From an uncultured Lachnospiraceae bacterium (GTDB lineage: Bacteria; Bacillota; Clostridia; Lachnospirales; Lachnospiraceae): DNA of 64,000 nt. This document shows, piece after piece, positions 1 to 64,000 of this stretch (positions are counted from its first letter, which is position 1; each line of letters begins with the position of its first letter). The DNA lies in NCBI GenBank assembly GCA_947652735.1, contig CANTEG010000009.1, forward strand, positions 1-64,000. Direction: 5' to 3'. Below the pieces are notes generated by a model that was given only the letters and a program-made list of their open reading frames with translations, did no database searches and was not told the DNA's origin. Position numbers and translations under genes: made by a program.

Positions 1-106
1 CAAAGTAACAGATTTTTATATTTAATCTGTCTACTTTAGAGGTATCATATCACTGACAAGTTAAGCGGCTATTTTGTACTTAATGAAATCGGGCTGACAT
101 AATGCA

Positions 107-838
107 TTATTTCCCACAATACACGGAAATCGCCTGCTTCACAAAGTCGGCAGTTCCTGCCCCACCAGCGTTGTCAATGTTTTTTCGGAAGCGTCCATCA
201 GACACATACATATCACCCAATCCGCTGAGAATTTCGTTCGTGCATGTATAATAATGCTCGGTAATAAATTCCTGCAAGGTGGCAATTTTTGCCTGCACTG
301 CATTGTCAGCAGGAGACATATGCTTCATCGTGCCTAGTTCAGAAAATATTGCCATCATGTCATTTGTAAGCTGTTCGTAGCTGCTTTCATTCTGCTTGGC
401 ATGATTTTCTTCGTATTCCTTATATGCAGATGTATCACCCCATCTTGCTTTTGCTTCTGATTTATATTGTTCCATTTCACTTTTGTCAAAAATGCTAAAA
501 TCCATTTTCGGTACTCCTTTTTCTTGAATTTCACGGGCAAAAGAAATAAGCTCGCCAATATGTTTATATTGTAATTCTAACAGCTTAATTTGCTGTGACA
601 GTGCTTCTCGCAGGTCAAAAGAAGGACTGTCGAGAATTTTCTTAATTTCTTTCAGCGGAAATTGCAATTCGCGAAACATTAAAATAATTTGCAGGCGAAT
701 CAGTGCTGTATCGTCATACAGTCGATAACCTGCTTCGGTTACTGTTGTCGGTTTCAAAACACCGATTGCATCATAATGATGTAGTGTGCGTACGCTGACA
801 CCTGTAAGTTTGCTGACTTCTTTTACTGTTCGCATCAT
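107..838 (-). CDS. MerR-family regulator with TipAS-like ligand domain
   Basis: One-component transcription activator. Residues 1-70 form a MerR winged helix (TVKEVSKLTGVSVRTLHHYD, then the GYRLYDD wing), followed by a coiled-coil dimer helix to about residue 110. The C-terminal 120 residues resemble the TipAS fold, which binds thiopeptides and other drugs (motifs such as RWGDTSAYKEYE and YYTCTNEILSGLGDMYVSD). Length 243 is normal for TipAL. It starts with tandem ATG codons preceded by GGAGG. Its own promoter has the 19-bp spacer expected for MerR activation, so autoregulation by drug binding is likely. No efflux or target gene is adjacent, so the ligand is unknown. Confidence 0.9.
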   Translation of the reverse strand: MMRTVKEVSKLTGVSVRTLHHYDAIGVLKPTTVTEAGYRLYDDTALIRLQIILMFRELQFPLKEIKKILDSPSFDLREALSQQIKLLELQYKHIGELISFAREIQEKGVPKMDFSIFDKSEMEQYKSEAKARWGDTSAYKEYEENHAKQNESSYEQLTNDMMAIFSELGTMKHMSPADNAVQAKIATLQEFITEHYYTCTNEILSGLGDMYVSDGRFRKNIDNAGGAGTADFVKQAISVYCGK

Positions 839-859
839 TTGTTCCTCCCGTGTAATGTT

Positions 860-890
860 ATTGTAAGGTATTACGTCACGTCAGAGTCAA
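860..890 (-). promoter_or_regulatory. MerR-type promoter with 19-bp spacer
   Basis: On the minus strand TTGACT (885-890) and TACAAT (860-865) are separated by exactly 19 bp. The spacer contains the repeated half-sites GACGT-GACGT. Overlong spacers with a central operator are the hallmark of promoters that MerR proteins activate by untwisting DNA. It lies about 25 bp upstream of the TipA-like gene, so it is presumably its autoregulated promoter. Confidence 0.75.
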
Positions 891-986
891 TACCTTTATT
901 GTTAATTTAAAACATTTTTATTTGCATCCATTTTACAAAGCCTGCCAATATTTGAACACACTGTCATAGCCGCTTTATTCATAAAA

Positions 987-1040
987 TTCGCACCTTAAAA
1001 TTAGTATTTCGCACCAAGTAATGAAATATAAAAGTATAAA
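987..1040 (+). promoter_or_regulatory. LytTR direct-repeat operator and -10 box
   Basis: TTCGCACC occurs at 987-994 and again at 1008-1015, a 21-bp period on one DNA face. This is the geometry of AgrA/LytTR sites (9-bp repeats with 12-13 bp between). TATAAA at 1035-1040 lies 19 bp beyond the second repeat, placing the latter near -35. The next gene encodes a LytTR regulator, so this is probably its autoregulated promoter. The same arrangement recurs at 3271. Confidence 0.75.
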
Positions 1041-1097
1041 AAGCCGATACATCAGATAAAGATTATCCTATAAAAGCCAAAGGAAGTGAAGCAGTTT

Positions 1098-1823
1098 ATG
1101 AAAATAGCAGTTTGCGATGATGATAAAGCAATGAGAGAGTATATTATTTCTTTGATAAAAAAACAGGCAAAGGATGCACAGATTATGGCATTTACAACAG
1201 GGGAAGAACTGTTGAAGCAACAGGAGCACTTTGACATTTATTTTTTAGATGTAAAAATGGGAGAAATGTCAGGAATGGACACCGCAAAGAGTATTAGACA
1301 CAATCAGGAGAAAAAAAGTGACACAAAGAGTATTATCATTTTTGTGACTGGCTATGAAAAATATATGAATGATGCGTTTGATGTTTCAGCGTTTCATTAT
1401 CTGTTAAAGCCTGTTAATGAAGAAAAATTCAGCAATGTATTTGGGCGTGCAAAAAGGGAGCTGTTAGCGGCAGAGGAACAGACTAAACGGTACATTTTGG
1501 TGAAAAATGCCGACGCACAGAGAAAGGTTTATATTAGGGATATTTATTATATTGAGAGTGCAAATAAAAAAGTTATTATTCATACAAGGACGGGGATACT
1601 GGAATGCTATGGAAAGATGGAGGCAATGGAGCAGATGACAGGAAGCAGCTTTTACCGCTGTCATCGTTGTTATCTTGTAAATATGGAGAATATTATTTCT
1701 TATAATGCAGGCACGATAGAGGTGGCAGATGGGGACAGGCTGATACTTGCACAGAGGAAATATAATGATTTCGTCAAAACATATATGCGGTATGTAAAAA
1801 ACGGAGGGCTTGTCAATGGCTGA
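1098..1823 (+). CDS. LytTR-family response regulator (AgrA-like)
   Basis: Residues 1-120 are a receiver domain: MKIAVCDDD acidic pocket, phospho-acceptor D51 in FLDVKMG, and the K of the LLKPV loop. Residues 140-241 are a LytTR DNA-binding domain (YIESANKKVIIHT ... FYRCHRCYLVN). I start at ATG 1098, giving 241 residues beginning directly at the receiver fold, with AGGAAG upstream; a GTG 12 nt earlier is in frame but lies inside the ribosome binding site. The stop overlaps the next gene by 8 nt, so regulator and kinase are translationally coupled. LytTR-type direct repeats lie upstream of this gene and of the third gene of the locus. Confidence 0.93.
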   Translation: MKIAVCDDDKAMREYIISLIKKQAKDAQIMAFTTGEELLKQQEHFDIYFLDVKMGEMSGMDTAKSIRHNQEKKSDTKSIIIFVTGYEKYMNDAFDVSAFHYLLKPVNEEKFSNVFGRAKRELLAAEEQTKRYILVKNADAQRKVYIRDIYYIESANKKVIIHTRTGILECYGKMEAMEQMTGSSFYRCHRCYLVNMENIISYNAGTIEVADGDRLILAQRKYNDFVKTYMRYVKNGGLVNG

Positions 1824-3255
1824 TATTGTGTTTCCGATTTGTATGTATTTTGTTGACAGTATATTGAGCGGTGTTTACACACGGAATTTTTTGAAAGAAA
1901 AATTTAAGAAATGGTCTGCTTGGGTGTTATGGGTTGCCATATACATGCTGATTCAAAGCTTTGTTTTTATAATAGTGGACAATAAATTTCCAATCAACGA
2001 GGTTATGGGAATAATACTGAATATTTGTATCTTGTTGTCTATGCAGCTCATATTTTTTCAAAAGGATTTGCAAAAACAATTTTTCATTGCATTTAGCTTT
2101 GTTGCGGGCAGAGAAATCGTAAAACACATTGGAAGTGTGCTTAGTATTGCTTTTTCCGAATTATGGAACAGGATTTTTGATATTTTATTGGAAAAAGGTG
2201 TGCTGAATACAATGGACAGGCTGTATAGATGGATAGACATTTCCATTGCAGCTATTACAATTGTAGATTTGATGCTGTATGCCCTGTTGCTGTTTGGGTA
2301 TTTGTTTCTCATAAGCAGAAAATTTGTAAAAAAAGAGTATCCGTTCCAATTGCAGGAAAATATATTTTTGATTTTACCATGTATCGCTGCACTCTGCATT
2401 TCAGTTACAATAAAAGTATTGATTATATCAGTTGAAAATGGAATGACCGTAATTATTTATGACACGGTTCCAGCGGCAAAGTTCTGGGTACCATTTATTT
2501 GCGTACTTCTGCTTTTGTCAATTATTGCCAGCGTTGTGCTATTTCAAAAATTAGTGGAGTATAACGAGGAGACGAAGAAGCGTGCTATACTGGAAAATCA
2601 AGTGCAGCAAATGCAACGGGAAATCTCGGAAATACAGGATATTTATACGGACATGAGAGGGCTTAGGCACGACATGAGAAGCCATTTGGCAAATATTTCC
2701 CTGCTCGTAAAAGGGGAAAATGGCTCAGCAAACGAAGAATTGGAACGCTATATCGGGAAAATGGAAGACACTGTAAAAAAGCTGGACTTTTCCTACAAGA
2801 CAGGAAATCCCATTACGGATATTATTATTCACCAAAAAGGGCAGGAGGCAGAGAAAAAGCAGATATGGATTGAGGTAGATTTTACCTATCCGTCAAAGCT
2901 TTTGATAGATGTTTATGATATTGCCGTTATCCTGAATAATGCACTGGAAAATGCCATAGAAGCATGTGGCAAGGTGGATGGGCAAAAACGGATGAGGTTA
3001 CATTCTTATGTGAAAGGAAGCTTGTTTTTTATAGAGATTGAAAATGATTTTTGCGGTGCGGTTGTTATGGAGGAAGAAAGCGGACTGCCTGTCAGCAGCA
3101 AGAAGAACAAAAAGCTGCATGGAATTGGTATTTCTAACATCCAAAGATGTGCAAAGAAGTATATGGGTGATATTGACATTGTAATTTCTGAAACTGAGGG
3201 GAGAAAAAAGTTTAACCTTACAGTAATGATGAACGGGAAACCTGCGGCAAGCTGA
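1816..3255 (+). CDS. AgrC-like GHKL sensor histidine kinase
   Basis: Membrane kinase partner of the preceding LytTR regulator. The first 230 residues hold about six hydrophobic segments, as in AgrC/ComD/VirS sensors. A coiled coil leads to the H-box with H285 (LRHDMRSH), followed by a GHKL ATPase domain with N-box NNALENAIEAC and G-box GIGISNI. Start ATG 1816 has GGAGG 9 nt upstream and overlaps the regulator stop. In this family the usual signal is a processed peptide, but no AgrB processing enzyme or AgrD-like peptide gene is visible nearby, so the inducer is unknown. Confidence 0.92.
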   Translation: MADIVFPICMYFVDSILSGVYTRNFLKEKFKKWSAWVLWVAIYMLIQSFVFIIVDNKFPINEVMGIILNICILLSMQLIFFQKDLQKQFFIAFSFVAGREIVKHIGSVLSIAFSELWNRIFDILLEKGVLNTMDRLYRWIDISIAAITIVDLMLYALLLFGYLFLISRKFVKKEYPFQLQENIFLILPCIAALCISVTIKVLIISVENGMTVIIYDTVPAAKFWVPFICVLLLLSIIASVVLFQKLVEYNEETKKRAILENQVQQMQREISEIQDIYTDMRGLRHDMRSHLANISLLVKGENGSANEELERYIGKMEDTVKKLDFSYKTGNPITDIIIHQKGQEAEKKQIWIEVDFTYPSKLLIDVYDIAVILNNALENAIEACGKVDGQKRMRLHSYVKGSLFFIEIENDFCGAVVMEEESGLPVSSKKNKKLHGIGISNIQRCAKKYMGDIDIVISETEGRKKFNLTVMMNGKPAAS

Positions 3256-3270
3256 TAGTATACTGAAAAA

Positions 3271-3325
3271 TTCGCACCCAAAATGAAGTGGTTCACACCA
3301 AAACTATGAAATACTTTTTTAGGAT
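3271..3325 (+). promoter_or_regulatory. Second LytTR direct-repeat operator
   Basis: TTCGCACC (3271-3278) and TTCACACC (3292-3299) repeat with the same 21-bp period as the site at 987. A TAGGAT hexamer (3320-3325) lies 20 bp further on, and both sites share ATGAAATA just past the second repeat. The site sits between the kinase stop and the first of three small-protein genes, implying direct control of these genes by the regulator at 1098. Confidence 0.7.
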
Positions 3326-3377
3326 GGCGATAAAACAGATAGATGCTTGGAGATGTACAAAATGGAGGATTTGAAAA

Positions 3378-4004
3378 GTGAATGTCAACGGAGTAACACA
3401 AAGTTATTATCAACAATATTTAATGGCAAATAAGAATGTAAAGAGTGCGGAAAAATTTGCAGTCAACAAAACAAGCAATACACAGGGCTTGTCGGAAGCA
3501 GAAGAAATGAAAGAGTTTAAGAAAGAATTTTATGAAGACCTTTCTAAAGTTACCAATCACAGGACAGTAAGCAATGCAGCCGTTAATATTTCAGATGCAG
3601 CATTTCAGGCAATGAAAGCTGACCCGAAATATAGGGAGAAAATTCTTTCGTTAATTCAGAGAGATTTGGGAGACTCTTATGCACCGAGAAACTGTTCGGT
3701 TATGATAACAGTTGGAGCAACCTTGAATGAATATGGAGGGGATTCATGGCCTGTGGGTTACGATTCTGATTTTCATAGACGGGCACAAAACAGCTTTTAT
3801 AAGAGAATAAATGACAAGAGAGACAGGAACAAAGAAATTCAGGAAAAATATCTGGAAAGACGGGAACAGATTAAAAAGCAGCAACAGGAACTATTGAATG
3901 AAACCATTTTAAAGCAGAAGCAGGAAAGAAACCGATTATCACAGTTGTGGAATATGGAAAGGAACGGTGTTCAATATGTTAATGGAAATTACAAGCAGGT
4001 ATAA
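3378..4004 (+). CDS. LytTR-regulated small protein of unknown function, paralogue 1
   Basis: 208 residues, start GTG 3378 with GGAGG 10 nt upstream. The N-terminus is short and polar (MNVNGVTQSYYQQYLM), with no signal peptide or membrane segment. Residues 40-140 form a mixed domain with a segment on missing-residue spacing (ISDAAFQAMKADPKYREKIL). Residues 145-200 are a highly charged coiled coil rich in K, R, E and Q. Overall layout matches the next two genes. I do not recognise a characterised family; similar proteins in Lachnospiraceae may be annotated as DUF6033, which I could not check. Regulation by the upstream two-component system is inferred from the operator at 3271. Confidence 0.75.
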   Translation: MNVNGVTQSYYQQYLMANKNVKSAEKFAVNKTSNTQGLSEAEEMKEFKKEFYEDLSKVTNHRTVSNAAVNISDAAFQAMKADPKYREKILSLIQRDLGDSYAPRNCSVMITVGATLNEYGGDSWPVGYDSDFHRRAQNSFYKRINDKRDRNKEIQEKYLERREQIKKQQQELLNETILKQKQERNRLSQLWNMERNGVQYVNGNYKQV

Positions 4005-4614
4005 TCATTATGCAAATTATGCGGATAGCACGAAAAAATCAGCTAACAAGACAGCGGATGAAAAAACAAATACGCCAACAAACAGCAAAGACAAGGTACA
4101 GGAATATTACGAGAAATTATGTAAAAAATTTCCACACATAAATTTTAATACAAATGGTGGTGTGTTAGCAAGCAATGGTAACAAAGTTACTGTAAATCTT
4201 TCGTATGACTGCTTGAAAAAAATGGCAAGTGATTCGGAATTTGCAAAGGAAATTGAATGGAATTTGTCGGGAGAAACGGCAGCAAATTCAATGGTTTATG
4301 GATGGGCACAAAGAGATGGTGTTGTGCTCGGAGGAAGAACTGTCACATATGATGCAGATGGAAACAGGCAGTCATCTTGCGGTGGAATGAGAACTGCAAA
4401 TGAAGGAAATGAAAATAGCAATATAACTAGATTGCAGAAAAAATATAAGACAGAGGAAGAACGTTATTTAAAAGCAAAAAAGAAACGTGAAGATAAAGAG
4501 AAAATTGATAAGAAGCGGGCAGAGAAAAAGATAGAGGAAGAGAAAGTGGCAAAAAGACGAGCAGAGAAAAAAATAACCGAAGAAGCAAGGATAAGATTTG
4601 ATATAAAAGCGTAA
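3976..4614 (+). CDS. LytTR-regulated small protein of unknown function, paralogue 2
   Basis: 212 residues. Start ATG 3976 is chosen because GAAAGGAACGGTG precedes it exactly as before paralogue 3, and the N-termini then align (M-x-x-x-IT-x-x-Y-x-x-Y). It overlaps the preceding gene by 29 nt. Central region (residues 40-140) contains HINFNTNGGVLASNG and VTYDADGN, the latter close to FDADGN of paralogue 3. Residues 155-205 are a coiled coil with repeated KKRAEKK units. The C-terminus RIRFDIKA matches RARLDVKA of paralogue 3. No signal peptide. Function unknown; the conserved tail could be a targeting or assembly signal. Confidence 0.78.
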   Translation: MLMEITSRYNHYANYADSTKKSANKTADEKTNTPTNSKDKVQEYYEKLCKKFPHINFNTNGGVLASNGNKVTVNLSYDCLKKMASDSEFAKEIEWNLSGETAANSMVYGWAQRDGVVLGGRTVTYDADGNRQSSCGGMRTANEGNENSNITRLQKKYKTEEERYLKAKKKREDKEKIDKKRAEKKIEEEKVAKRRAEKKITEEARIRFDIKA

Positions 4615-4715
4615 GCATTGTTGTTCTTGTATTTCGCGGGGAGACTTAAATATGCTTTAGTGGATTGTCGGACGTGTAGAAATTATTTTTAATAACGAAA
4701 GGAACGGTGATTTAT

Positions 4716-5441
4716 ATGTCAATTAAGATTACAAACAATTATAGTAACTATGTCACAAGCAACACGAATACCACAAAAAATGCGGGCGGTACAAAAGAAA
4801 GTGATGTGGTAACAAGTGTTGTGGAGCTGAAAACTTCAACGCCCGGAGTAACCAAAAAAGAGGAGATAAAAACAGGCTATAAAAATGTAAACAACTACTC
4901 CAAATATTTACAGGGAAAATATAGTTATATGAACACGGGAACAACCTCAATGGAAGGTGTTCCGACAACTGTGTCCGTATCAGGTGCATTTTTGAGACAA
5001 TGCATGAATGATCCTGAGAAAGCAAAATATTTGGAGGAAAATCTGGCAGCTATTCCTGATTGCGCTTCTTATGCGGTATCACATGCGTTGGGAACCCTGA
5101 CAAGCCTTTCTTATCAATTTGATGCCGACGGAAATATAACGATAATTAGCTCGGGTACAAATGACCCTGACGGAAAGATAGCACGGGAAAATGCCAAAAG
5201 GAAAGCACAGGAGAAAAAGGCGGCAGAGGAAAAAGCAGCCAAAAAGCGGGCAGAAAAAAAGGCAGAAGAAAAGGCAGCAAAAAAACGTGCAGAGAAAAAA
5301 GCAGCGAATGAGGTGACAGAAAAAGGCGAATATACAGTAAGTGCTACAGGTTCAGATGTAAAAAACGTTACGGAAAAGGCGATGACTGCTTCAATGGGAA
5401 CATTTGCGTCTACAAGGGCAAGGCTTGATGTTAAGGCGTGA
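4716..5441 (+). CDS. LytTR-regulated small protein of unknown function, paralogue 3
   Basis: 241 residues from ATG 4716, 10 nt after the GGAACGG sequence shared with paralogue 2. The N-terminus MSIKITNNYSNYV is low-complexity, rich in N, T and S. A central domain (residues 65-150) ends with YQFDADGN. Residues 160-205 carry KKRAEKKA and EEKAAKKRA repeats predicted to be a long charged helix, and the protein ends RARLDVKA. Such lysine/alanine/glutamate repeats at DNA level (4500-5300) are prone to copy-number change. No membrane segment or signal peptide; function unknown. Confidence 0.78.
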   Translation: MSIKITNNYSNYVTSNTNTTKNAGGTKESDVVTSVVELKTSTPGVTKKEEIKTGYKNVNNYSKYLQGKYSYMNTGTTSMEGVPTTVSVSGAFLRQCMNDPEKAKYLEENLAAIPDCASYAVSHALGTLTSLSYQFDADGNITIISSGTNDPDGKIARENAKRKAQEKKAAEEKAAKKRAEKKAEEKAAKKRAEKKAANEVTEKGEYTVSATGSDVKNVTEKAMTASMGTFASTRARLDVKA

Positions 5442-5530
5442 AATATATTTGCCAAAAGGCAACAGAGTGTAGTAAGATGAAATAGTGATGGAACGGAAAC
5501 TGAGATTGGAAGCGGGGTGTAGAAAAGAAT

Positions 5531-6304
5531 ATGCTACATAAAATTAATCCACGAATGTATCCCGATTTTATCCCCCTTGCAAGCTCCCACCCATGCGGGA
5601 AGGTTTATCCATGCTCTATTGCGGAGGGCATTTGCGAGGGAGAAATCTTTACAAATGTAAGAGAAAATTACAGCAGTGTTTTATTTTGGTCACATAGTGG
5701 TTTTGCTTATCTTTTAGGGCAATTTGACGAATATTTTCTTGAAGATATTTATGCACTTTTGTTAAATAAAAACAACGCAAGTGTAAGGCGTTTTCTTTTG
5801 ATGACGAATGATGAATTGATACGGGATTATTTCAAACTGAACCAAAATATTTCCATAGAAAAACGTTATTTATTTGAATACGCAGATAATTGTAAAATTG
5901 AGGAAGTGACACTTCCTATCGGATATCAATTAAAAGAAATAGATAACACTATATTGCTTCAAATGCAGGGCAATATAGTGCCTTCACTTTTTTGGAAAGA
6001 CCCAAATGCTTTTTTGGATAAAGGAAAAGGATACTGTATAACCTGCAATAACGAAATTGCTGCATGGGCTTTTTCTGCTGCCGTTAGCAGTGAAGAGGTT
6101 GACATAGGAATTGAAACAAGCCCTATGTACAGGCAGCAGGGATTAGGAATTATTGTAGCGGAAAAAATGATAGAGTACACAATTAAACAGGGAAAGAAAC
6201 CTGTATGGGCATGCCACTACAAAAATGCGGCTTCTGAAAGAATGGCAGAAAAGTTAGGCTTTGTAAAAATATCTGAATGTTCAGTTATCAAATCAAATTC
6301 CTAA
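5531..6304 (+). CDS. GNAT-family N-acetyltransferase
   Basis: 257 residues. The last 90 residues form the acetyl-CoA-binding GNAT core, with motif A MYRQQGLGIIVAEKMI and the later NAASERMAEKLGF motif. The first 150 residues match the longer GNAT type annotated as acetyltransferase 2 (SSHPCGKVYPCSI, SGFAYLLGQFDE). The substrate cannot be told. The start lacks a strong ribosome binding site (GGGGTG 14 nt upstream), so translation may be weak. It converges on the next gene with a 4-nt tail-to-tail overlap and no room for a terminator. Confidence 0.85.
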   Translation: MLHKINPRMYPDFIPLASSHPCGKVYPCSIAEGICEGEIFTNVRENYSSVLFWSHSGFAYLLGQFDEYFLEDIYALLLNKNNASVRRFLLMTNDELIRDYFKLNQNISIEKRYLFEYADNCKIEEVTLPIGYQLKEIDNTILLQMQGNIVPSLFWKDPNAFLDKGKGYCITCNNEIAAWAFSAAVSSEEVDIGIETSPMYRQQGLGIIVAEKMIEYTIKQGKKPVWACHYKNAASERMAEKLGFVKISECSVIKSNS

Positions 6305-6804
6305 CCTGTCCCGTCATATGCATTTCTTTCCACGTAGGTCATCATGGCATTGTTTCGCCATCCATGTGCAAATGCCAGCAGTAGGATGGAAGTATATATG
6401 AGCAACGGCTTGCCAAAGAAGAAGCCTGATACCAGTATGGCAAGTATGCAAACACCGAGAAAGCACATAACGGCTATATGCTCTTTTAACCACTTCTTTT
6501 TGTAAAAGACAATTTTATCGTGTAAGCTATAGCTGCTGACACAGATTGCCTGTGTAAGATTTTGTTCGGCAGCTTCTCTGTATGCTTCTTCGGATAGTCG
6601 CCTGCCGCTTAAAATTTCATTTATGCTCACAGAAAATAACTCACTCATCGCAAGCAAAGCGTCAGCAGGAGGAAGATACGTGCCAGTTTCCCAGCGGGAA
6701 ACGGTTTTGTTCGTCACACCAATTTTATCTCCCAGTTGTTCCTGCGTAAGTCCCTGTTCTTTTCTAAGCTTTGCTATAAATTTACCTGTTTTATCTAAAT
6801 CCAT
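6301..6804 (-). CDS. Xre-family regulator with two membrane segments
   Basis: 167 residues. Residues 5-60 are a Cro/CI helix-turn-helix (LRKEQGLTQEQLGDKIGVTN, then KTVSRWETG). Residues 105-150 contain two adjacent hydrophobic helices, so the protein is probably membrane-anchored. ATG 6804 is used because GAGGTG lies 6 nt upstream; the in-frame GTG 9 nt earlier is part of that site. Membrane-bound Xre regulators of this size are common in Clostridia and usually lack a known ligand. Targets unknown. Confidence 0.88.
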   Translation of the reverse strand: MDLDKTGKFIAKLRKEQGLTQEQLGDKIGVTNKTVSRWETGTYLPPADALLAMSELFSVSINEILSGRRLSEEAYREAAEQNLTQAICVSSYSLHDKIVFYKKKWLKEHIAVMCFLGVCILAILVSGFFFGKPLLIYTSILLLAFAHGWRNNAMMTYVERNAYDGTG

Positions 6805-6888
6805 TTGTATCACCTCAATAAAAATATAGCATGTCTAAGTCATTTTTGTCTTGCCCATAAACAGCGAATTTAGGGAAATAGCCCGATT

Positions 6889-7686
6889 TTAAGCAATTCC
6901 TAATACATTCTCATAGATTTCCCTGTCACTGTCCTTAAAGACATTGAAAATAACCCGCTCCATATGGCTGCCATGTGACTGCAAGAAAGAAGTCACTGTG
7001 TCGTAGGCTATCTCGGCAGCCTTGTCATTTGGAAAATGAAATTCGCCTGTCGAGATACAACAAAACGCAACGGATTTAATATTGTTGTCCACGCAGCATT
7101 GCAGTACATTTTCATAGCAATTCCGTAAGTCCTGACAAAGAGTGTCATTCAGTCTGTCATATACAATCGGACCAACCGTGTGAATGACATAATCACATGG
7201 AAGATTATAGGCATTGGTCAGGGTTGCCGTGCCTGTAGGTTCCTCGTAGCTTTTACCATGCTGAATACGCCGATTGCCCATAATGCGATTGCATTCATTT
7301 CTAAGCTGAATTCCCGCGGCACTGTGAATAGCATTGTCAATGCATCTGTGGCATGGCACAAAACAGCCTAACATTTGGGAATTAGCTGCATTTACAATTG
7401 CGCCCACCTTCAGTCGTGTAATATCGCCCTGCCAAAGTGATAGTTTGGACTGCTCATTTATGGTCGGGATATCAGATAATTGGACAACACCCTTTTCTTT
7501 CAGCTCGTCCTGTAAGTAGCTGTCCTGTAAATCCATTAATTCATCAGAAAGCTCCCGCGGCATGCGGATGTTCATCAACCCTCTGATTAAATGTTTTTGT
7601 TCTGATTCCGATGCGGGAATGGTAATGCTCTTATGTTGTTTGGAATCCGCTATCAGAAGTTTTAATAATTCGCTTGTTTTTTCCAT
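6889..7686 (-). CDS. Zinc-dependent macrodomain protein-ADP-ribose hydrolase
   Basis: 265 residues. Residues 85-260 form a macrodomain: IVNAANSQMLGCF near the ribose-binding asparagines, and HTVGPIVYD and CCISTGEFHFPNDKAAEIA for the diphosphate loop. The zinc-macrodomain signature P-C-H-R-C-I-D-N-A-I-H is present (Cys and His ligands), which in characterised homologues removes ADP-ribose from proteins. The first 80 residues are the helical extension typical of this subclass. Start ATG 7686 has AAGGTGG 8 nt upstream. It is 16 nt downstream of a DUF1848 gene and probably cotranscribed. The macrodomain-linked sirtuin SirTM and lipoylation genes usually found with pathogen members are absent here. 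Confidence 0.9.
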   Translation of the reverse strand: MEKTSELLKLLIADSKQHKSITIPASESEQKHLIRGLMNIRMPRELSDELMDLQDSYLQDELKEKGVVQLSDIPTINEQSKLSLWQGDITRLKVGAIVNAANSQMLGCFVPCHRCIDNAIHSAAGIQLRNECNRIMGNRRIQHGKSYEEPTGTATLTNAYNLPCDYVIHTVGPIVYDRLNDTLCQDLRNCYENVLQCCVDNNIKSVAFCCISTGEFHFPNDKAAEIAYDTVTSFLQSHGSHMERVIFNVFKDSDREIYENVLGIA

Positions 7687-7702
7687 ATTGTTCACCACCT
7701 TA

Positions 7703-8638
7703 CTATATCAAATCAAAAAAATCCAGTTGTCCGTCTTTCCATGATTTTTGTTCTGCCTGTTTTATCACATCATGTTTAGTTATCTCCCCGACAAGAAGTG
7801 GTGAGGTAGCATTATGTAAGCGTCTGTTTTTTGCAACTGTCTCATCGTCGTAGTTGGCATAGCAATATAAACAGCCATGCCCACAGGTATTGTAGGCTCC
7901 GATATCTGCTCCAAGCAGACAGGAACATTCCTGTCGTGCCATTTTCTTTTGCGGCACGGAAAGCCTGCATCCAAGTGCCTGTTCCAATACTTCCTTTGAC
8001 ATGCAACCATCTGCATCTATATTTTCACGTGTGAGGGCTGCATTTTCACAGCATAAATGTACCTGTAAACTATTTTCCTTTGAAATTTCGGAAAATGCAG
8101 CGATTAAGGCTTCTTGTTCATCGTTTGTTACGCTGCGGATTCCCTTGAAATTCCGTTTCGTTTTCTCGTATAAATCAATAAAGCTTACCACACATTGGTC
8201 TGTATATGCTGAAAGTGCATTTGCTATTTGGCGAAATTGTTCAATGTGATAGTTGACCGAGTATTTATCTGTAACAAAAATTGGGTCGTACCGCCAGCTT
8301 ATCCGTTTCTTTCCGATAAGCTCTGAAAGAGTTTGAAAATGCTTGATAACCTGTTCCTTGGGCGGTACATATGGTTCAATATCCCGTTCGTATGGCGTGA
8401 TTGTCACAAACCAAAACATATCAAATGCTGACAACAGGGGAAGCCTGTCAAGCATTGGAAAAGGATTTTTGGTACAAAATACGATGGCATCAACTACATC
8501 AGGGGTCAATAAATATTTTGTTATCTGTGTCGGATAGTAGGGGTTGCGTGCATATACATAGCCCTCTTTTACACGGTTAAAAAACCAGTCGCTGTAATAA
8601 GCAGGGATATCCGTCCTGCTGCCTGTATTTAGTATCAC
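7703..8638 (-). CDS. DUF1848 protein with C-terminal radical-SAM-like cysteine motif
   Basis: 311 residues, GTG start at 8638 with AAAGGATGG upstream. The sequence matches the DUF1848 family (SRTDIPAYYSDWFFNR near the N-terminus, FCTKNPFPML, RYDPIF). Near the C-terminus C252, C256 and C259 form CGHGCLYC, a CX3CX2C arrangement identical to radical-SAM cluster motifs, preceded by another CSC pair. In canonical radical SAM enzymes this motif is N-terminal, so a permuted iron-sulfur enzyme is possible. Upstream gene of a two-gene unit with the zinc macrodomain. Reaction unknown. Confidence 0.87.
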   Translation of the reverse strand: MILNTGSRTDIPAYYSDWFFNRVKEGYVYARNPYYPTQITKYLLTPDVVDAIVFCTKNPFPMLDRLPLLSAFDMFWFVTITPYERDIEPYVPPKEQVIKHFQTLSELIGKKRISWRYDPIFVTDKYSVNYHIEQFRQIANALSAYTDQCVVSFIDLYEKTKRNFKGIRSVTNDEQEALIAAFSEISKENSLQVHLCCENAALTRENIDADGCMSKEVLEQALGCRLSVPQKKMARQECSCLLGADIGAYNTCGHGCLYCYANYDDETVAKNRRLHNATSPLLVGEITKHDVIKQAEQKSWKDGQLDFFDLI

Positions 8639-8827
8639 AGAAAAACCATCCTTTCTGAACGAAATTCAAATCTAAGCAATAAGTAATGCCAGTCAGTTGC
8701 AAACTCATTATTTTTAAAGCTACTTAGCATCATTGCAGGCAACAAGCAGTGCAAGCACACCTGTATTAATTTGCCTATATTGTAAAATGAATGTTCGAAG
8801 ACAGAGCTTCGCAATCACCTAAATAAA

Positions 8828-9076
8828 TCATACATCTGTCATTGATTGTACCACAAAATTGATATCGTCGTTAATACAGATTGATTTTAGTTTAATTTCC
8901 TCCGGGGCAAATGTCTCCCCCATATTCAGGCAGGCATAATTTGCGTTTTTCCAGTTGTATGTCATGTCCCAAAACGAATACTTGATGATTGTGTATGGCG
9001 TATTATATATTTTCAGTATGAATTTGATAATATGGGATTTTTGTGCTGGAAATACATGTATCGTTTGATTGCTTGA
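8828..9076 (-). pseudogene. Start-less reading-frame remnant in the 8639-9176 gap
   Basis: Within an otherwise gene-free 538-bp gap, the minus strand reads 82 protein-like codons without a stop (for example YNTPYTIIKYSFWDMTYNW and CLNMGETFAPEEIKLKSIC) ending at TGA 8828. No start codon or ribosome binding site lies at the upstream end; TAA at 9077-9079 bounds it. The composition (aromatic, balanced charge) is more protein-like than random AT-rich DNA. I do not recognise the family. The rest of the gap, 8639-8827, shows nothing I can name; TATAAT at 9144-9149 may be the -10 box of the nitroreductase. Confidence 0.4.
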
Positions 9077-9176
9077 TTATGAAGAAAAAAGTGTTAATGA
9101 AAAAGAATGACAATCAGTTATATCTGTTCCGCTTGTTTTATGTTATAATTTGCATATATTTTTTGGAGAGATGGAT

Positions 9177-9773
9177 ATGCCGATTAACGCAATCAATAAA
9201 CGAAGAAGCATCAGAAAATTCCAGCAAAAAGCTGTACCGATAGAGTTGATAAACAAGGTTTTGGAAGCAGGACGGGCAGCACCCTCAGCAAAAAACAGAC
9301 AGCCGTGGCACTTTATCGTTTTTGCAGGTGAGCATAAAAAAGAATTGCTCAATGCGATGGAGCATGGATTGGAAAGAGAAGAACGGGGCATAACGAATTT
9401 GCCTAATTCACGTTATGGTCTTGCAGATGCCCGAAATACACTTAGAATTATGCGAGAAGCACCTGCCATCATTATTGTGATAAATACAAATGGAAAATCG
9501 CCATTTCTTCCCGTTGACAATGATGAGCGGGTGGCAGAGATATGTGACAGTCTATCCATCGGTGCCGCTGTGGAAAATATACTGCTTACGGCAGAGGAAG
9601 TCGGTCTGGGTGCTTTGTGGATTGCCAATACCTGCTTTGCTTACAGGGAGCTTACGGACTATTTGAACACGGACAAACAGCTTGCCTGTGCAATTGCGAT
9701 AGGGTATGCAAACGAAAAGCCTGATAAAAGACCGAGAAAGCCATTAAAGGAGATTGTCGAATACAGATTATAG
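9177..9773 (+). CDS. Nitroreductase-family FMN oxidoreductase
   Basis: 198 residues. The N-terminus INKRRSIRKFQQKAVP and the phrase APSAKNRQPWHFIV are the FMN phosphate/isoalloxazine-binding signature of nitroreductases. GLGALWI and a C-terminal GYANEKPDKRPRKPL are also conserved. It probably uses NAD(P)H to reduce quinones or nitro compounds. ATG 9177 is preferred over ATG 9171 because GGAGAG ends 6 nt upstream of it. The EFR1 flavodoxin-ferredoxin starts 15 nt later and is probably cotranscribed, suggesting a shared electron-transfer role. Confidence 0.92.
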   Translation: MPINAINKRRSIRKFQQKAVPIELINKVLEAGRAAPSAKNRQPWHFIVFAGEHKKELLNAMEHGLEREERGITNLPNSRYGLADARNTLRIMREAPAIIIVINTNGKSPFLPVDNDERVAEICDSLSIGAAVENILLTAEEVGLGALWIANTCFAYRELTDYLNTDKQLACAIAIGYANEKPDKRPRKPLKEIVEYRL

Positions 9774-9788
9774 TTGAAGGAGATTAAA

Positions 9789-10550
9789 ATGCTTGGAGTA
9801 TATTTTAGCGGAACGGGAAATTCAAGATATGCAGTAGAGCTTTTTCTAAAAAAGTATGGTGTATGTGCAGAGGCATGTTCCATCAACGACAAAAACATAG
9901 TCAGATACATAAAAGCGAATGATGAGCTTGTTTTTGGTTATTCTGTGCAATTTAGTAACATTCCCAAAATGTTGAGGGATTTTATAGACCAAAACAAGCA
10001 TTTATGGAATGGTAAGAAAATCTTTGTGATTGCGACAATGGGGCTTTTCAGCGGAGATGGGGCAGGAATTTTGGCACGCAGGTTGAGAAAGCATGGTGCA
10101 CAAATAACAGGAGGCTTGCATTTGAAAATGCCAGATAGTATAGCTGACGAAAAGGCATTGAAGCGTTCCTTGGAAAAAAATAAAGAACTTGTGATGGAAG
10201 CTGGGAAGAAGATAGATGCGGCAGTTTATGCCATGAAAAATGGAAAAGTACCACAAGAGGGAATGGGATTTTTGTATCATTTAGCAGGACTGTTTGGACA
10301 ACGGTTGTATTTTTATAATAAGACAAAACAATATACGGATAAAGTTAAAATTGATACAGATAAGTGTGTTGGCTGTGGCAAGTGTGTAAAACTTTGTATG
10401 ATGAACAATCTGAATATTGAAAACGGTGTAGCGAAAGCAGGAGATAGATGCACAATGTGTTATTGTTGTATAAACATATGTCCGAAGCAGGCAATCACGC
10501 TGTTGGGAAAAAATGTTGTATGGCAGGGAACGGTCGAAAAGTACCTTTAA
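9789..10550 (+). CDS. EFR1-type flavodoxin/4Fe-4S ferredoxin fusion
   Basis: 253 residues. Residues 1-150 are flavodoxin-like, opening with the FMN phosphate loop YFSGTGNSRYAVE. The C-terminal 70 residues carry two 4Fe-4S motifs: CVGCGKCVKLC (from C193) and CTMCYCCINIC followed by P. EFR1 proteins are single-chain electron carriers typical of Clostridia. Start ATG 9789 has AAGGAG 8 nt upstream. It follows a nitroreductase and is probably part of a small redox operon. Exact partner unknown. Confidence 0.92.
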   Translation: MLGVYFSGTGNSRYAVELFLKKYGVCAEACSINDKNIVRYIKANDELVFGYSVQFSNIPKMLRDFIDQNKHLWNGKKIFVIATMGLFSGDGAGILARRLRKHGAQITGGLHLKMPDSIADEKALKRSLEKNKELVMEAGKKIDAAVYAMKNGKVPQEGMGFLYHLAGLFGQRLYFYNKTKQYTDKVKIDTDKCVGCGKCVKLCMMNNLNIENGVAKAGDRCTMCYCCINICPKQAITLLGKNVVWQGTVEKYL

Positions 10551-10670
10551 CATTGCATAAAGGACGGTATTAATCATGCATGAAAAGAGGGATGTGTAAA
10601 TGATAAGGGTTAGGGCTTCGTATGTAGCGTAATGGCAAAAATGGCGAATTTATTATAGGGGGATTTTAAA

Positions 10671-11075
10671 ATGGCAGTATCGAACATAAAAGCAGTTTTC
10701 CATTGTGATGTTAAAAAGGTGTGGAATACGGTTACATCACTTCATAATTATGCATGGCGGAGTGACTTGGGAAAGATAGAAATAAAGGATGAAAAATCAT
10801 TTGTTGAATATACAAAGGACGGTTATGCGACCACATTTACCATTACTGTAACCAAGCCGTGTGAACGATGGGAGTTTGACATGGGAAATGACAATATGAA
10901 GGGACATTGGACTGGCATATTTACGCAAAAGGGTGATGTAACGGAGTTGGATTTTACAGAATCTGTAGATGCGAAAAAAGCTTTTATGAAGCCTTTTTTA
11001 AAAATGTACTTGAGGAAGCAGCAGAAGCAGTATATTTTAGACTTACAAAAGGAATTGGCAACTTCGTCAAATTAA
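10671..11075 (+). CDS. SRPBCC (START-like) domain protein
   Basis: 134 residues covering one whole hydrophobic-pocket SRPBCC domain: FHCDVKKVWNTVTSLHNYAWRSD at the first helix, VTKPCERWEFDMGNDN and GHWTGIF in the strands, and a long C-terminal helix (MYLRKQQKQYILDLQKEL). The family binds small hydrophobic ligands. Start ATG 10671 has GGGGGA 7 nt upstream. It is followed 5 nt later by a rho-independent terminator. Confidence 0.85.
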   Translation: MAVSNIKAVFHCDVKKVWNTVTSLHNYAWRSDLGKIEIKDEKSFVEYTKDGYATTFTITVTKPCERWEFDMGNDNMKGHWTGIFTQKGDVTELDFTESVDAKKAFMKPFLKMYLRKQQKQYILDLQKELATSSN

Positions 11076-11080
11076 GAAGA

Positions 11081-11106
11081 ATCTAAATGACGATTTAGAT
11101 TTTTTG
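11081..11106 (+). terminator. Terminator of the SRPBCC gene
   Basis: Perfect 8-bp stem ATCTAAAT / ATTTAGAT with loop GACG, followed by a run of T residues. Confidence 0.85.
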
Positions 11107-11147
11107 TAGTAAAATCAATATGGAAGTTTATGCAAGGAGGTTGTCCA

Positions 11148-11397
11148 ATGATTGACAACAAGAAGGAACAAGAGAGAATATAGAAAATATCCTTGCTGCT
11201 TATGAGTCAAGGAAAGATAAAGAGTATTATGCAGCAGGTGTGGCAAATGATAAGATTGCCGAAAATGATTACAACCTCTCGGTATCCTCTTATGCGGAGC
11301 AGAAAGATACAAGGGAAAAGATAGATATTAAGGTGTTAAATGCAGAGATTGAGCAGATTGTGGCAAGAGAGCAGATACTTCGTGATGAGATTGCAAA
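11148..11397 (+). pseudogene. hsdM C-terminal remnant
   Basis: AAGGAGG then ATG 11148 opens MIDNKKEQERI and meets TAG. A neighbouring frame (from 11156) continues ENILAAYESRKDKEYY, then NDYNLSVSSYAEQ and DTREKIDIKVLNAEIEQIV. This is the C-terminal tail of type I restriction-modification methylase HsdM. The N-terminal catalytic domain is absent and there is a frameshift near 11170. The frame runs straight into a RhuM-like segment at about 11390-11400. No hsdS or hsdR is present. Non-functional remnant. Confidence 0.8.
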
Positions 11398-11817
11398 TAT
11401 TTTTGCGGAAGGTAAATTGTCGGAAGCTGCAGCTGTTTCCAAAATGGAAATAGTTCAGCAAGAGGGAAAACGTCAGATTGAATACTATTCGCTTGATGTG
11501 ATTATTTCCGTAGGATATAGAGGTAATTCTAAAAGAGGACACATTTCAGAATATGGGCAACTAAGGTTCTGAAGGCATATATGATTAAAGGCTTAGACTT
11601 GGATGACGAACGCCTGAAGCAAGGAAAAACAGCGTTCGGAAAAGATTATTTTAAAGAGCTGTTGGAACGGATTCGCTCCATTCGTGCAAGCAAACGCAGG
11701 ATTTGGCAACAGATTACAGATATTTATGCAGAATGTAGTATTGATTATGATAAGGATTCATGGCTATTAAAATGGAATACTTGGAGTAATACTAAGTTAT
11801 TGAATGCAAATCACTAA
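11398..11817 (+). pseudogene. rhuM remnant, frameshifted and truncated
   Basis: From NIFAEGKL onward the sequence matches RhuM-family proteins: EYYSLDVIISVGYR, then after a frameshift near 11540 FRIWATKVLKAYMIKG and GKDYFKELLERIRSIRASKR, up to CSIDYDKDS. The expected following part is replaced by unrelated residues ending at 11817. A stop at about 11570 results from the frameshift. RhuM genes commonly sit inside type I restriction-modification loci, which fits the fused hsdM tail. The 224 bp from 11818 to 12041 hold no gene I can see. Confidence 0.82.
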
Positions 11818-12041
11818 ATGAATTTTTAAACATGTTTTTTGGATATGGAATCAATGGGCAATAGGGTATCTTTGTAATAGCAAGTCATAGTTAAAAGTGA
11901 TATGGTGAAAGAAACTGAATTTAAAATTCAATTTGCGTGCTATTTCTTTGATTATAAATTGTAATTTTTAGATATATTGTTTATAATATTTATAACTTTT
12001 TGGAATAATTTACCAATGTATAATATGAGGAGCTTACAGAT

Positions 12042-15000
12042 ATGTCATATACTGAAAAGGATGAAATTGTATTTGTAGATACAGAAGTTGACCCACATAG
12101 TAAAAAGGTCGGGGATATTGGAGCAATTCGTACGGCGGTGCCCGTTTCATCTGTTATCGGACGTCAGTTTCACTCCGAAAATATCGGAAAATTTGAAGCT
12201 TTTATAGAAAATGCATTTTTCTTGTGCGGTCATAATATTATCAAGTTTGATTTGAAATACATTTTTTCTTCTGTTGAGAAAGCAGGAATAAGGTCTGTTA
12301 TTGATACGCTGTATCTGTCACCATTGTTATTTCCGCAACACCCATATCATAAACTGGTTAAAGATGATAAACTTCGGTCTGATGAGCTGAATAATCCGTT
12401 AAATGATGCACGTAAGACAATGGAATTGTTTATGGATGAGGTATCTACATTTGAAAATCTAAATATAAATCTGAAAAAAATATATTATACACTTTTAGGA
12501 ATGGTACCAAATTTTCGGGGCTTTTTTACATATTTGAAATTTCGTGAAAGAACGAATAACTTGGAGGCACTCGTGCATGCATACTTTAAAGGAAAAATCT
12601 GTGCAAATGCTGCGATTAGTAAATTGGCACAAAAGTACCCTGTTGAGTTGGCATACTGTCTTTCTGTTATTTCAATCGGAGATAAGAATTCGATTATTCC
12701 ATATTGGGTTCAGAAAACTTACCCTAAGGTTCAGGATGTGTATAGAATATTGTGTGGCACCCCATGTCATGAGGGATGTGCCTATTGTATGAAATTTTAT
12801 AATATACAGGAACAGCTAAAGAAGAAATTCGGATATGATGATTTCCGTAAATATAACGGGCAGCCATTGCAGGAAAAAGCAGTAGATGCGGCAATACATG
12901 GGAAATCACTTTTGGCAGTTTTTCCGACTGGTGGAGGGAAATCCATAACATTTCAACTTCCTGCGTTAATTGAAGCCGAGACAACCCATGGGTTAACAGT
13001 TGTAATTTCGCCTTTGCAATCGCTTATGAAGGATCAGGTAGATAATTTAAGCCAAAAGGGAATCACCGATGCAGTTACAATTAATGGCTTGCTGAATACC
13101 CTTGATCGTGCAGAAGCGTTAAACCGTGTGGAAAGTGGGATTGCATCCATTTTATACATATCACCGGAATTATTGCGTTCCAAAACCATAGAACGCTTAC
13201 TTATGGGAAGACATATTGCACGTTTTGTAATTGATGAGGCACATTGTTTTTCTTCATGGGGACAGGATTTTCGGGTGGATTATCTTTACATAGGAGATTT
13301 TATCGCTAAGCTTCAGGCAAGTAAGTGCATTACTATTCCAGTATCTTGTTTTACAGCAACGGCAAAGCAGAAAGTTATCAGCGATATCAGAGAATATTTT
13401 AAAAATAAATTAAATTTAGAATTGGAATTATTTACAACAAGTGCTGCCAGAATGAACCTGCGTTACGAAGTATTGTATCGCGAAAATAATGAAAAAAAAT
13501 ATGATACGTTACGGGGATTGATTGAGCAAAAAAGTTGCCCGACAATTGTGTATGTTTCACGTACAAAAAGGGCGGAGGAAATTGCTCAAAAGCTTTATAG
13601 AGATGGATTTAATGCAAAGCCATTTCATGGGAAAATGAATAGTGAAGAAAAAATCACAAGTCAAGAGGAGTTTATACGTGGAGAAGTACAAATTATTGTT
13701 GCTACATCTGCTTTTGGAATGGGTGTCGATAAAAAAGATGTAAAGTTAGTTGTTCATTATGACATTTCCACTTCATTAGAAAATTATATGCAGGAAGCAG
13801 GGAGGGCAGGACGTGACGAGAATATTCAAGCGGAATGTTATGTATTATTCAACGAAAATGATTTGGATAAGCATTTTATTTTTTTAAATCAAAATAAGTT
13901 AAGTATAAGTGAAATTCAGCAGGTCTGGAAAGGCATAAAGGACCTGACGAAAAATAGAGATAGAATATGCTGTTCTGCGTTGGAAATCGCAAGACAGGCA
14001 GGCTGGGATGAATCTGTAGATAATATTGAGACAAAGGTAAGGACTGCTATTTCCGCATTGGAAGTTGCAGGATATTTAAAGAGAGGGCAGAACTGCCCAA
14101 GAGTTTATGCTGACAGCATTCAGGTGCGGAATATGCAGGAGGCTGCTGACTGTATTAATCATTCAAATAAGTTTGATGCAACACAAAAAGAAAATGCAAA
14201 AAGGATTATTGAAAAGCTGATATCTACAAGAAGCAGGGCAGCGGCTGATACAACAGAGGCAGAGTGCAGAGTAGACTATATAGCGGATCATCTTGGAATT
14301 ACAAAACAAAATGTTATTGAGGCTGTTAATATTATGAGAGAGGCAGGCATTCTTGCCAATGAACGGGAAATGTCTGTATATGTTGATATAGGGATGCTCC
14401 GCAGTCGTAGAAAAAATACGGCATTAAGTAACTTTTCTGCATTGGAAAAGTTTTTACTTGAGAAATTACAGAATGATGGGGCTTGGATAAATTATAAGCT
14501 GGTAAATGAAGAAGCCACTAACAATAATATCAAATCATCTACAGTAAGCAATCTTAGACGCTTGTTATATTTTTGGGTTATTAAAGGATATATTAAAAAG
14601 CCGGAAGGTGAGATTAGCAATATGGTTCAGGTGATACCGGAAGAAGATGTGGATAAGCTGAAAAAACGATATCAGAAAAGGATGGCAATATCATACTTTA
14701 TAGAGCAATTCTTCTTGGAAAGAGCTAAGGAAAAGTTAAATCAACAGAATATATCTGACAAAGAAAAAAATAATATTATGGTTAATTTTTCCATACAGGA
14801 ATTACAGCGTTTCTATGACAATGAGCCAAAGCTGGTACAAGAAGAAAAAGTTTCCTTACATGAGGTTGAGGAGGCGTTGCTGTATTTGTCTAAAATAAAT
14901 GCATTTCGATTAGAGGGTGGTTTCCTTGTACTTTATAATGCTATGGATATAACCCGTCTGGAACGAGATAATAAGAAGCGATATAAGCTTGAAGATTACA

Positions 15001-16931
15001 AGCAGTTAAGCGATTTTTATATCAGCAAGACGCAGCAAATTCATATTGTTGGCGAATACGCTAATATGATGGTGAGTGATTATCAGGCGGCATTAACATT
15101 TGTAAATGATTATTTTCAAATGGAATATAAGCTGTTTTTGACTAAGTATTTTAAAGGAGCAAGATTAAGCGAGATTGACAGAAATATCACACCGATGAAA
15201 TATGAGCAGCTTTTTAACAATCTTTCGAAGCAACAAGCGGATATTATTAATGATGATACATCAAAAGTAATTGTTGTGGCGGCAGGTCCGGGAAGTGGGA
15301 AGACAAGGATTTTGGTGCACAAATTAGCTTCATTAATGCTCTTGGAGGATGTTAAGCATGAGCAGCTTTTGATGTTGACATTTTCGCGGGCAGCAGCAAT
15401 GGAATTTAAAAAAAGGCTTGTGGAGTTAATTGGCAATGCAGCGTATTTTATAGAGATTAAAACATTTCATTCGTACTGCTTTGATTTGCTGGGCAAAATA
15501 GGAGACATTAAAAAATCTGAAACCGTAGTTCGTGATGCTACACAAATGATTTTAAATGGCGATGTAGAACTGGACCGTATTACCAAGAATGTTTTGGTTT
15601 TGGACGAAGCACAAGATATGAATCAGGATGAATTTGGACTCGTCAAGGCATTAATGGAACATAACGAAGAAATGCGTGTTATTGCTGTAGGAGATGATGA
15701 CCAAAATATTTATGAATTTCGGGGCTCATCATCCCAATATATGCAGTCTTTTATGAATAATCCCGATGCACACAAATATGAGTTGATTGAGAATTTTAGA
15801 AGCAGCTATAGGGTTGTGGCTGTTGCGAATGAATTTGCAAAAAAAATACATAATCGTATGAAAAATAGTCCAATATGCCCTATTAAGCAGGAGACAGGTG
15901 AGGTTTTTATTACAAAAGTGCAATCTCACTTGGAAATGTCAGTTGCTAATGGGGTGGAGGTGACATGGAAAAAAGGAAGCGGAAATGTGGGTGCAGTGCT
16001 TACCAGTACGAATATACAAGCATATATTGTTTCAGAACTTCTTAATAAGAGAGGATTTAAAGTTAAATTAATTCAATCAAACGATGGTTTTGCATTGTAT
16101 AATTTGTTTGAAATGCGTTATTTTTTGAGTCAGATTAAGTCGGATGCACCAATTGTTGAAGAACCTGTGTGGACGACCGCTATAGAAAAACTGAAAAATA
16201 AATATTCCAAAAGTGACAATCTGAACCCATGCATCAGATTACTGGAGGAATTTGCCAGAGTGAATCCAAAGAAATATTATACAGATTTTGAAGAGTTTCT
16301 GCGAGAAGTACATTTTGAGGATTTCAGTAATGGCAGCGAGGATACAATCTATGTGTCAACAATCCATAAGGCAAAAGGAAAAGAATTTGATTGGGTCTAT
16401 ATGGTTCTTAGTGATGATGGAGAATTTAATGATGAATTGGCGAGACGTATCTATGTTGGAATGACGCGTGCAAAAAGTAATTTACATATTTATCACAATA
16501 CAAATTACTTTTATGGGCTTGAAAATATATTTCAGGCAATGGGGGTACAATTTTGTATTGATGAAACTTATTATTCGGAGCCTGATGAAATAGTTTTGGC
16601 ACTCACTCATCGCGATGTTTGGCTGTCTTACCCTGCCGAAGATATTCATGAGGAAATTTTGGGCACCTTGCAGGGCGGAGATGAATTATACATTGCAGAG
16701 GGAGATACTTTTGACAGAGGAAGAATACGATTTTCCGTAAATTATGATGGGAAATTACGCAGGGTTGCATGTACATCAAAAAAATTTTATGAAAAGATAA
16801 ATAAATATAAGTTAAAAGGGTATATTCCATATCAGGCAAAGGTTCTTTTTGTTGTGAAATGGTTGGATAAAGAAAATGAGTGTGAACATAGTGTTGTACT
16901 TCCACTATTAAAGTTGAAGAAGATGATGTAG
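12042..16931 (+). CDS. Giant exonuclease-RecQ-UvrD helicase fusion
   Basis: 1629 residues with three enzymatic modules. Residues 5-150: DEDD-type 3'-5' exonuclease, with D13 and E15 in VFVDTEVD and a later HNIIKFDLKY; the third motif reads NNPLNDA, lacking the usual His. A cysteine cluster C-x3-C-x3-C-x2-C lies near residue 245. Residues 265-620: RecQ superfamily-2 helicase, with PTGGGKS (about 297), DEAH (398) and QEAGRAGRDE. Residues 1065-1510: UvrD/PcrA superfamily-1 helicase, with GPGSGKT (about 1082), LDEAQD (1188), GDDDQNIYEFRG, STIHKAKGKE and YVGMTRAK. The middle has winged-helix-like segments. ATG start after GAGG. DNA repair or phage defence; the neighbouring hsdM/rhuM debris favours defence, but this is inference. 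Confidence 0.93.
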   Translation: MSYTEKDEIVFVDTEVDPHSKKVGDIGAIRTAVPVSSVIGRQFHSENIGKFEAFIENAFFLCGHNIIKFDLKYIFSSVEKAGIRSVIDTLYLSPLLFPQHPYHKLVKDDKLRSDELNNPLNDARKTMELFMDEVSTFENLNINLKKIYYTLLGMVPNFRGFFTYLKFRERTNNLEALVHAYFKGKICANAAISKLAQKYPVELAYCLSVISIGDKNSIIPYWVQKTYPKVQDVYRILCGTPCHEGCAYCMKFYNIQEQLKKKFGYDDFRKYNGQPLQEKAVDAAIHGKSLLAVFPTGGGKSITFQLPALIEAETTHGLTVVISPLQSLMKDQVDNLSQKGITDAVTINGLLNTLDRAEALNRVESGIASILYISPELLRSKTIERLLMGRHIARFVIDEAHCFSSWGQDFRVDYLYIGDFIAKLQASKCITIPVSCFTATAKQKVISDIREYFKNKLNLELELFTTSAARMNLRYEVLYRENNEKKYDTLRGLIEQKSCPTIVYVSRTKRAEEIAQKLYRDGFNAKPFHGKMNSEEKITSQEEFIRGEVQIIVATSAFGMGVDKKDVKLVVHYDISTSLENYMQEAGRAGRDENIQAECYVLFNENDLDKHFIFLNQNKLSISEIQQVWKGIKDLTKNRDRICCSALEIARQAGWDESVDNIETKVRTAISALEVAGYLKRGQNCPRVYADSIQVRNMQEAADCINHSNKFDATQKENAKRIIEKLISTRSRAAADTTEAECRVDYIADHLGITKQNVIEAVNIMREAGILANEREMSVYVDIGMLRSRRKNTALSNFSALEKFLLEKLQNDGAWINYKLVNEEATNNNIKSSTVSNLRRLLYFWVIKGYIKKPEGEISNMVQVIPEEDVDKLKKRYQKRMAISYFIEQFFLERAKEKLNQQNISDKEKNNIMVNFSIQELQRFYDNEPKLVQEEKVSLHEVEEALLYLSKINAFRLEGGFLVLYNAMDITRLERDNKKRYKLEDYKQLSDFYISKTQQIHIVGEYANMMVSDYQAALTFVNDYFQMEYKLFLTKYFKGARLSEIDRNITPMKYEQLFNNLSKQQADIINDDTSKVIVVAAGPGSGKTRILVHKLASLMLLEDVKHEQLLMLTFSRAAAMEFKKRLVELIGNAAYFIEIKTFHSYCFDLLGKIGDIKKSETVVRDATQMILNGDVELDRITKNVLVLDEAQDMNQDEFGLVKALMEHNEEMRVIAVGDDDQNIYEFRGSSSQYMQSFMNNPDAHKYELIENFRSSYRVVAVANEFAKKIHNRMKNSPICPIKQETGEVFITKVQSHLEMSVANGVEVTWKKGSGNVGAVLTSTNIQAYIVSELLNKRGFKVKLIQSNDGFALYNLFEMRYFLSQIKSDAPIVEEPVWTTAIEKLKNKYSKSDNLNPCIRLLEEFARVNPKKYYTDFEEFLREVHFEDFSNGSEDTIYVSTIHKAKGKEFDWVYMVLSDDGEFNDELARRIYVGMTRAKSNLHIYHNTNYFYGLENIFQAMGVQFCIDETYYSEPDEIVLALTHRDVWLSYPAEDIHEEILGTLQGGDELYIAEGDTFDRGRIRFSVNYDGKLRRVACTSKKFYEKINKYKLKGYIPYQAKVLFVVKWLDKENECEHSVVLPLLKLKKMM

Positions 16932-17131
16932 AATAAGATTATCAAAAGTAACGGATGACCTTGAGAAGGACATATGTTACCCTCTGTTTATGGAAATAAA
17001 AAAATGGAGGACTGTAGGCACAAAAAAAAGATATTTTGAAGTACACAGTCACTTTCTGTACTTGGTATTGGAAAAGGCTCGGGAACAGTAATGTTGTTTT
17101 TTGTTATATGGTTACGAAAATATAGAAAAAC

Positions 17132-17178
17132 CAGCTTCGGAACCATCAATTTAACCGACAGTTCTGAAGCTGTTTTCT
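17132..17178 (+). terminator. Terminator downstream of the helicase fusion
   Basis: CAGCTTCGGAAC (17132-17143) pairs with GTTCTGAAGCTG (17161-17172), a 12-bp stem with one G-U, followed by TTTTCTCTTTTT. The rest of the 16932-17260 gap shows no gene; a small plus-strand frame over 17091-17339 overlaps the EF-G paralogue and is a shadow. Confidence 0.75.
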
Positions 17179-17260
17179 CTTTTTACAAACTTGAATTATT
17201 TTATATCCATTACCTCAAATATCTTTTAAAATATTTCCAACCCAGTTTTAAAAACATACG

Positions 17261-19336
17261 TTACCCTTTATCCGTCCGTTTTGCAATCTCTTTTTCCTGT
17301 ATCTCTGGCGGGGTCTGTTCATATCTTGCGAATGAGTAGGAGTATGTGCCGCTTCCGCCAGTTATTGAGCGTAAATCGGTATTGTAGCCGTAAAGCTCCA
17401 TGTATGGAATATCGGCAATAATTTCCTGATAACCATTTTCACCAGGGTTCATGGAAAGAATACGGGCACGACGTTTGTTTAAGTCACCCATAATATCACC
17501 CGTATATTTGTCAGGTACAAGTACCTTTAAGGAGGCTATCGGCTCCAATAAAATCGGCTTCGCTTCCATAAAACCCTTCTTGAATGCCTGGGTGGCGGCA
17601 ACCTTAAATGCCATTTCTGAGGAGTCAACAGTGTGGTATGAGCCGTCGTATAACACAGCTTTCACGCCAACGGCAGGGTATGATGCCAATGGTCCGCTTG
17701 TTACTGCCTCCTGTATTCCCTTTTCAACGGCAGGAAAATAATTTTTAGGAACAGCGCCACCGACAACACATTGGTCAAATACATATGGAGTTTCCAAATC
17801 TCCCGATGGTTCAAATGTCATTTTTACATGACCGTATTGCCCGTGTCCACCTGACTGTTTCTTATACTTATATTCAACGTCAGATTTTTTCAGTATGGTT
17901 TCACGGAATGCAATCCTTGGTTTTTCAAGCTCAATTTCTACCTTGTATCTGTCTAGAAGCTTGGAAACTACGACCTCAAGGTGTTGGTCGCCTATTCCGT
18001 ATATCAGGGTCTGACCGTTTGCGGCATCGTTTTCAATCTTGAGGGTTAAATCCTCGGACATTAACTTTTGAAGTGCCTGGGAAACCTTATCATCGTCACC
18101 TTTCTTCTTTACAGTATATCTCTTATATGTATACGGAGTGGAGATGTTCGTGCGGAGATAGGCAACAGGGGTTTTTTGTGTGGAAAGCGAATCGGTTGTT
18201 GTAACGGAAGTAAGCTTTGCCAAAGCACCTATATCGCCTGCGTGCAGTTCTTTAACTTCCTCTGGCTTATTACCACGCATTACATAAAGCTTTCCGATTT
18301 TTTCCTCAACGCCTTTGTGGTGGTTGTACAGTATGTCATCTGTTTTTAATACACCTGAATTAACTTTAATCAGGGAGTATTTTCCAATGAAAGGGTCTGC
18401 GATGGTTTTCCATACGTAAGCAGACTTTGGTTTTGAGAAATCATAGTCAGCGTTAAATATTTCGTTTGTTTTTGTGTTTATACCTGAACAGCTCCGCTTT
18501 TCAGGGCTTGGCAGGTATTTTACGATGTCGACCATCAGTGTGTAGATGCCGCGTGCAAGTGTGTTAGAGCCCATAAGCACAGGTACAATACCGCCTTCCG
18601 CCACATTCACCCTAAGTGCCTGCCTGATTTCGTTTTCTGAAAATTCATCGCCATTAAAATAACGCTCAAGAAAATCATCATTTGTCTCAGCCACAGCCTC
18701 CATAAGGGCTGTTCGGCATATCGTTAAGTTTTCCATGGAATATTCAGGAACATCCATCTTTTCCACGTCGCCATGCGTGGTCCAGCGTTTTGCACGCTGT
18801 TGTAAAACATTTACATATCCGACAAATTCCTTATTTTCACGCACAGGAAGATGAAACGGTGCAATGCATTTGCCGTACATATCCTGTAAATCCTGTACAA
18901 CCTGCCTGTAGCTTGCGTTATCGTTATCCATATTTGTAACGAATATCATGCGTGGCAGCTTATATTTTTCACATATTTCCCATGCTTTTTTTGTTCCGAC
19001 TTCAATGCCGTTTTTGCCTGATACAACGATAATGGCAGCATCGGAGGCTGATACCGCTTCCTCAACCTCTCCAACAAAATCAAATGCACCGGGAGTATCT
19101 AAAATATTAACCTTTGTATCTTCCCATATAATGGGAACAATGGATGTGTTGACAGAGATATGCCGTTTCATTTCCTCCTTGTCATAATCGCTGATTGTAT
19201 TGCCGTCAGTTACCTTTCCCATTCGTGTTGTCATCTTGGCAAGATATGCCATGGCTTCCACCAGGCTTGTTTTTCCACATCCGCTGTGACCGAGCAATAC
19301 AACATTTCTAATCTTGTCTGTGGTGTAAATATTCAT
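17261..19336 (-). CDS. EF-G-like translation GTPase paralogue
   Basis: 691 residues with the EF-G domain order. G1 is GHSGCGKTS, G3 is DTPGAFDF, domain IV contains QSGGHGQYGHVKM, and the C-terminal domain has GSGTYSYSFARYEQTP. The G4 motif is T-N-M-D in FVTNMDNDNA instead of the canonical N-K-x-D, an unusual change at the guanine-specificity site. The canonical fusA lies at 58770, so this is a second copy of the EF-G-like class of unknown role (EF-G2 type). ATG 19336 is chosen because GAAAGGGGG lies 6 nt upstream. About 150 nt of leader upstream includes a small CATGG/CCATG hairpin. Confidence 0.9.
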   Translation of the reverse strand: MNIYTTDKIRNVVLLGHSGCGKTSLVEAMAYLAKMTTRMGKVTDGNTISDYDKEEMKRHISVNTSIVPIIWEDTKVNILDTPGAFDFVGEVEEAVSASDAAIIVVSGKNGIEVGTKKAWEICEKYKLPRMIFVTNMDNDNASYRQVVQDLQDMYGKCIAPFHLPVRENKEFVGYVNVLQQRAKRWTTHGDVEKMDVPEYSMENLTICRTALMEAVAETNDDFLERYFNGDEFSENEIRQALRVNVAEGGIVPVLMGSNTLARGIYTLMVDIVKYLPSPEKRSCSGINTKTNEIFNADYDFSKPKSAYVWKTIADPFIGKYSLIKVNSGVLKTDDILYNHHKGVEEKIGKLYVMRGNKPEEVKELHAGDIGALAKLTSVTTTDSLSTQKTPVAYLRTNISTPYTYKRYTVKKKGDDDKVSQALQKLMSEDLTLKIENDAANGQTLIYGIGDQHLEVVVSKLLDRYKVEIELEKPRIAFRETILKKSDVEYKYKKQSGGHGQYGHVKMTFEPSGDLETPYVFDQCVVGGAVPKNYFPAVEKGIQEAVTSGPLASYPAVGVKAVLYDGSYHTVDSSEMAFKVAATQAFKKGFMEAKPILLEPIASLKVLVPDKYTGDIMGDLNKRRARILSMNPGENGYQEIIADIPYMELYGYNTDLRSITGGSGTYSYSFARYEQTPPEIQEKEIAKRTDKG

Positions 19337-19586
19337 AAGGGACCCCCTTTCGTGGAACATCGCCGCATCTTATACTCTGCAAAATACTTGCATTTGCACA
19401 TACATGGCAAAACCATGTCCTTGACTAAAATAACGGCGCAATGTGTGTGAAGTTACGATTGCATTTACATAATAACGTATCTTGTTATCTACGCCTAATT
19501 TTAACACAATCAGGGGGTGTGTGCAATTAATATAAAATCAATGTGAATAACGAATTGTCATTTTTCGAAACGTCACTCCAAATAAA

Positions 19587-19640
19587 AATTGCCGATTTAG
19601 GCTTCCTTCACGGAATTACCTGAAACCGGCAATTTTTTTT
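19587..19640 (-). terminator. Bidirectional terminator after hsp20
   Basis: AATTGCCGATTTAGG (19587-19601) pairs with CCTGAAACCGGCAATT (19619-19634), flanked by T runs on both strands. It ends the minus-strand hsp20 transcript. The 19337-19586 stretch is the leader/promoter region of the EF-G paralogue, with no gene seen. The stem resembles that of the terminator at 25361. Confidence 0.8.
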
Positions 19641-19697
19641 ACACTATACATTTATCTAAATGGAAGTGATTTTGTCTTGATAAACTTGGTGTGCGTG

Positions 19698-20174
19698 TTA
19701 TCCCTCAATAGCAATATATTTTTTCTCCTCAACCTGAGGTTCCTGATAGACAGGCTTAGGGATGGATAGCTTCAACACGCCGCTTTCATATTTTGCATGA
19801 ATGTCCTCCTGCCTGATGTCTTCTCCGACATAGAAGGAGCGGCTCATGCTGCCGGCATAACGCTCATGGCGGACATATTTGCCTGTTTTGGTTTCTTTCT
19901 CGTCCTTGTTAAGACCCTTTGCTGCCTTAATTATCAGATATCCACCGGTAAGTTCAAGGGAAAGTTCATCCTTCTTAAAGCCTGGCAGGTCAACGTCTAC
20001 TTCGTAGCAGTCATCATGCTCCTGCACATCCGTCTTCATCATATTGGCTGCATTGTGTCCGTACAGCTTCTTTTGGACTTTTTGCATCGCTCTGTCATCC
20101 CATACAGGAAAATCAAAAAATCCGTCAAAGAAATCGTCAAATAAATTTTCTCTAAAAATACTAGGTGTCATCAT
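19698..20174 (-). CDS. hsp20: Hsp20/alpha-crystallin small heat-shock protein
   Basis: 158 residues. N-terminal aromatic segment FDDFFDGFFDFPVWDDR, alpha-crystallin domain from about residue 45 (YEVDVDLPGFKKDELSLEL) with the conserved YAGSMSRSFYVGE and ESGVLKLSIPK. It is an ATP-independent holdase forming large oligomers. The C-terminal I-x-I-like anchor is weak (KKYIAIEG). Tandem ATG start with GGAGAG 7 nt upstream. Controlled by a perfect CIRCE operator overlapping its promoter, so HrcA-repressed and heat inducible. Confidence 0.95.
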   Translation of the reverse strand: MMTPSIFRENLFDDFFDGFFDFPVWDDRAMQKVQKKLYGHNAANMMKTDVQEHDDCYEVDVDLPGFKKDELSLELTGGYLIIKAAKGLNKDEKETKTGKYVRHERYAGSMSRSFYVGEDIRQEDIHAKYESGVLKLSIPKPVYQEPQVEEKKYIAIEG

Positions 20175-20224
20175 AGGTCATCTCTCCTTTTCTTTCTAAA
20201 AAAATAATTTTGTGTTCTATATGT

Positions 20225-20266
20225 GTTATAACATATATATTAGCACTCGTCAATAGCGAGTGCTAA
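20225..20266 (-). promoter_or_regulatory. CIRCE operator over the hsp20 promoter
   Basis: TTAGCACTC (20240-20248), nine bases, GAGTGCTAA (20258-20266): an exact match to the HrcA operator consensus. On the minus strand a TTGACG -35 box starts inside the CIRCE loop (20248-20253), with TATAAC (20225-20230) 17 bp on, so bound HrcA would cover the promoter. Confidence 0.93.
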
Positions 20267-20352
20267 TAATTTTTGTGAAATTTTTGTGTACTTGTACAAA
20301 ATGTCAAAAACAAAAGAATTTTCACAAACATGGTCGGGATTTAAAAATAAAG

Positions 20353-20382
20353 TAACAGTTATGCCAAGTTATGTGATATAAT
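20353..20382 (+). promoter_or_regulatory. Promoter with paired AGTTATG repeats (kinase gene)
   Basis: AGTTATG at 20357-20363 and 20367-20373, a 10-bp period, followed after 3 bp by TATAAT (20377-20382). No -35 consensus is evident where expected, suggesting activator dependence. The same layout lies before the hemerythrin gene at 23914. Confidence 0.6.
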
Positions 20383-20429
20383 ATGACCCATTATCAGGTT
20401 ATTTATAAAAGATATGTGGAGGAACAAAT

Positions 20430-23400
20430 ATGAAAAAGAAAAAATCTTTACAGGAGTTTATATATGCTGTTTTTCTTTTGGGTGCAATTATTATTTTATT
20501 TTTTTGGTTTACTGCACAAAACAGCAAACGGACGGAGAAACAGAATAGAGATTATGCAGCGGACTCCGCAAGGATGAAGGCAGAACAGATTGATGACGAA
20601 TTGAATAATGCCATGAGCCGAATTGATACATATGCATATTTTGTAGGAGAGAGTTTGACTGAGCCAAAGATTACGGCACAGATGCTTGAAAAAATGGAAG
20701 AAAATTCCCAGTTTGATGCTATTATGTTTACGGATCTTGACGGTGTGGACTATGCGTCTGACGGACGGACTGCCGATGTTATGAATCGATTTTTTTATAC
20801 GGATGGGATTAGTGGAAACAGTAATATTGAAGTTATATTTGACCCCCATTTTTTTAATGAGACAATGGTATGCTTTTATGCACCTGTATATTATAAGGGA
20901 CAGGTCATAGGTGTACTTCGGGGTGCCTTCTTGGCTGAGGAGTACTTGAAAAGTATGCTTAATACTACATATTTTGGAGAGAAAGCCCAGGTATTTTTGT
21001 GTTCATCAGACGGCAGAGTAATTGCAAGCTCTAACGATCGGGATTATGAGGGACACCTGCTTGATGCGTTAAAGGAAATGAACGTGATTGATCAGGTGGT
21101 AGCTGATAAGGCACGTCAGATTTTTGATAATGGTGGGGCTGAGGTCTTTGCATGTGATGCTTCTGATGAGACAGATAATTTTTGTGTAACATATTTGCCG
21201 AATAACGATTATGTTCTTGTGCAGACATTTCCAAAAAACGTAACACAACGCATGATTAAGGAAGAAAATCTTGTGGGAATTAAGCTGGAGGTTATGCTGA
21301 TTATCCTGTTTGTTGTCTACATTATAGTGATACTGATTCGGGCTAGCCGCAAACGGAAGCAGTTGGAGCTTGAAAATCGTGAGATGGGTTATATTACAAG
21401 CGGTGTGAATACATTGTTTTCGAGATTCTCCATGTTTGATTTTGAGGAGGACACCTACCAGTATCTTGCTGGTACGAAACCTGAAAATGGGGATATTGAA
21501 GACAGGGGAAGTTACCGTGATATTGTGGACAATTTGACGGGGTATGTAGAAGAAAGCCACCGTCAGGAGTTTGTTGACTTCATGGATAAAAATACGATTA
21601 TTGAGTCTATGTCAGAGCACGATGATTTACGGTATGAGTGTCCGGTAATAAAGAACGGAAAATCGGAGTGGGAGCACATGAATGTGATTTGTCTGGAAAG
21701 AAAAGACAATCAGGTGACCAAGGCGTTATTTATCCGTCAGAATATAACAGACATAAAAGAAAAAGAACTGCGTATCCAGCGGGAAAGAGCACTTGCAAAC
21801 CGTAAGGAAAGGCAGTATCAGATAGCAATTATGTCCAACTCCTTCTGCAATTTTGAGTTTAATGTAACTGAAGACATTATTGAACAGGATATTGTTATGG
21901 ATATCAAAGGACAAAATATATCCTTATTTGATATGATAGGATTGACTGCTCCCTGCAAGGCATCAGAATGCTTTGAAAAATGCAAACAGTTTGTCTTGGA
22001 GGAATCCATGGAAAATTATTCCGGCACCGTAAACATTGAGAATTTGCTTAGGTGTTATGAGCAGGGTGACAGAGAGGTTATCGCTGAGTATTGGGAAGAA
22101 ATTTCCGGTCTGGAGCAGATGTGTGTGCGCCAGTCTTTTGTAATGACGAAGGACGAGGATACAGGAGACATTATGGCTATGGTGGTGTCAAAGGATATCA
22201 CAGAGCAGGTGAAAAAGCAGAGAGAGCAGACCCAGGCACTTCAGGATGCGTTGATGCAGGCACAGCATGCCAACAAGGCAAAGACTACATTTTTGTCAAA
22301 TATGTCCCATGATATTCGTACACCTATGAATGCCATAATAGGATTTTCAACGATTGCAATCAGCCATATTGACAATCGGGAACAGGTTTTGGACAGCTTG
22401 CAAAAAGTTCTTTCCTCAAGTAATCATTTGCTCAGCCTCATAAATGATGTTTTGGACATGAGCAGGATAGAAAGCGGAAAGGTACAGATTAAAGAGCAGG
22501 ATTGTAATATTTCTGAGCTGATGCACAATTTGGTAAATATTATTCAGCCGCAAATTAAAGCAAAGCAGCTTGAATTATTTATCGATACCTTTGAGGTTGC
22601 CAATGAAGATGTTATAGCTGATCCTTTGAAACTGAATCAGGTGTTTATCAATCTGTTAAGCAATGCTGTAAAGTATACGCCGGCAGGAGGAACCATATCA
22701 TTCCGAATTATGCAGAAGACTACATTTCGGCATGGATATGGGGACTATACGTTTATTATTAAGGATAATGGTATCGGAATGTCGCAGGATTTTGTGGAAC
22801 ATATCTTTGAACCTTTTGAGAGAGAGTCTACTGTGACACAAAGCGGTATTCAGGGAACAGGTCTTGGAATGGCAATTACAAAAAATATTGTAGAGATGAT
22901 GAACGGTACCATCAACGTTGAGAGTACGGTAGGCAAAGGCAGCACATTTACGGTAGAATTAGGACTAAAGCTACAGGATACGGAAAAAACAGATGAACAG
23001 ATTAAAGAACTTGAAGGTTTGAGGGCACTGGTTGTGGACGATGACCTTAATATATGTGACAGTGTAGATAAAATGCTAAAGCAAATCGGACTTCGTTCAG
23101 AGTGGACAACCTCCGGAAGAGAGGCAGTGTACCGCGCTAAGGCGGCCCACGATGAGGGGGACTCCTATCATACATTTATCATAGATTGGCAGATGCCGGG
23201 ACTGAGTGGAGTAGAAACTGCAAAGAAAATTCGGGATGCAGTTGGCAATGAGGCACCTATCATAATTTTGACAGCATATGATTGGACTGATATTGAGGAA
23301 GAGGCAAAGGCGGCGGGTGTTACTGCTTTTTGTGCAAAACCTATGTTTATGTCAGATTTGAAGACAGTACTTCTTGCCGCTAACAACTTGTTGGAAAAGC

Positions 23401-23816
23401 AGGTTGAGGCACCAGAGTGGACACTGGCTGATTTCAGCGGAAAGCGTATTCTTCTTGTTGAGGACATTGAACTAAATCGTGAGATAGCGCAGATGATTTT
23501 GGAAGAAACTGGATTTGTTGTGGACACGGCACCAGACGGAACAGATGCGGTGGCAATGATGGAAAAAGCGGAAGAAAATTATTATGACGCAATTTTAATG
23601 GATGTGCAGATGCCTATTATGAATGGATATGAAGCGACTAGGACGATACGAAGACTTGCCAGAAAAGATGTAAAGGATTTACCTATTATTGCCATGACGG
23701 CGAATGCATTAGAGGAAGATAAGGAGGCGGCATTGATGAATGGAATGAATGCCCATATTGCAAAGCCGCTTGATATGGATGTCTTTATATCCGTGCTCAG
23801 AAAATTTCTTGGATAA
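20430..23816 (+). CDS. Hybrid sensor histidine kinase with two receiver domains
   Basis: 1128 residues. TM1 at 11-29, an extracellular Cache-like sensor to about 280 (IMFTDLDGVDYASDG, APVYYKGQVIGVLRGAF), TM2 at about 288-306, two PAS-like segments to about 580 and a short coiled coil. The HisKA domain has H627 in SNMSHDIRTPMNAIIGF; the ATPase has LSNAVKYTP, DNGIGM and GTGLGMAI. Receiver 1 has D919 (IIDWQMPG) and receiver 2 has D1058 (LMDVQMPIMNG). No output domain, so it signals through phosphorelay or protein contact. GGAGG 7 nt before ATG. It shares a promoter element with the following hemerythrin-receiver gene, which may be its partner. Confidence 0.93.
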   Translation: MKKKKSLQEFIYAVFLLGAIIILFFWFTAQNSKRTEKQNRDYAADSARMKAEQIDDELNNAMSRIDTYAYFVGESLTEPKITAQMLEKMEENSQFDAIMFTDLDGVDYASDGRTADVMNRFFYTDGISGNSNIEVIFDPHFFNETMVCFYAPVYYKGQVIGVLRGAFLAEEYLKSMLNTTYFGEKAQVFLCSSDGRVIASSNDRDYEGHLLDALKEMNVIDQVVADKARQIFDNGGAEVFACDASDETDNFCVTYLPNNDYVLVQTFPKNVTQRMIKEENLVGIKLEVMLIILFVVYIIVILIRASRKRKQLELENREMGYITSGVNTLFSRFSMFDFEEDTYQYLAGTKPENGDIEDRGSYRDIVDNLTGYVEESHRQEFVDFMDKNTIIESMSEHDDLRYECPVIKNGKSEWEHMNVICLERKDNQVTKALFIRQNITDIKEKELRIQRERALANRKERQYQIAIMSNSFCNFEFNVTEDIIEQDIVMDIKGQNISLFDMIGLTAPCKASECFEKCKQFVLEESMENYSGTVNIENLLRCYEQGDREVIAEYWEEISGLEQMCVRQSFVMTKDEDTGDIMAMVVSKDITEQVKKQREQTQALQDALMQAQHANKAKTTFLSNMSHDIRTPMNAIIGFSTIAISHIDNREQVLDSLQKVLSSSNHLLSLINDVLDMSRIESGKVQIKEQDCNISELMHNLVNIIQPQIKAKQLELFIDTFEVANEDVIADPLKLNQVFINLLSNAVKYTPAGGTISFRIMQKTTFRHGYGDYTFIIKDNGIGMSQDFVEHIFEPFERESTVTQSGIQGTGLGMAITKNIVEMMNGTINVESTVGKGSTFTVELGLKLQDTEKTDEQIKELEGLRALVVDDDLNICDSVDKMLKQIGLRSEWTTSGREAVYRAKAAHDEGDSYHTFIIDWQMPGLSGVETAKKIRDAVGNEAPIIILTAYDWTDIEEEAKAAGVTAFCAKPMFMSDLKTVLLAANNLLEKQVEAPEWTLADFSGKRILLVEDIELNREIAQMILEETGFVVDTAPDGTDAVAMMEKAEENYYDAILMDVQMPIMNGYEATRTIRRLARKDVKDLPIIAMTANALEEDKEAALMNGMNAHIAKPLDMDVFISVLRKFLG

Positions 23817-23913
23817 CATGTGGCATTTGGCAGCAAATTAAATTGTATGTGCAAATAGCTGGGAAAACAAATTTAATCTGAGTTAATGTACGTAAATTAA
23901 AAAATGTAATAAC

Positions 23914-23939
23914 AGTTACGTAAAGTTATGTGTTATAAT
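23914..23939 (+). promoter_or_regulatory. Promoter with paired AGTTAYG repeats (hemerythrin gene)
   Basis: AGTTACG (23914-23920) and AGTTATG (23924-23930) with the same 10-bp period and the same 3-bp distance to TATAAT (23934-23939) as at 20357. Some 25 bp are nearly identical between the two promoters, pointing to one shared regulator or holoenzyme. Confidence 0.6.
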
Positions 23940-23981
23940 AGGAATAATGAATTGGTTATTTGTGTGGTAAGGAGGAGGAAT

Positions 23982-25349
23982 ATGGAAAATCGTTTGGTAT
24001 GGCAAGATAGATTTAATATTGGCGTTGATATTATTGATAAAGAACATAAAAAGCTATTTCGGATTATTAATAAGCTTTTCGCCTTTGGAGAAGATGAGGA
24101 GAAGAGCCAGTGGGTATGTCAGGAGGGTATTAAATATTTTAAAGACCATGCGATGAAGCATTTTGCGGATGAGGAAGCTTATATGGAGTCTATTAACTAC
24201 AGCGGACTTCAGGTACATAAGCGAATACATGATGATTTTCGTGAGAAAATTCTTCCGGCACTTCAGGAGGAATTGGAGGAAAGCGATTATTCGGAAGATG
24301 CAGTAAGCCACTTTTTGGGTGTGTGCACAGGATGGCTTTTGGGACATACGTTGACGGAAGACCGTGCCATTACAGGAAAAACCATAAGTATGTGGGATGA
24401 GCTTCTGCCTGAGGAAGCACACATTGCAATGCGTCAGGCGATTCTTCAACAAATGTACGATATGTTCCAGTTGGACGCAAAAGTTCTCAGTGAGAGCTAC
24501 GGCGGGGAGAAGTTTGGAAAAGGCATCTACTACCGCATTATTTATAGCAACGAAAAGGGCGAGAAATGGGAGAACATTTTGGTCTTTGAGGAAAACCTGT
24601 TGATTAATACGGTTGGAAAGCTCATAGGAATCAAAACGGATAAGGTGACTGTTATGCTGGTCAACGCGGTGCGGTATACTGCCAGACAATGCGTGGAACG
24701 TATTATGGAACATTTTCCAAGTTCAACCAAATATAAAATTAAATCAGAAAATTTACTTACATATGAGCAGTTTCGAAAGGTATTTGAGAGGGAGAAACCA
24801 CAGTTTAGTATGTTGTTTGATACGGGAGCAGGATATTTTGCCTACTGTGTCATCGCACCGCATTTAAATGAAAGCAGTGTTGGAACAACATCCATCAAGG
24901 CAGGAAATGCCATGTCGGAAATTGGAAATTATTTAAAGAAAAACGAGAAAAAACAAAAGGAAATGAGTCAAAAGAAGAAAATTCTTGTGGTGGATGATTC
25001 AAATGTGATGTTGCAGGCAATGAAGGAACTGCTGGACAAAGAATATGAGATGTCTTTTGCCAATTCAGGGTTATCGGCAATCAGCAGTCTCACTTTAGAC
25101 AGACCGGATTTAATACTCCTTGATTATGAAATGCCTGTATGTAATGGCAGACAGGTGTTGGAAATGATTCGTTCGGAGAAAGATTTCGCAGGGATTGCCG
25201 TAATCTTTTTGACGGGCAGGGTAGATAAGGAAAGTGTAAAACAGGTGCTGTCCTTAAAACCAGCAGGCTATCTTTCCAAAAGCTTAGAGCCTGTAGAGAT
25301 TAAGAAAAATATTGACCTTTATTTTGAAAAAGTGAGTGGAATTAAGTAA
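23982..25349 (+). CDS. Bacteriohemerythrin-receiver domain protein
   Basis: 455 residues in three parts. Residues 1-135 are a hemerythrin with di-iron ligands visible in IIDKEHKKLF, HAMKHFADEEAYME, HKRIHDDF and LLGHTLTEDRAI. Residues 150-320 resemble the CheC/CheX-like module or a degenerate phosphatase domain (VMLVNAVRYTARQCVERIMEHF, TGAGYFAYCVIAP); not certain. Residues 330-455 are a receiver domain (ILVVDDSNVML, LLDYEMPVCNG, FLTGR, LSKSLEP). ATG 23982 has GGAGGAGG 5 nt upstream. An oxygen- or iron-linked input acting with a phosphorelay is likely; it shares promoter architecture with the hybrid kinase just upstream. Confidence 0.9.
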   Translation: MENRLVWQDRFNIGVDIIDKEHKKLFRIINKLFAFGEDEEKSQWVCQEGIKYFKDHAMKHFADEEAYMESINYSGLQVHKRIHDDFREKILPALQEELEESDYSEDAVSHFLGVCTGWLLGHTLTEDRAITGKTISMWDELLPEEAHIAMRQAILQQMYDMFQLDAKVLSESYGGEKFGKGIYYRIIYSNEKGEKWENILVFEENLLINTVGKLIGIKTDKVTVMLVNAVRYTARQCVERIMEHFPSSTKYKIKSENLLTYEQFRKVFEREKPQFSMLFDTGAGYFAYCVIAPHLNESSVGTTSIKAGNAMSEIGNYLKKNEKKQKEMSQKKKILVVDDSNVMLQAMKELLDKEYEMSFANSGLSAISSLTLDRPDLILLDYEMPVCNGRQVLEMIRSEKDFAGIAVIFLTGRVDKESVKQVLSLKPAGYLSKSLEPVEIKKNIDLYFEKVSGIK

Positions 25350-25360
25350 AAAAATATTCA

Positions 25361-25416
25361 AATTGCCGGTTCGGGTTAACCTTATAGATAGGTTTCTTCA
25401 ACCGGCAATTTTATTC
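25361..25416 (+). terminator. Terminator after the hemerythrin gene
   Basis: AATTGCCGGTT (25361-25371) and AACCGGCAATT (25400-25410) form a perfect 11-bp stem followed by TTTATT. Similar stem to 19587. Confidence 0.8.
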
Positions 25417-25608
25417 CTGCTTTATGTTTAGCGGTCACAGGCATTTTATGTTGGTATATGCATAATGTTCTTAGCGGTTAATTTTTTTGAGTACTATTTA
25501 ACTTATGTTCAGTTGTCGGGAACCATTTTATTTGTTATGCTCTAATCAGCAAAGGCCGATGCACAAAACAAGATGTACAACAAATATTTGGAAAAGGAGT
25601 TGTTGTTT

Positions 25609-26667
25609 ATGAATATAGGGGAAATTATTAGGGAAAACCGTAAGAAAATCAATATGACGCAGGAGGAGATGGCAAACCGTTTGGGGGTAACGGCACCTGC
25701 GGTTAATAAGTGGGAAAATGGAAATTCCATGCCCGATATTATGCTGCTGGCACCGATTGCCAGACTTTTGGGTATCACACTTGATACATTGCTGTCTTAT
25801 AGGGAAAATCTGGCGGATGAGGAAATTAGTGCCTTTCTCGAGGAGGCGGAAAAACGACTGAGGCATGAAGAATATGATAAGGTTTTTGCATGGGCAAAGG
25901 AAACATTGGAGCAGTATCCAAACTGCGGAGAATTGATGCTGCAAATGACAGCAGTGCTTGATGCTGAGCGTATTATTAAAGAAATTCCGAATGATGCCGT
26001 CTATGACAGTTATATTTTTGATTGCTATAACCGCTGCCTGAAAAGCGGGGAGGGGAATGTGCGGCAGCGCGCTGCGGATGCTTTGTATGGATTATATATA
26101 AGAAAAGAGCAGTATGATAAGGCGGAGGACATGCTTGATTATATTCCTGAGGAAAATCCAGAAAGAAAAAGGAAGCAGGCTCAGCTTTATGGGAAAACAG
26201 GCAATATACAGGAAGCGTATAAGAAATATGAAGAGTTGCTGTTTGCAGATTATCAGATGGTAAGTGCGGCGTTTCATGGTATGTATATGCTAGCGTTACA
26301 GGACAAGGATATGGAAAAGGCACATGTATTTGCCGAAAAGCAGGAGGAGCTGGCACAGCTTTTTGAGATGGGAAGGTATCACGAGGTGTCGTGTAAGCTG
26401 GAGCTTGCAACAGTGGAACAGGATGCAGATGCAGTCATAGATATTATGGGGCAAATGATAGGTGCAATTTCAGATATTATGCATTTTACGACATCGAAGT
26501 TATATGAACATATGACGTTTCAGGAGGCAAGAGGAGAATTTTTGGAGGAGCTTAAAAGTAACCTGATTGCATGTTTTTGTGATGAGGAAAGCTACGGCTT
26601 TTTGAAGGAAGATAAGCGATACCATGAGTTGTTGAAGGGATATACGGGAAAGAAAAATGAGATGTAA
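25609..26667 (+). CDS. Xre-family regulator with helical-repeat C-terminus (RRNPP-like)
   Basis: 352 residues. Residues 1-62 are a helix-turn-helix (IRENRKKINMTQEEMANRLG, VTAPAVNKWENGNSMPD). The remaining 280 residues are all-helical with TPR-like repeats (RLRHEEYDKVFAWAKETLE, YGKTGNIQEAYKKYEELLF). This domain plan is shared with RRNPP peptide sensors such as Rgg and PlcR, but peptide sensing is inference; no candidate signal-peptide gene is seen nearby. ATG 25609 follows AAGGAG. Its stop overlaps the next gene, a secreted nuclease, by 11 nt, so the two are coupled. Confidence 0.88.
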   Translation: MNIGEIIRENRKKINMTQEEMANRLGVTAPAVNKWENGNSMPDIMLLAPIARLLGITLDTLLSYRENLADEEISAFLEEAEKRLRHEEYDKVFAWAKETLEQYPNCGELMLQMTAVLDAERIIKEIPNDAVYDSYIFDCYNRCLKSGEGNVRQRAADALYGLYIRKEQYDKAEDMLDYIPEENPERKRKQAQLYGKTGNIQEAYKKYEELLFADYQMVSAAFHGMYMLALQDKDMEKAHVFAEKQEELAQLFEMGRYHEVSCKLELATVEQDADAVIDIMGQMIGAISDIMHFTTSKLYEHMTFQEARGEFLEELKSNLIACFCDEESYGFLKEDKRYHELLKGYTGKKNEM

Positions 26668-27784
26668 AAAAGTACTGGTCATTCTTTTGTGCATTGTCAT
26701 GCTATGCAGTGGGTGCAACGCCCGGAATAATCAAAATGGGGTTACCTCGGATAATGATACTTACAATTTGCAGGAAAACAGGGATGAGTTCAATTATGTA
26801 CATACGGACACTGACTGCAACATTGATGAACATGCAACAAATATATCAACAGATATTTTATCGGATATTCCGTCTTATTCAGGTGAGCCTTATGTGGAGA
26901 TTAATCATAATATCCCAAATTTTACAGATGGGGAAAAAGAAAGCAGGACGGCATTTGAGCTTTATAGTGAATTGGATGAGCTGGGACGCTGCGGCGAGGC
27001 ATATGCAAATATATGTCAGGAACTCATGCCGACGGAGGAGCGGGGTGAGATAGGTCATATTAAACCATCAGGATGGCAACTGATAAAATATGACATCGTA
27101 GACGGAAATTATCTTTACAACAGATGCCATCTAATTGCGTATCAGCTTGCAGGTGAAAATGCAAATGAGAAGAACCTGATTACAGGCACGAGATACTTTA
27201 ATGTGACGGGTATGCTGACCTTTGAAAATCAGGTTGCAGAGTATGTGAAAGCAACGGGGAACCATGTGTTGTATCGTGTAACTCCAATATATAATGGAAA
27301 CGATTTGGTGGCAGCAGGTGTTCAAATGGAAGCATATTCCGTTGAGGATGACGGAAGCGGCATATGTTTTAACGTATTCGTGTATAATGTCCAGCCTGGT
27401 ATCAGCATTGATTATGCAACGGGTGAGAGCAGACTGATTGCAGGAAGTGATGGTTCAGATACAGGAAATGTGCCGAATGAAAGTGCTTCGGACTATATGA
27501 CGGATGTAAATGCAGCGGATACGAAGACGGAACATGTATCGGAAGATAATGCATCGGATATGAAAGAATCATATATCTCGGAGGATAATACTTTAAAAGA
27601 AAATGCTGGGAAGAACGATGCAGACAAGCAGACATATATATTAAACAAAAATACGAAAAAATTTCATCTTCCTACATGTGAAAGCGTCAGTGACATAAAA
27701 GAAGAAAACAAAAAAGAGGTCGTTGGAAGCAGGAAAGAAATCATGGATGAGGGATATGTGCCATGCAAGAGATGTAACCCATAG
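26657..27784 (+). CDS. Secreted DNA/RNA non-specific endonuclease lipoprotein
   Basis: 375 residues. The first 20 residues are a lipoprotein signal with lipobox LCSGC. Residues 65-250 match DNA/RNA non-specific nucleases of the EndA/Spd type: GEIGHIKPSGW, then YNRCHLIAYQLAGENANEKN with the metal-binding Asn and Tyr. The usual D-R-G-H motif is replaced by a G-H-x-x-P-S-G-W variant typical of the streptococcal branch. A low-complexity D/S/E-rich linker (about 265-320) leads to a C-terminal Ada-like Cys module (FHLPTCESV ... YVPCKRCNP). Likely cell-surface DNA degradation or uptake. It overlaps the upstream regulator by 11 nt. Confidence 0.88.
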   Translation: MRCKKVLVILLCIVMLCSGCNARNNQNGVTSDNDTYNLQENRDEFNYVHTDTDCNIDEHATNISTDILSDIPSYSGEPYVEINHNIPNFTDGEKESRTAFELYSELDELGRCGEAYANICQELMPTEERGEIGHIKPSGWQLIKYDIVDGNYLYNRCHLIAYQLAGENANEKNLITGTRYFNVTGMLTFENQVAEYVKATGNHVLYRVTPIYNGNDLVAAGVQMEAYSVEDDGSGICFNVFVYNVQPGISIDYATGESRLIAGSDGSDTGNVPNESASDYMTDVNAADTKTEHVSEDNASDMKESYISEDNTLKENAGKNDADKQTYILNKNTKKFHLPTCESVSDIKEENKKEVVGSRKEIMDEGYVPCKRCNP

Positions 27785-27928
27785 AAAAATGGAGGAAGTA
27801 TCACTTTTGATATGGCTAAAGTGCATATTTTATGCTGGTAAATAAGGTATTGTAATGATATAATTTAAAAAGCTTTTTGGATAATACAGTATCCGACTAA
27901 AATTTAATATTACGAGGTAATATTCCAA

Positions 27929-28504
27929 GTGAAGAGAAAAATTAAAATCAGTTTCAATGCCCCGATAACATTAACGCTCGTTTTTATATGTTTTATAGCC
28001 ACACTGCTTGGTGTGATTACAGGGGGAGCAAGTACCAGACTTTTGTTTATGACATATCATTCGTCATTGTTAAATCCAATGACATATATAAGGTTTATCA
28101 CACACATTTTCGGTCACAGCGGTTGGAGTCATTTTATAGGAAATGCTTCGTATTTACTGTTGCTTGGACCTTTGCTGGAAGAAAAATACGGTTCGAAGGA
28201 AATGCTGGAGGTAATAGGAGCTACAGCGTTGGTAGTGGGAATTGGAAACTGGATTTTCTTTAGCAGATATGCTTTGTGTGGTGCAAGCGGTGTGGTGTTT
28301 GCATTTATTTTACTGGCATCATTTACAAGCTTTACTGAGGGGGAAATACCATTAACATTTATTTTGGTAACGGTAGTTTATATTGGACAACAGGTATATG
28401 AGGGCATTGCCTTGCATGACAACATTTCCCATATGGCACATATCGCAGGCGGTTTTGTCGGAGCGGGAACAGGATATATGCTGAATAAAAAGTCATCCTA
28501 TTGA
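27929..28504 (+). CDS. Rhomboid-family intramembrane serine protease
   Basis: 191 residues, about six membrane helices. The catalytic Ser is in CGASGVVFAF and the catalytic His in NISHMAHIAGGFVG; the HSGWSHFIGNASYLLLLG helix is also typical. GTG start at 27929 with GAGG 11 nt upstream. It cleaves membrane-protein substrates inside the bilayer; target unknown. A promoter-like TATAAT lies near 27857. Confidence 0.9.
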   Translation: MKRKIKISFNAPITLTLVFICFIATLLGVITGGASTRLLFMTYHSSLLNPMTYIRFITHIFGHSGWSHFIGNASYLLLLGPLLEEKYGSKEMLEVIGATALVVGIGNWIFFSRYALCGASGVVFAFILLASFTSFTEGEIPLTFILVTVVYIGQQVYEGIALHDNISHMAHIAGGFVGAGTGYMLNKKSSY

Positions 28505-28546
28505 GGTGATGCTGAAAGATAAGGGAAAGGACGAATCAGATTTATA

Positions 28547-30244
28547 ATGAAGACAAGTAATGAGCTGCGGACACTGCTTCACAGCATAGACCATAAGGGA
28601 TATCCGAATTATAAGCAGACAGCAGGAGGATATCATTTTAAGCAGTATGACCTTTATATCGACCATGTACAGGGTGACCCGTTTGCTTCACCATCCAGTC
28701 TGCATGTTGAGGTGTTTCATGGAAAAGCAGGTTTCCCTGAGGAATATTACAAGGGAACTGGAGCAGTTGTGGCACGAATTGCATTGCAGGACTATCTGAC
28801 AAGACTTTTATGTGCACAATTTGAACAGTATAATTTTAAGGCAAAAGGATCAGGCAAGAGTGGACTGATTTCTATCAGCCGATGCGGGCAGGCGGTACTG
28901 GAGCGTACAGCCTGCCAAATTACTGATGAGAAAATAATCATGCGGTTTCATGTTGGCTTTCCTGCATTTGGAAGAACGATTAACGCAGGAGAACTGGAAA
29001 AAATCTTATTTGATTTTCTGCCTAAATGCGTGGAGAACAGTGCGTATTATGTAAACTTGGATAAGAAAAAGGTCGAAGCTGCCGTATTTCTTGCGGAAGA
29101 CCAAAGTGCACTACGGCAAATATTAAAGAAGGAGAAGCTGGTGGCATTTGTTGCAAATGGTTCCATTTTACCGAGACAAAGTGGTGTCTCGGAGCGTCCG
29201 TTAAAGGGTGCTGTTCCGTTTACTTCGCCATCATCAATGGAGAGAAGCTTTTTGTTGCCGCATATGGGGGAAATAAGCGGGATGGCAGTTCCTGAGGGGA
29301 TAACACTCATTGTCGGAGGAGGCTATCACGGAAAATCAACGCTTTTGTCGGCTATACAGCAGGGCATTTACAATCATATTGCAGGGGATGGCAGGGAATT
29401 TGTCATTACTGAGCAATCTGCAGTTAAGCTTCGGGCGGAGGATGGACGTTCCATAAGAAATGTGAATATATCATTATTTATAAATGACTTGCCAAACAAC
29501 AAGGACACCAGTGCTTTTAGTACAGAGGATGCAAGCGGAAGTACCTCGCAGGCAGCAGGTGTCATCGAGGGAATTGAGGCAGGAACAAGGCTGCTTCTGA
29601 TTGACGAGGATACGTCAGCAACGAATTTTATGGTTCGGGATGAATTTATGCAGCAGGTAATCAGCCGTGAAAAAGAGCCAATTACACCGTTTTTGGAGCG
29701 TGCACGTGATTTGTATGAAAAAACAGGTGTTTCCACAATTCTTGTTGCAGGCAGTTCGGGAGCTTTTTTCCATATTGCGGATGATATACTGCAAATGGAT
29801 TGCTACAAAACAGTTGACATAACATCTAAAGTGAAAGGCATGTGTGACAGTTACACGGCACCGAGGACGCAGGCACCAAATTACAGTATATCAAAGTTTG
29901 AGCGTGTCCTGCCAAAGTATTGTGGCGACAAATCCCGCAATCGTCCTATGAAAGTTAAGGCGTTTGGCGTGGAGTCATTATCACTTGATAAGTCAAGTGT
30001 GGATGTACGTTACGTTGAGCAGCTTATAGACGCGGAACAGACAACGGCACTTGCTTATATGATGAGGTATATATTGGAAAACAAGCTGAATGGAAAAAAT
30101 ACAGTAAGGGATATTGTAAATGCAGTAGAGCAAGAGTTTGAGAGTAAGGGCTTTGCCGCCTTTTGCGGCTCTTATGTACCGTGTGGTCTTGCAAGACCAA
30201 GAATACAGGAAATTTACGCGTGCCTGAACCGTTTTAGGGGATAA
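28547..30244 (+). CDS. ABC-class ATPase (COG3044 type)
   Basis: 565 residues matching the predicted ABC-class ATPase family. N-terminal part IDHKGYPNYKQTAGGYHF, Walker A at about residue 265 (GGGYHGKSTLL), Walker B LLLIDEDTSATNFM. No membrane segments and no ABC transporter signature typical of importers, so cytosolic. Biochemical role unknown; some annotations link the family to isopentenyl-diphosphate enzymes, on little evidence. Followed closely by a DEDDh exonuclease gene, 46 nt apart. Confidence 0.85.
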   Translation: MKTSNELRTLLHSIDHKGYPNYKQTAGGYHFKQYDLYIDHVQGDPFASPSSLHVEVFHGKAGFPEEYYKGTGAVVARIALQDYLTRLLCAQFEQYNFKAKGSGKSGLISISRCGQAVLERTACQITDEKIIMRFHVGFPAFGRTINAGELEKILFDFLPKCVENSAYYVNLDKKKVEAAVFLAEDQSALRQILKKEKLVAFVANGSILPRQSGVSERPLKGAVPFTSPSSMERSFLLPHMGEISGMAVPEGITLIVGGGYHGKSTLLSAIQQGIYNHIAGDGREFVITEQSAVKLRAEDGRSIRNVNISLFINDLPNNKDTSAFSTEDASGSTSQAAGVIEGIEAGTRLLLIDEDTSATNFMVRDEFMQQVISREKEPITPFLERARDLYEKTGVSTILVAGSSGAFFHIADDILQMDCYKTVDITSKVKGMCDSYTAPRTQAPNYSISKFERVLPKYCGDKSRNRPMKVKAFGVESLSLDKSSVDVRYVEQLIDAEQTTALAYMMRYILENKLNGKNTVRDIVNAVEQEFESKGFAAFCGSYVPCGLARPRIQEIYACLNRFRG

Positions 30245-30290
30245 GGTACCTTTGGATGATGTATCGATTGTTTACCTGAGAGGAGTTTAC

Positions 30291-30929
30291 ATGAGTACAA
30301 CGATAAGTTTAAATGTATCAAAGGAACAGCAGTCAGTTGTGAACAAGGAAGAAAGAGACATTACCGATAAATTTGCAGTCATTGACACTGAGACAAATTG
30401 GTATGATGAGGTAATGTCCATTGGCATAGTAGTTGCCGAGAAGGAAACCATGAAAAAAATTGATGCTGTATATTACATATTTGATCCAGAGTATAAAGTA
30501 GGCGGGATGTTTTCGGATGAACTGTTTTGTCACGATGACAAAGCCTGTATTACAAGCAGGGCTCAGGCGTTGAAAGAAATAAAACAATGGCTGGATGCTT
30601 ATCATGTACAGAAGCTGTTTGCTTATAATGCCAGATTTGATAAGATGCATTTGCCCGAATATGCCATGTATCAATGGTATGATATTATGCGCTTGGCTGC
30701 GTACCGTCAATATAACAAAGCCATACCTGATACTGCGGATTGCTACAGGACAGGGAAAATGAAACGGGGATATGGCGTTGAAAATGTATTGAAAATGCTT
30801 AGCGATAACAATGGATACAGGGAAACGCATAATGCGGTTTTGGATGCAGAGGATGAACTGCAAATTATGCAATTGATGGGACATGGGATAAGTGAATATG
30901 ATATTGCATTGATACCAAATAAGAAATAA
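30291..30929 (+). CDS. DEDDh 3'-5' exonuclease (DnaQ-like)
   Basis: 212 residues. Exonuclease motif I AVIDTETNW (D-x-E), motif II YNARFDKMHL and motif III ETHNAVLDAEDEL with the catalytic His and Asp all present, so it should be active. A 28-residue polar N-terminal extension precedes the fold. ATG 30291 has GAGAGGAG 6 nt upstream. RNase T/DNA polymerase epsilon-like proofreading or RNA trimming; not fused to a polymerase. Confidence 0.85.
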   Translation: MSTTISLNVSKEQQSVVNKEERDITDKFAVIDTETNWYDEVMSIGIVVAEKETMKKIDAVYYIFDPEYKVGGMFSDELFCHDDKACITSRAQALKEIKQWLDAYHVQKLFAYNARFDKMHLPEYAMYQWYDIMRLAAYRQYNKAIPDTADCYRTGKMKRGYGVENVLKMLSDNNGYRETHNAVLDAEDELQIMQLMGHGISEYDIALIPNKK

Positions 30930-30978
30930 AGAATATAAGTGAAGTTAAGAAGATAAACAGCTAACACCAAATAAAAAA

Positions 30979-31006
30979 CGAAGGCTCTGTAATTACAGAA
31001 CCTTCG
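30979..31006. terminator. Bidirectional terminator overlapping the ATPase stop codon
   Basis: CGAAGGCTCTGTAA and TTACAGAACCTTCG form a 14-bp stem with one mismatch and no spare loop. The stop codon of the minus-strand ABC ATPase lies inside it (30993-30995). A-rich flank on the left supplies T residues for the minus strand. Confidence 0.7.
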
Positions 31007-31823
31007 AAAGAAAATCTTTTAATCTCGGATTTTTCGGATGTGCAAAAAATTCATCAGGCGGGGCACTTTCTAAAATCTGTCCCTCGTCAATAAATAATAC
31101 ACGATTGGCAACTTCTCTCGCAAATCCCATCTCGTGAGTTACGATAATCATTGTCATACCATCCTTTGCAAGTGCCTTCATCAGGTCAAGGACCTCACCT
31201 ACCATTTCAGGGTCTAAGGCACTGGTTGGTTCATCGAAAAGAATAACATCAGGATTCATGGCAAGAGAACGTACGATTGCAACTCTTTGCTTTTGACCAC
31301 CTGAAAGGGTGGAAGGGTAAACATCTGCCTTATCCTCAAGTCCTATCCTTGACAGTAATTCCATTGCCTGTGTTCGGGCATTTTCAATAATGGAAGCTTT
31401 GGTTTCTGTTATCTCCTGTAAAGGCTTCTTGTTGCCGGATGACCGAAACAGGTTGGCAAACTTTGTACGTGCATTTTTTCTTTTTGCCTTTTTCAAATCC
31501 TTACAATTTAAGTGAACAGGTGCAAGCATTATATTTTGAAGTACGGTTTTGTTGTTAAACAGGTTGAAATGCTGGAACACCATGCCCATATGTCTTCTGT
31601 GTACATTGATATCAACCTTAAGGTCTGCAATGTCAACACCGTTAAATATTATCTGTCCGCCTGTCGGGTCTTCCATACAGTTGAGACAGCGTAAAAATGT
31701 ACTTTTACCAGAGCCGGATGGTCCTATGACAACCACGATGTCACCTTTGTTAATGGTGACATCTATGCCGTTTAAGACCTTGTTATCTCCAAAATGTTTT
31801 TCCAGATTAATGACGTCTATCAC
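30993..31823 (-). CDS. Polar amino-acid ABC transporter ATPase
   Basis: 276 residues of the GlnQ/ArtP class. Walker [11 protein letters not shown]-loop [10 protein letters not shown], signature LSGGQKQR, Walker [16 protein letters not shown]-loop THEMGFA. Usual length is about 240; here a basic insert of some 40 residues lies between the Q-loop and the signature (around [12 protein letters not shown] to [13 protein letters not shown]). Last gene of the binding protein-permease-ATPase operon; its start overlaps the permease by 17 nt. Confidence 0.95.
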
Positions 31824-32517
31824 TTTTTCTCAGGCTCCTTTCCATAATTTTAATTCCCAAGCTGATAATCAATACCAAAATAATGTAAATGATTGCCATG
31901 GTAAGATAAGGAACCATAAACTCATAACTGTTGCTTCCAATGTAGTTAAATGCAACGTACAAATCGGCAGCACCCACAAAGCTGACAACAGAGGTTTCTT
32001 TAATGAGGGCTATAAATTCATTTCCAAGTGTTGGGAGAATGTTTTTTACTGCCTGCGGAATCACAATTTTTATCATGGTTGTACCAAAACTTAAGCCGAC
32101 TGCACGGCCTGCTTCCATTTGTCCTTGGTCAACAGATAAAATACCGCTTCGCATTATCTCCGATATATATGCACCGCTGTTTAGTCCGAATACCAAAATT
32201 GCTACCTGCACACCTGTCATATGTGCATTCCAAAGTGGAAGCATGACGTAGTAAAAAACAAGGAGCTGGACAACCACAGGTGTTCCCCTGAACAATGCAA
32301 CATATAAGCTGCATATTGTGTTTAAAACACGGGGCAGAACCTTATATTTCGGCAGAACCCTTATGGTGGCAATCACGGTTCCGATTACAATACCTATAAT
32401 GAGCCCAAGTACAGCAATCAGAAGCGTGTTTTTTAATCCCTCAAGAACCTTGATATAACCCTTGTGGTCTATAAGTATTTCTATGAATTTCTCAATCTTT
32501 TGGATAAAGTTGTCCAT
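31807..32517 (-). CDS. Polar amino-acid ABC transporter permease
   Basis: 236 residues with about five membrane helices. HisM/GlnP-type signatures are the [16 protein letters not shown] segment and the EAA-loop region [22 protein letters not shown]. Probably a homodimer with the ATPase encoded downstream. It lies 13 nt after the binding protein gene. Confidence 0.95.
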
Positions 32518-32530
32518 TTATAAACCTTTC

Positions 32531-33397
32531 CTACTGCATCTTATTAATAGAGTCAGTAATACATGCTGCCGGTGCAGAGTCGATAATAACATATTGAATG
32601 TTTCCGTTTAACAAATCCTGTACTGCAAGTGCACCGTTCTTATAGCCGATGGTCTCAACATTAAATCCGTCAAAGCCCCATTCGGCATCGCCCTCACTGT
32701 AAAACTGTCCTGTGGTTCCAAGCTGCACACCGATTTTAACATTCTTATCCTTCGTCTTTAAAATTGCTTCAATTGAAGCGGCATCCGTACATGAGTCAAA
32801 CTCTGTGTTGTCAGAAGGGACGATTAATCTTTGTGATGCATTATAGTAAGAGTTTGAGAATGTTACATATTCCTCACGGTCCTCTCTTACGGTAAGACCT
32901 GCCATTGCAATGTCACATTTCTGTTGTCCTACGGAAAGACATACTGCCTCAAAATCCATGTTCTGGATAACAAGCTCCTTGCCGAGTTTTTCAGCAAGCT
33001 TAGCGGCAATTTCCATGTCAATACCATAGTAGCTGTCACCCTGAACATACTCAAATGGCTCAAACGCAGCGTTTGTTGCAACAACAAGCTGGTCCTTGCT
33101 CTCGTCATATGCAGCAGATTTAATTGCGACAGGAGTGCCGTCACCGAAATAGTGGTTACAGATTTCATCAAATGTACCGTCAGCCTGAATATCAGTTATA
33201 AATGTGTTTATTTCTTCCAAAAGCTCAGGCTGTGTTTTATCTACGCCAAATGCATATTCCTCATTTGTGAGGTCAATCTCGATAACCTTTGAGGTTGTCT
33301 TTGTCTGCTTATCATCTTTCTTATTTCCGCATCCTGTAAGCACTGACAGACATAAAGCTGCCGTGAGTAAAAGGGCGGTTAGTTTCTTTGCTTTCAT
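32531..33397 (-). CDS. Amino-acid ABC transporter substrate-binding lipoprotein, apparently permuted
   Basis: 288 residues with signal and lipobox LSVLTGC. Mature N-terminal residues about 40-95 (LTNEEYAFGVDKTQPELLEE, then GTFDEICNHYFGDG) resemble the segment that normally ends family-3 binding proteins. The domain that normally begins them (LVVATNAAFEPFEY) follows at about residue 106. The protein ends with YVIIDSAPAACITDSINKMQ, a hinge-region motif that is usually internal. The order is therefore consistent with a circular permutation. Substrate is probably a polar amino acid. First gene of its operon. Confidence 0.9.
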   Translation of the reverse strand: MKAKKLTALLLTAALCLSVLTGCGNKKDDKQTKTTSKVIEIDLTNEEYAFGVDKTQPELLEEINTFITDIQADGTFDEICNHYFGDGTPVAIKSAAYDESKDQLVVATNAAFEPFEYVQGDSYYGIDMEIAAKLAEKLGKELVIQNMDFEAVCLSVGQQKCDIAMAGLTVREDREEYVTFSNSYYNASQRLIVPSDNTEFDSCTDAASIEAILKTKDKNVKIGVQLGTTGQFYSEGDAEWGFDGFNVETIGYKNGALAVQDLLNGNIQYVIIDSAPAACITDSINKMQ

Positions 33398-33490
33398 AAT
33401 TTAATGTTCTTCCTTTCATGGTTAAATAGTTAAGATGTACTGTACGACATGCTTTTTGGACAGTCGTAAAATAAATACTTTTTCTGCTGT

Positions 33491-33519
33491 AATATAACAC
33501 TTTATGCAAGAAAAAGCAA
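33491..33519 (-). promoter_or_regulatory. Promoter of the amino-acid ABC operon
   Basis: Minus strand TTGCTT (33514-33519), 17 bp, TATATT (33491-33496), about 95 bp before the binding-protein start. The leader contains the inverted pair ACGAC/GTCGT but no riboswitch I recognise. Divergently, TATAAT at 33572-33577 probably serves the gene at 33658. Confidence 0.6.
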
Positions 33520-33657
33520 TAAGCTTTAATGGGATAAAAAACCTTGTGTTTTACAATTGATGATGGTATTATATAATAACGTTAATATACAATGCCTTCG
33601 TTATGCAATGAATGGTTGTGTTTAATAATATATTATGCTTGTATAAGAGGTGAAACC

Positions 33658-34428
33658 GTGATAGACGAAAGTAGAGTAAAGCTTATGACTAAGCTTGCTA
33701 TATATGAGAAAAATGAGGGGCACAGGACTGTCCCTATGAGTAGATATTATAAAAAGGATTATGTAAGATACAATGTGCTGAAAACATGGGTGGCAGCAAC
33801 GGTAGTTTACTGGTCGGTATTTGCAGCATACATATATATGAGCTTTGAGGATGTACTTACAAAAATAAATGAGTTGGATTACTTTGATATAATGTATAAG
33901 CTGTTGATTGGATATGCGGCATTTTGCGTACTTTATTATCTGTTTTCCAGCATGGTTTATGGCTATAGATATGAAAAGGCAAAAAAAGGCTTGGCGGAAT
34001 ATAACGGAAACTTAAAGAAGCTGATTGCAATTGAGTCGGGCGAGGACATTTCAAATAAGGTGGTTGTCACCAAAGACAGTGATTTGGAGGAAGTTGTTGA
34101 ATCCAAGGCAAAGGCGGCAAACCCAAGAGTCAGGGTAAACAGGACTGAGCTTGTAAGAAATCAGCAGGAGCTTGAAGAAAAGAAAAAAGAGCAGCAGATT
34201 ATTGAGAATGTCAGAAGGAGAAATGACCGTATCGCCATGCAGAACGAAACACTGATAAGACAGCAAAGACAGGCAGAGGAAGACAGGCGGCGTATCAGGG
34301 AGCGCAGACAACAGTTGGAGAGAGAACAGATGGACAGACTCAGAATTCAGCAGATGCAGAAGATGCAACAAAGACAAAACTACAGCTACGGTCAGAAATC
34401 ACAAAGTGATGAAGGGGGAGACAGATAA
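33658..34428 (+). CDS. Membrane/coiled-coil protein upstream of cdaA
   Basis: 256 residues, GTG start at 33658 with GAGGTG 6 nt upstream. Two membrane helices (about 40-62 and 78-100) follow a cytosolic N-terminus. The C-terminal 110 residues are a charged coiled coil rich in R, Q and E (RRRIRERRQQLEREQ), ending in a polar tail. No family recognised. Stop TAA directly abuts the next start codon, and the gene lies two positions before the cyclic-di-AMP synthase, so a role at the envelope linked to c-di-AMP is possible but unproven. Confidence 0.8.
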   Translation: MIDESRVKLMTKLAIYEKNEGHRTVPMSRYYKKDYVRYNVLKTWVAATVVYWSVFAAYIYMSFEDVLTKINELDYFDIMYKLLIGYAAFCVLYYLFSSMVYGYRYEKAKKGLAEYNGNLKKLIAIESGEDISNKVVVTKDSDLEEVVESKAKAANPRVRVNRTELVRNQQELEEKKKEQQIIENVRRRNDRIAMQNETLIRQQRQAEEDRRRIRERRQQLEREQMDRLRIQQMQKMQQRQNYSYGQKSQSDEGGDR

Positions 34429-35562
34429 ATGACAGGCTTATTGACCATTAAAGATGCCATCAGAGATTTTTTAAGAAAATATGATGAGATAACAACACCT
34501 ATAATCAGATTTATTATAGCGTTGATAGTATTTAAATCAGTAAATTCCATGTATGGATATTCAGACTTATTTGATAAGGGAGTAGTTATATTTCTCCTTT
34601 CCGTCATATCTGCATTAGTTTCAGATATTGTGGTTGTTTTACTTGTAGGAGCGGTAATGTGCGTAAATGCGTTTGCTATTTCCGTAGAGGTGGGAGTGCT
34701 GTTCCTGCTTATATTTATACTGATGTATGGTTTGTATATGAGGATGTTTCCTGATTGCAGTTGGATATTGATTTTGGTTCCGGTTTTATATACGTTGAAA
34801 ATACAGTATTCAATACCAATCATTGTTGCCATATTTGTCGGTTTACCGGGTGCGGTTCCTGCTGCATTTGGAATTGTGGTTTTTTATTTTTCACAGTATG
34901 CAAGAGAGGTTTATACTACTTTGCATGCGGCGGTCGTGGATGAAAATTTTCAGCCTATTACATACATTGTAAAAGAGTTGTCAAAAGATAAGGAAATGAT
35001 GGTTGCAGCAATCGTATTTGCAATCGTTATTGTCATTACAAATACAATACACAGACTGTCATTTGATTATTCATGGTATGTTGCGATAGGAGTTGGGGCA
35101 TTATGTAATATAATATGCTTTATCATATGCGGAACCGTTTTAGATGCCGGTGTAGGCGGCGGAGATGTTGTTCTTGGAACGATTATCGGTGTACTTCTTG
35201 CAGTTATCATACAGATGTGTAAGAGTGTTGTGGATTATTCCAGAAAAGAAAGCGTCCAATTTGAGGATGATGAATATTATTATTATGTAAAAGCGATTCC
35301 TAAGCTTGGGGAACCAACAAAGGAAAAAAGCGTCAAAACAATGACGGAAAGCAATAATAAGGAACGTGATGACGCGGATGTAAAGAGAAGACTGGCCGAG
35401 CATGCTGCTACAGTATCAAGAGACAGAAGGAGCATGGAGGAAAGCAGACAAAGACAATCGTCATTACAGGGTCAGAGAAGACAGCAACCGTCAGGTCAGA
35501 GCCAAAGCAGACAAAGACCGGCCTCACAAAGCTCGTCAAGACCAAATCCAAATAGAAAATAG
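34429..35562 (+). CDS. Polytopic membrane protein upstream of cdaA
   Basis: 377 residues with about eight hydrophobic segments between 20 and 255 (for example IRFIIALIVFKSV, VIFLLSVISALVSDIVVVLLVGAV in shorter pieces, and a glycine-rich LDAGVGGGDVVLG loop). The C-terminal 70 residues are disordered, with repeated SRQ/RQ and QS elements. It starts immediately after the preceding stop (TAAATG). Function unknown; conserved placement just before cdaA-cdaR suggests a partner in cell-wall or osmotic control. Confidence 0.8.
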   Translation: MTGLLTIKDAIRDFLRKYDEITTPIIRFIIALIVFKSVNSMYGYSDLFDKGVVIFLLSVISALVSDIVVVLLVGAVMCVNAFAISVEVGVLFLLIFILMYGLYMRMFPDCSWILILVPVLYTLKIQYSIPIIVAIFVGLPGAVPAAFGIVVFYFSQYAREVYTTLHAAVVDENFQPITYIVKELSKDKEMMVAAIVFAIVIVITNTIHRLSFDYSWYVAIGVGALCNIICFIICGTVLDAGVGGGDVVLGTIIGVLLAVIIQMCKSVVDYSRKESVQFEDDEYYYYVKAIPKLGEPTKEKSVKTMTESNNKERDDADVKRRLAEHAATVSRDRRSMEESRQRQSSLQGQRRQQPSGQSQSRQRPASQSSSRPNPNRK

Positions 35563-35582
35563 GTTATGCATGGGGTGTTTTT

Positions 35583-36464
35583 TTGAAAGAACTATTGGCG
35601 GAAATAATTGCACAATTTGACTGGATGTATTTACCAAAGATAACATTTGCTGATGTACTGGAAATTATTATACTTTCGTATTTACTATATCACATTATAC
35701 TTTGGTTTAAAAATACAAGAGCGTGGACGTTGCTCAAGGGTATTGCTGTGCTTTTAATCCTTATGTGCGTTGCGTATGTATTTAGATTGAACACCCTTAT
35801 GTGGATATTTAAAAATGCAATTAATGTGGGTATACTTGCAGTCATTATATTATTTCAGCCTGAGCTTCGGCGTGCACTGGAGGAGCTTGGCAGAAAAAAT
35901 ATAATATCTGATGTTATCATCCGTGATGATAAAAATGTAAAGAGTGAGCGCGTGAATTCGGACACAATTCAGGAGTTGGTTGCAGCTTCCATCGAAATGA
36001 GTAAGAATAAAACAGGGGCTCTTATTGTCGTAGAACAGGATGTTGCCCTTGGTGAATATGAAAGTACGGGAATCAATATTGATGCTGCCATCTCAAAGCA
36101 GTTGATTGTAAATATATTTGAGCATAATACGCCTCTCCATGACGGTGCGGTTATTATAAGAAATAACCGTGTTGTGGCTGCTACCTGTTATCTGCCGCTT
36201 ACAGGCAGGTCGGATTTAAATAAGGATTTAGGAACGAGACATAGGGCAGCAGTGGGTATAAGTGAAGTTTCCGACAGCATGACAATTATTGTGTCAGAGG
36301 AGACAGGTGCCATATCGGTTGCACAGGGAGGAACGCTCTCAAGCAACCTTGATCCTGAAATGCTTAGGAAACAACTGAACTCCCTTCGAAATAAGGCGTC
36401 AGAGTCAAGAAGACGCAAGAGAAGAAAAGGGGGTAAGAAGCATGAAGAAAAAGCTGTTGGATAA
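35583..36464 (+). CDS. cdaA: Membrane diadenylate cyclase CdaA
   Basis: 293 residues. Three N-terminal membrane helices (about 20-95), then the DisA_N/DAC domain with catalytic motifs DGAVII (HDGAVIIRN) and the RHRAAVG motif (GTRHRAAVGISE). It makes cyclic di-AMP from two ATP. TTG start at 35583 with GGGGTG upstream. The downstream cdaR overlaps by 23 nt, the conserved regulator pairing. C-terminus is basic (RRRKRRKGGKKHEE). GlmM, the usual third partner, is not in the window. Confidence 0.95.
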   Translation: MKELLAEIIAQFDWMYLPKITFADVLEIIILSYLLYHIILWFKNTRAWTLLKGIAVLLILMCVAYVFRLNTLMWIFKNAINVGILAVIILFQPELRRALEELGRKNIISDVIIRDDKNVKSERVNSDTIQELVAASIEMSKNKTGALIVVEQDVALGEYESTGINIDAAISKQLIVNIFEHNTPLHDGAVIIRNNRVVAATCYLPLTGRSDLNKDLGTRHRAAVGISEVSDSMTIIVSEETGAISVAQGGTLSSNLDPEMLRKQLNSLRNKASESRRRKRRKGGKKHEEKAVG

Positions 36465-37671
36465 CATCGGTTTGAAGATTATCTCCGTTGTGGTGGCAAT
36501 TATATTTTGGCTTGTTGTCATGAACATTTCTGATTACACAATGACCGTCAGGATAGATGATATACCGGTACAGCAGATTAATGGTGATGTGCTGGCAGGT
36601 TTGGATCAGGTATATGATGTTGCAAGCGGTGATACGGTTTCTATAGTCGTGCGGGGCAGAAGGTCCATTGTAAGTAAGCTTACGAAGGATGATTTTGTTG
36701 CGGTTGCCGATTTATCAAAAATGTCAATTACAAATACCGTTCAGATTTTTGTAAACCCGAAGCTTGCTTCCATCAGTGATGATATATCAATCACATACGT
36801 TGACAATACAATGAAGCTTAATTTAGAGGAAAAGGTTTCTGCCCAGTTTCCGATTAAGGCAGTGACAAAGGGAAATCCGATAGATGGTTATGCTATAGGC
36901 GATATTGAGGTAAAACCCAATATTGTTACAATAGAAGGACCGAAAAGTGCAATAGATAAAATCACGGAAGTACGGGCAGTGGTTAACACGGATGGAATAA
37001 AATCCGCATATGAGCTGGATAGCAGTATTCAGTTGTTTGATGCGTATGGGGAGGAAATCGTCAACGATAAGCTTGCCCTAAGCTTAGAGAAAGTCACAGT
37101 AACCGTAAATGTATATCCTGTGATTGCTGTGCCAATCAATGTATCCGTAAGAGGAACCCCTGGCGATGGCTACGATGTAAGAGAAATTGCCTATCAGCCG
37201 AAGACGGTACTTGTAGCTGGAACCGAGGATAAATTAGACAGGATATCTTCGATTGAAATTAATGATATATCAGTCAGCGGACTAACTGAAAATGTTGAAA
37301 CAATGATTAACTTAAGTGATTATTTGCCAAGCGGCGTATTTATAGCACAGGATAATCAGGATGTGGCTATCAGCATTATCATCGAAAAGCTTGCGAGTGT
37401 TAAATTAAATGTAAGCCCGAACGATATAACCCTGTCTGGAAAGAACAACAGATATACATATAAGGTTGCTCTTTCGGATGGATATAATGTGACTATATCA
37501 GGTCTTGGAGATTCCATTAAGGATATTAGCTTATTATCGTTAAAACCAAGTATAGACTGCTCAAAGCTGTCTGTTGGAATAAACAATAACGTGACTCTTG
37601 ATTTACAAAGTATTGATGGTATTTCCTGTAGTACTTCAGGAAGTGTAACCATAGTTGTTGAAGAAAGGTAG
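36442..37671 (+). CDS. cdaR: CdaR, YbbR-domain regulator of CdaA
   Basis: 409 residues. One N-terminal membrane helix (residues 8-28, LKIISVVVAIIFWLVVMNIS) and an extracytoplasmic part with four YbbR repeats, recognisable from the recurrent V-x-V-x-G-T/P-x-x-A/G pattern (VTIEGPKSAIDKITEV, VLVAGTEDKLDRISSI). In Firmicutes it binds and modulates CdaA. ATG 36442 is preceded by GGGGGT and overlaps cdaA by 23 nt. Confidence 0.93.
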   Translation: MKKKLLDNIGLKIISVVVAIIFWLVVMNISDYTMTVRIDDIPVQQINGDVLAGLDQVYDVASGDTVSIVVRGRRSIVSKLTKDDFVAVADLSKMSITNTVQIFVNPKLASISDDISITYVDNTMKLNLEEKVSAQFPIKAVTKGNPIDGYAIGDIEVKPNIVTIEGPKSAIDKITEVRAVVNTDGIKSAYELDSSIQLFDAYGEEIVNDKLALSLEKVTVTVNVYPVIAVPINVSVRGTPGDGYDVREIAYQPKTVLVAGTEDKLDRISSIEINDISVSGLTENVETMINLSDYLPSGVFIAQDNQDVAISIIIEKLASVKLNVSPNDITLSGKNNRYTYKVALSDGYNVTISGLGDSIKDISLLSLKPSIDCSKLSVGINNNVTLDLQSIDGISCSTSGSVTIVVEER

Positions 37672-37678
37672 CGATAGT

Positions 37679-38389
37679 ATGATAGAAAAGCTTAAAAATG
37701 CGGTAAATGAGTGCAGTTACATAGTGTTTTTTGGCGGGGCAGGAGTTTCTACGGAAAGCGGTATACCTGATTTCCGAAGTGTTGACGGATTGTATAACCA
37801 AAAGTATAAATATCCGCCTGAAACGATTATCAGCCATTCCTTTTACATGAAAAATCCTGAGGAATTTTACGAGTTTTACAAGGATAAGATGCTGTTTTTG
37901 GATGCAAAGCCTAATGCGGCACATATAAAGCTGGCTGAGCTTGAGCAAACGGGAAAGCTTAAGGCTGTTGTAACCCAAAATATAGACGGACTTCATCAGG
38001 CGGCAGGCAGCAGTGAAGTGCTTGAGCTTCACGGCTCGGTGCACAGGAATTACTGCCGAAAGTGTGGAAAGTTTTTTGATTTGGAATACATTGTAAAATC
38101 GGATGGTGTCCCAAAGTGTGATGATTGTGGAGGGGTCATTAAGCCTGATGTGGTTCTTTACGAGGAGGGGCTTGACCAGACTACCATTGCAAGGACGATA
38201 GACCACATTTCACATGCAGATATGCTTATTATCGGAGGAACCTCTCTTGCAGTGTACCCTGCGGCAGGGCTGATTGACTATTTCAAGGGCAAGTATCTTG
38301 TTGTAATCAACATGGCACCTACGGCAAGGGATGTAAATGCAGATATTCTCATCAAAGATAAGATTGGTGAAGTTTTCTCACAGCTATAG
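37679..38389 (+). CDS. cobB: Sirtuin-type NAD-dependent protein deacylase
   Basis: 236 residues. NAD-binding GAGVSTESGIPDFRS, catalytic TQNIDGLH and His of ELHGSVHRNYC, zinc Cys pairs CRKC and CDDC, GGTSLAVYP and INMAPT. Length and motifs fit a canonical deacetylase/desuccinylase rather than the macrodomain-linked SirTM subtype. ATG 37679 follows GAAAGG. It is 8 nt after cdaR, so probably in the same transcript, an uncommon association. Confidence 0.95.
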   Translation: MIEKLKNAVNECSYIVFFGGAGVSTESGIPDFRSVDGLYNQKYKYPPETIISHSFYMKNPEEFYEFYKDKMLFLDAKPNAAHIKLAELEQTGKLKAVVTQNIDGLHQAAGSSEVLELHGSVHRNYCRKCGKFFDLEYIVKSDGVPKCDDCGGVIKPDVVLYEEGLDQTTIARTIDHISHADMLIIGGTSLAVYPAAGLIDYFKGKYLVVINMAPTARDVNADILIKDKIGEVFSQL

Positions 38390-38396
38390 ATGATTC

Positions 38397-38430
38397 AAAC
38401 CACCCTGGTTCAAGTTTTGGGGTGGTTTTT
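38397..38430 (+). terminator. Terminator after cobB
   Basis: AAACCACCC (38397-38405) pairs with GGGTGGTTT (38420-38428), then T residues. Confidence 0.85.
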
Positions 38431-38463
38431 CTATGCATCAACCCCATTCTATAAAAATTAGCC

Positions 38464-38689
38464 ATGAGCAAAACTCTGCTTTTATAAACGTCCGTTGTAC
38501 AATATAGACAAATTACCACAAGACACGCTTTCGCTATGCGTCGCATGTAGCGGTCTATATCATTATTTTGCGAAGCAAAGTGATGATTAAAAAGCGAAGC
38601 TTTTTAAGTACCGACGGCTCCCTAATGTCTTGTTTGTAATATTGTCTATGTTGCACAACTACTTTTTTGAAATAATAAGTTTTGCTCAT
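38464..38689. repeat. 226-bp MITE-like palindromic element
   Basis: Ends in perfect 12-bp inverted repeats ATGAGCAAAACT and AGTTTTGCTCAT. The similarity continues inward about 50 bp (TTGTACAATATAGACAA on the left against the complement of TTGTCTATGTTGCACAA on the right). Near-identical A-rich direct repeats TCTATAAAAATTA flank it (38448-38460, 38691-38704), like a target duplication. The centre has two hairpins with GCGAAGC tips (38567-38579 and 38589-38605). No coding capacity. Non-autonomous mobile element or structured RNA/DNA unit. It occupies most of the 38431-38715 gap. Confidence 0.65.
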
Positions 38690-38715
38690 GTCTATAAAAA
38701 ATTAATATTAAACTA

Positions 38716-38772
38716 TTGACAATACACCTGTATTGTACTATTATACTATTGTATTAAGATGATAGTACAATA
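38716..38772 (+). promoter_or_regulatory. Promoter and operator of the gntR-ABC operon
   Basis: TTGACA (38716-38721), 17 bp, TATTAT (38739-38744). An 11-bp perfect inverted repeat, TATTGTACTAT (38731-38741) and ATAGTACAATA (38762-38772), overlaps the -10 and the start region. Position fits autorepression by the GntR protein encoded next. Confidence 0.65.
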
Positions 38773-38845
38773 GTACATAAGAGGTGATAGGAAATAAAAT
38801 CTCGTTTTGTACATGGAAAACTAGTGTAAAACAGGAGGTGAGTAA

Positions 38846-39223
38846 ATGTCATGGAAATTTACAGGTGAGGCACCCATATATATACAGATTATGGATGAAA
38901 TAAAGCTTAGAATTGCCAGGGGGCGGCTCAAGGCAGGTGACAAGGTTCCGTCTGTGAGGGAGCTTGCAGTTATGGCAGGAGTAAATCCAAACACCATGCA
39001 GAAAGCATTATCAGAGTTGGAACGGGAAGGCGTCCTTTATAGCCAGCGTACATCAGGCAGATTTGTCTCGGACAAAATGCCAAGCGGGGTGGATGTAAAA
39101 AATGATGTGGGGAAAAAATATACGAAAGCCTACGTTGATGATATGCGGCTGCTTGGGTACAGTGACGAAACGATTGTAGAACTTTTAAATCAGCACATTG
39201 AGGAGGAGAGAGAAAATGAGTGA
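38846..39223 (+). CDS. GntR-family regulator, YtrA type
   Basis: 125 residues: only a winged-helix domain (IARGRLKAGDKVPSVRELAV, NPNTMQKALSELEREGVLY) plus a short helical dimerisation tail. Small YtrA-type GntR regulators are nearly always followed by ABC genes, as here. AGGAGGTG 5 nt before ATG. Its stop overlaps the ABC ATPase start by 8 nt. Probable autorepressor acting on the palindrome at 38731-38772. Confidence 0.93.
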   Translation: MSWKFTGEAPIYIQIMDEIKLRIARGRLKAGDKVPSVRELAVMAGVNPNTMQKALSELEREGVLYSQRTSGRFVSDKMPSGVDVKNDVGKKYTKAYVDDMRLLGYSDETIVELLNQHIEEERENE

Positions 39224-39917
39224 TTTAGTTCAAATATCCGGAGTGTCGAAGCACTACGGAACGAAAAAGGTTATATTCGACAATTTGAATTTAAGCCTTG
39301 AAAGTGGAAAAATTATAGGACTGCTTGGACCAAACGGCAGTGGTAAGACTACATTGATAAAGCTTTTGTCAGGTCTGTTAAGTCCGGCAGCGGGGAGCAT
39401 TCTCATCGATGGGAAGCCTGTTGGACATGAGTCAAAGGCGGTTGTTTCCTACCTGCCTGAAAGAACCTATTTTAATGAAAGTCTTAAAGTAAAAAGTCTG
39501 GTAAATATGTTTAAGGATTTTTATGCAGATTTTGATGAAGCAAGAGCTTACGAAATGATGGGTCTTTTGAATATAGACGCTAACATGACGCTGAAAAAGC
39601 TGTCAAAGGGAAACAAAGAAAAGGTGCAGCTTATTATGGTTATGAGCAGGCGGGCGAAGCTTTATCTTTTAGATGAGCCAATTGCAGGTGTTGACCCTGC
39701 CGCAAGGGATTACATTTTAAATACCATACTTACTAATTATGACCCATGTGCGACAATTCTTTTGTCCACGCATCTGATATATGATATAGAAAAGATATTG
39801 GATGAGATTATATTTATTAAAAATGGTGAAATTGTCTGCCATAAGCCGGCAGATGAATTGAGGGAAGAAAGAGGAATGTCCATTGACGAGATATTTAGGG
39901 AGGTGTTCAGATGTTAG
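39216..39917 (+). CDS. ABC transporter ATPase (YtrB type)
   Basis: 233 residues. Walker A GPNGSGKTT, Walker B LYLLDEPIAGVDP, signature replaced by LSKGNKEKVQL (LSKGN variant common in this class). ATG 39216 has AGGAGGAG upstream. It overlaps gntR by 8 nt and the permease by 7 nt. Probably drives export or cell-envelope stress response rather than import; no binding protein is present. Confidence 0.92.
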   Translation: MSDLVQISGVSKHYGTKKVIFDNLNLSLESGKIIGLLGPNGSGKTTLIKLLSGLLSPAAGSILIDGKPVGHESKAVVSYLPERTYFNESLKVKSLVNMFKDFYADFDEARAYEMMGLLNIDANMTLKKLSKGNKEKVQLIMVMSRRAKLYLLDEPIAGVDPAARDYILNTILTNYDPCATILLSTHLIYDIEKILDEIIFIKNGEIVCHKPADELREERGMSIDEIFREVFRC

Positions 39918-40732
39918 GAAAGCTGATTAAAAATGAATTTATTCAAAGAGGAAAACAGGTGGCACTTATATTTTGTGCACTGCTTGCTATGAGCCTGATA
40001 ACAGCGTTGCTTTGGATTATTAGACCACATATAACAACAAATTTCTTTGATTTCTTTATTGGTTTATTTACAACAATATATGGCATCGGGGCTGTGGTTG
40101 CAGCAGTAGGACTTTTGGCACTTTCAATCGGAGATTTTGGAAAGAGGCTGTTTAAGGATCAGGGCTATCTGACCCATACACTGCCTGTTAAAACATCCCA
40201 GATTATTTTTGCACGTATGGTTTTCGATGTTGTACTTATTATTGCCATAGCAGTGATATATCCAGTTGCAATCAGCATCGCTTGCCGTGATTTTTCGGTT
40301 ATCAGGGATACGCTGGAAGGTCTTAGTGATATCGTATCAAGGCTGTCAGGTGGAGTCCTTGAATCATCAATTGTGGTGGTAGATATTATACTTGTCTTAG
40401 TGGCAATGCTTTTAACATCTTTATCATCATTATGGATGTTTAATGCTGCATATGCAATTGGTCACGCGTTTAATACAGCGAAAAGAGGCATGTCAATAGC
40501 AGCATATATCATAATTTCCTTTATCACTGGCACGGTATCATATTTTTTTGGCTGGCTGATGGACGAGACGGCAATGGGCGACGTAGTTATTAATGGCATG
40601 AGAAGTTCACTTCATCCTGAGGTTTCGATGATGGTACTGCTTATTTTCACATGTATAGTGGCGGCAGTTGGAGTTGCAATATTTGCTGTGATAACAAGCT
40701 TCGTTTGCAAAAAAAGACTGAATTTGGAGTAA
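39911..40732 (+). CDS. ABC transporter membrane subunit
   Basis: 273 residues with about six membrane helices (starting at residues 18, 52, 98, 155, 185 and 240), the ABC-2-like plan of YtrC/YtrD permeases. MLGKLIKNEFIQRGKQV is a typical cytosolic N-terminus. Overlaps the ATPase by 7 nt, completing a regulator-ATPase-permease operon. Confidence 0.88.
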   Translation: MLGKLIKNEFIQRGKQVALIFCALLAMSLITALLWIIRPHITTNFFDFFIGLFTTIYGIGAVVAAVGLLALSIGDFGKRLFKDQGYLTHTLPVKTSQIIFARMVFDVVLIIAIAVIYPVAISIACRDFSVIRDTLEGLSDIVSRLSGGVLESSIVVVDIILVLVAMLLTSLSSLWMFNAAYAIGHAFNTAKRGMSIAAYIIISFITGTVSYFFGWLMDETAMGDVVINGMRSSLHPEVSMMVLLIFTCIVAAVGVAIFAVITSFVCKKRLNLE

Positions 40733-40782
40733 AACATTAAAATATATAATCGAAAATATAATTAAATAAAATAAAAAACCTC

Positions 40783-40833
40783 TTGACTTTAATATAAATA
40801 GTGTTATAGTACAAGTATAACAAATATAACACT
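40783..40833 (+). promoter_or_regulatory. clpB promoter with inverted-repeat operator
   Basis: TTGACT (40783-40788), 16 bp, TATAGT (40805-40810). The 9-bp perfect inverted repeat AGTGTTATA (40800-40808) and TATAACACT (40825-40833) covers the -10 region. It is neither CIRCE nor a CtsR heptamer repeat. ATAGTACAA here also occurs in the gntR operator, so the YtrA-type protein could act here too. Confidence 0.55.
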
Positions 40834-40882
40834 GTGATACTTAGCTGTTATTTTTAACAGAATGAGTATATAATATTAGTCA

Positions 40883-40976
40883 ATTGCGGAATGTCATATT
40901 ATCGAAAAGTAGTTGTACAATATAGACAATATTGTACAACGGACGTTCTAACAAACAACGTTTTGCAATTGTCTAA
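40883..40976. repeat. Short palindromic element related to the 38464 element
   Basis: Flanking direct repeats GTATATAATATTAGTCA (40866-40882) and a 19-bp version with an extra AT (40977-40995). Ends are imperfect inverted repeats around CAATTGC and GCAATTG. The centre has the perfect 11-bp inverted repeat TTGTACAATAT / ATATTGTACAA, and the flank ACGGACGTT is the complement of the start of the left arm of the 38464 element. It lies in the clpB leader. Confidence 0.55.
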
Positions 40977-41007
40977 GTATATAATATATTAGTCAGGAGG
41001 TATTTTT

Positions 41008-43584
41008 ATGGACGCAGAAAAATTTACTAGAAAATCTCTGGAAGTGATTGAAAATTGTGAGAAGCTTGCATATGAATATAACAATCAGGAAATAGATCAG
41101 GAGCATATACTGTATAGCCTTATATCGGTTGAGGATAGTCTCATAGCACAGCTGCTTGAAAATATGCAGGTAAACATGGAAAGCTTTTCGAAGGAATGTG
41201 AGAAGCTTGTGGCATACAGACCAAAGGTATCAGGAGGAAAGCTTTTTACAAGTCCTGATTTTTCAAAGGTGTTGATTCAGGCGGAGCAGGAAGTAAAGCA
41301 GATGGGAGACGGATATATTTCTGTTGAACATATTTTCCTTGCCATATTGGAGAAAATGAATAAGGCAGTAAAGGGGCTTATTATGGGCTACGGCATAACA
41401 AGAAATAAATTTCTTGAGGCACTTGCCGCAGTAAGGGGGAATAAGCGTGTGGAGTCCGACAACCCTGAGGCAACCTATGACACATTAAACAAATATGGGT
41501 ATAATCTTGTGGAGCGTGCAAGGCAGCAGAAGCTTGATCCTGTCATAGGACGTGACAACGAGATTAGAAATATCATAAGAATTTTATCAAGGAAAACAAA
41601 AAACAATCCTGTCTTAATTGGTGAACCGGGCGTTGGGAAAACAGCGGCAATCGAGGGGCTTGCCCAGAGAATTGTGAGAGGTGATGTGCCTGACTCCTTG
41701 AAGCAAAAGGAAATATTTGCACTGGACATGGGTGCCATGCTGGCAGGAGCAAAATACAGAGGCGAGTTTGAGGAACGGCTTAAGGCAGTTCTTGATGAGG
41801 TAAAGGCATCTGACGGAGAAATCATCCTGTTTATAGATGAGCTCCACACGATTGTGGGGGCAGGCAAGACGGAAGGCTCTATGGATGCAGGAAATATGCT
41901 GAAGCCAATGCTTGCAAGGGGCGAGCTTCACTGTATCGGTGCGACAACCCTTGACGAATACAGAAAATATATCGAGAAGGATGCGGCACTGGAACGGCGG
42001 TTTCAGCCTGTTATGGTAAATGAGCCGTCGGTCATTGATACCATATCGATTTTGAGAGGCATCAAAAATCGTTTTGAGGTGTTCCATGGTGTTAAAATAA
42101 ATGATGGGGCACTGGTTTCTGCGGCAACACTGTCTGACCGATACATTACGGACCGATTTTTGCCTGACAAGGCAATCGACCTTGTGGATGAGGCATGTGC
42201 CATGATAAAAACTGAGCTTGAGTCCATGCCTGCCGAGATAGACGAGATATCAAGAAAGGTAATGCAGCTTGAAATAGAGGAAGCAGCGTTGAAAAATGAG
42301 GATGACAACCTGAGTAAGGACAGGCTTGTAGCACTGCGGAAAGAGCTTTCGGAGCTTCGCGATAAGGCAAACAGCATGAAAGCAATATGGGAAAATGAAA
42401 AGAGCGGAGTGGAAACTGTCAGAAAGCTCAGGGAAGAAATTGAACAGTTAAAAGACCAGATACAGATTGCCCAGAGGAATTATGATTTGGAAAAGGCAGC
42501 CGAGCTGCAATACGGAAAGCTGCCACAGCTTGTATCGGAGCTGGAAAAACTGGAATCGGAGCTTTCGGAAAAGGATAGGAGCTTGGTGCATGAGGCTGTC
42601 ACCGATGAGGAAATTGCAAAGATTGTGTCAAAATGGACAGGTATTCCGATATCAAAGCTTACGGAGACAGAGCGGAACAAGACCTTACATCTTGCCGATG
42701 AGCTTCATAAGCGGGTAATCGGTCAGGATAACGCGGTGGAGCTTGTGTCGGAGGCTATCATAAGGTCGAAGGCAGGTATCAAGGACCCGACAAAGCCGAT
42801 TGGTTCTTTTCTGTTCCTTGGACCTACAGGTGTGGGAAAAACGGAGCTTGCAAAGACACTTGCGGCGGCATTGTTTGACAACGAGACAAGCATGGTCAGA
42901 ATTGACATGAGTGAATACATGGAAAAGCACAGTGTCGCAAGGCTGATTGGAGCACCTCCGGGATATGTGGGCTATGACGAGGGTGGACAGCTTACGGAGG
43001 CAGTGAGAAGAAAGCCGTATTCGGTAGTGCTGTTTGATGAAATTGAGAAAGCGCACCCTGATGTATTTAACGTGCTTCTTCAGGTTTTGGATGACGGACG
43101 TATCACGGATGCTAAGGGCAAGACAGTTGATTTTAAAAATACGATTTTAATTATGACGTCAAATATCGGTTCGGACAGTCTGCTAGATGGTATTGACGCA
43201 GACGGCAACATAAGTCCTGAGGCAGAACAAAGTGTTATGGGAAGCCTCAAGGCACATTTCAGACCTGAGTTTATCAACAGGCTGGACGAGATAATTATGT
43301 TTAAGCCTTTGGACAAGACGGCAATCGGCAACATTGTAAGTCTGCTTCTTACTGATTTAAATAAACGTGTAGCTGACAAGGAAATTAGTATTGCAATTTC
43401 CGACAAGGCAAGAGAGTATATTATAATGGCAGGCTATGACCCGATATACGGTGCAAGACCGCTCAAGCGTTATATGCAGAAGAATATAGAAACCTTAGTG
43501 GCAAAATGTATTCTTGCAGGTAATATTGGAAAGGGTGCAGTGCTTACGGTTGATGTTTGCGATGGAAAGCTGGTTGTAGTCTGA
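41008..43584 (+). CDS. clpB: ClpB protein disaggregase
   Basis: 858 residues, the usual ClpB length. Two N-terminal Clp repeats, AAA1 with GEPGVGKTA near residue 204, a full coiled-coil middle domain (about 400-520) that separates ClpB from ClpC, and AAA2 with GPTGVGKTE near 607. It refolds aggregated proteins with DnaK and does not bind ClpP. AGGAGG 7 nt before ATG. Upstream control elements are not CIRCE, despite a CIRCE at hsp20. Confidence 0.96.
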
Positions 43585-43666
43585 TAAACAAGACGGAAAA
43601 GTGCATCTTTTATTAGGGCAATCTTGTTGCATGAATATGATAACAAAAAATTTGTTCTTAATAAAA

Positions 43667-44800
43667 TTACTTGTCATCCCGTGAATACACGATTTTACCA
43701 TCAATTATCGTATAGATGGTGTTGGTAAACGTATTCATGGGATTTCCGTCAAATATGGCAATATCTGCGTCTTTTCCTACCTCAAGGGAACCAACCCGCA
43801 TGTCAACACCGCATATTTTGGCAGGATTAATTGTGATTGATTTAAATGCATCTTCCATTGGAAGCCCTGCACGGACGGAAAGCCCTGCGCAGAGTGAAAG
43901 ATATTGAATCAGAGCGACAGGATGGTCGGTTGTTATGGCTGTCAGGATACCTGCTGCATTTAAGACACCGCAGGTCTTGAAGCTCATGTTTGCAACCTCA
44001 ATTTTATTTTTGGATGTTAAATCAGTTCCAACTATGGCAGGGAATCCTGATTTTTTAATATGCTCAACAATCAGGTGCCCCTCTGTACAGTGGTCAAGGG
44101 TTATGTTGATATCAAATTCTTTCGCTATGCGGATTGCTGTTAAAATATCATCTGCACGGTGTGCATGAACCTTTAAGGGGATTTCCCTGCGAATGACGGG
44201 AAGCATGGCTTCCATGTCAGCATCAAAGCCGTCATCGGGATTGTAGAGTTGTGCTTTTTTTAAAGCATTGCGTAAGAGAGCAGCATTTGCCATACGTGTG
44301 GAGGGATATTTATTTTGGTCGCCATAGCATACCTTCGGATTTTCGCCGAGGGCGGCTTTCATTGCGGCGGGAGCTTTTACAATCATGTCATCGATGCATC
44401 TGCCGTGTGTCTTAATAAATGCAAATTGTCCACCGATAACATTTGCACTGCCAGGTCCAACGAGAACACCTGTAATACCTGCAGCAATTGCCTCATGGAA
44501 TGCGGAATCCATCGGGTTGATGGCATCGATTGCACGAAGTGACGGCGTGACAGGATTTGTACACTCATTACAGTCATCCCCTATGACACCTTTTTTTTCC
44601 TCTGTGATTCCAATGTGTGAATGTGCATCAATGATTCCGGGCATAACGAGCATTCCTGATACATCAAGCTTTGTGTCGCTGCTGCTTGTTAAATTTTCCA
44701 TAGAACCAATCCCAGTGATTGTTTTTCCCTCTGTTTTAATATAGCCCCGTTCGATTACAGGACCATTCATTGTCATTATTTTCCCATTGCAGATAATCAT
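43667..44800 (-). CDS. Amidohydrolase (imidazolonepropionase/dihydroorotase-like)
   Basis: 377 residues. Metal-dependent amidohydrolase barrel with ligands visible in DAHSHIG, HAHRADD, DHCTEGH and TTDHPV; N-terminal IICNGKIMTMNG and C-terminal GSLEVGKDADIAIFDGNPM are the usual flanking strands. Substrate unknown; many such Clostridia proteins are simply annotated amidohydrolase. Start ATG 44800 has TTGGAGG 9 nt upstream, in preference to the earlier in-frame ATG. Confidence 0.9.
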   Translation of the reverse strand: MIICNGKIMTMNGPVIERGYIKTEGKTITGIGSMENLTSSSDTKLDVSGMLVMPGIIDAHSHIGITEEKKGVIGDDCNECTNPVTPSLRAIDAINPMDSAFHEAIAAGITGVLVGPGSANVIGGQFAFIKTHGRCIDDMIVKAPAAMKAALGENPKVCYGDQNKYPSTRMANAALLRNALKKAQLYNPDDGFDADMEAMLPVIRREIPLKVHAHRADDILTAIRIAKEFDINITLDHCTEGHLIVEHIKKSGFPAIVGTDLTSKNKIEVANMSFKTCGVLNAAGILTAITTDHPVALIQYLSLCAGLSVRAGLPMEDAFKSITINPAKICGVDMRVGSLEVGKDADIAIFDGNPMNTFTNTIYTIIDGKIVYSRDDK

Positions 44801-44876
44801 GTTATAAGGCCTCCAAATAATTTGTTTCATAGACTACTAAAACAGATTATCTGCAAAATAGGAAATTATATACTTT

Positions 44877-46187
44877 TTATCGTTCCATTTTCCAAAATGC
44901 AGCACTGTAAGGTGCTAACTCAGAACCACCGCCAAAGTCGTGGTTTTCGCCTGTAATAAGGTCAACAGCCATTCCACAGCCTGCATCAAAATGTGCCGTA
45001 TATGGCTGGTCGCTTGCATTGATTGCTACAAGAACCCGCTCGTTATCTGTTTTTCTCTCAAATATGCACTGATGGTTCGTGAGAACAACAGAGCGGAAGC
45101 CACCATAGTTTAATGCTTCGCTGTTTTTCTTTGCCTCGGCGAGCTTGGAAATCCAGTCGGACAGCTCGTTCCATTCAGGCGCATCATAGCTAAGTCTGAG
45201 TGATGGGTCACCCTCCTCCTTTTTACCTGTTGCTCCCCACTCGCTTCCGTAGTAAACACAAGGCATACCCGGCATGCCGAATGCAAGTGCATAGATAAGC
45301 GGCAGATGATTTTTGTTCGTGAGAATACTTGCGACACGGGTAACATCATGGTTGTCCACAAATGAAAGTAAATGCTTTCCTTTGTAGCGTGTCCACTCCT
45401 CAGGGCCAAACTGCTGGAGAAGACTATGGATAATTTCAAACATATTCATGCTGTTAAAGCTTGAGTAAAGTCCCTTATAGCACATATAGTTTGTAGCACT
45501 GTGGAGCATGCCATCATTTACAAATACGTTGTAGTCACCGTGAAGAAGCTCGCCTAAAAGTAAAAAGTCCTCCTTGAGACCGTCACAGTGCGCACGGAGC
45601 CTTCTGATGAAATCGTGGTCAAGGCAGTATGCAACATCCAGTCGTAAGCCGTCTATGTCAAACTCCTCAATCCAGCCCTTAACACTGTCGAGAATATGCT
45701 GTATAACAGCCTCGTTTCGCAGGTTTAATTTTACAAGATCGTAGTTGCCTTCCCAGCCTTCATACCATAAACCATCATTGTAATTGGAATTGCCATCAAA
45801 GCTTATGTGGAACCAGTCCTTGTACGGAGAGTCCCATCTCTTTTCAAGTACGTCCTGAAATGCCCAAAAGCCTCTGCCGACATGATTGAAAACACCGTCA
45901 AGAACTACCTTGATGTCGTTCTTGTGAAGCTCCTCGCAAACCTTTTTGAAATCTTCATTTGTTCCGAGACGGCAGTCTATTTTTGAATAGTCTCTTGTAT
46001 TGTAACCGTGAGTATCTGACTCAAAGACAGGTGAAAAATAAATTGCATTTGCACCCAGTTTCTTAATATGTGGTATCCAGTCCACCACCTTCGTTATTCT
46101 TGATGTTTGAGCACCATCATTTTCAAATGGAGCACCGCAAAAACCAAGTGGATAAATTTGATAAAATACACTTTCGTAAGCCCACAT
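44877..46187 (-). CDS. GH13 alpha-amylase-family glycosidase
   Basis: 436 residues. (beta/alpha)8 barrel of family GH13: conserved DGVFNHVG, nucleophile Asp in DGLRLDVAYCLD, acid/base Glu in LLGELLHGDY, transition-state Asp in FVDNHDVTR. No signal peptide, so it is intracellular and probably acts on imported maltodextrins (neopullulanase/maltodextrinase-like). Start ATG 46187 has AAAGGAGG 7 nt upstream; the longer frame upstream has no coding character. Its promoter has an operator-like palindrome. Confidence 0.92.
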   Translation of the reverse strand: MWAYESVFYQIYPLGFCGAPFENDGAQTSRITKVVDWIPHIKKLGANAIYFSPVFESDTHGYNTRDYSKIDCRLGTNEDFKKVCEELHKNDIKVVLDGVFNHVGRGFWAFQDVLEKRWDSPYKDWFHISFDGNSNYNDGLWYEGWEGNYDLVKLNLRNEAVIQHILDSVKGWIEEFDIDGLRLDVAYCLDHDFIRRLRAHCDGLKEDFLLLGELLHGDYNVFVNDGMLHSATNYMCYKGLYSSFNSMNMFEIIHSLLQQFGPEEWTRYKGKHLLSFVDNHDVTRVASILTNKNHLPLIYALAFGMPGMPCVYYGSEWGATGKKEEGDPSLRLSYDAPEWNELSDWISKLAEAKKNSEALNYGGFRSVVLTNHQCIFERKTDNERVLVAINASDQPYTAHFDAGCGMAVDLITGENHDFGGGSELAPYSAAFWKMER

Positions 46188-46233
46188 TGGATTGCCTCCT
46201 TTCTTATTACAAACATTTTCAAAATACTGATGT

Positions 46234-46262
46234 AGTATACCACAAACGAGTTTGTGTGGCAA
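46234..46262 (-). promoter_or_regulatory. Glycosidase promoter with spacer operator
   Basis: Minus strand TTGCCA (46257-46262), 17 bp, TATACT (46234-46239). The spacer is filled by the perfect 16-bp palindrome CACAAACGAGTTTGTG apart from its centre (46241-46256). A repressor bound here would block the promoter; a LacI/MalR-type sugar regulator is plausible. The rest of 46188-46511 holds no gene; TATAAT at 46452-46457 probably serves the next gene. Confidence 0.65.
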
Positions 46263-46511
46263 TAAAACAAACAGCAGGAAACCGCAATAATTCCGTACAT
46301 AAAAAATAAGAATATTGTACCCTTTGTTGAGTTTCAGCGGTGTGTGTGCTAAAGTACATATGGATATAAGTTGGACACAGGTGTATATTAAAATAAAAAA
46401 TGTTGTGGAAACCAATATGTATTGTGGAAAGAACGGTAGAAAGCTTGTTGTTATAATGATATTTAAAGCAGGAAATGAATTTATAGAAGATATGGGGAGA
46501 GGTAAAAACAG

Positions 46512-47222
46512 ATGAAACTGAAAACGGAAGAAGTTGCAGTAAATGAAAATGATTTTGATGCCGGGAAACGGTCAGAGGATGAAACAACGACAGAACCGGG
46601 CGTGGGCAGCTATATCCGTACGGCTACGGATAAAGAGCAGTGTATCAGTAACCTTGAATTTATAAAGGAACAGTATCAGTCCCAGCTTATCGGCATTGAT
46701 AGGAGATTTTATAATGTCAAGGTTAAGTTACTTTCCTGCTGTTTAACTGAAAGCGCGTTGCTTATTGTGATGTTCTGGCTGATAACGGTGGGCACCAGAT
46801 TGCCGGAGGGGTTTTCCCTGTTTGCATACGTGGGGGTTGGTCTGGCAATGTTTTATCTATATAAAAATAACAAGGAACTGATTAATGCAATTGTCTCGTA
46901 CGGCGTACATTATGAAAAAAGAGGCTTTCGCCAAATGAAAATCAAATACAATGTATTTACGCTGGGTGATGAAAGAAAACATTGCGAAAAGGAATTGGCT
47001 GTCATAAATCATATGTTGGAAGAGCTAAGACAAAACGGCACGAATGAGGTGGACAGGAAATATTGGGACTACGAATATGTAGACAAGTATGCATTCACCG
47101 AGGTGAATGATTTTTATCAAAGAAATTATGGCATAATAACGGTCATTTCTGTTATTATATTTTTTGTGGTGCTGGTTAGGGTTGCAGGGCTGGTGCTTGA
47201 AAGGCTTATCCTTATTGGTTAA
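46512..47222 (+). CDS. Membrane protein of unknown function
   Basis: 236 residues. Polar N-terminus of 65 residues, two close hydrophobic helices (about 72-118), a cytosolic charged helical region to 200, and a C-terminal membrane helix. No recognised domain. GGGAGAGG 8 nt before ATG. It precedes a cell-wall amidase gene by 78 nt and may be cotranscribed with it. Confidence 0.75.
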   Translation: MKLKTEEVAVNENDFDAGKRSEDETTTEPGVGSYIRTATDKEQCISNLEFIKEQYQSQLIGIDRRFYNVKVKLLSCCLTESALLIVMFWLITVGTRLPEGFSLFAYVGVGLAMFYLYKNNKELINAIVSYGVHYEKRGFRQMKIKYNVFTLGDERKHCEKELAVINHMLEELRQNGTNEVDRKYWDYEYVDKYAFTEVNDFYQRNYGIITVISVIIFFVVLVRVAGLVLERLILIG

Positions 47223-47300
47223 TAAAAATGCGGTATAAGCAGGAACCGATTAGTTAATCTGTCATATCATATTATAGAATGAATTAGTATGAGGTTTGAT

Positions 47301-48170
47301 ATGGCGGTTAAAATAATGATAGATGCCGGACATGGGGGCTTTGACGGAGGCGCGTCCTATAATGGAAGAAAAGAAAAGGATGATGTTTTAAATCTTGCGC
47401 TTGCCGTGGGCGATATACTCAAATCCCAAGGATACGATGTTGTATATACGAGAACGACGGATGTATATGATTCCCCTGTGCAAAAAGCACGTATCGGAAA
47501 TGAAAGCGGAGCAGACTATTTTGTTTCCATTCACAGGAATTCGTCGCCTACCCCGAATCAGTACAATGGTGTGCAGACTCTCATATATGACGATTCGGGC
47601 ATCAAAAAGACGATGGCGGAGAATGTAAATAAAAGGTTGGCGGAGGTTGGCTACAGAAATATAAATGTAGATATAAGACCAAATCTTGCGGTACTTAGAA
47701 GAACAAAGATGCCTGCAATACTTGTGGAAGCAGGGTTTATAAACAGTGACAAGGATAATGCGTTATTTGACTCGAAATTTGAGGAGACAGCACAGGCAAT
47801 TGCCGACGGAATCAATGAAACGATACGAGGCGCAGGAACAGCACAGGTGATGAGCTACAGTGCGGATGGCGGAGATACACCTGATACATTTGAGAATAAC
47901 AGGAGCGCAAGGAATGAAAACAGCGACGAGGTATATCAGATTCTCGTAGGCATTTACAGAAGCTTTGCGTCTGCATCCTATCAGATGAACAAATTTATCA
48001 ATGAGGGATACATTGCAGAAATATACGAGGATGACGGACTGTTCCAAGTCAGGATTGGAGAGTATAATGACGTGGATGATGCACTGATTGCCCAAAGAGA
48101 GCTTAGAAATAAAGGCTATGAAACTCTCATTGTAAGAAGGGAAGTTCCTGTGACAAACACAAGGGCATAA
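47301..48170 (+). CDS. N-acetylmuramoyl-L-alanine amidase with SPOR-like domain
   Basis: 289 residues. Residues 1-185: Amidase_3 zinc domain, with ligands in DAGHGGFDGGA, the Glu of NGRKEKDDV, SIHRNSS and the catalytic Glu of LVEAGFINS. Residues 215-285 resemble a SPOR peptidoglycan-binding domain (ILVGIYRSFASASYQ, FQVRIGEYNDVDDA). No signal peptide: the catalytic domain starts at residue 3, so export is unexplained. ATG 47301 follows GAGG. Confidence 0.9.
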   Translation: MAVKIMIDAGHGGFDGGASYNGRKEKDDVLNLALAVGDILKSQGYDVVYTRTTDVYDSPVQKARIGNESGADYFVSIHRNSSPTPNQYNGVQTLIYDDSGIKKTMAENVNKRLAEVGYRNINVDIRPNLAVLRRTKMPAILVEAGFINSDKDNALFDSKFEETAQAIADGINETIRGAGTAQVMSYSADGGDTPDTFENNRSARNENSDEVYQILVGIYRSFASASYQMNKFINEGYIAEIYEDDGLFQVRIGEYNDVDDALIAQRELRNKGYETLIVRREVPVTNTRA

Positions 48171-48179
48171 AAAAAGTAA

Positions 48180-48208
48180 TTGACAATATTAAGTTGATAT
48201 GGTATCCT
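48180..48208 (+). promoter_or_regulatory. rplJ operon promoter
   Basis: TTGACA (48180-48185), 17 bp, TATCCT (48203-48208), just after the amidase stop and directly upstream of the L10 leader. Confidence 0.75.
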
Positions 48209-48209
48209 C

Positions 48210-48335
48210 ATTTTCGATGAATCGCCGTAGACAGTAGGTGCCGAAGGGCATAAGCAGTAAACGCCTACCGAGGAAGAATCGTAAATCATGGATTTTATGA
48301 ATTATGACTCCTATGCTACGCATGGGAGTTTTTCT
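48210..48335 (+). ncRNA. Ribosomal protein L10 leader with attenuator
   Basis: The region 48226-48275 carries the conserved L10-leader core (GACAGTAGGTGCCGAAGG, then AAACGCCTACCGAGG), where GTAGG and CCTAC pair. It is followed by a terminator hairpin ACTCCTATG / CATGGGAGT (48307-48329) and T residues. In Firmicutes the L10(L12)4 complex binds this leader and promotes termination, balancing L10/L12 supply. Confidence 0.85.
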
Positions 48336-48367
48336 TCTTTATAGAAAACACAGTTTTTCATCGGCAT

Positions 48368-48462
48368 GATTCGCAAGAATCTTGTTTAATAGGAAGCTTT
48401 GTTTCCTATTGGCACGCTCCTTACGGAGCTTGCTAAGATTCGAGCTTCAGCGTCGAAGACGC
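48368..48462 (+). repeat. Array of four short hairpins before rplJ
   Basis: GATTC/GAATC (48368-48381), AATAGGAA/TTCCTATT (48388-48410), GCTCC/GGAGC (48416-48429) and GCGTC-GAA-GACGC (48450-48462) follow each other between the L10 attenuator and the rplJ ribosome binding site. Function unknown; possibly further leader structure or a small repetitive element. Confidence 0.6.
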
Positions 48463-48496
48463 TTTGTTCTTATTATTTGAAAGGAGGTGCGTGATT

Positions 48497-48985
48497 TTGG
48501 CAAAGGTAGAAATTAAGCAGCCAATCGTTGATGAAATTAAGGAAAATATCAATGACGCTAAGTCAGTCGTATTAGTAGATTACCGTGGTCTTACTGTTGA
48601 GCAGGACACAAAGCTTCGTAAGTCACTCAGAGAAGCAGGTGTTATATACAAGGTATATAAGAACACTATGGTTAAGCTTGCTATCGATGGTACAGAGTTC
48701 GACTCTCTTAAGGATGACCTTGAGGGACCTACAGCAGTTGTTATTTCAAAGACAGATGCAACTGCACCTGCAAGACTTGTTTCTAAGTTCGCAAAGGAAA
48801 ATCCGAAGTTAGAGCTTAAGGCAGGCGTGGTAGAGGGAGTTCACTACGATGTAGCAGGTATTAAGGCTATTGCAACAATACCTTCAAGAGATGAACTTAT
48901 ATCAAAGTTCCTTGGAAGTATTCAGTCACCGATTGCAAACTTTGCTCGTGTTATTAAGCAGATTGCAGAAGCAAAGGAAGCATAA
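48497..48985 (+). CDS. rplJ: 50S ribosomal protein L10
   Basis: 162 residues: KSVVLVDYRGLTVEQDTKLR, VYKNTMVKLAID, and a C-terminal helix for L12 binding (QSPIANFARVIKQIAEAKEA). TTG start at 48497 (AAGGAGGTG 8 nt upstream); an earlier GTG at 48491 is too close to the ribosome binding site. Controlled by the L10 leader. rplK and rplA, the usual upstream neighbours, are absent. Confidence 0.95.
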   Translation: MAKVEIKQPIVDEIKENINDAKSVVLVDYRGLTVEQDTKLRKSLREAGVIYKVYKNTMVKLAIDGTEFDSLKDDLEGPTAVVISKTDATAPARLVSKFAKENPKLELKAGVVEGVHYDVAGIKAIATIPSRDELISKFLGSIQSPIANFARVIKQIAEAKEA

Positions 48986-49032
48986 CAGTAATTATTAATC
49001 AAGAAAAATATTAAAAAATGGAGGAAATAGAA

Positions 49033-49404
49033 ATGACAACTCAGGAAATTATCGAAGTTATCAAGGGATTATCAGTATTAGAGTTAAATGATTTAGTAAA
49101 GGCTTGTGAGGAGGAGTTTGGTGTATCAGCAGCAGCTGGTGTTGTAGTTGCAGCGGCAGCAGGCGGAGACGCAGCAGGCGGAGCAGATGAGAAGGATTCA
49201 TTTGATGTTGAGCTTACCGAGGTTGGCCCTAACAAGGTTAAAGTTATCAAGGTTGTACGTGACTGTACAGGTCTTGGACTTAAGGAAGCAAAGGACGTTG
49301 TTGACGGCGCTCCTAAGGTACTTAAGGAAGGCGCTTCTAAGGAAGAAGCTGAGGACATCAAGACTAAGCTTGAGGCTGAGGGCGCAAAGGTTACTCTTAA
49401 GTAA
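49033..49404 (+). CDS. rplL: 50S ribosomal protein L7/L12
   Basis: 123 residues. N-terminal dimerisation helices ([20 protein letters not shown]), alanine/glycine-rich hinge (residues 40-55), and C-terminal factor-binding domain ([20 protein letters not shown]). ATG 49033 with GGAGG 9 nt upstream; 47 nt after rplJ. Confidence 0.96.
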
Positions 49405-49424
49405 TTATTACTGAAATATTTATG

Positions 49425-49457
49425 GCAGGGACTGCAAGTTTTGCAGTCTCTGCTTTT
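49425..49457 (+). terminator. Terminator after rplL
   Basis: GCAGGGACTGCAA (49425-49437), loop GTT, TTGCAGTCTCTGC (49441-49453), TTTT. Probably partial, setting L12 to RpoB stoichiometry. Confidence 0.85.
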
Positions 49458-49491
49458 CTGCTATAATCAGGTAACAATCTTAAATTTCGTA

Positions 49492-49520
49492 TTGACACAA
49501 TTTTCCTATTATGATAAGAT
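49492..49520 (+). promoter_or_regulatory. rpoBC promoter
   Basis: TTGACA (49492-49497), 17 bp, TAAGAT (49515-49520), about 100 bp before rpoB. Confidence 0.75.
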
Positions 49521-49619
49521 ACTAAAATGTCATTATTGTGGCTAGGTATGCCATAATTTTAGTATAGATTGTGAAAACGAAGTTTTCCATAATAATAAGT
49601 TCAAGAGGTGAATGGGTTG

Positions 49620-52600
49620 ATGAAAAAGTACAGAATGCGTCCTGTGAAATCGGGAAGAGGAATGCGAATGAGTTTTTCCACTGAAAAAGAAGTTTTGGAT
49701 ATGCCAAACCTTATTGAAGTACAGAAGGACTCATATAAGTGGTTTCTGGACGAGGGCTTGAAGGAGGTTTTCAGGGATATTTCTCCTGTGACTGATTACA
49801 CCGGGCAGTTAAGCTTGGAATTTGTAGATTTCCAGCTTTGCGAAGATGATATTAAGTATTCTATTGAAGAATGTAAGGAAAGAGATGCTACATATGCAGC
49901 TCCGCTCAAGGTAAATGTCCATCTTCGTAATAATGAAACAGGCGAAATTGCACAGCATGATATATTTATGGGCGATTTGCCGCTTATGACTGCTACAGGT
50001 ACATTTGTAATAAATGGTGCTGAGCGAGTTATCGTCAGTCAGCTTGTACGTTCACCGGGTATATATTATGCATTAGGTCACGATAAAATCGGTAAAACTT
50101 TATATTCATCAACGGTTATACCTAATCGTGGAGCATGGCTTGAGTATGAGACAGACTCCAACGATGTATTTTATGTTCGTGTAGACAGAACAAGAAAGGT
50201 ACCTATCACAGTTCTTATAAGAGCTTTGGGTATTGGTACAAATCAGGAAATTCTTGATTTATTTGGTGATGAGCCAAAGATTATGGCAAGCTTGGAAAAG
50301 GATCCGTCCACAAATTATGAAAGTGGTGTCTTGGAGCTTTACAAGAAAATAAGACCAGGCGAGCCTGAGGTTGTTGAAAATGCAGAGAGCCTTATCAACA
50401 GCATGTTTTTTGATGCAAGAAGATATGACCTTGCAAAGGTTGGAAGATATAAATTTAATAAAAAGCTTGCACTTAAGAACAGAATTGCAAATTGCGTTCT
50501 TTCAGAGGATGTAACAGATCCAAGTACAGGTGAGATTTTATTTAAGGCGGGTGCTACCCTTAGCAGGGAAGATGCGAAAGCAATCCAGGATGCAGCTGTT
50601 CCTTTTGTATGGATTCAGACAGAGGAGAGAAATGTCAAGGTTCTCTCAAATATGGTAGTTGATTTATCAGAGTATGTAGGCTTTGCACCAAAGGAAGCAG
50701 GTATTACAGAGGATGTATATTATCCTGTGCTTGAGAAGCTTCTTGAGGAATATGATGACGAGGATGAGCTTAAAAATGCAATACAGGCATCTGTAAGTGA
50801 GCTGATTCCGAAGCACATAACGAAGGAAGATATACTTGCATCTATCAACTATAACATGCACCTCGAGTATGGAATAGGAAATTTTGATGATATTGACCAT
50901 TTGGGCAACAGACGTATCAGAGCGGTTGGAGAGCTTCTCCAAAACCAGTACAGAATCGGATTATCAAGACTTGAGAGAGTTGTAAGGGAGAGAATGACCA
51001 CACAGGATATTGACAGTATCACCCCTCAGTCGCTGATAAATATTAAGCCTGTAACGGCTGCTGTTAAGGAGTTCTTTGGTAGCTCGCAGTTGTCACAGTT
51101 TATGGATCAGAACAATCCTTTGTCAGAGCTTACGCACAAGAGACGTCTTTCCGCACTTGGTCCTGGTGGTCTTTCAAGAGACCGTGCAGGATTTGAGGTT
51201 AGAGATGTTCATTATACGCATTACGGAAGAATGTGTCCGATAGAGACACCGGAAGGTCCTAATATCGGACTGATTAACTCGCTTGCAACTTATGCAAGAA
51301 TAAATGAATACGGTTTTGTTGAGGCACCTTACAGAAAGCTGGACAAGTCAGACCCATCCAATCCGATTGTAACGGATGATGTTGTGTACCTTACTGCTGA
51401 TGAGGAGGACAACTATGTAGTAGCACAGGCAAATGAGCCTCTTGATGAAGCAGGCCATTTCGTAAAGAACAATGTATCAGGACGTTTCAAGGAGGAGACA
51501 TCAGAGTTCGCAAAGTCAACAGTAGATTTGATGGACGTTTCTCCTAAGATGGTATTCTCGGTTGCGACATCCATGATTCCATTCCTTGAGAATGACGATG
51601 CCAACCGTGCACTTATGGGTTCAAACATGCAGCGTCAGGCGGTTCCTCTGTTGAGAACAGAGGCTCCTGTTGTAGGAACAGGTATGGAGGCTAAAGCGGC
51701 TGTAGACTCAGGTGTATGTATAGTAGCGAAACATGACGGAGTGGTTGAGATTTCGTCAAGTGAAAAGATTGTAATTAAATGTGATGATGGTACGAGGGAT
51801 GAGTACCATGTAATAAAGTTTGACAGAAGTAACCAGGGTAACTGTATGAACCAGAGACCAATCGTCAGGAGAGGCGACAAGGTTAAGAAGGGTATGGTTA
51901 TAGCGGACGGTGCTTCTACAGCAGGTGGAGAAATTGCCTTAGGAAAGAATCCTCTTATTGGATTTATGACATGGGAAGGTTACAACTACGAGGATGCAGT
52001 TCTTCTTTCAGAGAGACTTGTGCAGGAGGATGTTTATACATCTGTTCATATTGAAGAATATGAGGTTGAGGCAAGAGATACAAAGCTTGGACAGGAAGAA
52101 ATAACAAGAGACCTTGCAGGACTTGCTCCTGAAGCACTGAAGGATTTGGATGAGAATGGTATCATAAGAATCGGTGCCGAAGTTCGTGCAGGAGATATTC
52201 TTGTAGGTAAGGTTACTCCAAAGGGAGAGACAGAGCTTACCGCTGAGGAAAGACTGCTTCGGGCTATTTTCGGTGAGAAGGCAAGAGAGGTAAGAGATAC
52301 TTCACTGCGTGTACCTCACGGTGCATTTGGTGTTATAATGGATACAAAGGTATTTACAAGAGAAAACGGTGATGAGCTTCCACCGGGAGTAAACAAAACC
52401 GTAAGAGTTTATATTGCCCAAAAGAGAAAAATCTCTGTTGGTGATAAGATGGCAGGACGTCACGGTAACAAGGGTGTTATTTCACGTATTCTCCCTGTTG
52501 AGGATATGCCGTTCCTTCCAAACGGAAGACCGCTTGATATCGTGCTTAACCCATTGGGCGTTCCGTCACGTATGAATATCGGACAGGTATTGGAGGTCCA

Positions 52601-53450
52601 TTTAGGACTTGCTGCAAAGGCACTTGGCTTCAACATTTCAACTCCTGTATTTGATGGAGCGGATGAGTACGATATTATGGATACCCTTGAAATGGCAAAC
52701 GATTATGTAAATGAGGATTGGGAGACATTTGAGGCAAAATACAAGGATAGCACTGACAAAGAGCTTATGAATTATCTGTACGAGAACAGAGACCACAGGG
52801 AAGAGTGGAAAGGTGTTCCTATCAACAGAACAGGTAAGGTTAGGCTTCGTGATGGTAGAACAGGAGAGGAATTTGACTCACCTGTAACAATCGGTTTTAT
52901 GCATTATTTGAAACTGCATCACCTTGTTGATGATAAGATTCACGCACGTTCAACAGGTCCGTACTCACTTGTAACACAGCAGCCGCTTGGTGGTAAGGCA
53001 CAGTTCGGTGGACAGAGATTTGGTGAGATGGAGGTTTGGGCACTGGAGGCATATGGTGCATCCTACACGCTTCAGGAAATTCTTACCGTGAAGTCGGATG
53101 ATGTTGTGGGACGTGTGAAGACCTACGAGGCAATTATCAAGGGTGACAACATACCTGAGGCAGGTATACCTGAGTCATTCAAGGTACTTCTCAAGGAATT
53201 CCAGTCACTTGGCCTTGACGTAAGAGTTCTTAAGGATGACCAGACCGAGGTTGAGCTTACGGAAACGCTTGATTATGGCGATGAAAACGTAAAGGCGGTA
53301 ATCGAGGGAGATAATGCGGCATTTAATGAGGACTTTGAGTCCCACGGTTACAGTGGTGTTGATGAAAATGATGAACTTACTTCTCTGTCGGATGATGATT
53401 ATGCATTGGACGATGAAGAGGATGATGCATATGAAGAAGACGAGTTTTAA
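49620..53450 (+). CDS. rpoB: RNA polymerase beta subunit
   Basis: 1276 residues, full length. N-terminal [20 protein letters not shown]; the rifampicin region reads [16 protein letters not shown] then [16 protein letters not shown], i.e. susceptible-type residues; C-terminal [24 protein letters not shown] 49620 follows AGAGGTG. An acidic tail of about 55 residues ([10 protein letters not shown] at the end) extends past the core. 18 nt before rpoC. Confidence 0.98.
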
Positions 53451-53468
53451 TGAAAGGAGAATTGTAAG

Positions 53469-56400
53469 ATGTCAGCTATAAACAATGAAACAACAGTTCA
53501 AGAGCAGCCTATGAATTTTGATGCAATCAAAATTGGACTTGCATCTCCTGAAAAGATAAGAGAGTGGTCAAGAGGCGAGGTAAAAAAGCCTGAGACTATT
53601 AACTATAGGACACTTAAGCCTGAAAAAGAGGGATTATTCTGTGAGAGAATATTCGGACCTAGCAAGGACTGGGAGTGTCACTGTGGAAAGTATAAGAAGA
53701 TTCGCTTTAAGGGCGTTGTCTGTGACAGATGTGGTGTCGAGGTAACAAAGGCAAGTGTAAGACGTGAGCGTATGGGACATATTGAGCTTGCTGCACCTGT
53801 ATCACATATATGGTATTTCAAGGGAATACCAAGCCGTATGGGTCTTATCCTTGACATATCACCAAGATTACTTGAAAAGGTTCTCTATTTTGCATCCTAT
53901 ATCGTTCTTGATGCAGGAGATACACCTTTGGAGTATAAGGCTATATTAAATGAGCAGGAATACCGTAAAGCAGAGGAAGATTTTGGTGCAAACAGATTCC
54001 GCGTAGGTATGGGAGCTGAGGCTGTAAAGGAGCTTCTTCAGGCTATTGATTTGGATAAGGAGGCAACAGAGCTTCGTGCAGAGTTGGTAGACGCCTCAGG
54101 ACAGAAGCGTGCAAGAATCATCAAGAGACTTGAGGTTGTGGAGGCATTCAGAAATTCAAACAACAAGCCGGAGTGGATGATAATGGATGTTATACCTGTT
54201 ATACCTCCGGATATCAGACCTATGGTACAGCTTGATGGTGGAAGATTTGCAACTTCTGATTTGAATGATTTATATAGAAGAATTATTAACCGTAACAACC
54301 GTCTTAAGAGACTTCTTGAGCTTGGTGCCCCTGACATTATTGTCAGAAACGAGAAGAGAATGCTTCAGGAAGCGGTTGACGCACTGATTGATAACGGAAG
54401 AAGAGGACGTGCAGTAACAGGACCTGGTAACAGGGCACTGAAATCACTTTCAGATATGCTTAAGGGTAAGCAGGGCCGTTTCCGTCAGAACCTGCTTGGT
54501 AAGCGTGTTGACTATTCAGGACGTTCCGTTATCGTAGTAGGACCAGAATTAAAGATTTACCAGTGTGGTCTTCCTAAGGAAATGGCAATTGAGCTTTTCA
54601 AGCCATTTGTTATGAAGGAGCTTACTGCACAGGGTAAGGCAAATAATATAAAAGCAGCTAAGAAGATGGTTGAAAAACTTGAGCCACAGGTTTGGGATGT
54701 GCTTGAGCAGGTAATCAAAGAGCATCCGGTTATGCTTAACCGTGCCCCTACTTTGCACAGACTTGGAATTCAGGCATTTGAGCCAATTCTTGTAGAGGGT
54801 AAGGCAATCAAGCTTCATCCGCTTGTATGTACGGCATTTAACGCTGACTTTGACGGAGACCAGATGGCGGTGCATCTTCCACTTTCCGTTGAGGCACAGG
54901 CAGAGTGTAGATTCCTTTTGCTGTCACCGAACAACCTTTTGAAGCCATCAGACGGTGGACCAGTTGCAGTTCCTTCACAGGATATGGTACTGGGTATTTA
55001 CTATCTGACTATGGAGAAGTATGCTGAGCTTTCCCCTGAGGAAACAGCAAAAGCTAAGATTGTCAAGGAATACGTCAAGGATGATGAGGCGGCAAACATT
55101 GAGGCTATTTCTGAGGATTGTCAAAACGGAAAGATTGAACTTTCTGATGTAGTCAAGGTAAGAGTTATCGCCAAGATGTCAAAGGATAAGAAGGAAGTCT
55201 TCTATAAAGATATAGTAAGTGCTGCAAGAAACTTTATGAAGCCGAAATTCGGAAGCACGAATCTTGCAATGCTTGCCTATGAGAATGGTGAGATAACACT
55301 CCATCAGAGAATATTGGTTAAGAAAACCATGATGACGATTGATGGTGAAAAGCACAGCAAGATGATAGATTCCACCCTTGGAAGACTTATATTTAATGAA
55401 ATTATTCCGCAGGATTTAGGATTTGTTGACCGAACAATTGATGAAAACCTGCTTGAGCCGGAAATAAACTTCCATGTTGGCAAGAAGGGCCTGAAACAGA
55501 TTCTTGATAAATGTATCAATACGCATGGCGCGACAAAGACCGCTGAGGTACTTGATGATATCAAGGCAATGGGATATAAGTACTCTACAAGGGGTGCAAT
55601 AACAGTTTCCATTTCAGATATGACAGTGCCGGCTGCAAAGAAAGATATTCTTGAGGATGCACAGAAGGTTGTTGACCAGATAAATAAACATTTTGGACGT
55701 GGTAACCTTACTGACGAGGAAAGATATCAGGCTGTTGTAAGAGTGTGGGAGGAAGCTGATAAGAAGCTTACAAAAGCACTTCTTGATGGACTTGACAAAT
55801 ACAACAACATTTACATGATGGCTGACTCAGGTGCCCGTGGTTCTGACCAGCAGATTAAACAGCTTGCAGGTATGCGTGGACTTATGGCAGATACAACAGG
55901 ACGTACCATTGAGCTTCCTATTAAGTCTAACTTCCGTGAGGGCTTGGACGTACTGGAGTATTTCATTTCTGCACATGGTGCACGTAAGGGACTTTCCGAT
56001 ACGGCACTTCGTACTGCTGACTCAGGTTACCTTACACGTCGTCTCGTTGACGTATCACAGGATCTTATTATTCGTGAGGTTGACTGTTGTGAGGATATGG
56101 ATGAGAAGCCAGGCATGTATGCAGAAGCCTTTATGGAGGGCAAGGAAGTTATCGAAAGCCTTCAGGAGAGAATTACAGGACGTTATGCTGCTGAGAGTAT
56201 ATTTGACGCAAGCGGCAATATGATAGTTAAGAAGAATCATATGATTACACCAAAGAGAGCCGAAAATATTATGCGTTATGGTGTAGACAACGACGGTGTT
56301 CCGTTCCTTGATGAAAACACTGGTAAGACAAGAAGTGATGCAAAGATTAAGATTCGTACAATTCTTACATGTAAATCACATCTTGGTGTATGCTCTAAGT

Positions 56401-57389
56401 GCTACGGTGCGAACATGGCTACAGGCCAGTCCGTTCAGGTTGGTGAGGCTGTCGGTATTATAGCTGCACAGTCTATCGGTGAGCCTGGTACACAGCTTAC
56501 AATGCGTACATTCCATACAGGTGGTGTTGCAGGTGATGATATTACTCAGGGTCTTCCTAGAGTAGAGGAGCTTTTTGAGGCAAGAAAGCCAAAGGGACTT
56601 GCAATTATTGCTGAGTTTGGTGGAGAGGTTCAGATAAGAGAGACAAAGAAGAAACGTGAGGTTGTTATAACCAACAGCGAGACAGGTGATTCAAAGGCTT
56701 ATCTTATCCCTTACGGTTCTAGAATAAAGGTACAGGATGGACAAATCCTTGATGCTGGTGATGAGCTTACAGAGGGTTCAGTAAATCCACACGATATCCT
56801 TAAGATAAAGGGTGTGCGTGCAGTACAGGATTACATGATAAGAGAGGTTCAGAGAGTTTACCGTCTTCAGGGTGTTGAGATAAACGATAAGCACGTAGAG
56901 GTTATTGTCCGTCAGATGCTTAAGAAGATTAGAATAGAGAACAGTGGAGATACTGATTATCTTCCTGGAACATTGGTTGATGCTCTTGATTTTGACGAGA
57001 TTAATGAAATGCTCACAGAGGAGGGTAAAGCTCCGGCAGAGGGTACTCAGGTTATGCTTGGTATAACCAAGGCATCGCTTGCCACAAGCTCATTCCTTTC
57101 AGCAGCATCTTTCCAGGAGACAACAAAGGTTCTTACTGAGGCCGCAATTAAAGGTAAGGTTGACCCGCTGATTGGTCTTAAGGAAAATGTTCTTATCGGA
57201 AAGCTGATACCTGCTGGAACAGGTATGAAGAGATATCGTTCTGTTAAGCTTGATTCAGGTATGAATGATATAGAGATACCTGAAAATGCACTGGCAGATG
57301 ATACGGCTTCCAATGATGAGACTGTTGAGATTGAGATTGACGAAACCGCAGGAGCAGCAGAAGCTGTTGAAACATTAGTGGAAGAATAA
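53469..57389 (+). CDS. rpoC: RNA polymerase beta' subunit
   Basis: 1306 residues. N-terminal zinc ribbon [20 protein letters not shown], catalytic [12 protein letters not shown], bridge/trigger region [19 protein letters not shown] (20 residues or fewer), and a second zinc site [14 protein letters not shown]-terminal acidic tail. AAAGGAG before ATG 53469. Confidence 0.98.
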
Positions 57390-57397
57390 TATAAAAG

Positions 57398-57434
57398 CCC
57401 GCTTTCGCCTGATTAAAGACGTAAGCGGGTTTTC
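57398..57434 (+). terminator. Terminator after rpoC
   Basis: CCCGCTT (57398-57404) and AAGCGGG (57423-57429), then TTTT. Confidence 0.8.
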
Positions 57435-57513
57435 ATTTCGCCTTGTATGAACATGTATAGGATGCATTGAGTAAGGGAAAAATAAAAATGTTGGCTAAAA
57501 AAGGAAAAATCGG

Positions 57514-57578
57514 TTGACATACGAAAAACATAATAATATAATACAACAGTGTGCGTTAAATTGTTTAATGCACGCTGT
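57514..57578 (+). promoter_or_regulatory. str operon promoter and leader hairpin
   Basis: TTGACA (57514-57519), 17 bp, TATAAT (57537-57542): consensus promoter. Immediately after it, ACAGTGTGCGTTAAA and TTTAATGCACGCTGT (57546-57578) form a 15-bp stem with two G-U pairs and a TTG loop, at the very 5' end of the transcript and without a T run. Stabiliser or regulatory site. Confidence 0.75.
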
Positions 57579-57650
57579 TATTGTGTATAATTACATTTGA
57601 CATTTGTTGTACACAAGGGATAATTATTTTATGGAATTGGAGGTGAAAAC

Positions 57651-58070
57651 ATGCCAACTTTTAACCAGTTAGTTAGAAAGGGAAGACAGACTGTAGAGAA
57701 GAAGTCAACTGCACCGGCTCTTTTAAGAAGCTACAACTCTCTTAAGAAAAAGCCAACAGATACTGCTTCACCACAGAAGAGAGGTGTTTGTACAGCAGTT
57801 AAGACAGCTACTCCTAAGAAGCCTAACTCAGCTCTTAGAAAGATTGCCAGAGTTCGTTTGTCAAACGGAATCGAGGTAACCAGCTACATCCCGGGTGAAG
57901 GACACAACCTTCAGGAGCACAGCGTTGTTCTTATCCGTGGTGGTAGAGTAAAAGACTTACCTGGTACAAGATACCACATCATCAGAGGTACTCTTGATAC
58001 AGCAGGTGTTGCTAAGAGAAGACAGGCACGTTCTAAGTATGGTGCTAAGAGACCTAAGGATGCAAAATAA
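57651..58070 (+). CDS. rpsL: 30S ribosomal protein S12
   Basis: 139 residues. [18 protein letters not shown] start, decoding-site loops [18 protein letters not shown] and [12 protein letters not shown], with wild-type lysines at the streptomycin-resistance sites. TGGAGG 8 nt before ATG. 188 nt to rpsG contain hairpins CACATTC/GAATGTG and GGGAC/GTCCC. Confidence 0.98.
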
Positions 58071-58258
58071 GGTTTAAGCATTGTATTGGTAGTTTGTCGA
58101 AAACTAAATAGTGCGAAAGTAGGTTATGTTTTCTAGTTAGATAGATAAAATATAAGCAATTTTTGCACGAGCACATTCGGTTTCCATTTTTGAGAATGTG
58201 AGTACCGTTGAATTAATTCGGGACGTTTGTCCCAAAAATAATTAAGGAGGGAAGAACC

Positions 58259-58729
58259 GTGCCACGTAAAGGACATATCGCAAAGAGAGACGTATTAGCG
58301 GATCCAATTTACAATAATAAGGTGGTTACTAAGCTTATCAACAACATTATGTTAGATGGTAAGAAGGGTGTAGCCCAGAAGATAGTTTACGGTGCATTTG
58401 ACCGTATAGCAGAGGAGACCGGTAAGGATGCTTTAGAGATATTTGAGGCGGCAATGAACAATATCATGCCATCTCTTGAAGTTAAGGCAAGACGTATCGG
58501 TGGTGCTACTTATCAGGTTCCTATTGACGTAAGACCTGATAGAAGACAGGCACTTGCTCTTCGTTGGTTGACTACATTTTCTCGTGCGAGAAGTGAGAAG
58601 ACCATGGAAGAAAGACTTGCAAAAGAGCTTATCGACGCATCAAACAATACAGGTGCATCTGTTAAGAGAAAAGAAGATATGCACAAGATGGCAGAGGCAA
58701 ACAAGGCCTTTGCACACTACAGATTCTAG
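58259..58729 (+). CDS. rpsG: 30S ribosomal protein S7
   Basis: 156 residues: [41 protein letters not shown]-terminal [12 protein letters not shown] start at 58259 with AAGGAGGG upstream. The 188-bp spacer from rpsL is long for this operon and corresponds to the place of the S7 autoregulatory site in E. coli. Confidence 0.97.
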
Positions 58730-58769
58730 CCGTGCATGTTTGTTATATTAATATAAGGAGGAAAATACC

Positions 58770-60884
58770 TTGGCTGGAAGAGAATATCCACTGGATAGAA
58801 CTAGAAACATTGGTATTATGGCGCACATTGATGCAGGTAAGACTACTCTTACAGAGAGAATTCTTTACTATACCGGTGTTAACTATAAAATAGGTGATAC
58901 TCATGAAGGTACTGCTACCATGGACTGGATGGCACAGGAACAGGAAAGAGGTATCACAATTACTTCAGCAGCAACTACCTGCCATTGGACATTGGAGGAC
59001 CATCATAAGAAGAAAGATGGTGCCTTGGAACACCGTGTCAATATCATTGATACGCCAGGACACGTTGACTTCACTGTAGAGGTTGAACGTTCACTCCGTG
59101 TACTTGATGGAGCCGTTGGTGTATTTGATGCGATGGCTGGTGTTGAGCCACAGTCAGAGAATGTGTGGCGTCAGGCTGACACATACAACGTACCTCGTAT
59201 GGCTTTTATAAATAAGATGGATAAAATGGGAGCAGATTTTTTCTACTCAGTTCAGACTATCATTGACCGTTTAGGAAAAAATGCCATACCTGTACAGATT
59301 CCGATTGGAAAAGAGGAAAGCTTCATTGGTCTCATTGACCTTTTCGAGATGGAAGCATACTATTACAAGGATGATAAAGGTACGGATATTGAAATCACAG
59401 CAATTCCTGATGATTTAAAAGATGAGGCTGAGCTGTGGCATGCTAACCTTGTTGAAAAATGCTGTGAGTTAGATGATGAATTAATGATGATGTATCTTGA
59501 GGATGAGGAACCATCCGTTGATCAGTTAAAGGCTGCACTTCGTAAGGGTACAATTTCCTGTGAGGCGGTTCCTGTATTCTGTGGTTCCGCATATAAGAAT
59601 AAGGGTGTACAGAAGATGCTTGACGGCGTTATCGAGTATATGCCGGCACCAACTGATATACCTGATATCAAGGGCGTTGATACAGAAGGTAACGAAGTAG
59701 TTCGTAAATCTTCAGATGACGAGCCATTTTCAGCACTTGCATTTAAGATTATGACTGACCCATTTGTTGGTAAGTTAGCATTCTTCAGAGTGTATTCCGG
59801 TACTTTGAGTTCCGGTTCCTATGTATTAAATGCAACTAAGGACAAGAAGGAAAGAGTTGGACGTATCGTTCAGATGCATGCTAATTCCCGTACTGAGATT
59901 GATAAGGTTTATTCAGGAGATATTGCGGCAGCAGTAGGATTTAAGATTACTTCAACCGGCGATACTATATGTGATGAGCAGCATCCAGTTATCCTTGAGT
60001 CGATGGAGTTCCCAGAGCCTGTTATTGAGCTTGCAATAGAGCCAAAGACCAAGAATGATCAGGGCAAGATGGGTGAAGCTTTGGCAAAGCTTGCTGAGGA
60101 AGATCCTACATTTAGGGCTCATACAGATAAGGAAACAGGTCAGACAATTATTGCTGGTATGGGCGAGCTTCATTTGGAAATTATCGTAGACAGACTTCTT
60201 CGTGAGTTTAAGGTTGAAGCAAATGTTGGTGCACCACAGGTTGCATACAAGGAGACATTTACTAAGGCCGTTGACGTAGACAGCAAATATGCTAAGCAGT
60301 CAGGTGGTCGTGGTCAGTACGGTCACTGTAAGGTTAAATTTGAGCCTATGGATCCTAACGGTGAACAGCAGTTTATTTTCGAATCAACTGTTGTGGGTGG
60401 TTCTATTCCTAAGGAATACATCCCGGCTGTTGGTGAGGGTATTGAGGAAGCTGCTCAGGCAGGTATTCTTGGCGGATTCCCGGTACTTGGTGTCAAGGCT
60501 ACGGTATACGACGGTTCATACCACGAGGTCGATTCATCAGAGATGGCATTCCACATAGCAGGTTCCATGGCATTTAAGGATGCAATGAACAAGGGTGGAG
60601 CTGTTCTTCTTGAGCCTATCATGAAGGTTGAGGTTACTATGCCTGAGGAATACTTAGGTGACGTAATCGGAAGCTTAAATGCTAAGCGTGGACAGATTGA
60701 AGGCATGGATGATATTGGTGGTGGTAAGATTGTAAGAGCTTATGTTCCACTTGCAGAAATGTTCGGCTATTCAACACAGCTTCGTTCATCAACACAGGGA
60801 CGTGGTAACTATTCCATGTTCTTCGAGAGATATGAGCAGTGTCCTAAGAACATTCAGGACAAGGTTCTTGCTAATAAGGCCTAA
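58770..60884 (+). CDS. fusA: Elongation factor G
   Basis: 704 residues. G1 [10 protein letters not shown]3 DTPGHVDF, G4 INKMDKMG, domain [18 protein letters not shown]-terminal [14 protein letters not shown]. Promotes translocation. TTG start at 58770 after AAGGAGG. The paralogue at 17261 has a divergent G4 motif. Confidence 0.98.
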
Positions 60885-61003
60885 GGACAGTATAAAGCTA
60901 TTAAAAAGCAAAATTAAACAGGAAGCATAAGCAGATATTATTTTGATTATCTGCATATGCTCCGGTATAAAGTAAAATATTAGTAATTTTAATTGAAAAA
61001 GGC

Positions 61004-61032
61004 TTGAAAATATTACCATATTTTAATATAAT
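61004..61032 (+). promoter_or_regulatory. tuf promoter
   Basis: TTGAAA (61004-61009), 17 bp, TATAAT (61027-61032). Upstream, a hairpin AGCATAAGCAGATA/TATCTGCATATGCT (60925-60960) may partly separate fusA and tuf transcripts. Confidence 0.75.
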
Positions 61033-61085
61033 ATGGACTAGCTGAAATTTAACCCGAAAAGGGGTAATTTAAGGAGGAAATTATA

Positions 61086-62273
61086 ATGGCTAAAGCTAAG
61101 TTTGAAAGAACTAAACCACATTGTAACATTGGTACAATCGGACACGTTGATCATGGTAAGACTACTTTAACAGCAGCTATCACTAAGACTCTTAACGCAA
61201 GACTTGGTACTGGTGAGGCTGTTGCATTCGAGAATATTGATAAGGCACCAGAGGAAAGAGAAAGAGGAATCACTATTTCAACTGCTCACGTTGAGTATGA
61301 GACTGAGAAGAGACATTATGCACACGTTGACTGTCCAGGACATGCTGACTATGTAAAGAACATGATTACAGGTGCTGCACAGATGGATGGTGCTATCCTT
61401 GTTGTTGCTGCTACTGATGGTGTTATGGCTCAGACTAAGGAGCATATCCTTCTTTCACGTCAGGTTGGTGTTCCATACATCGTTGTATTCATGAACAAGT
61501 GTGATATGGTTGACGATGAGGAACTTCTTGAGCTTGTAGAGATGGAGATTACTGAGGTTCTTGAGGAGTATGAATTTACTGGATGCCCAATCATTAAGGG
61601 TTCAGCTCTTAAGGCTCTTGAGGATCCTTCAAGCGAGTGGGGTGACAAGATTCTTGAGCTTATGAGCACAGTTGATGAGTACGTTCCAGATCCACAGAGA
61701 GAAACAGATAAGGATTTCCTTATGCCTGTTGAGGACGTATTTACAATCACAGGTCGTGGTACTGTTGCAACTGGTAGAGTTGAGTCAGGTGTAATCCACA
61801 TCAACGAGGAAGTTGAAATCGTTGGTATTAAGCCAGAAGTACAGAAGACTACTGTAACTGGTATAGAGATGTTCAGAAAGCTCCTTGACGAAGGACAGGC
61901 TGGTGATAACATCGGTGCACTTCTTCGTGGTATCAAGAGAGAGGAAATCGAAAGAGGACAGGTTCTTTGTAAGCCAGGAACAGTAACTTGCCATACTAAG
62001 TTTACTGCTCAGGTATACGTTCTTACTAAGGACGAGGGTGGACGTCATACTCCATTCTTCAACAACTATCGTCCACAGTTCTACTTCAGAACTACAGACG
62101 TAACTGGTGTATGTAACCTTCCAGCAGGTACTGAGATGTGTATGCCTGGTGATAACGTAGAGATGACTATCGAGCTCATCCACCCAATCGCTATGGCTCA
62201 GGGTCTTACATTCGCTATCCGTGAGGGTGGTAGAACTGTAGGTTCAGGAAGAGTTGCTACTATCATTGAGTAA
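61086..62273 (+). CDS. tuf: Elongation factor Tu
   Basis: 395 residues. G1 [10 protein letters not shown]3 DCPGHADY, G4 [17 protein letters not shown]-terminal [15 protein letters not shown]. Delivers aminoacyl-tRNA. TAAGGAGG 7 nt before ATG. Last gene of the ribosomal cluster, with its own promoter and a strong terminator. Confidence 0.98.
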
Positions 62274-62296
62274 TTAAATATTATTCAAACTATTAT

Positions 62297-62330
62297 CGGG
62301 GTTCCTTGTTAACAGGGAACCCCGTTTTTT
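62297..62330 (+). terminator. tuf terminator
   Basis: CGGGGTTCC (62297-62305) and GGAACCCCG (62316-62324) then six T residues. Confidence 0.92.
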
Positions 62331-62637
62331 ATTGTTTATCCATTTCAAATATAACCTGCTCTTTTTCCATATCTCTAAAGAACCCTATTGCAGACAATCC
62401 GACAACATATACAATTAGTCCCGTTGAGATTAAACACAGGTATATTGCATTCCTAAATTGGTCAAACAAAAAACCATAAATAATCTGTCCTATAGGTTGG
62501 GCACATAATGTAATAGCAGATGTATAAGCCATTACTTTTCCAATTAAATGATTTGGTGTCCTTTGCTGGATACGTGAAACCGCAAAAATAGAAAAATTGC
62601 TGTAGTCCATTCCAAGGAACTGAGAAAAGAAACTGTC
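62329..62637 (-). pseudogene. MFS transporter C-terminal remnant
   Basis: About 100 codons encoding the last two membrane helices and preceding loop of a major-facilitator drug exporter: SRIQQRTPNHLIGKVMAYTS, AQPIGQIIYGFLFD, YVVGLSAIGFFRDME. The frame is bounded upstream by TAG, and no ribosome binding site precedes the first ATG at 62610. The first 300 residues of a normal MFS protein are missing. It ends next to a long hairpin (62631). Confidence 0.75.
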
Positions 62638-62687
62638 CTAATAAGAGCTTTATGTCCACATAACTCTTATTGGGGCAGTTTTTTTCA
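62631..62687 (+). terminator. Long hairpin with T run at the MFS break point
   Basis: AACTGTCCTAATAAGAG (62631-62647) pairs with CTCTTATTGGGGCAGTT (62664-62680) with two G-U pairs; TTATG/CATAA extends it inward; seven T residues follow. It has terminator form, but no plus-strand gene precedes it, so it may mark the end of a deleted insertion sequence. The remaining 62688-62910 stretch holds only a TATAAT (62862-62867) likely used by the next gene. Confidence 0.55.
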
Positions 62688-62910
62688 GTAAAAGTTACAT
62701 GTAAGTCGGTAATAATTACGAGGTTCCGATTTTGGTGTCGAAATTTGTTATAATTTGTCAAACTGTAGCATTAAGGGGATGGATGTTAAGCAAAAAGCAT
62801 ACGCAACAACCCTGTAAGACATACCAATAACAGGCATTCATGCTCTATATACTACAGTTTATATAATGCAGTAACTATATAAAAAAGGAATCTGAAAGGA
62901 GAAAGTAATT

Positions 62911-63939
62911 ATGCAAAAAGAGTATGTTGTATTGGAAGGGAAAATTTTTGTAGTAGAGCTTTTGTCGTATATGGGTTCTACTAACTATGGATGGTGCATT
63001 TCAAAGCTGCCACAGCAAATCATTGTCATGGCAACAGAAAATGTTCCTGTGGGTGGCAAATATAGCGCGACGTTATTACAAAGATTTTATTTCGGAGCGT
63101 TGGCGACAGAGGAGGAAAAAGTTGATATTTCATTTACGCTGAATAGCTGGTCAGATTTGGATGATGTAGTGGATAATTTTACTGCAAATGTAAAGATTAT
63201 CAAAAGTGATTCGGAGGATTTTGCTTCCTACAGTGAAAATGCAGTGAAAATTGCAATGCCATATGGATTTGTACGTCCTGATGATGGTACGCAAAATTCC
63301 TGTCAGGATTATGGCTTGCCATGTATCGGACATCAAGATTTTAATCATTTAATTGTAGCATATGGTGTACCACTTGGACAAGATTTTAAAAATCTCAACA
63401 TGGCATGTGAGCCTATATATATGGGACAGAATGCGAATTTAAAATATGGCTACCCGTGTGGAGTACAGGATGCAAGCCTAAAGTATGGCTACCCGTGTGG
63501 AGTACAGGATGCAAGCCTAAAGTATGGCTACCCATGTGGAGTACAGGAGGCAAGTCTAAAGTATGGCTATCCATGTGGAGTACAGGAAGCAAACCTAAAG
63601 TATGGCTATCCATGCAGTGTGCAGAAATATGGCTACCCGTGTGGAGTACAGGAGGCAAGCCTAAAGTATGGCTATCCATGTGGAGTACAGGAGGCAAGCC
63701 TAAAGTATGGCTACCCATGTGGAGTACAGGAGGCAAGCCTAAAGTATGGCTATCCGTGTGGAGTGCAGGAAACAAGTCTTACGTATGATGATCCATATAA
63801 TGTACAGAAATATGGCTACCCGTGTGGAGTACAGGATGCAAACCTTAAATATGGCTATCCATGCAGTGTGCAGAAATACGGTTATCCATGTGGGGTACAG
63901 GATTCACAAGAGGCACGCATATATGCGGTTCCATTTTAA
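62911..63939 (+). CDS. Putative multi-core RiPP precursor with KYGYPC repeats
   Basis: 342 residues. Residues 1-100 resemble a chagasin/I42 inhibitor fold: GSTNYGWCISKLP in place of NPTTGYxW, then GGKYSATLLQRFYFGAL and ISFTLNSW. Residues 118-155 hold degenerate units (MPYGF, DYGLPCIG, AYGVPLG). Residues 178-330 contain twelve KYGYPC units, eight or more as 13-mers KYGYPCGVQ-(D/E)-A-(S/N)-L and others as 9-mers, plus one decayed unit (TYDDPYNVQ at 291-299). The end is ARIYAVPF. No signal peptide. AAAGGAG 8 nt before ATG. The next gene, 18 nt on, appears to be a radical SAM enzyme, so the repeats are likely modified core peptides. Function otherwise inferred. Confidence 0.8.
   Translation: MQKEYVVLEGKIFVVELLSYMGSTNYGWCISKLPQQIIVMATENVPVGGKYSATLLQRFYFGALATEEEKVDISFTLNSWSDLDDVVDNFTANVKIIKSDSEDFASYSENAVKIAMPYGFVRPDDGTQNSCQDYGLPCIGHQDFNHLIVAYGVPLGQDFKNLNMACEPIYMGQNANLKYGYPCGVQDASLKYGYPCGVQDASLKYGYPCGVQEASLKYGYPCGVQEANLKYGYPCSVQKYGYPCGVQEASLKYGYPCGVQEASLKYGYPCGVQEASLKYGYPCGVQETSLTYDDPYNVQKYGYPCGVQDANLKYGYPCSVQKYGYPCGVQDSQEARIYAVPF
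63442..63900 (+). repeat. Tandem 39-bp (and 27-bp) in-frame repeats
   Basis: Coding tandem array for residues 178-330 of the preceding gene. 39-bp units (13 codons) alternate in places with 27-bp units (9 codons, ending at VQ). Synonymous variants (GGC TAC CCG against GGC TAT CCA) are shuffled among units, a sign of recombination or conversion while the peptide sequence is kept. Confidence 0.95.
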
Positions 63940-63957
63940 TGACTAAGGAGGAAACTT

Positions 63958-64000
63958 ATGAAATATCAGCCAATTACCTGTGTATGGGAAGTGACTATGG
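63958..64000 (+). CDS. Start of a probable radical SAM/SPASM enzyme (cut by window end)
   Basis: Only 14 codons are visible: MKYQPITCVWEVTM then the first base of the next. In Clostridia this opening is characteristic of radical SAM/SPASM peptide maturases, in which it is followed by the CX3CX2C cluster. AAGGAGG lies 6 nt before ATG 63958, and the gene starts 18 nt after the repeat protein, so they are one operon. Identification rests on resemblance of a short stretch. Confidence 0.6.
   Translation, partial: MKYQPITCVWEVTM

Follow-up and report, generated by a model that had tools for sequence, protein, structure and literature searches.

The window, by which we mean the whole 64,000-nt stretch of DNA analysed here from an uncultured Lachnospiraceae bacterium, is the first part of a 127,036-base contig in a 2.77-Mb genome, and towards its end two genes follow a series that we read by eye as rpoC, rpsL, rpsG, fusA and tuf (Table 1). 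A preliminary description of this DNA had reported a 342-aa open reading frame with twelve KYGYPC(G/S)VQ units and, 18 nt after its stop codon, the start of a radical SAM gene, both of which were confirmed in the sequence. Following the contig past position 64,000 completed the downstream gene, which encodes 475 aa with a CX3CX2C motif and a SPASM domain. The hairpins that precede and follow the two genes suggest that precursor and enzyme genes form one unit. Neither an exporter nor a protease gene, the neighbours that the preliminary description had thought worth seeking, lies inside this two-gene unit, and no Rfam match over threshold was obtained within positions 2200-6200 of the window's locus (L002).

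Table 1 Features of the two-gene unit, in window positions unless the contig is named
Feature	Position	Strand	Detail
Terminator-like hairpin between tuf and the unit (upstream boundary)	62297..62324 (L002 2298-2325)	+	12-pair stem and T tract
Ribosome-binding site of the precursor gene, AAAGGAGA	62895..62902	+	sequence
Candidate precursor gene	62911..63939	+	ORF, 342 aa
N-terminal leader, predicted chagasin/I42 fold	62911..63252	+	residues 1-114; strands to residue 97
X-Tyr-Gly site PYG (MPYGFV)	63259..63267	+	
X-Tyr-Gly site DYG (QDYGLPC)	63307..63315	+	
X-Tyr-Gly site AYG (VAYGVPL)	63358..63366	+	
Repeat region, 12 units KYGYPC(G/S)VQ	63442..63900	+	spacing mostly 13 residues
Decayed thirteenth unit, TYDDPYNVQ	63781..63807	+	sequence
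Ribosome-binding site of the enzyme gene, AAGGAGG	63945..63951	+	sequence
Radical SAM/SPASM gene with TPR-like end	63958..64000, on to contig 65385	+	475 aa, complete
Strong hairpin terminator after the enzyme gene	contig 65429-65456		

Between tuf and the precursor gene, a 93-aa remnant on the minus strand (window 62329-62610) weakly matched MFS transporter models in their C-terminal part, and is possibly the trace of an MFS gene like the one found in Agathobacter rectalis (plasmid NZ_CP143948.1, locus L055, 2750-7417). There, a 47%-identical enzyme of 384 aa that lacks the long C-terminal part is placed as in the window, after rpsG-fusA-tuf, and is followed by an MFS transporter; the plasmid record includes str-operon genes. 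A small unannotated ORF lies directly upstream of that enzyme, ending at 4904 with the C-terminus VMYGTGVRM.

The N-terminal part of the precursor is predicted to adopt the fold of chagasin (I42). An AlphaFold2 (AF2) model of residues 1-114, built from 31 aligned leaders, had a mean pLDDT of 85.5, and in structure comparison its eight highest-Z chains were EhICP2 (two entries), chagasin (four), amebosin and PbICP, with Z from 11.7 to 9.4, followed by an integrin at Z 8.7. Foldseek alone placed chagasin third (E 8.8e-4), after an Ig-like domain and a dystrophin-complex chain. The predicted fold supports the I42-like leader proposed earlier from the letters alone. The Pfam I42 model (PF09394) had no match in the window protein or in the other leaders of a set of five scanned, and it matched the homologous leader of L041, a locus of a Candidatus Thiodiazotropha bin, with 34.8 bits (threshold 27.2). 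The window leader thus resembles chagasin/ICP inhibitors (MEROPS I42) in predicted fold, with one relative over the Pfam threshold, and differs from them in lying below Pfam detection, in bearing a repeat tail and in having no signal peptide that we could see by eye; relative to the I42 loop motifs, its inhibitory loops are presumably changed. Searched against PDB sequences, the leader profile hit only saxiphilin (E 0.074, on GSTGYSW), which we rejected. Our literature search for chagasin combined with radical SAM enzymes retrieved nothing.

Beyond the leader, the window protein carries 15 X-Tyr-Gly sites, twelve in the repeat units and three earlier, supporting the proposal of a multi-site candidate precursor. 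Three units stand at a 9-residue spacing, two of them after a complete unit and one after the decayed unit, and each of the 12 units contains one Cys. Codon differences among the units kept the amino acid in 184 cases and changed it in 20, with third positions making up eight of the nine variable columns, and this silent excess speaks for selection on the peptide. In an AF2 model of the whole precursor, the tail past residue 110 had block pLDDT values of 22-48, giving no usable tail model. Matches of Pfam PF21403 and PF06505 to the repeats were discarded as repeat artefacts, with no single stretch passing alone.

We next turn to the relatives, where Tyr-Gly is the constant element of the tail. 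Among 191 precursor homologues at E<=0.001, which are protein records without genome context, the tails of the best 120 contained 1159 Tyr-Gly dipeptides, against a mean of 259 and a maximum of 307 in 200 shuffles that preserved composition alone. At the 1157 scorable sites past residue 110 in these best 120, the residue before Tyr was Lys in 70%, Pro in 13% and Ala in 5%; after Gly came Tyr or Phe in 88% (Tyr at +1 in 76%), then Pro in 77% and then Cys at +3 in 71%, so that Cys was lacking at about 29% of sites. In the 35 precursors found at loci, which have up to 16 sites each, Cys at +3 was present at 64% of 352 sites; L041 has no such Cys, and in L018 it is scarce. Sites such as PPYGFPI, MLYGIPP and LMYGVPP in relatives stand beside KYGYPC and AYGVPL in the window. 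One locus precursor (L034, 7512-8231) has a divergent tail in which the chagasin-like leader is followed by AYPFS repeats and two Tyr-Gly sites, partly masked.

The downstream gene proved to encode a radical SAM/SPASM enzyme, with both Pfam models over their cut-offs (Radical_SAM 93 bits; SPASM 26.8 bits, cut-off 21.5). The CX3CX2C motif, on whose presence the preliminary description had made its reading depend, is there, and C16, C20, C23 and nine other Cys were invariant across 18 aligned members. At the C-terminal end TPR_2 scored 26.7 bits, under its cut-off of 27, as did other TPR models under theirs; precomputed annotations placed TPR domains in most of the enzyme relatives among the best 120 of 1033, which were drawn from 7998 candidates scored. 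The best NCBIfam model was TIGR04103 ("nif11-class peptide radical SAM maturase 3"), whose scores of 212.9 bits and, when genomes were searched, 213.2 bits are far below its cut-off of 725; next came the GDL-motif maturase TIGR03913 (196.2) and TIGR04133 (186.1). Over the 18 members, TIGR04103 likewise had the lowest best E of the 25 families listed (8.3e-71), ahead of TIGR03913 (5.6e-68).

To place the family we compared it with a TIGR04103-annotated enzyme from a Nostoc plasmid (L056), GDL-type enzymes from Azospirillum (L058, L065), an enzyme from Aureibacter (L057) and other SPASM enzymes. The motifs WQxQ..MGN, GYY and WxGCxAG were each present in all 19 family rows and in all four Nostoc, GDL and Aureibacter rows, and in none of six other SPASM rows (TIGR04347, TIGR04053, TIGR04133, PqqE and two from Paenibacillus); a Tropicibacter enzyme had two of the three. 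Across the best 120 of 1033 enzyme homologues they were present in 113, 119 and 120, respectively. A first tree gave no clear kinship of the family with the TIGR04103 clade. A second, with seven rows added and PqqE dropped, separated the family plus the Nostoc, GDL and Aureibacter enzymes from five others at 89/78, a node that is not starred and at which long branches meet. The precursor beside the Nostoc enzyme ends in ALYGLPPELF. We take IPR026482 to be the same family as TIGR04103. PlpX, the splicease component from Pleurocapsa, belongs to IPR026482 (PMC11002830).

GDL-motif systems show a partial likeness to the window. Their maturase family is the second-best match of the window enzyme and shares the three motifs, and DUF1843 "GDL motif" peptides adjoin such a maturase at L058, L065 and L057, some of them with Tyr-Gly sites near the N-terminus. 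Of six DUF1843 peptides at L057 and L058, three have Tyr-Gly (KPYGVAI, MLYGGAM, QPYGAGI) and three have Tyr-Ala or Tyr-Met. These systems differ from the window in having short peptides, tandem genes and an N-terminal site. Because the three motifs are common to them and the splicease-like family, GDL maturases may be spliceases too.

The gene pair is real and conserved. Searching 397 genomes of the window's family, we found the enzyme profile at E<=1e-90 in 17, four of them above 750 bits, and the leader profile at E<=1e-8 in exactly those four, where the leader adjoins the enzyme on the same strand in every case. Homologous repeat proteins lacking a radical SAM neighbour, which the preliminary description had named as evidence against itself, were thus not encountered in these genomes. 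The other listed genome of the same genus (G180) has neither leader nor enzyme, and one genome (G278) has two enzyme-family copies (568 and 570 bits) with no chagasin-like leader at E<=1e-8. Horizontal transfer would fit so rare and scattered a system.

Four or more carrier types bear candidate sites of the enzyme family. Our set comprised 48 loci, 47 found through the enzyme plus that of the window, with the near-duplicates L010/L013, L017/L019 and L035/L042 counted separately. A chagasin-like leader was present in 35 of the 48, upstream of the enzyme in 32 and downstream in three. Elsewhere, two S-layer-homology proteins (PF00395) have YG(F/V)P close to their C-terminal end (L030, 5216-5989; L031, 5032-5982), a dockerin protein (PF00404) carries five YGFP sites (L033, 5451-6011), five loci (L037-L040, L043) have short peptides that by eye are of the double-glycine type, with a ComC match for L043, and two (L029, L032) have peptides of 54-58 aa with DYG or HYG. 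The candidate sites of L030, L031 and L033 are therefore on cell-surface or cellulosome carriers. Three of the loci, L044, L049 and L022 (the last at a contig edge), yielded no candidate precursor. In ten leaderless loci with a candidate, YG was the commonest dipeptide before hydrophobic-Pro (seven loci; the next commonest, three), and in 13 leaderless loci YG-hydrophobic-Pro occurred in 8 of 71 ORFs of at least 40 aa, many of doubtful reality, in the enzyme-flanking zones against 6 of 424 ORFs of at least 60 aa elsewhere (p 1.8e-4); both tests are partly circular, since the candidates had first been selected visually for their Tyr-Gly and the motif was chosen afterwards.

At other loci a different set of neighbours recurs. 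A GHKL histidine kinase (14 loci), a LytTR regulator (13) and a C92-like gene (11 of the 49 loci compared) lie upstream on the minus strand, divergent to the precursor (L008-L010, L013, L014, L021, L025-L028, L036, L046-L048), an arrangement that suggests quorum-like control. His, Glu and Cys were invariant in 10 aligned C92-like proteins. Pfam Peptidase_C92 (cut-off 27) stayed under threshold in two of six members scanned (L027, 20.8 bits, E 4.4e-4; L009, 15.6 bits) and had no match in the other four, and a PDB profile search with the gene returned no peptidase. Three of the 397 genomes have the gene, of which two also contain the system (in one of them the match is weak, 100.6 bits) and one does not (Fisher p 2.3e-4); in the two system-bearing genomes the gene and the system are on separate contigs. 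The window's genome lacks the gene, and we accordingly rejected a protease as conserved partner in the window's system; the C92-like gene may be a partner elsewhere.

The nearest described parallel is the Pleurocapsa system of PlpX/PlpY and PlpA, which has an X-Tyr-Gly site, often followed by hydrophobic-Pro, a radical SAM/SPASM enzyme and a precursor gene adjoining the enzyme gene. According to PMC10533398, the PlpXY site is X-Tyr-Gly, natural sites are MYG and LYG, splice tags contain RPLYGLPI or RPGYGLPI, and the splice loss is printed as 135.0757 beside C8H9NO; of the tagged FtsZ variants, just two underwent splicing, so that XYG alone appears insufficient for PlpXY. The three shared enzyme motifs were established with the Nostoc TIGR04103 member. 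The window system departs from PlpXY in its chagasin-like leader, where PlpXY has Nif11/nitrile hydratase, in the number of sites (up to 16 per precursor in the family), in the prevalence of Lys at X, in the TPR-like end and in an enzyme far under the TIGR04103 cut-off. Within the parts of the splicease literature examined, neither Lys at X for a natural enzyme nor an I42-like leader was described. Spliceases are reportedly widespread, and the survey of them by Scott et al. (2022) might already list such precursors. We saw no PlpY-like partner in the window's system, where the next gene, past the terminator, matched no family above threshold, and no recurrent small partner emerged among 49 loci (BLAST, ORFs >=60 aa); the 71-aa neighbour in Nostoc also has no Pfam match, and a diverged PlpY-like gene could escape such searches.

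From the site, the enzyme's kinship and the common motifs we infer tyramine excision at Tyr-Gly. On balance, we favour a system of the spliceotide kind, in which the leader would have an inhibitor fold and most of the 15 candidate sites read Lys-Tyr-Gly; its product would probably be a multivalent protease inhibitor. The enzyme would bind the leader, perhaps through the TPR-like end, which at a guess takes the place of PlpY, and then move along the tail, removing C8H9NO (135.07 Da) at each Tyr-Gly, so that each Lys ahead of a Tyr would become an alpha-keto-beta-homolysine linked to Gly. Alpha-ketoamides are inhibitors of serine and cysteine proteases, which they capture reversibly. The modified tail might, more speculatively, act as a series of reversible traps for proteases cutting after Lys, a natural target that the position of Lys next to the ketone would favour, and the leader domain might present the tail to the enzyme, bind the target, or both. 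The inhibitor-like head fits the protease-inhibitor reading, and its predicted fold may serve only as leader. Spliceotides have been reported as protease inhibitors (PMC10373908, PMC11117315).

The constant element, Tyr-Gly, coincides with the published splicease site, and a loss of about 135 Da per site would therefore be a better prediction than the 2 Da per unit of the preliminary description. Tyramine excision alone does not account for the Tyr at +1 or the Cys at +3. A variant of the spliceotide-like reading would let excision be followed by a reaction of the Cys, such as thiol addition to the ketone or a disulfide; it would explain why Cys is conserved at most sites in both data sets beside a constant Tyr-Gly and seems chemically plausible, and we hold it to be unlikely, a second enzyme being absent from the two-gene unit. 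The Cys-centred chemistry originally put forward, in which the SPASM enzyme ties each KYGYPC Cys to a nearby carbon as in sactipeptides or ranthipeptides and forms 12 rings at -2 Da per unit, is no longer favoured and seems to us rather improbable. Those systems share a SPASM enzyme with the window, every window unit has its Cys, L031 has Cys after some sites, and the enzyme distantly matches StsB (125.5 bits), SkfB (101.3) and PapB (74.5); these curated models score well under TIGR04103, however, and among relatives Cys varies where Tyr-Gly stays, several candidate precursors on other carriers (PPYGFPI, MLYGIPP) lacking the Cys.

Another Tyr-centred radical SAM change, namely a cyclophane, a hydroxylation or a Tyr-Cys link, would suit the constancy of Tyr and an enzyme that is a distant relative of TIGR04103, but the Gly after Tyr is also kept and the common motifs link the enzyme to XYG-associated enzymes, and we give this reading little chance. 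That the precursor is a structural repeat protein, its 13-residue units forming a beta solenoid beside an unrelated enzyme, is highly improbable: in the repeat region the whole-precursor AF2 model does place eight strands, each 6-7 residues long and mostly spaced by 13, but at block pLDDT 33-48, and leader and strong enzyme match occur in the same four genomes while candidate precursors with other leaders retain Tyr-Gly.

Returning to the spliceotide-like reading, we also entertain, tentatively and with more doubt than confidence, a two-warhead inhibitor in which the chagasin-fold leader would be a protease-docking head and a 12- to 15-fold, mostly lysyl alpha-ketoamide tail would trap Lys-specific proteases. 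The enzyme family would then be a general, carrier-independent converter, as the candidate precursors on S-layer, dockerin and double-glycine carriers suggest.

Taken together, these results point most likely to a spliceotide-like system in which a long array of sites follows a leader of predicted chagasin fold. If this is right, radical SAM backbone splicing would occur a dozen times or more per protein on an inhibitor-fold carrier, producing a natural, genetically encoded multivalent ketoamide, and the family would be a source of the more processive spliceases wanted by the labelling study (PMC10533398). A 2022 review (PMC8868522) states that spliceotides had yet to be isolated as natural products and that they had no known role. 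The system described here would, if so read, offer spliceotides a testable role.
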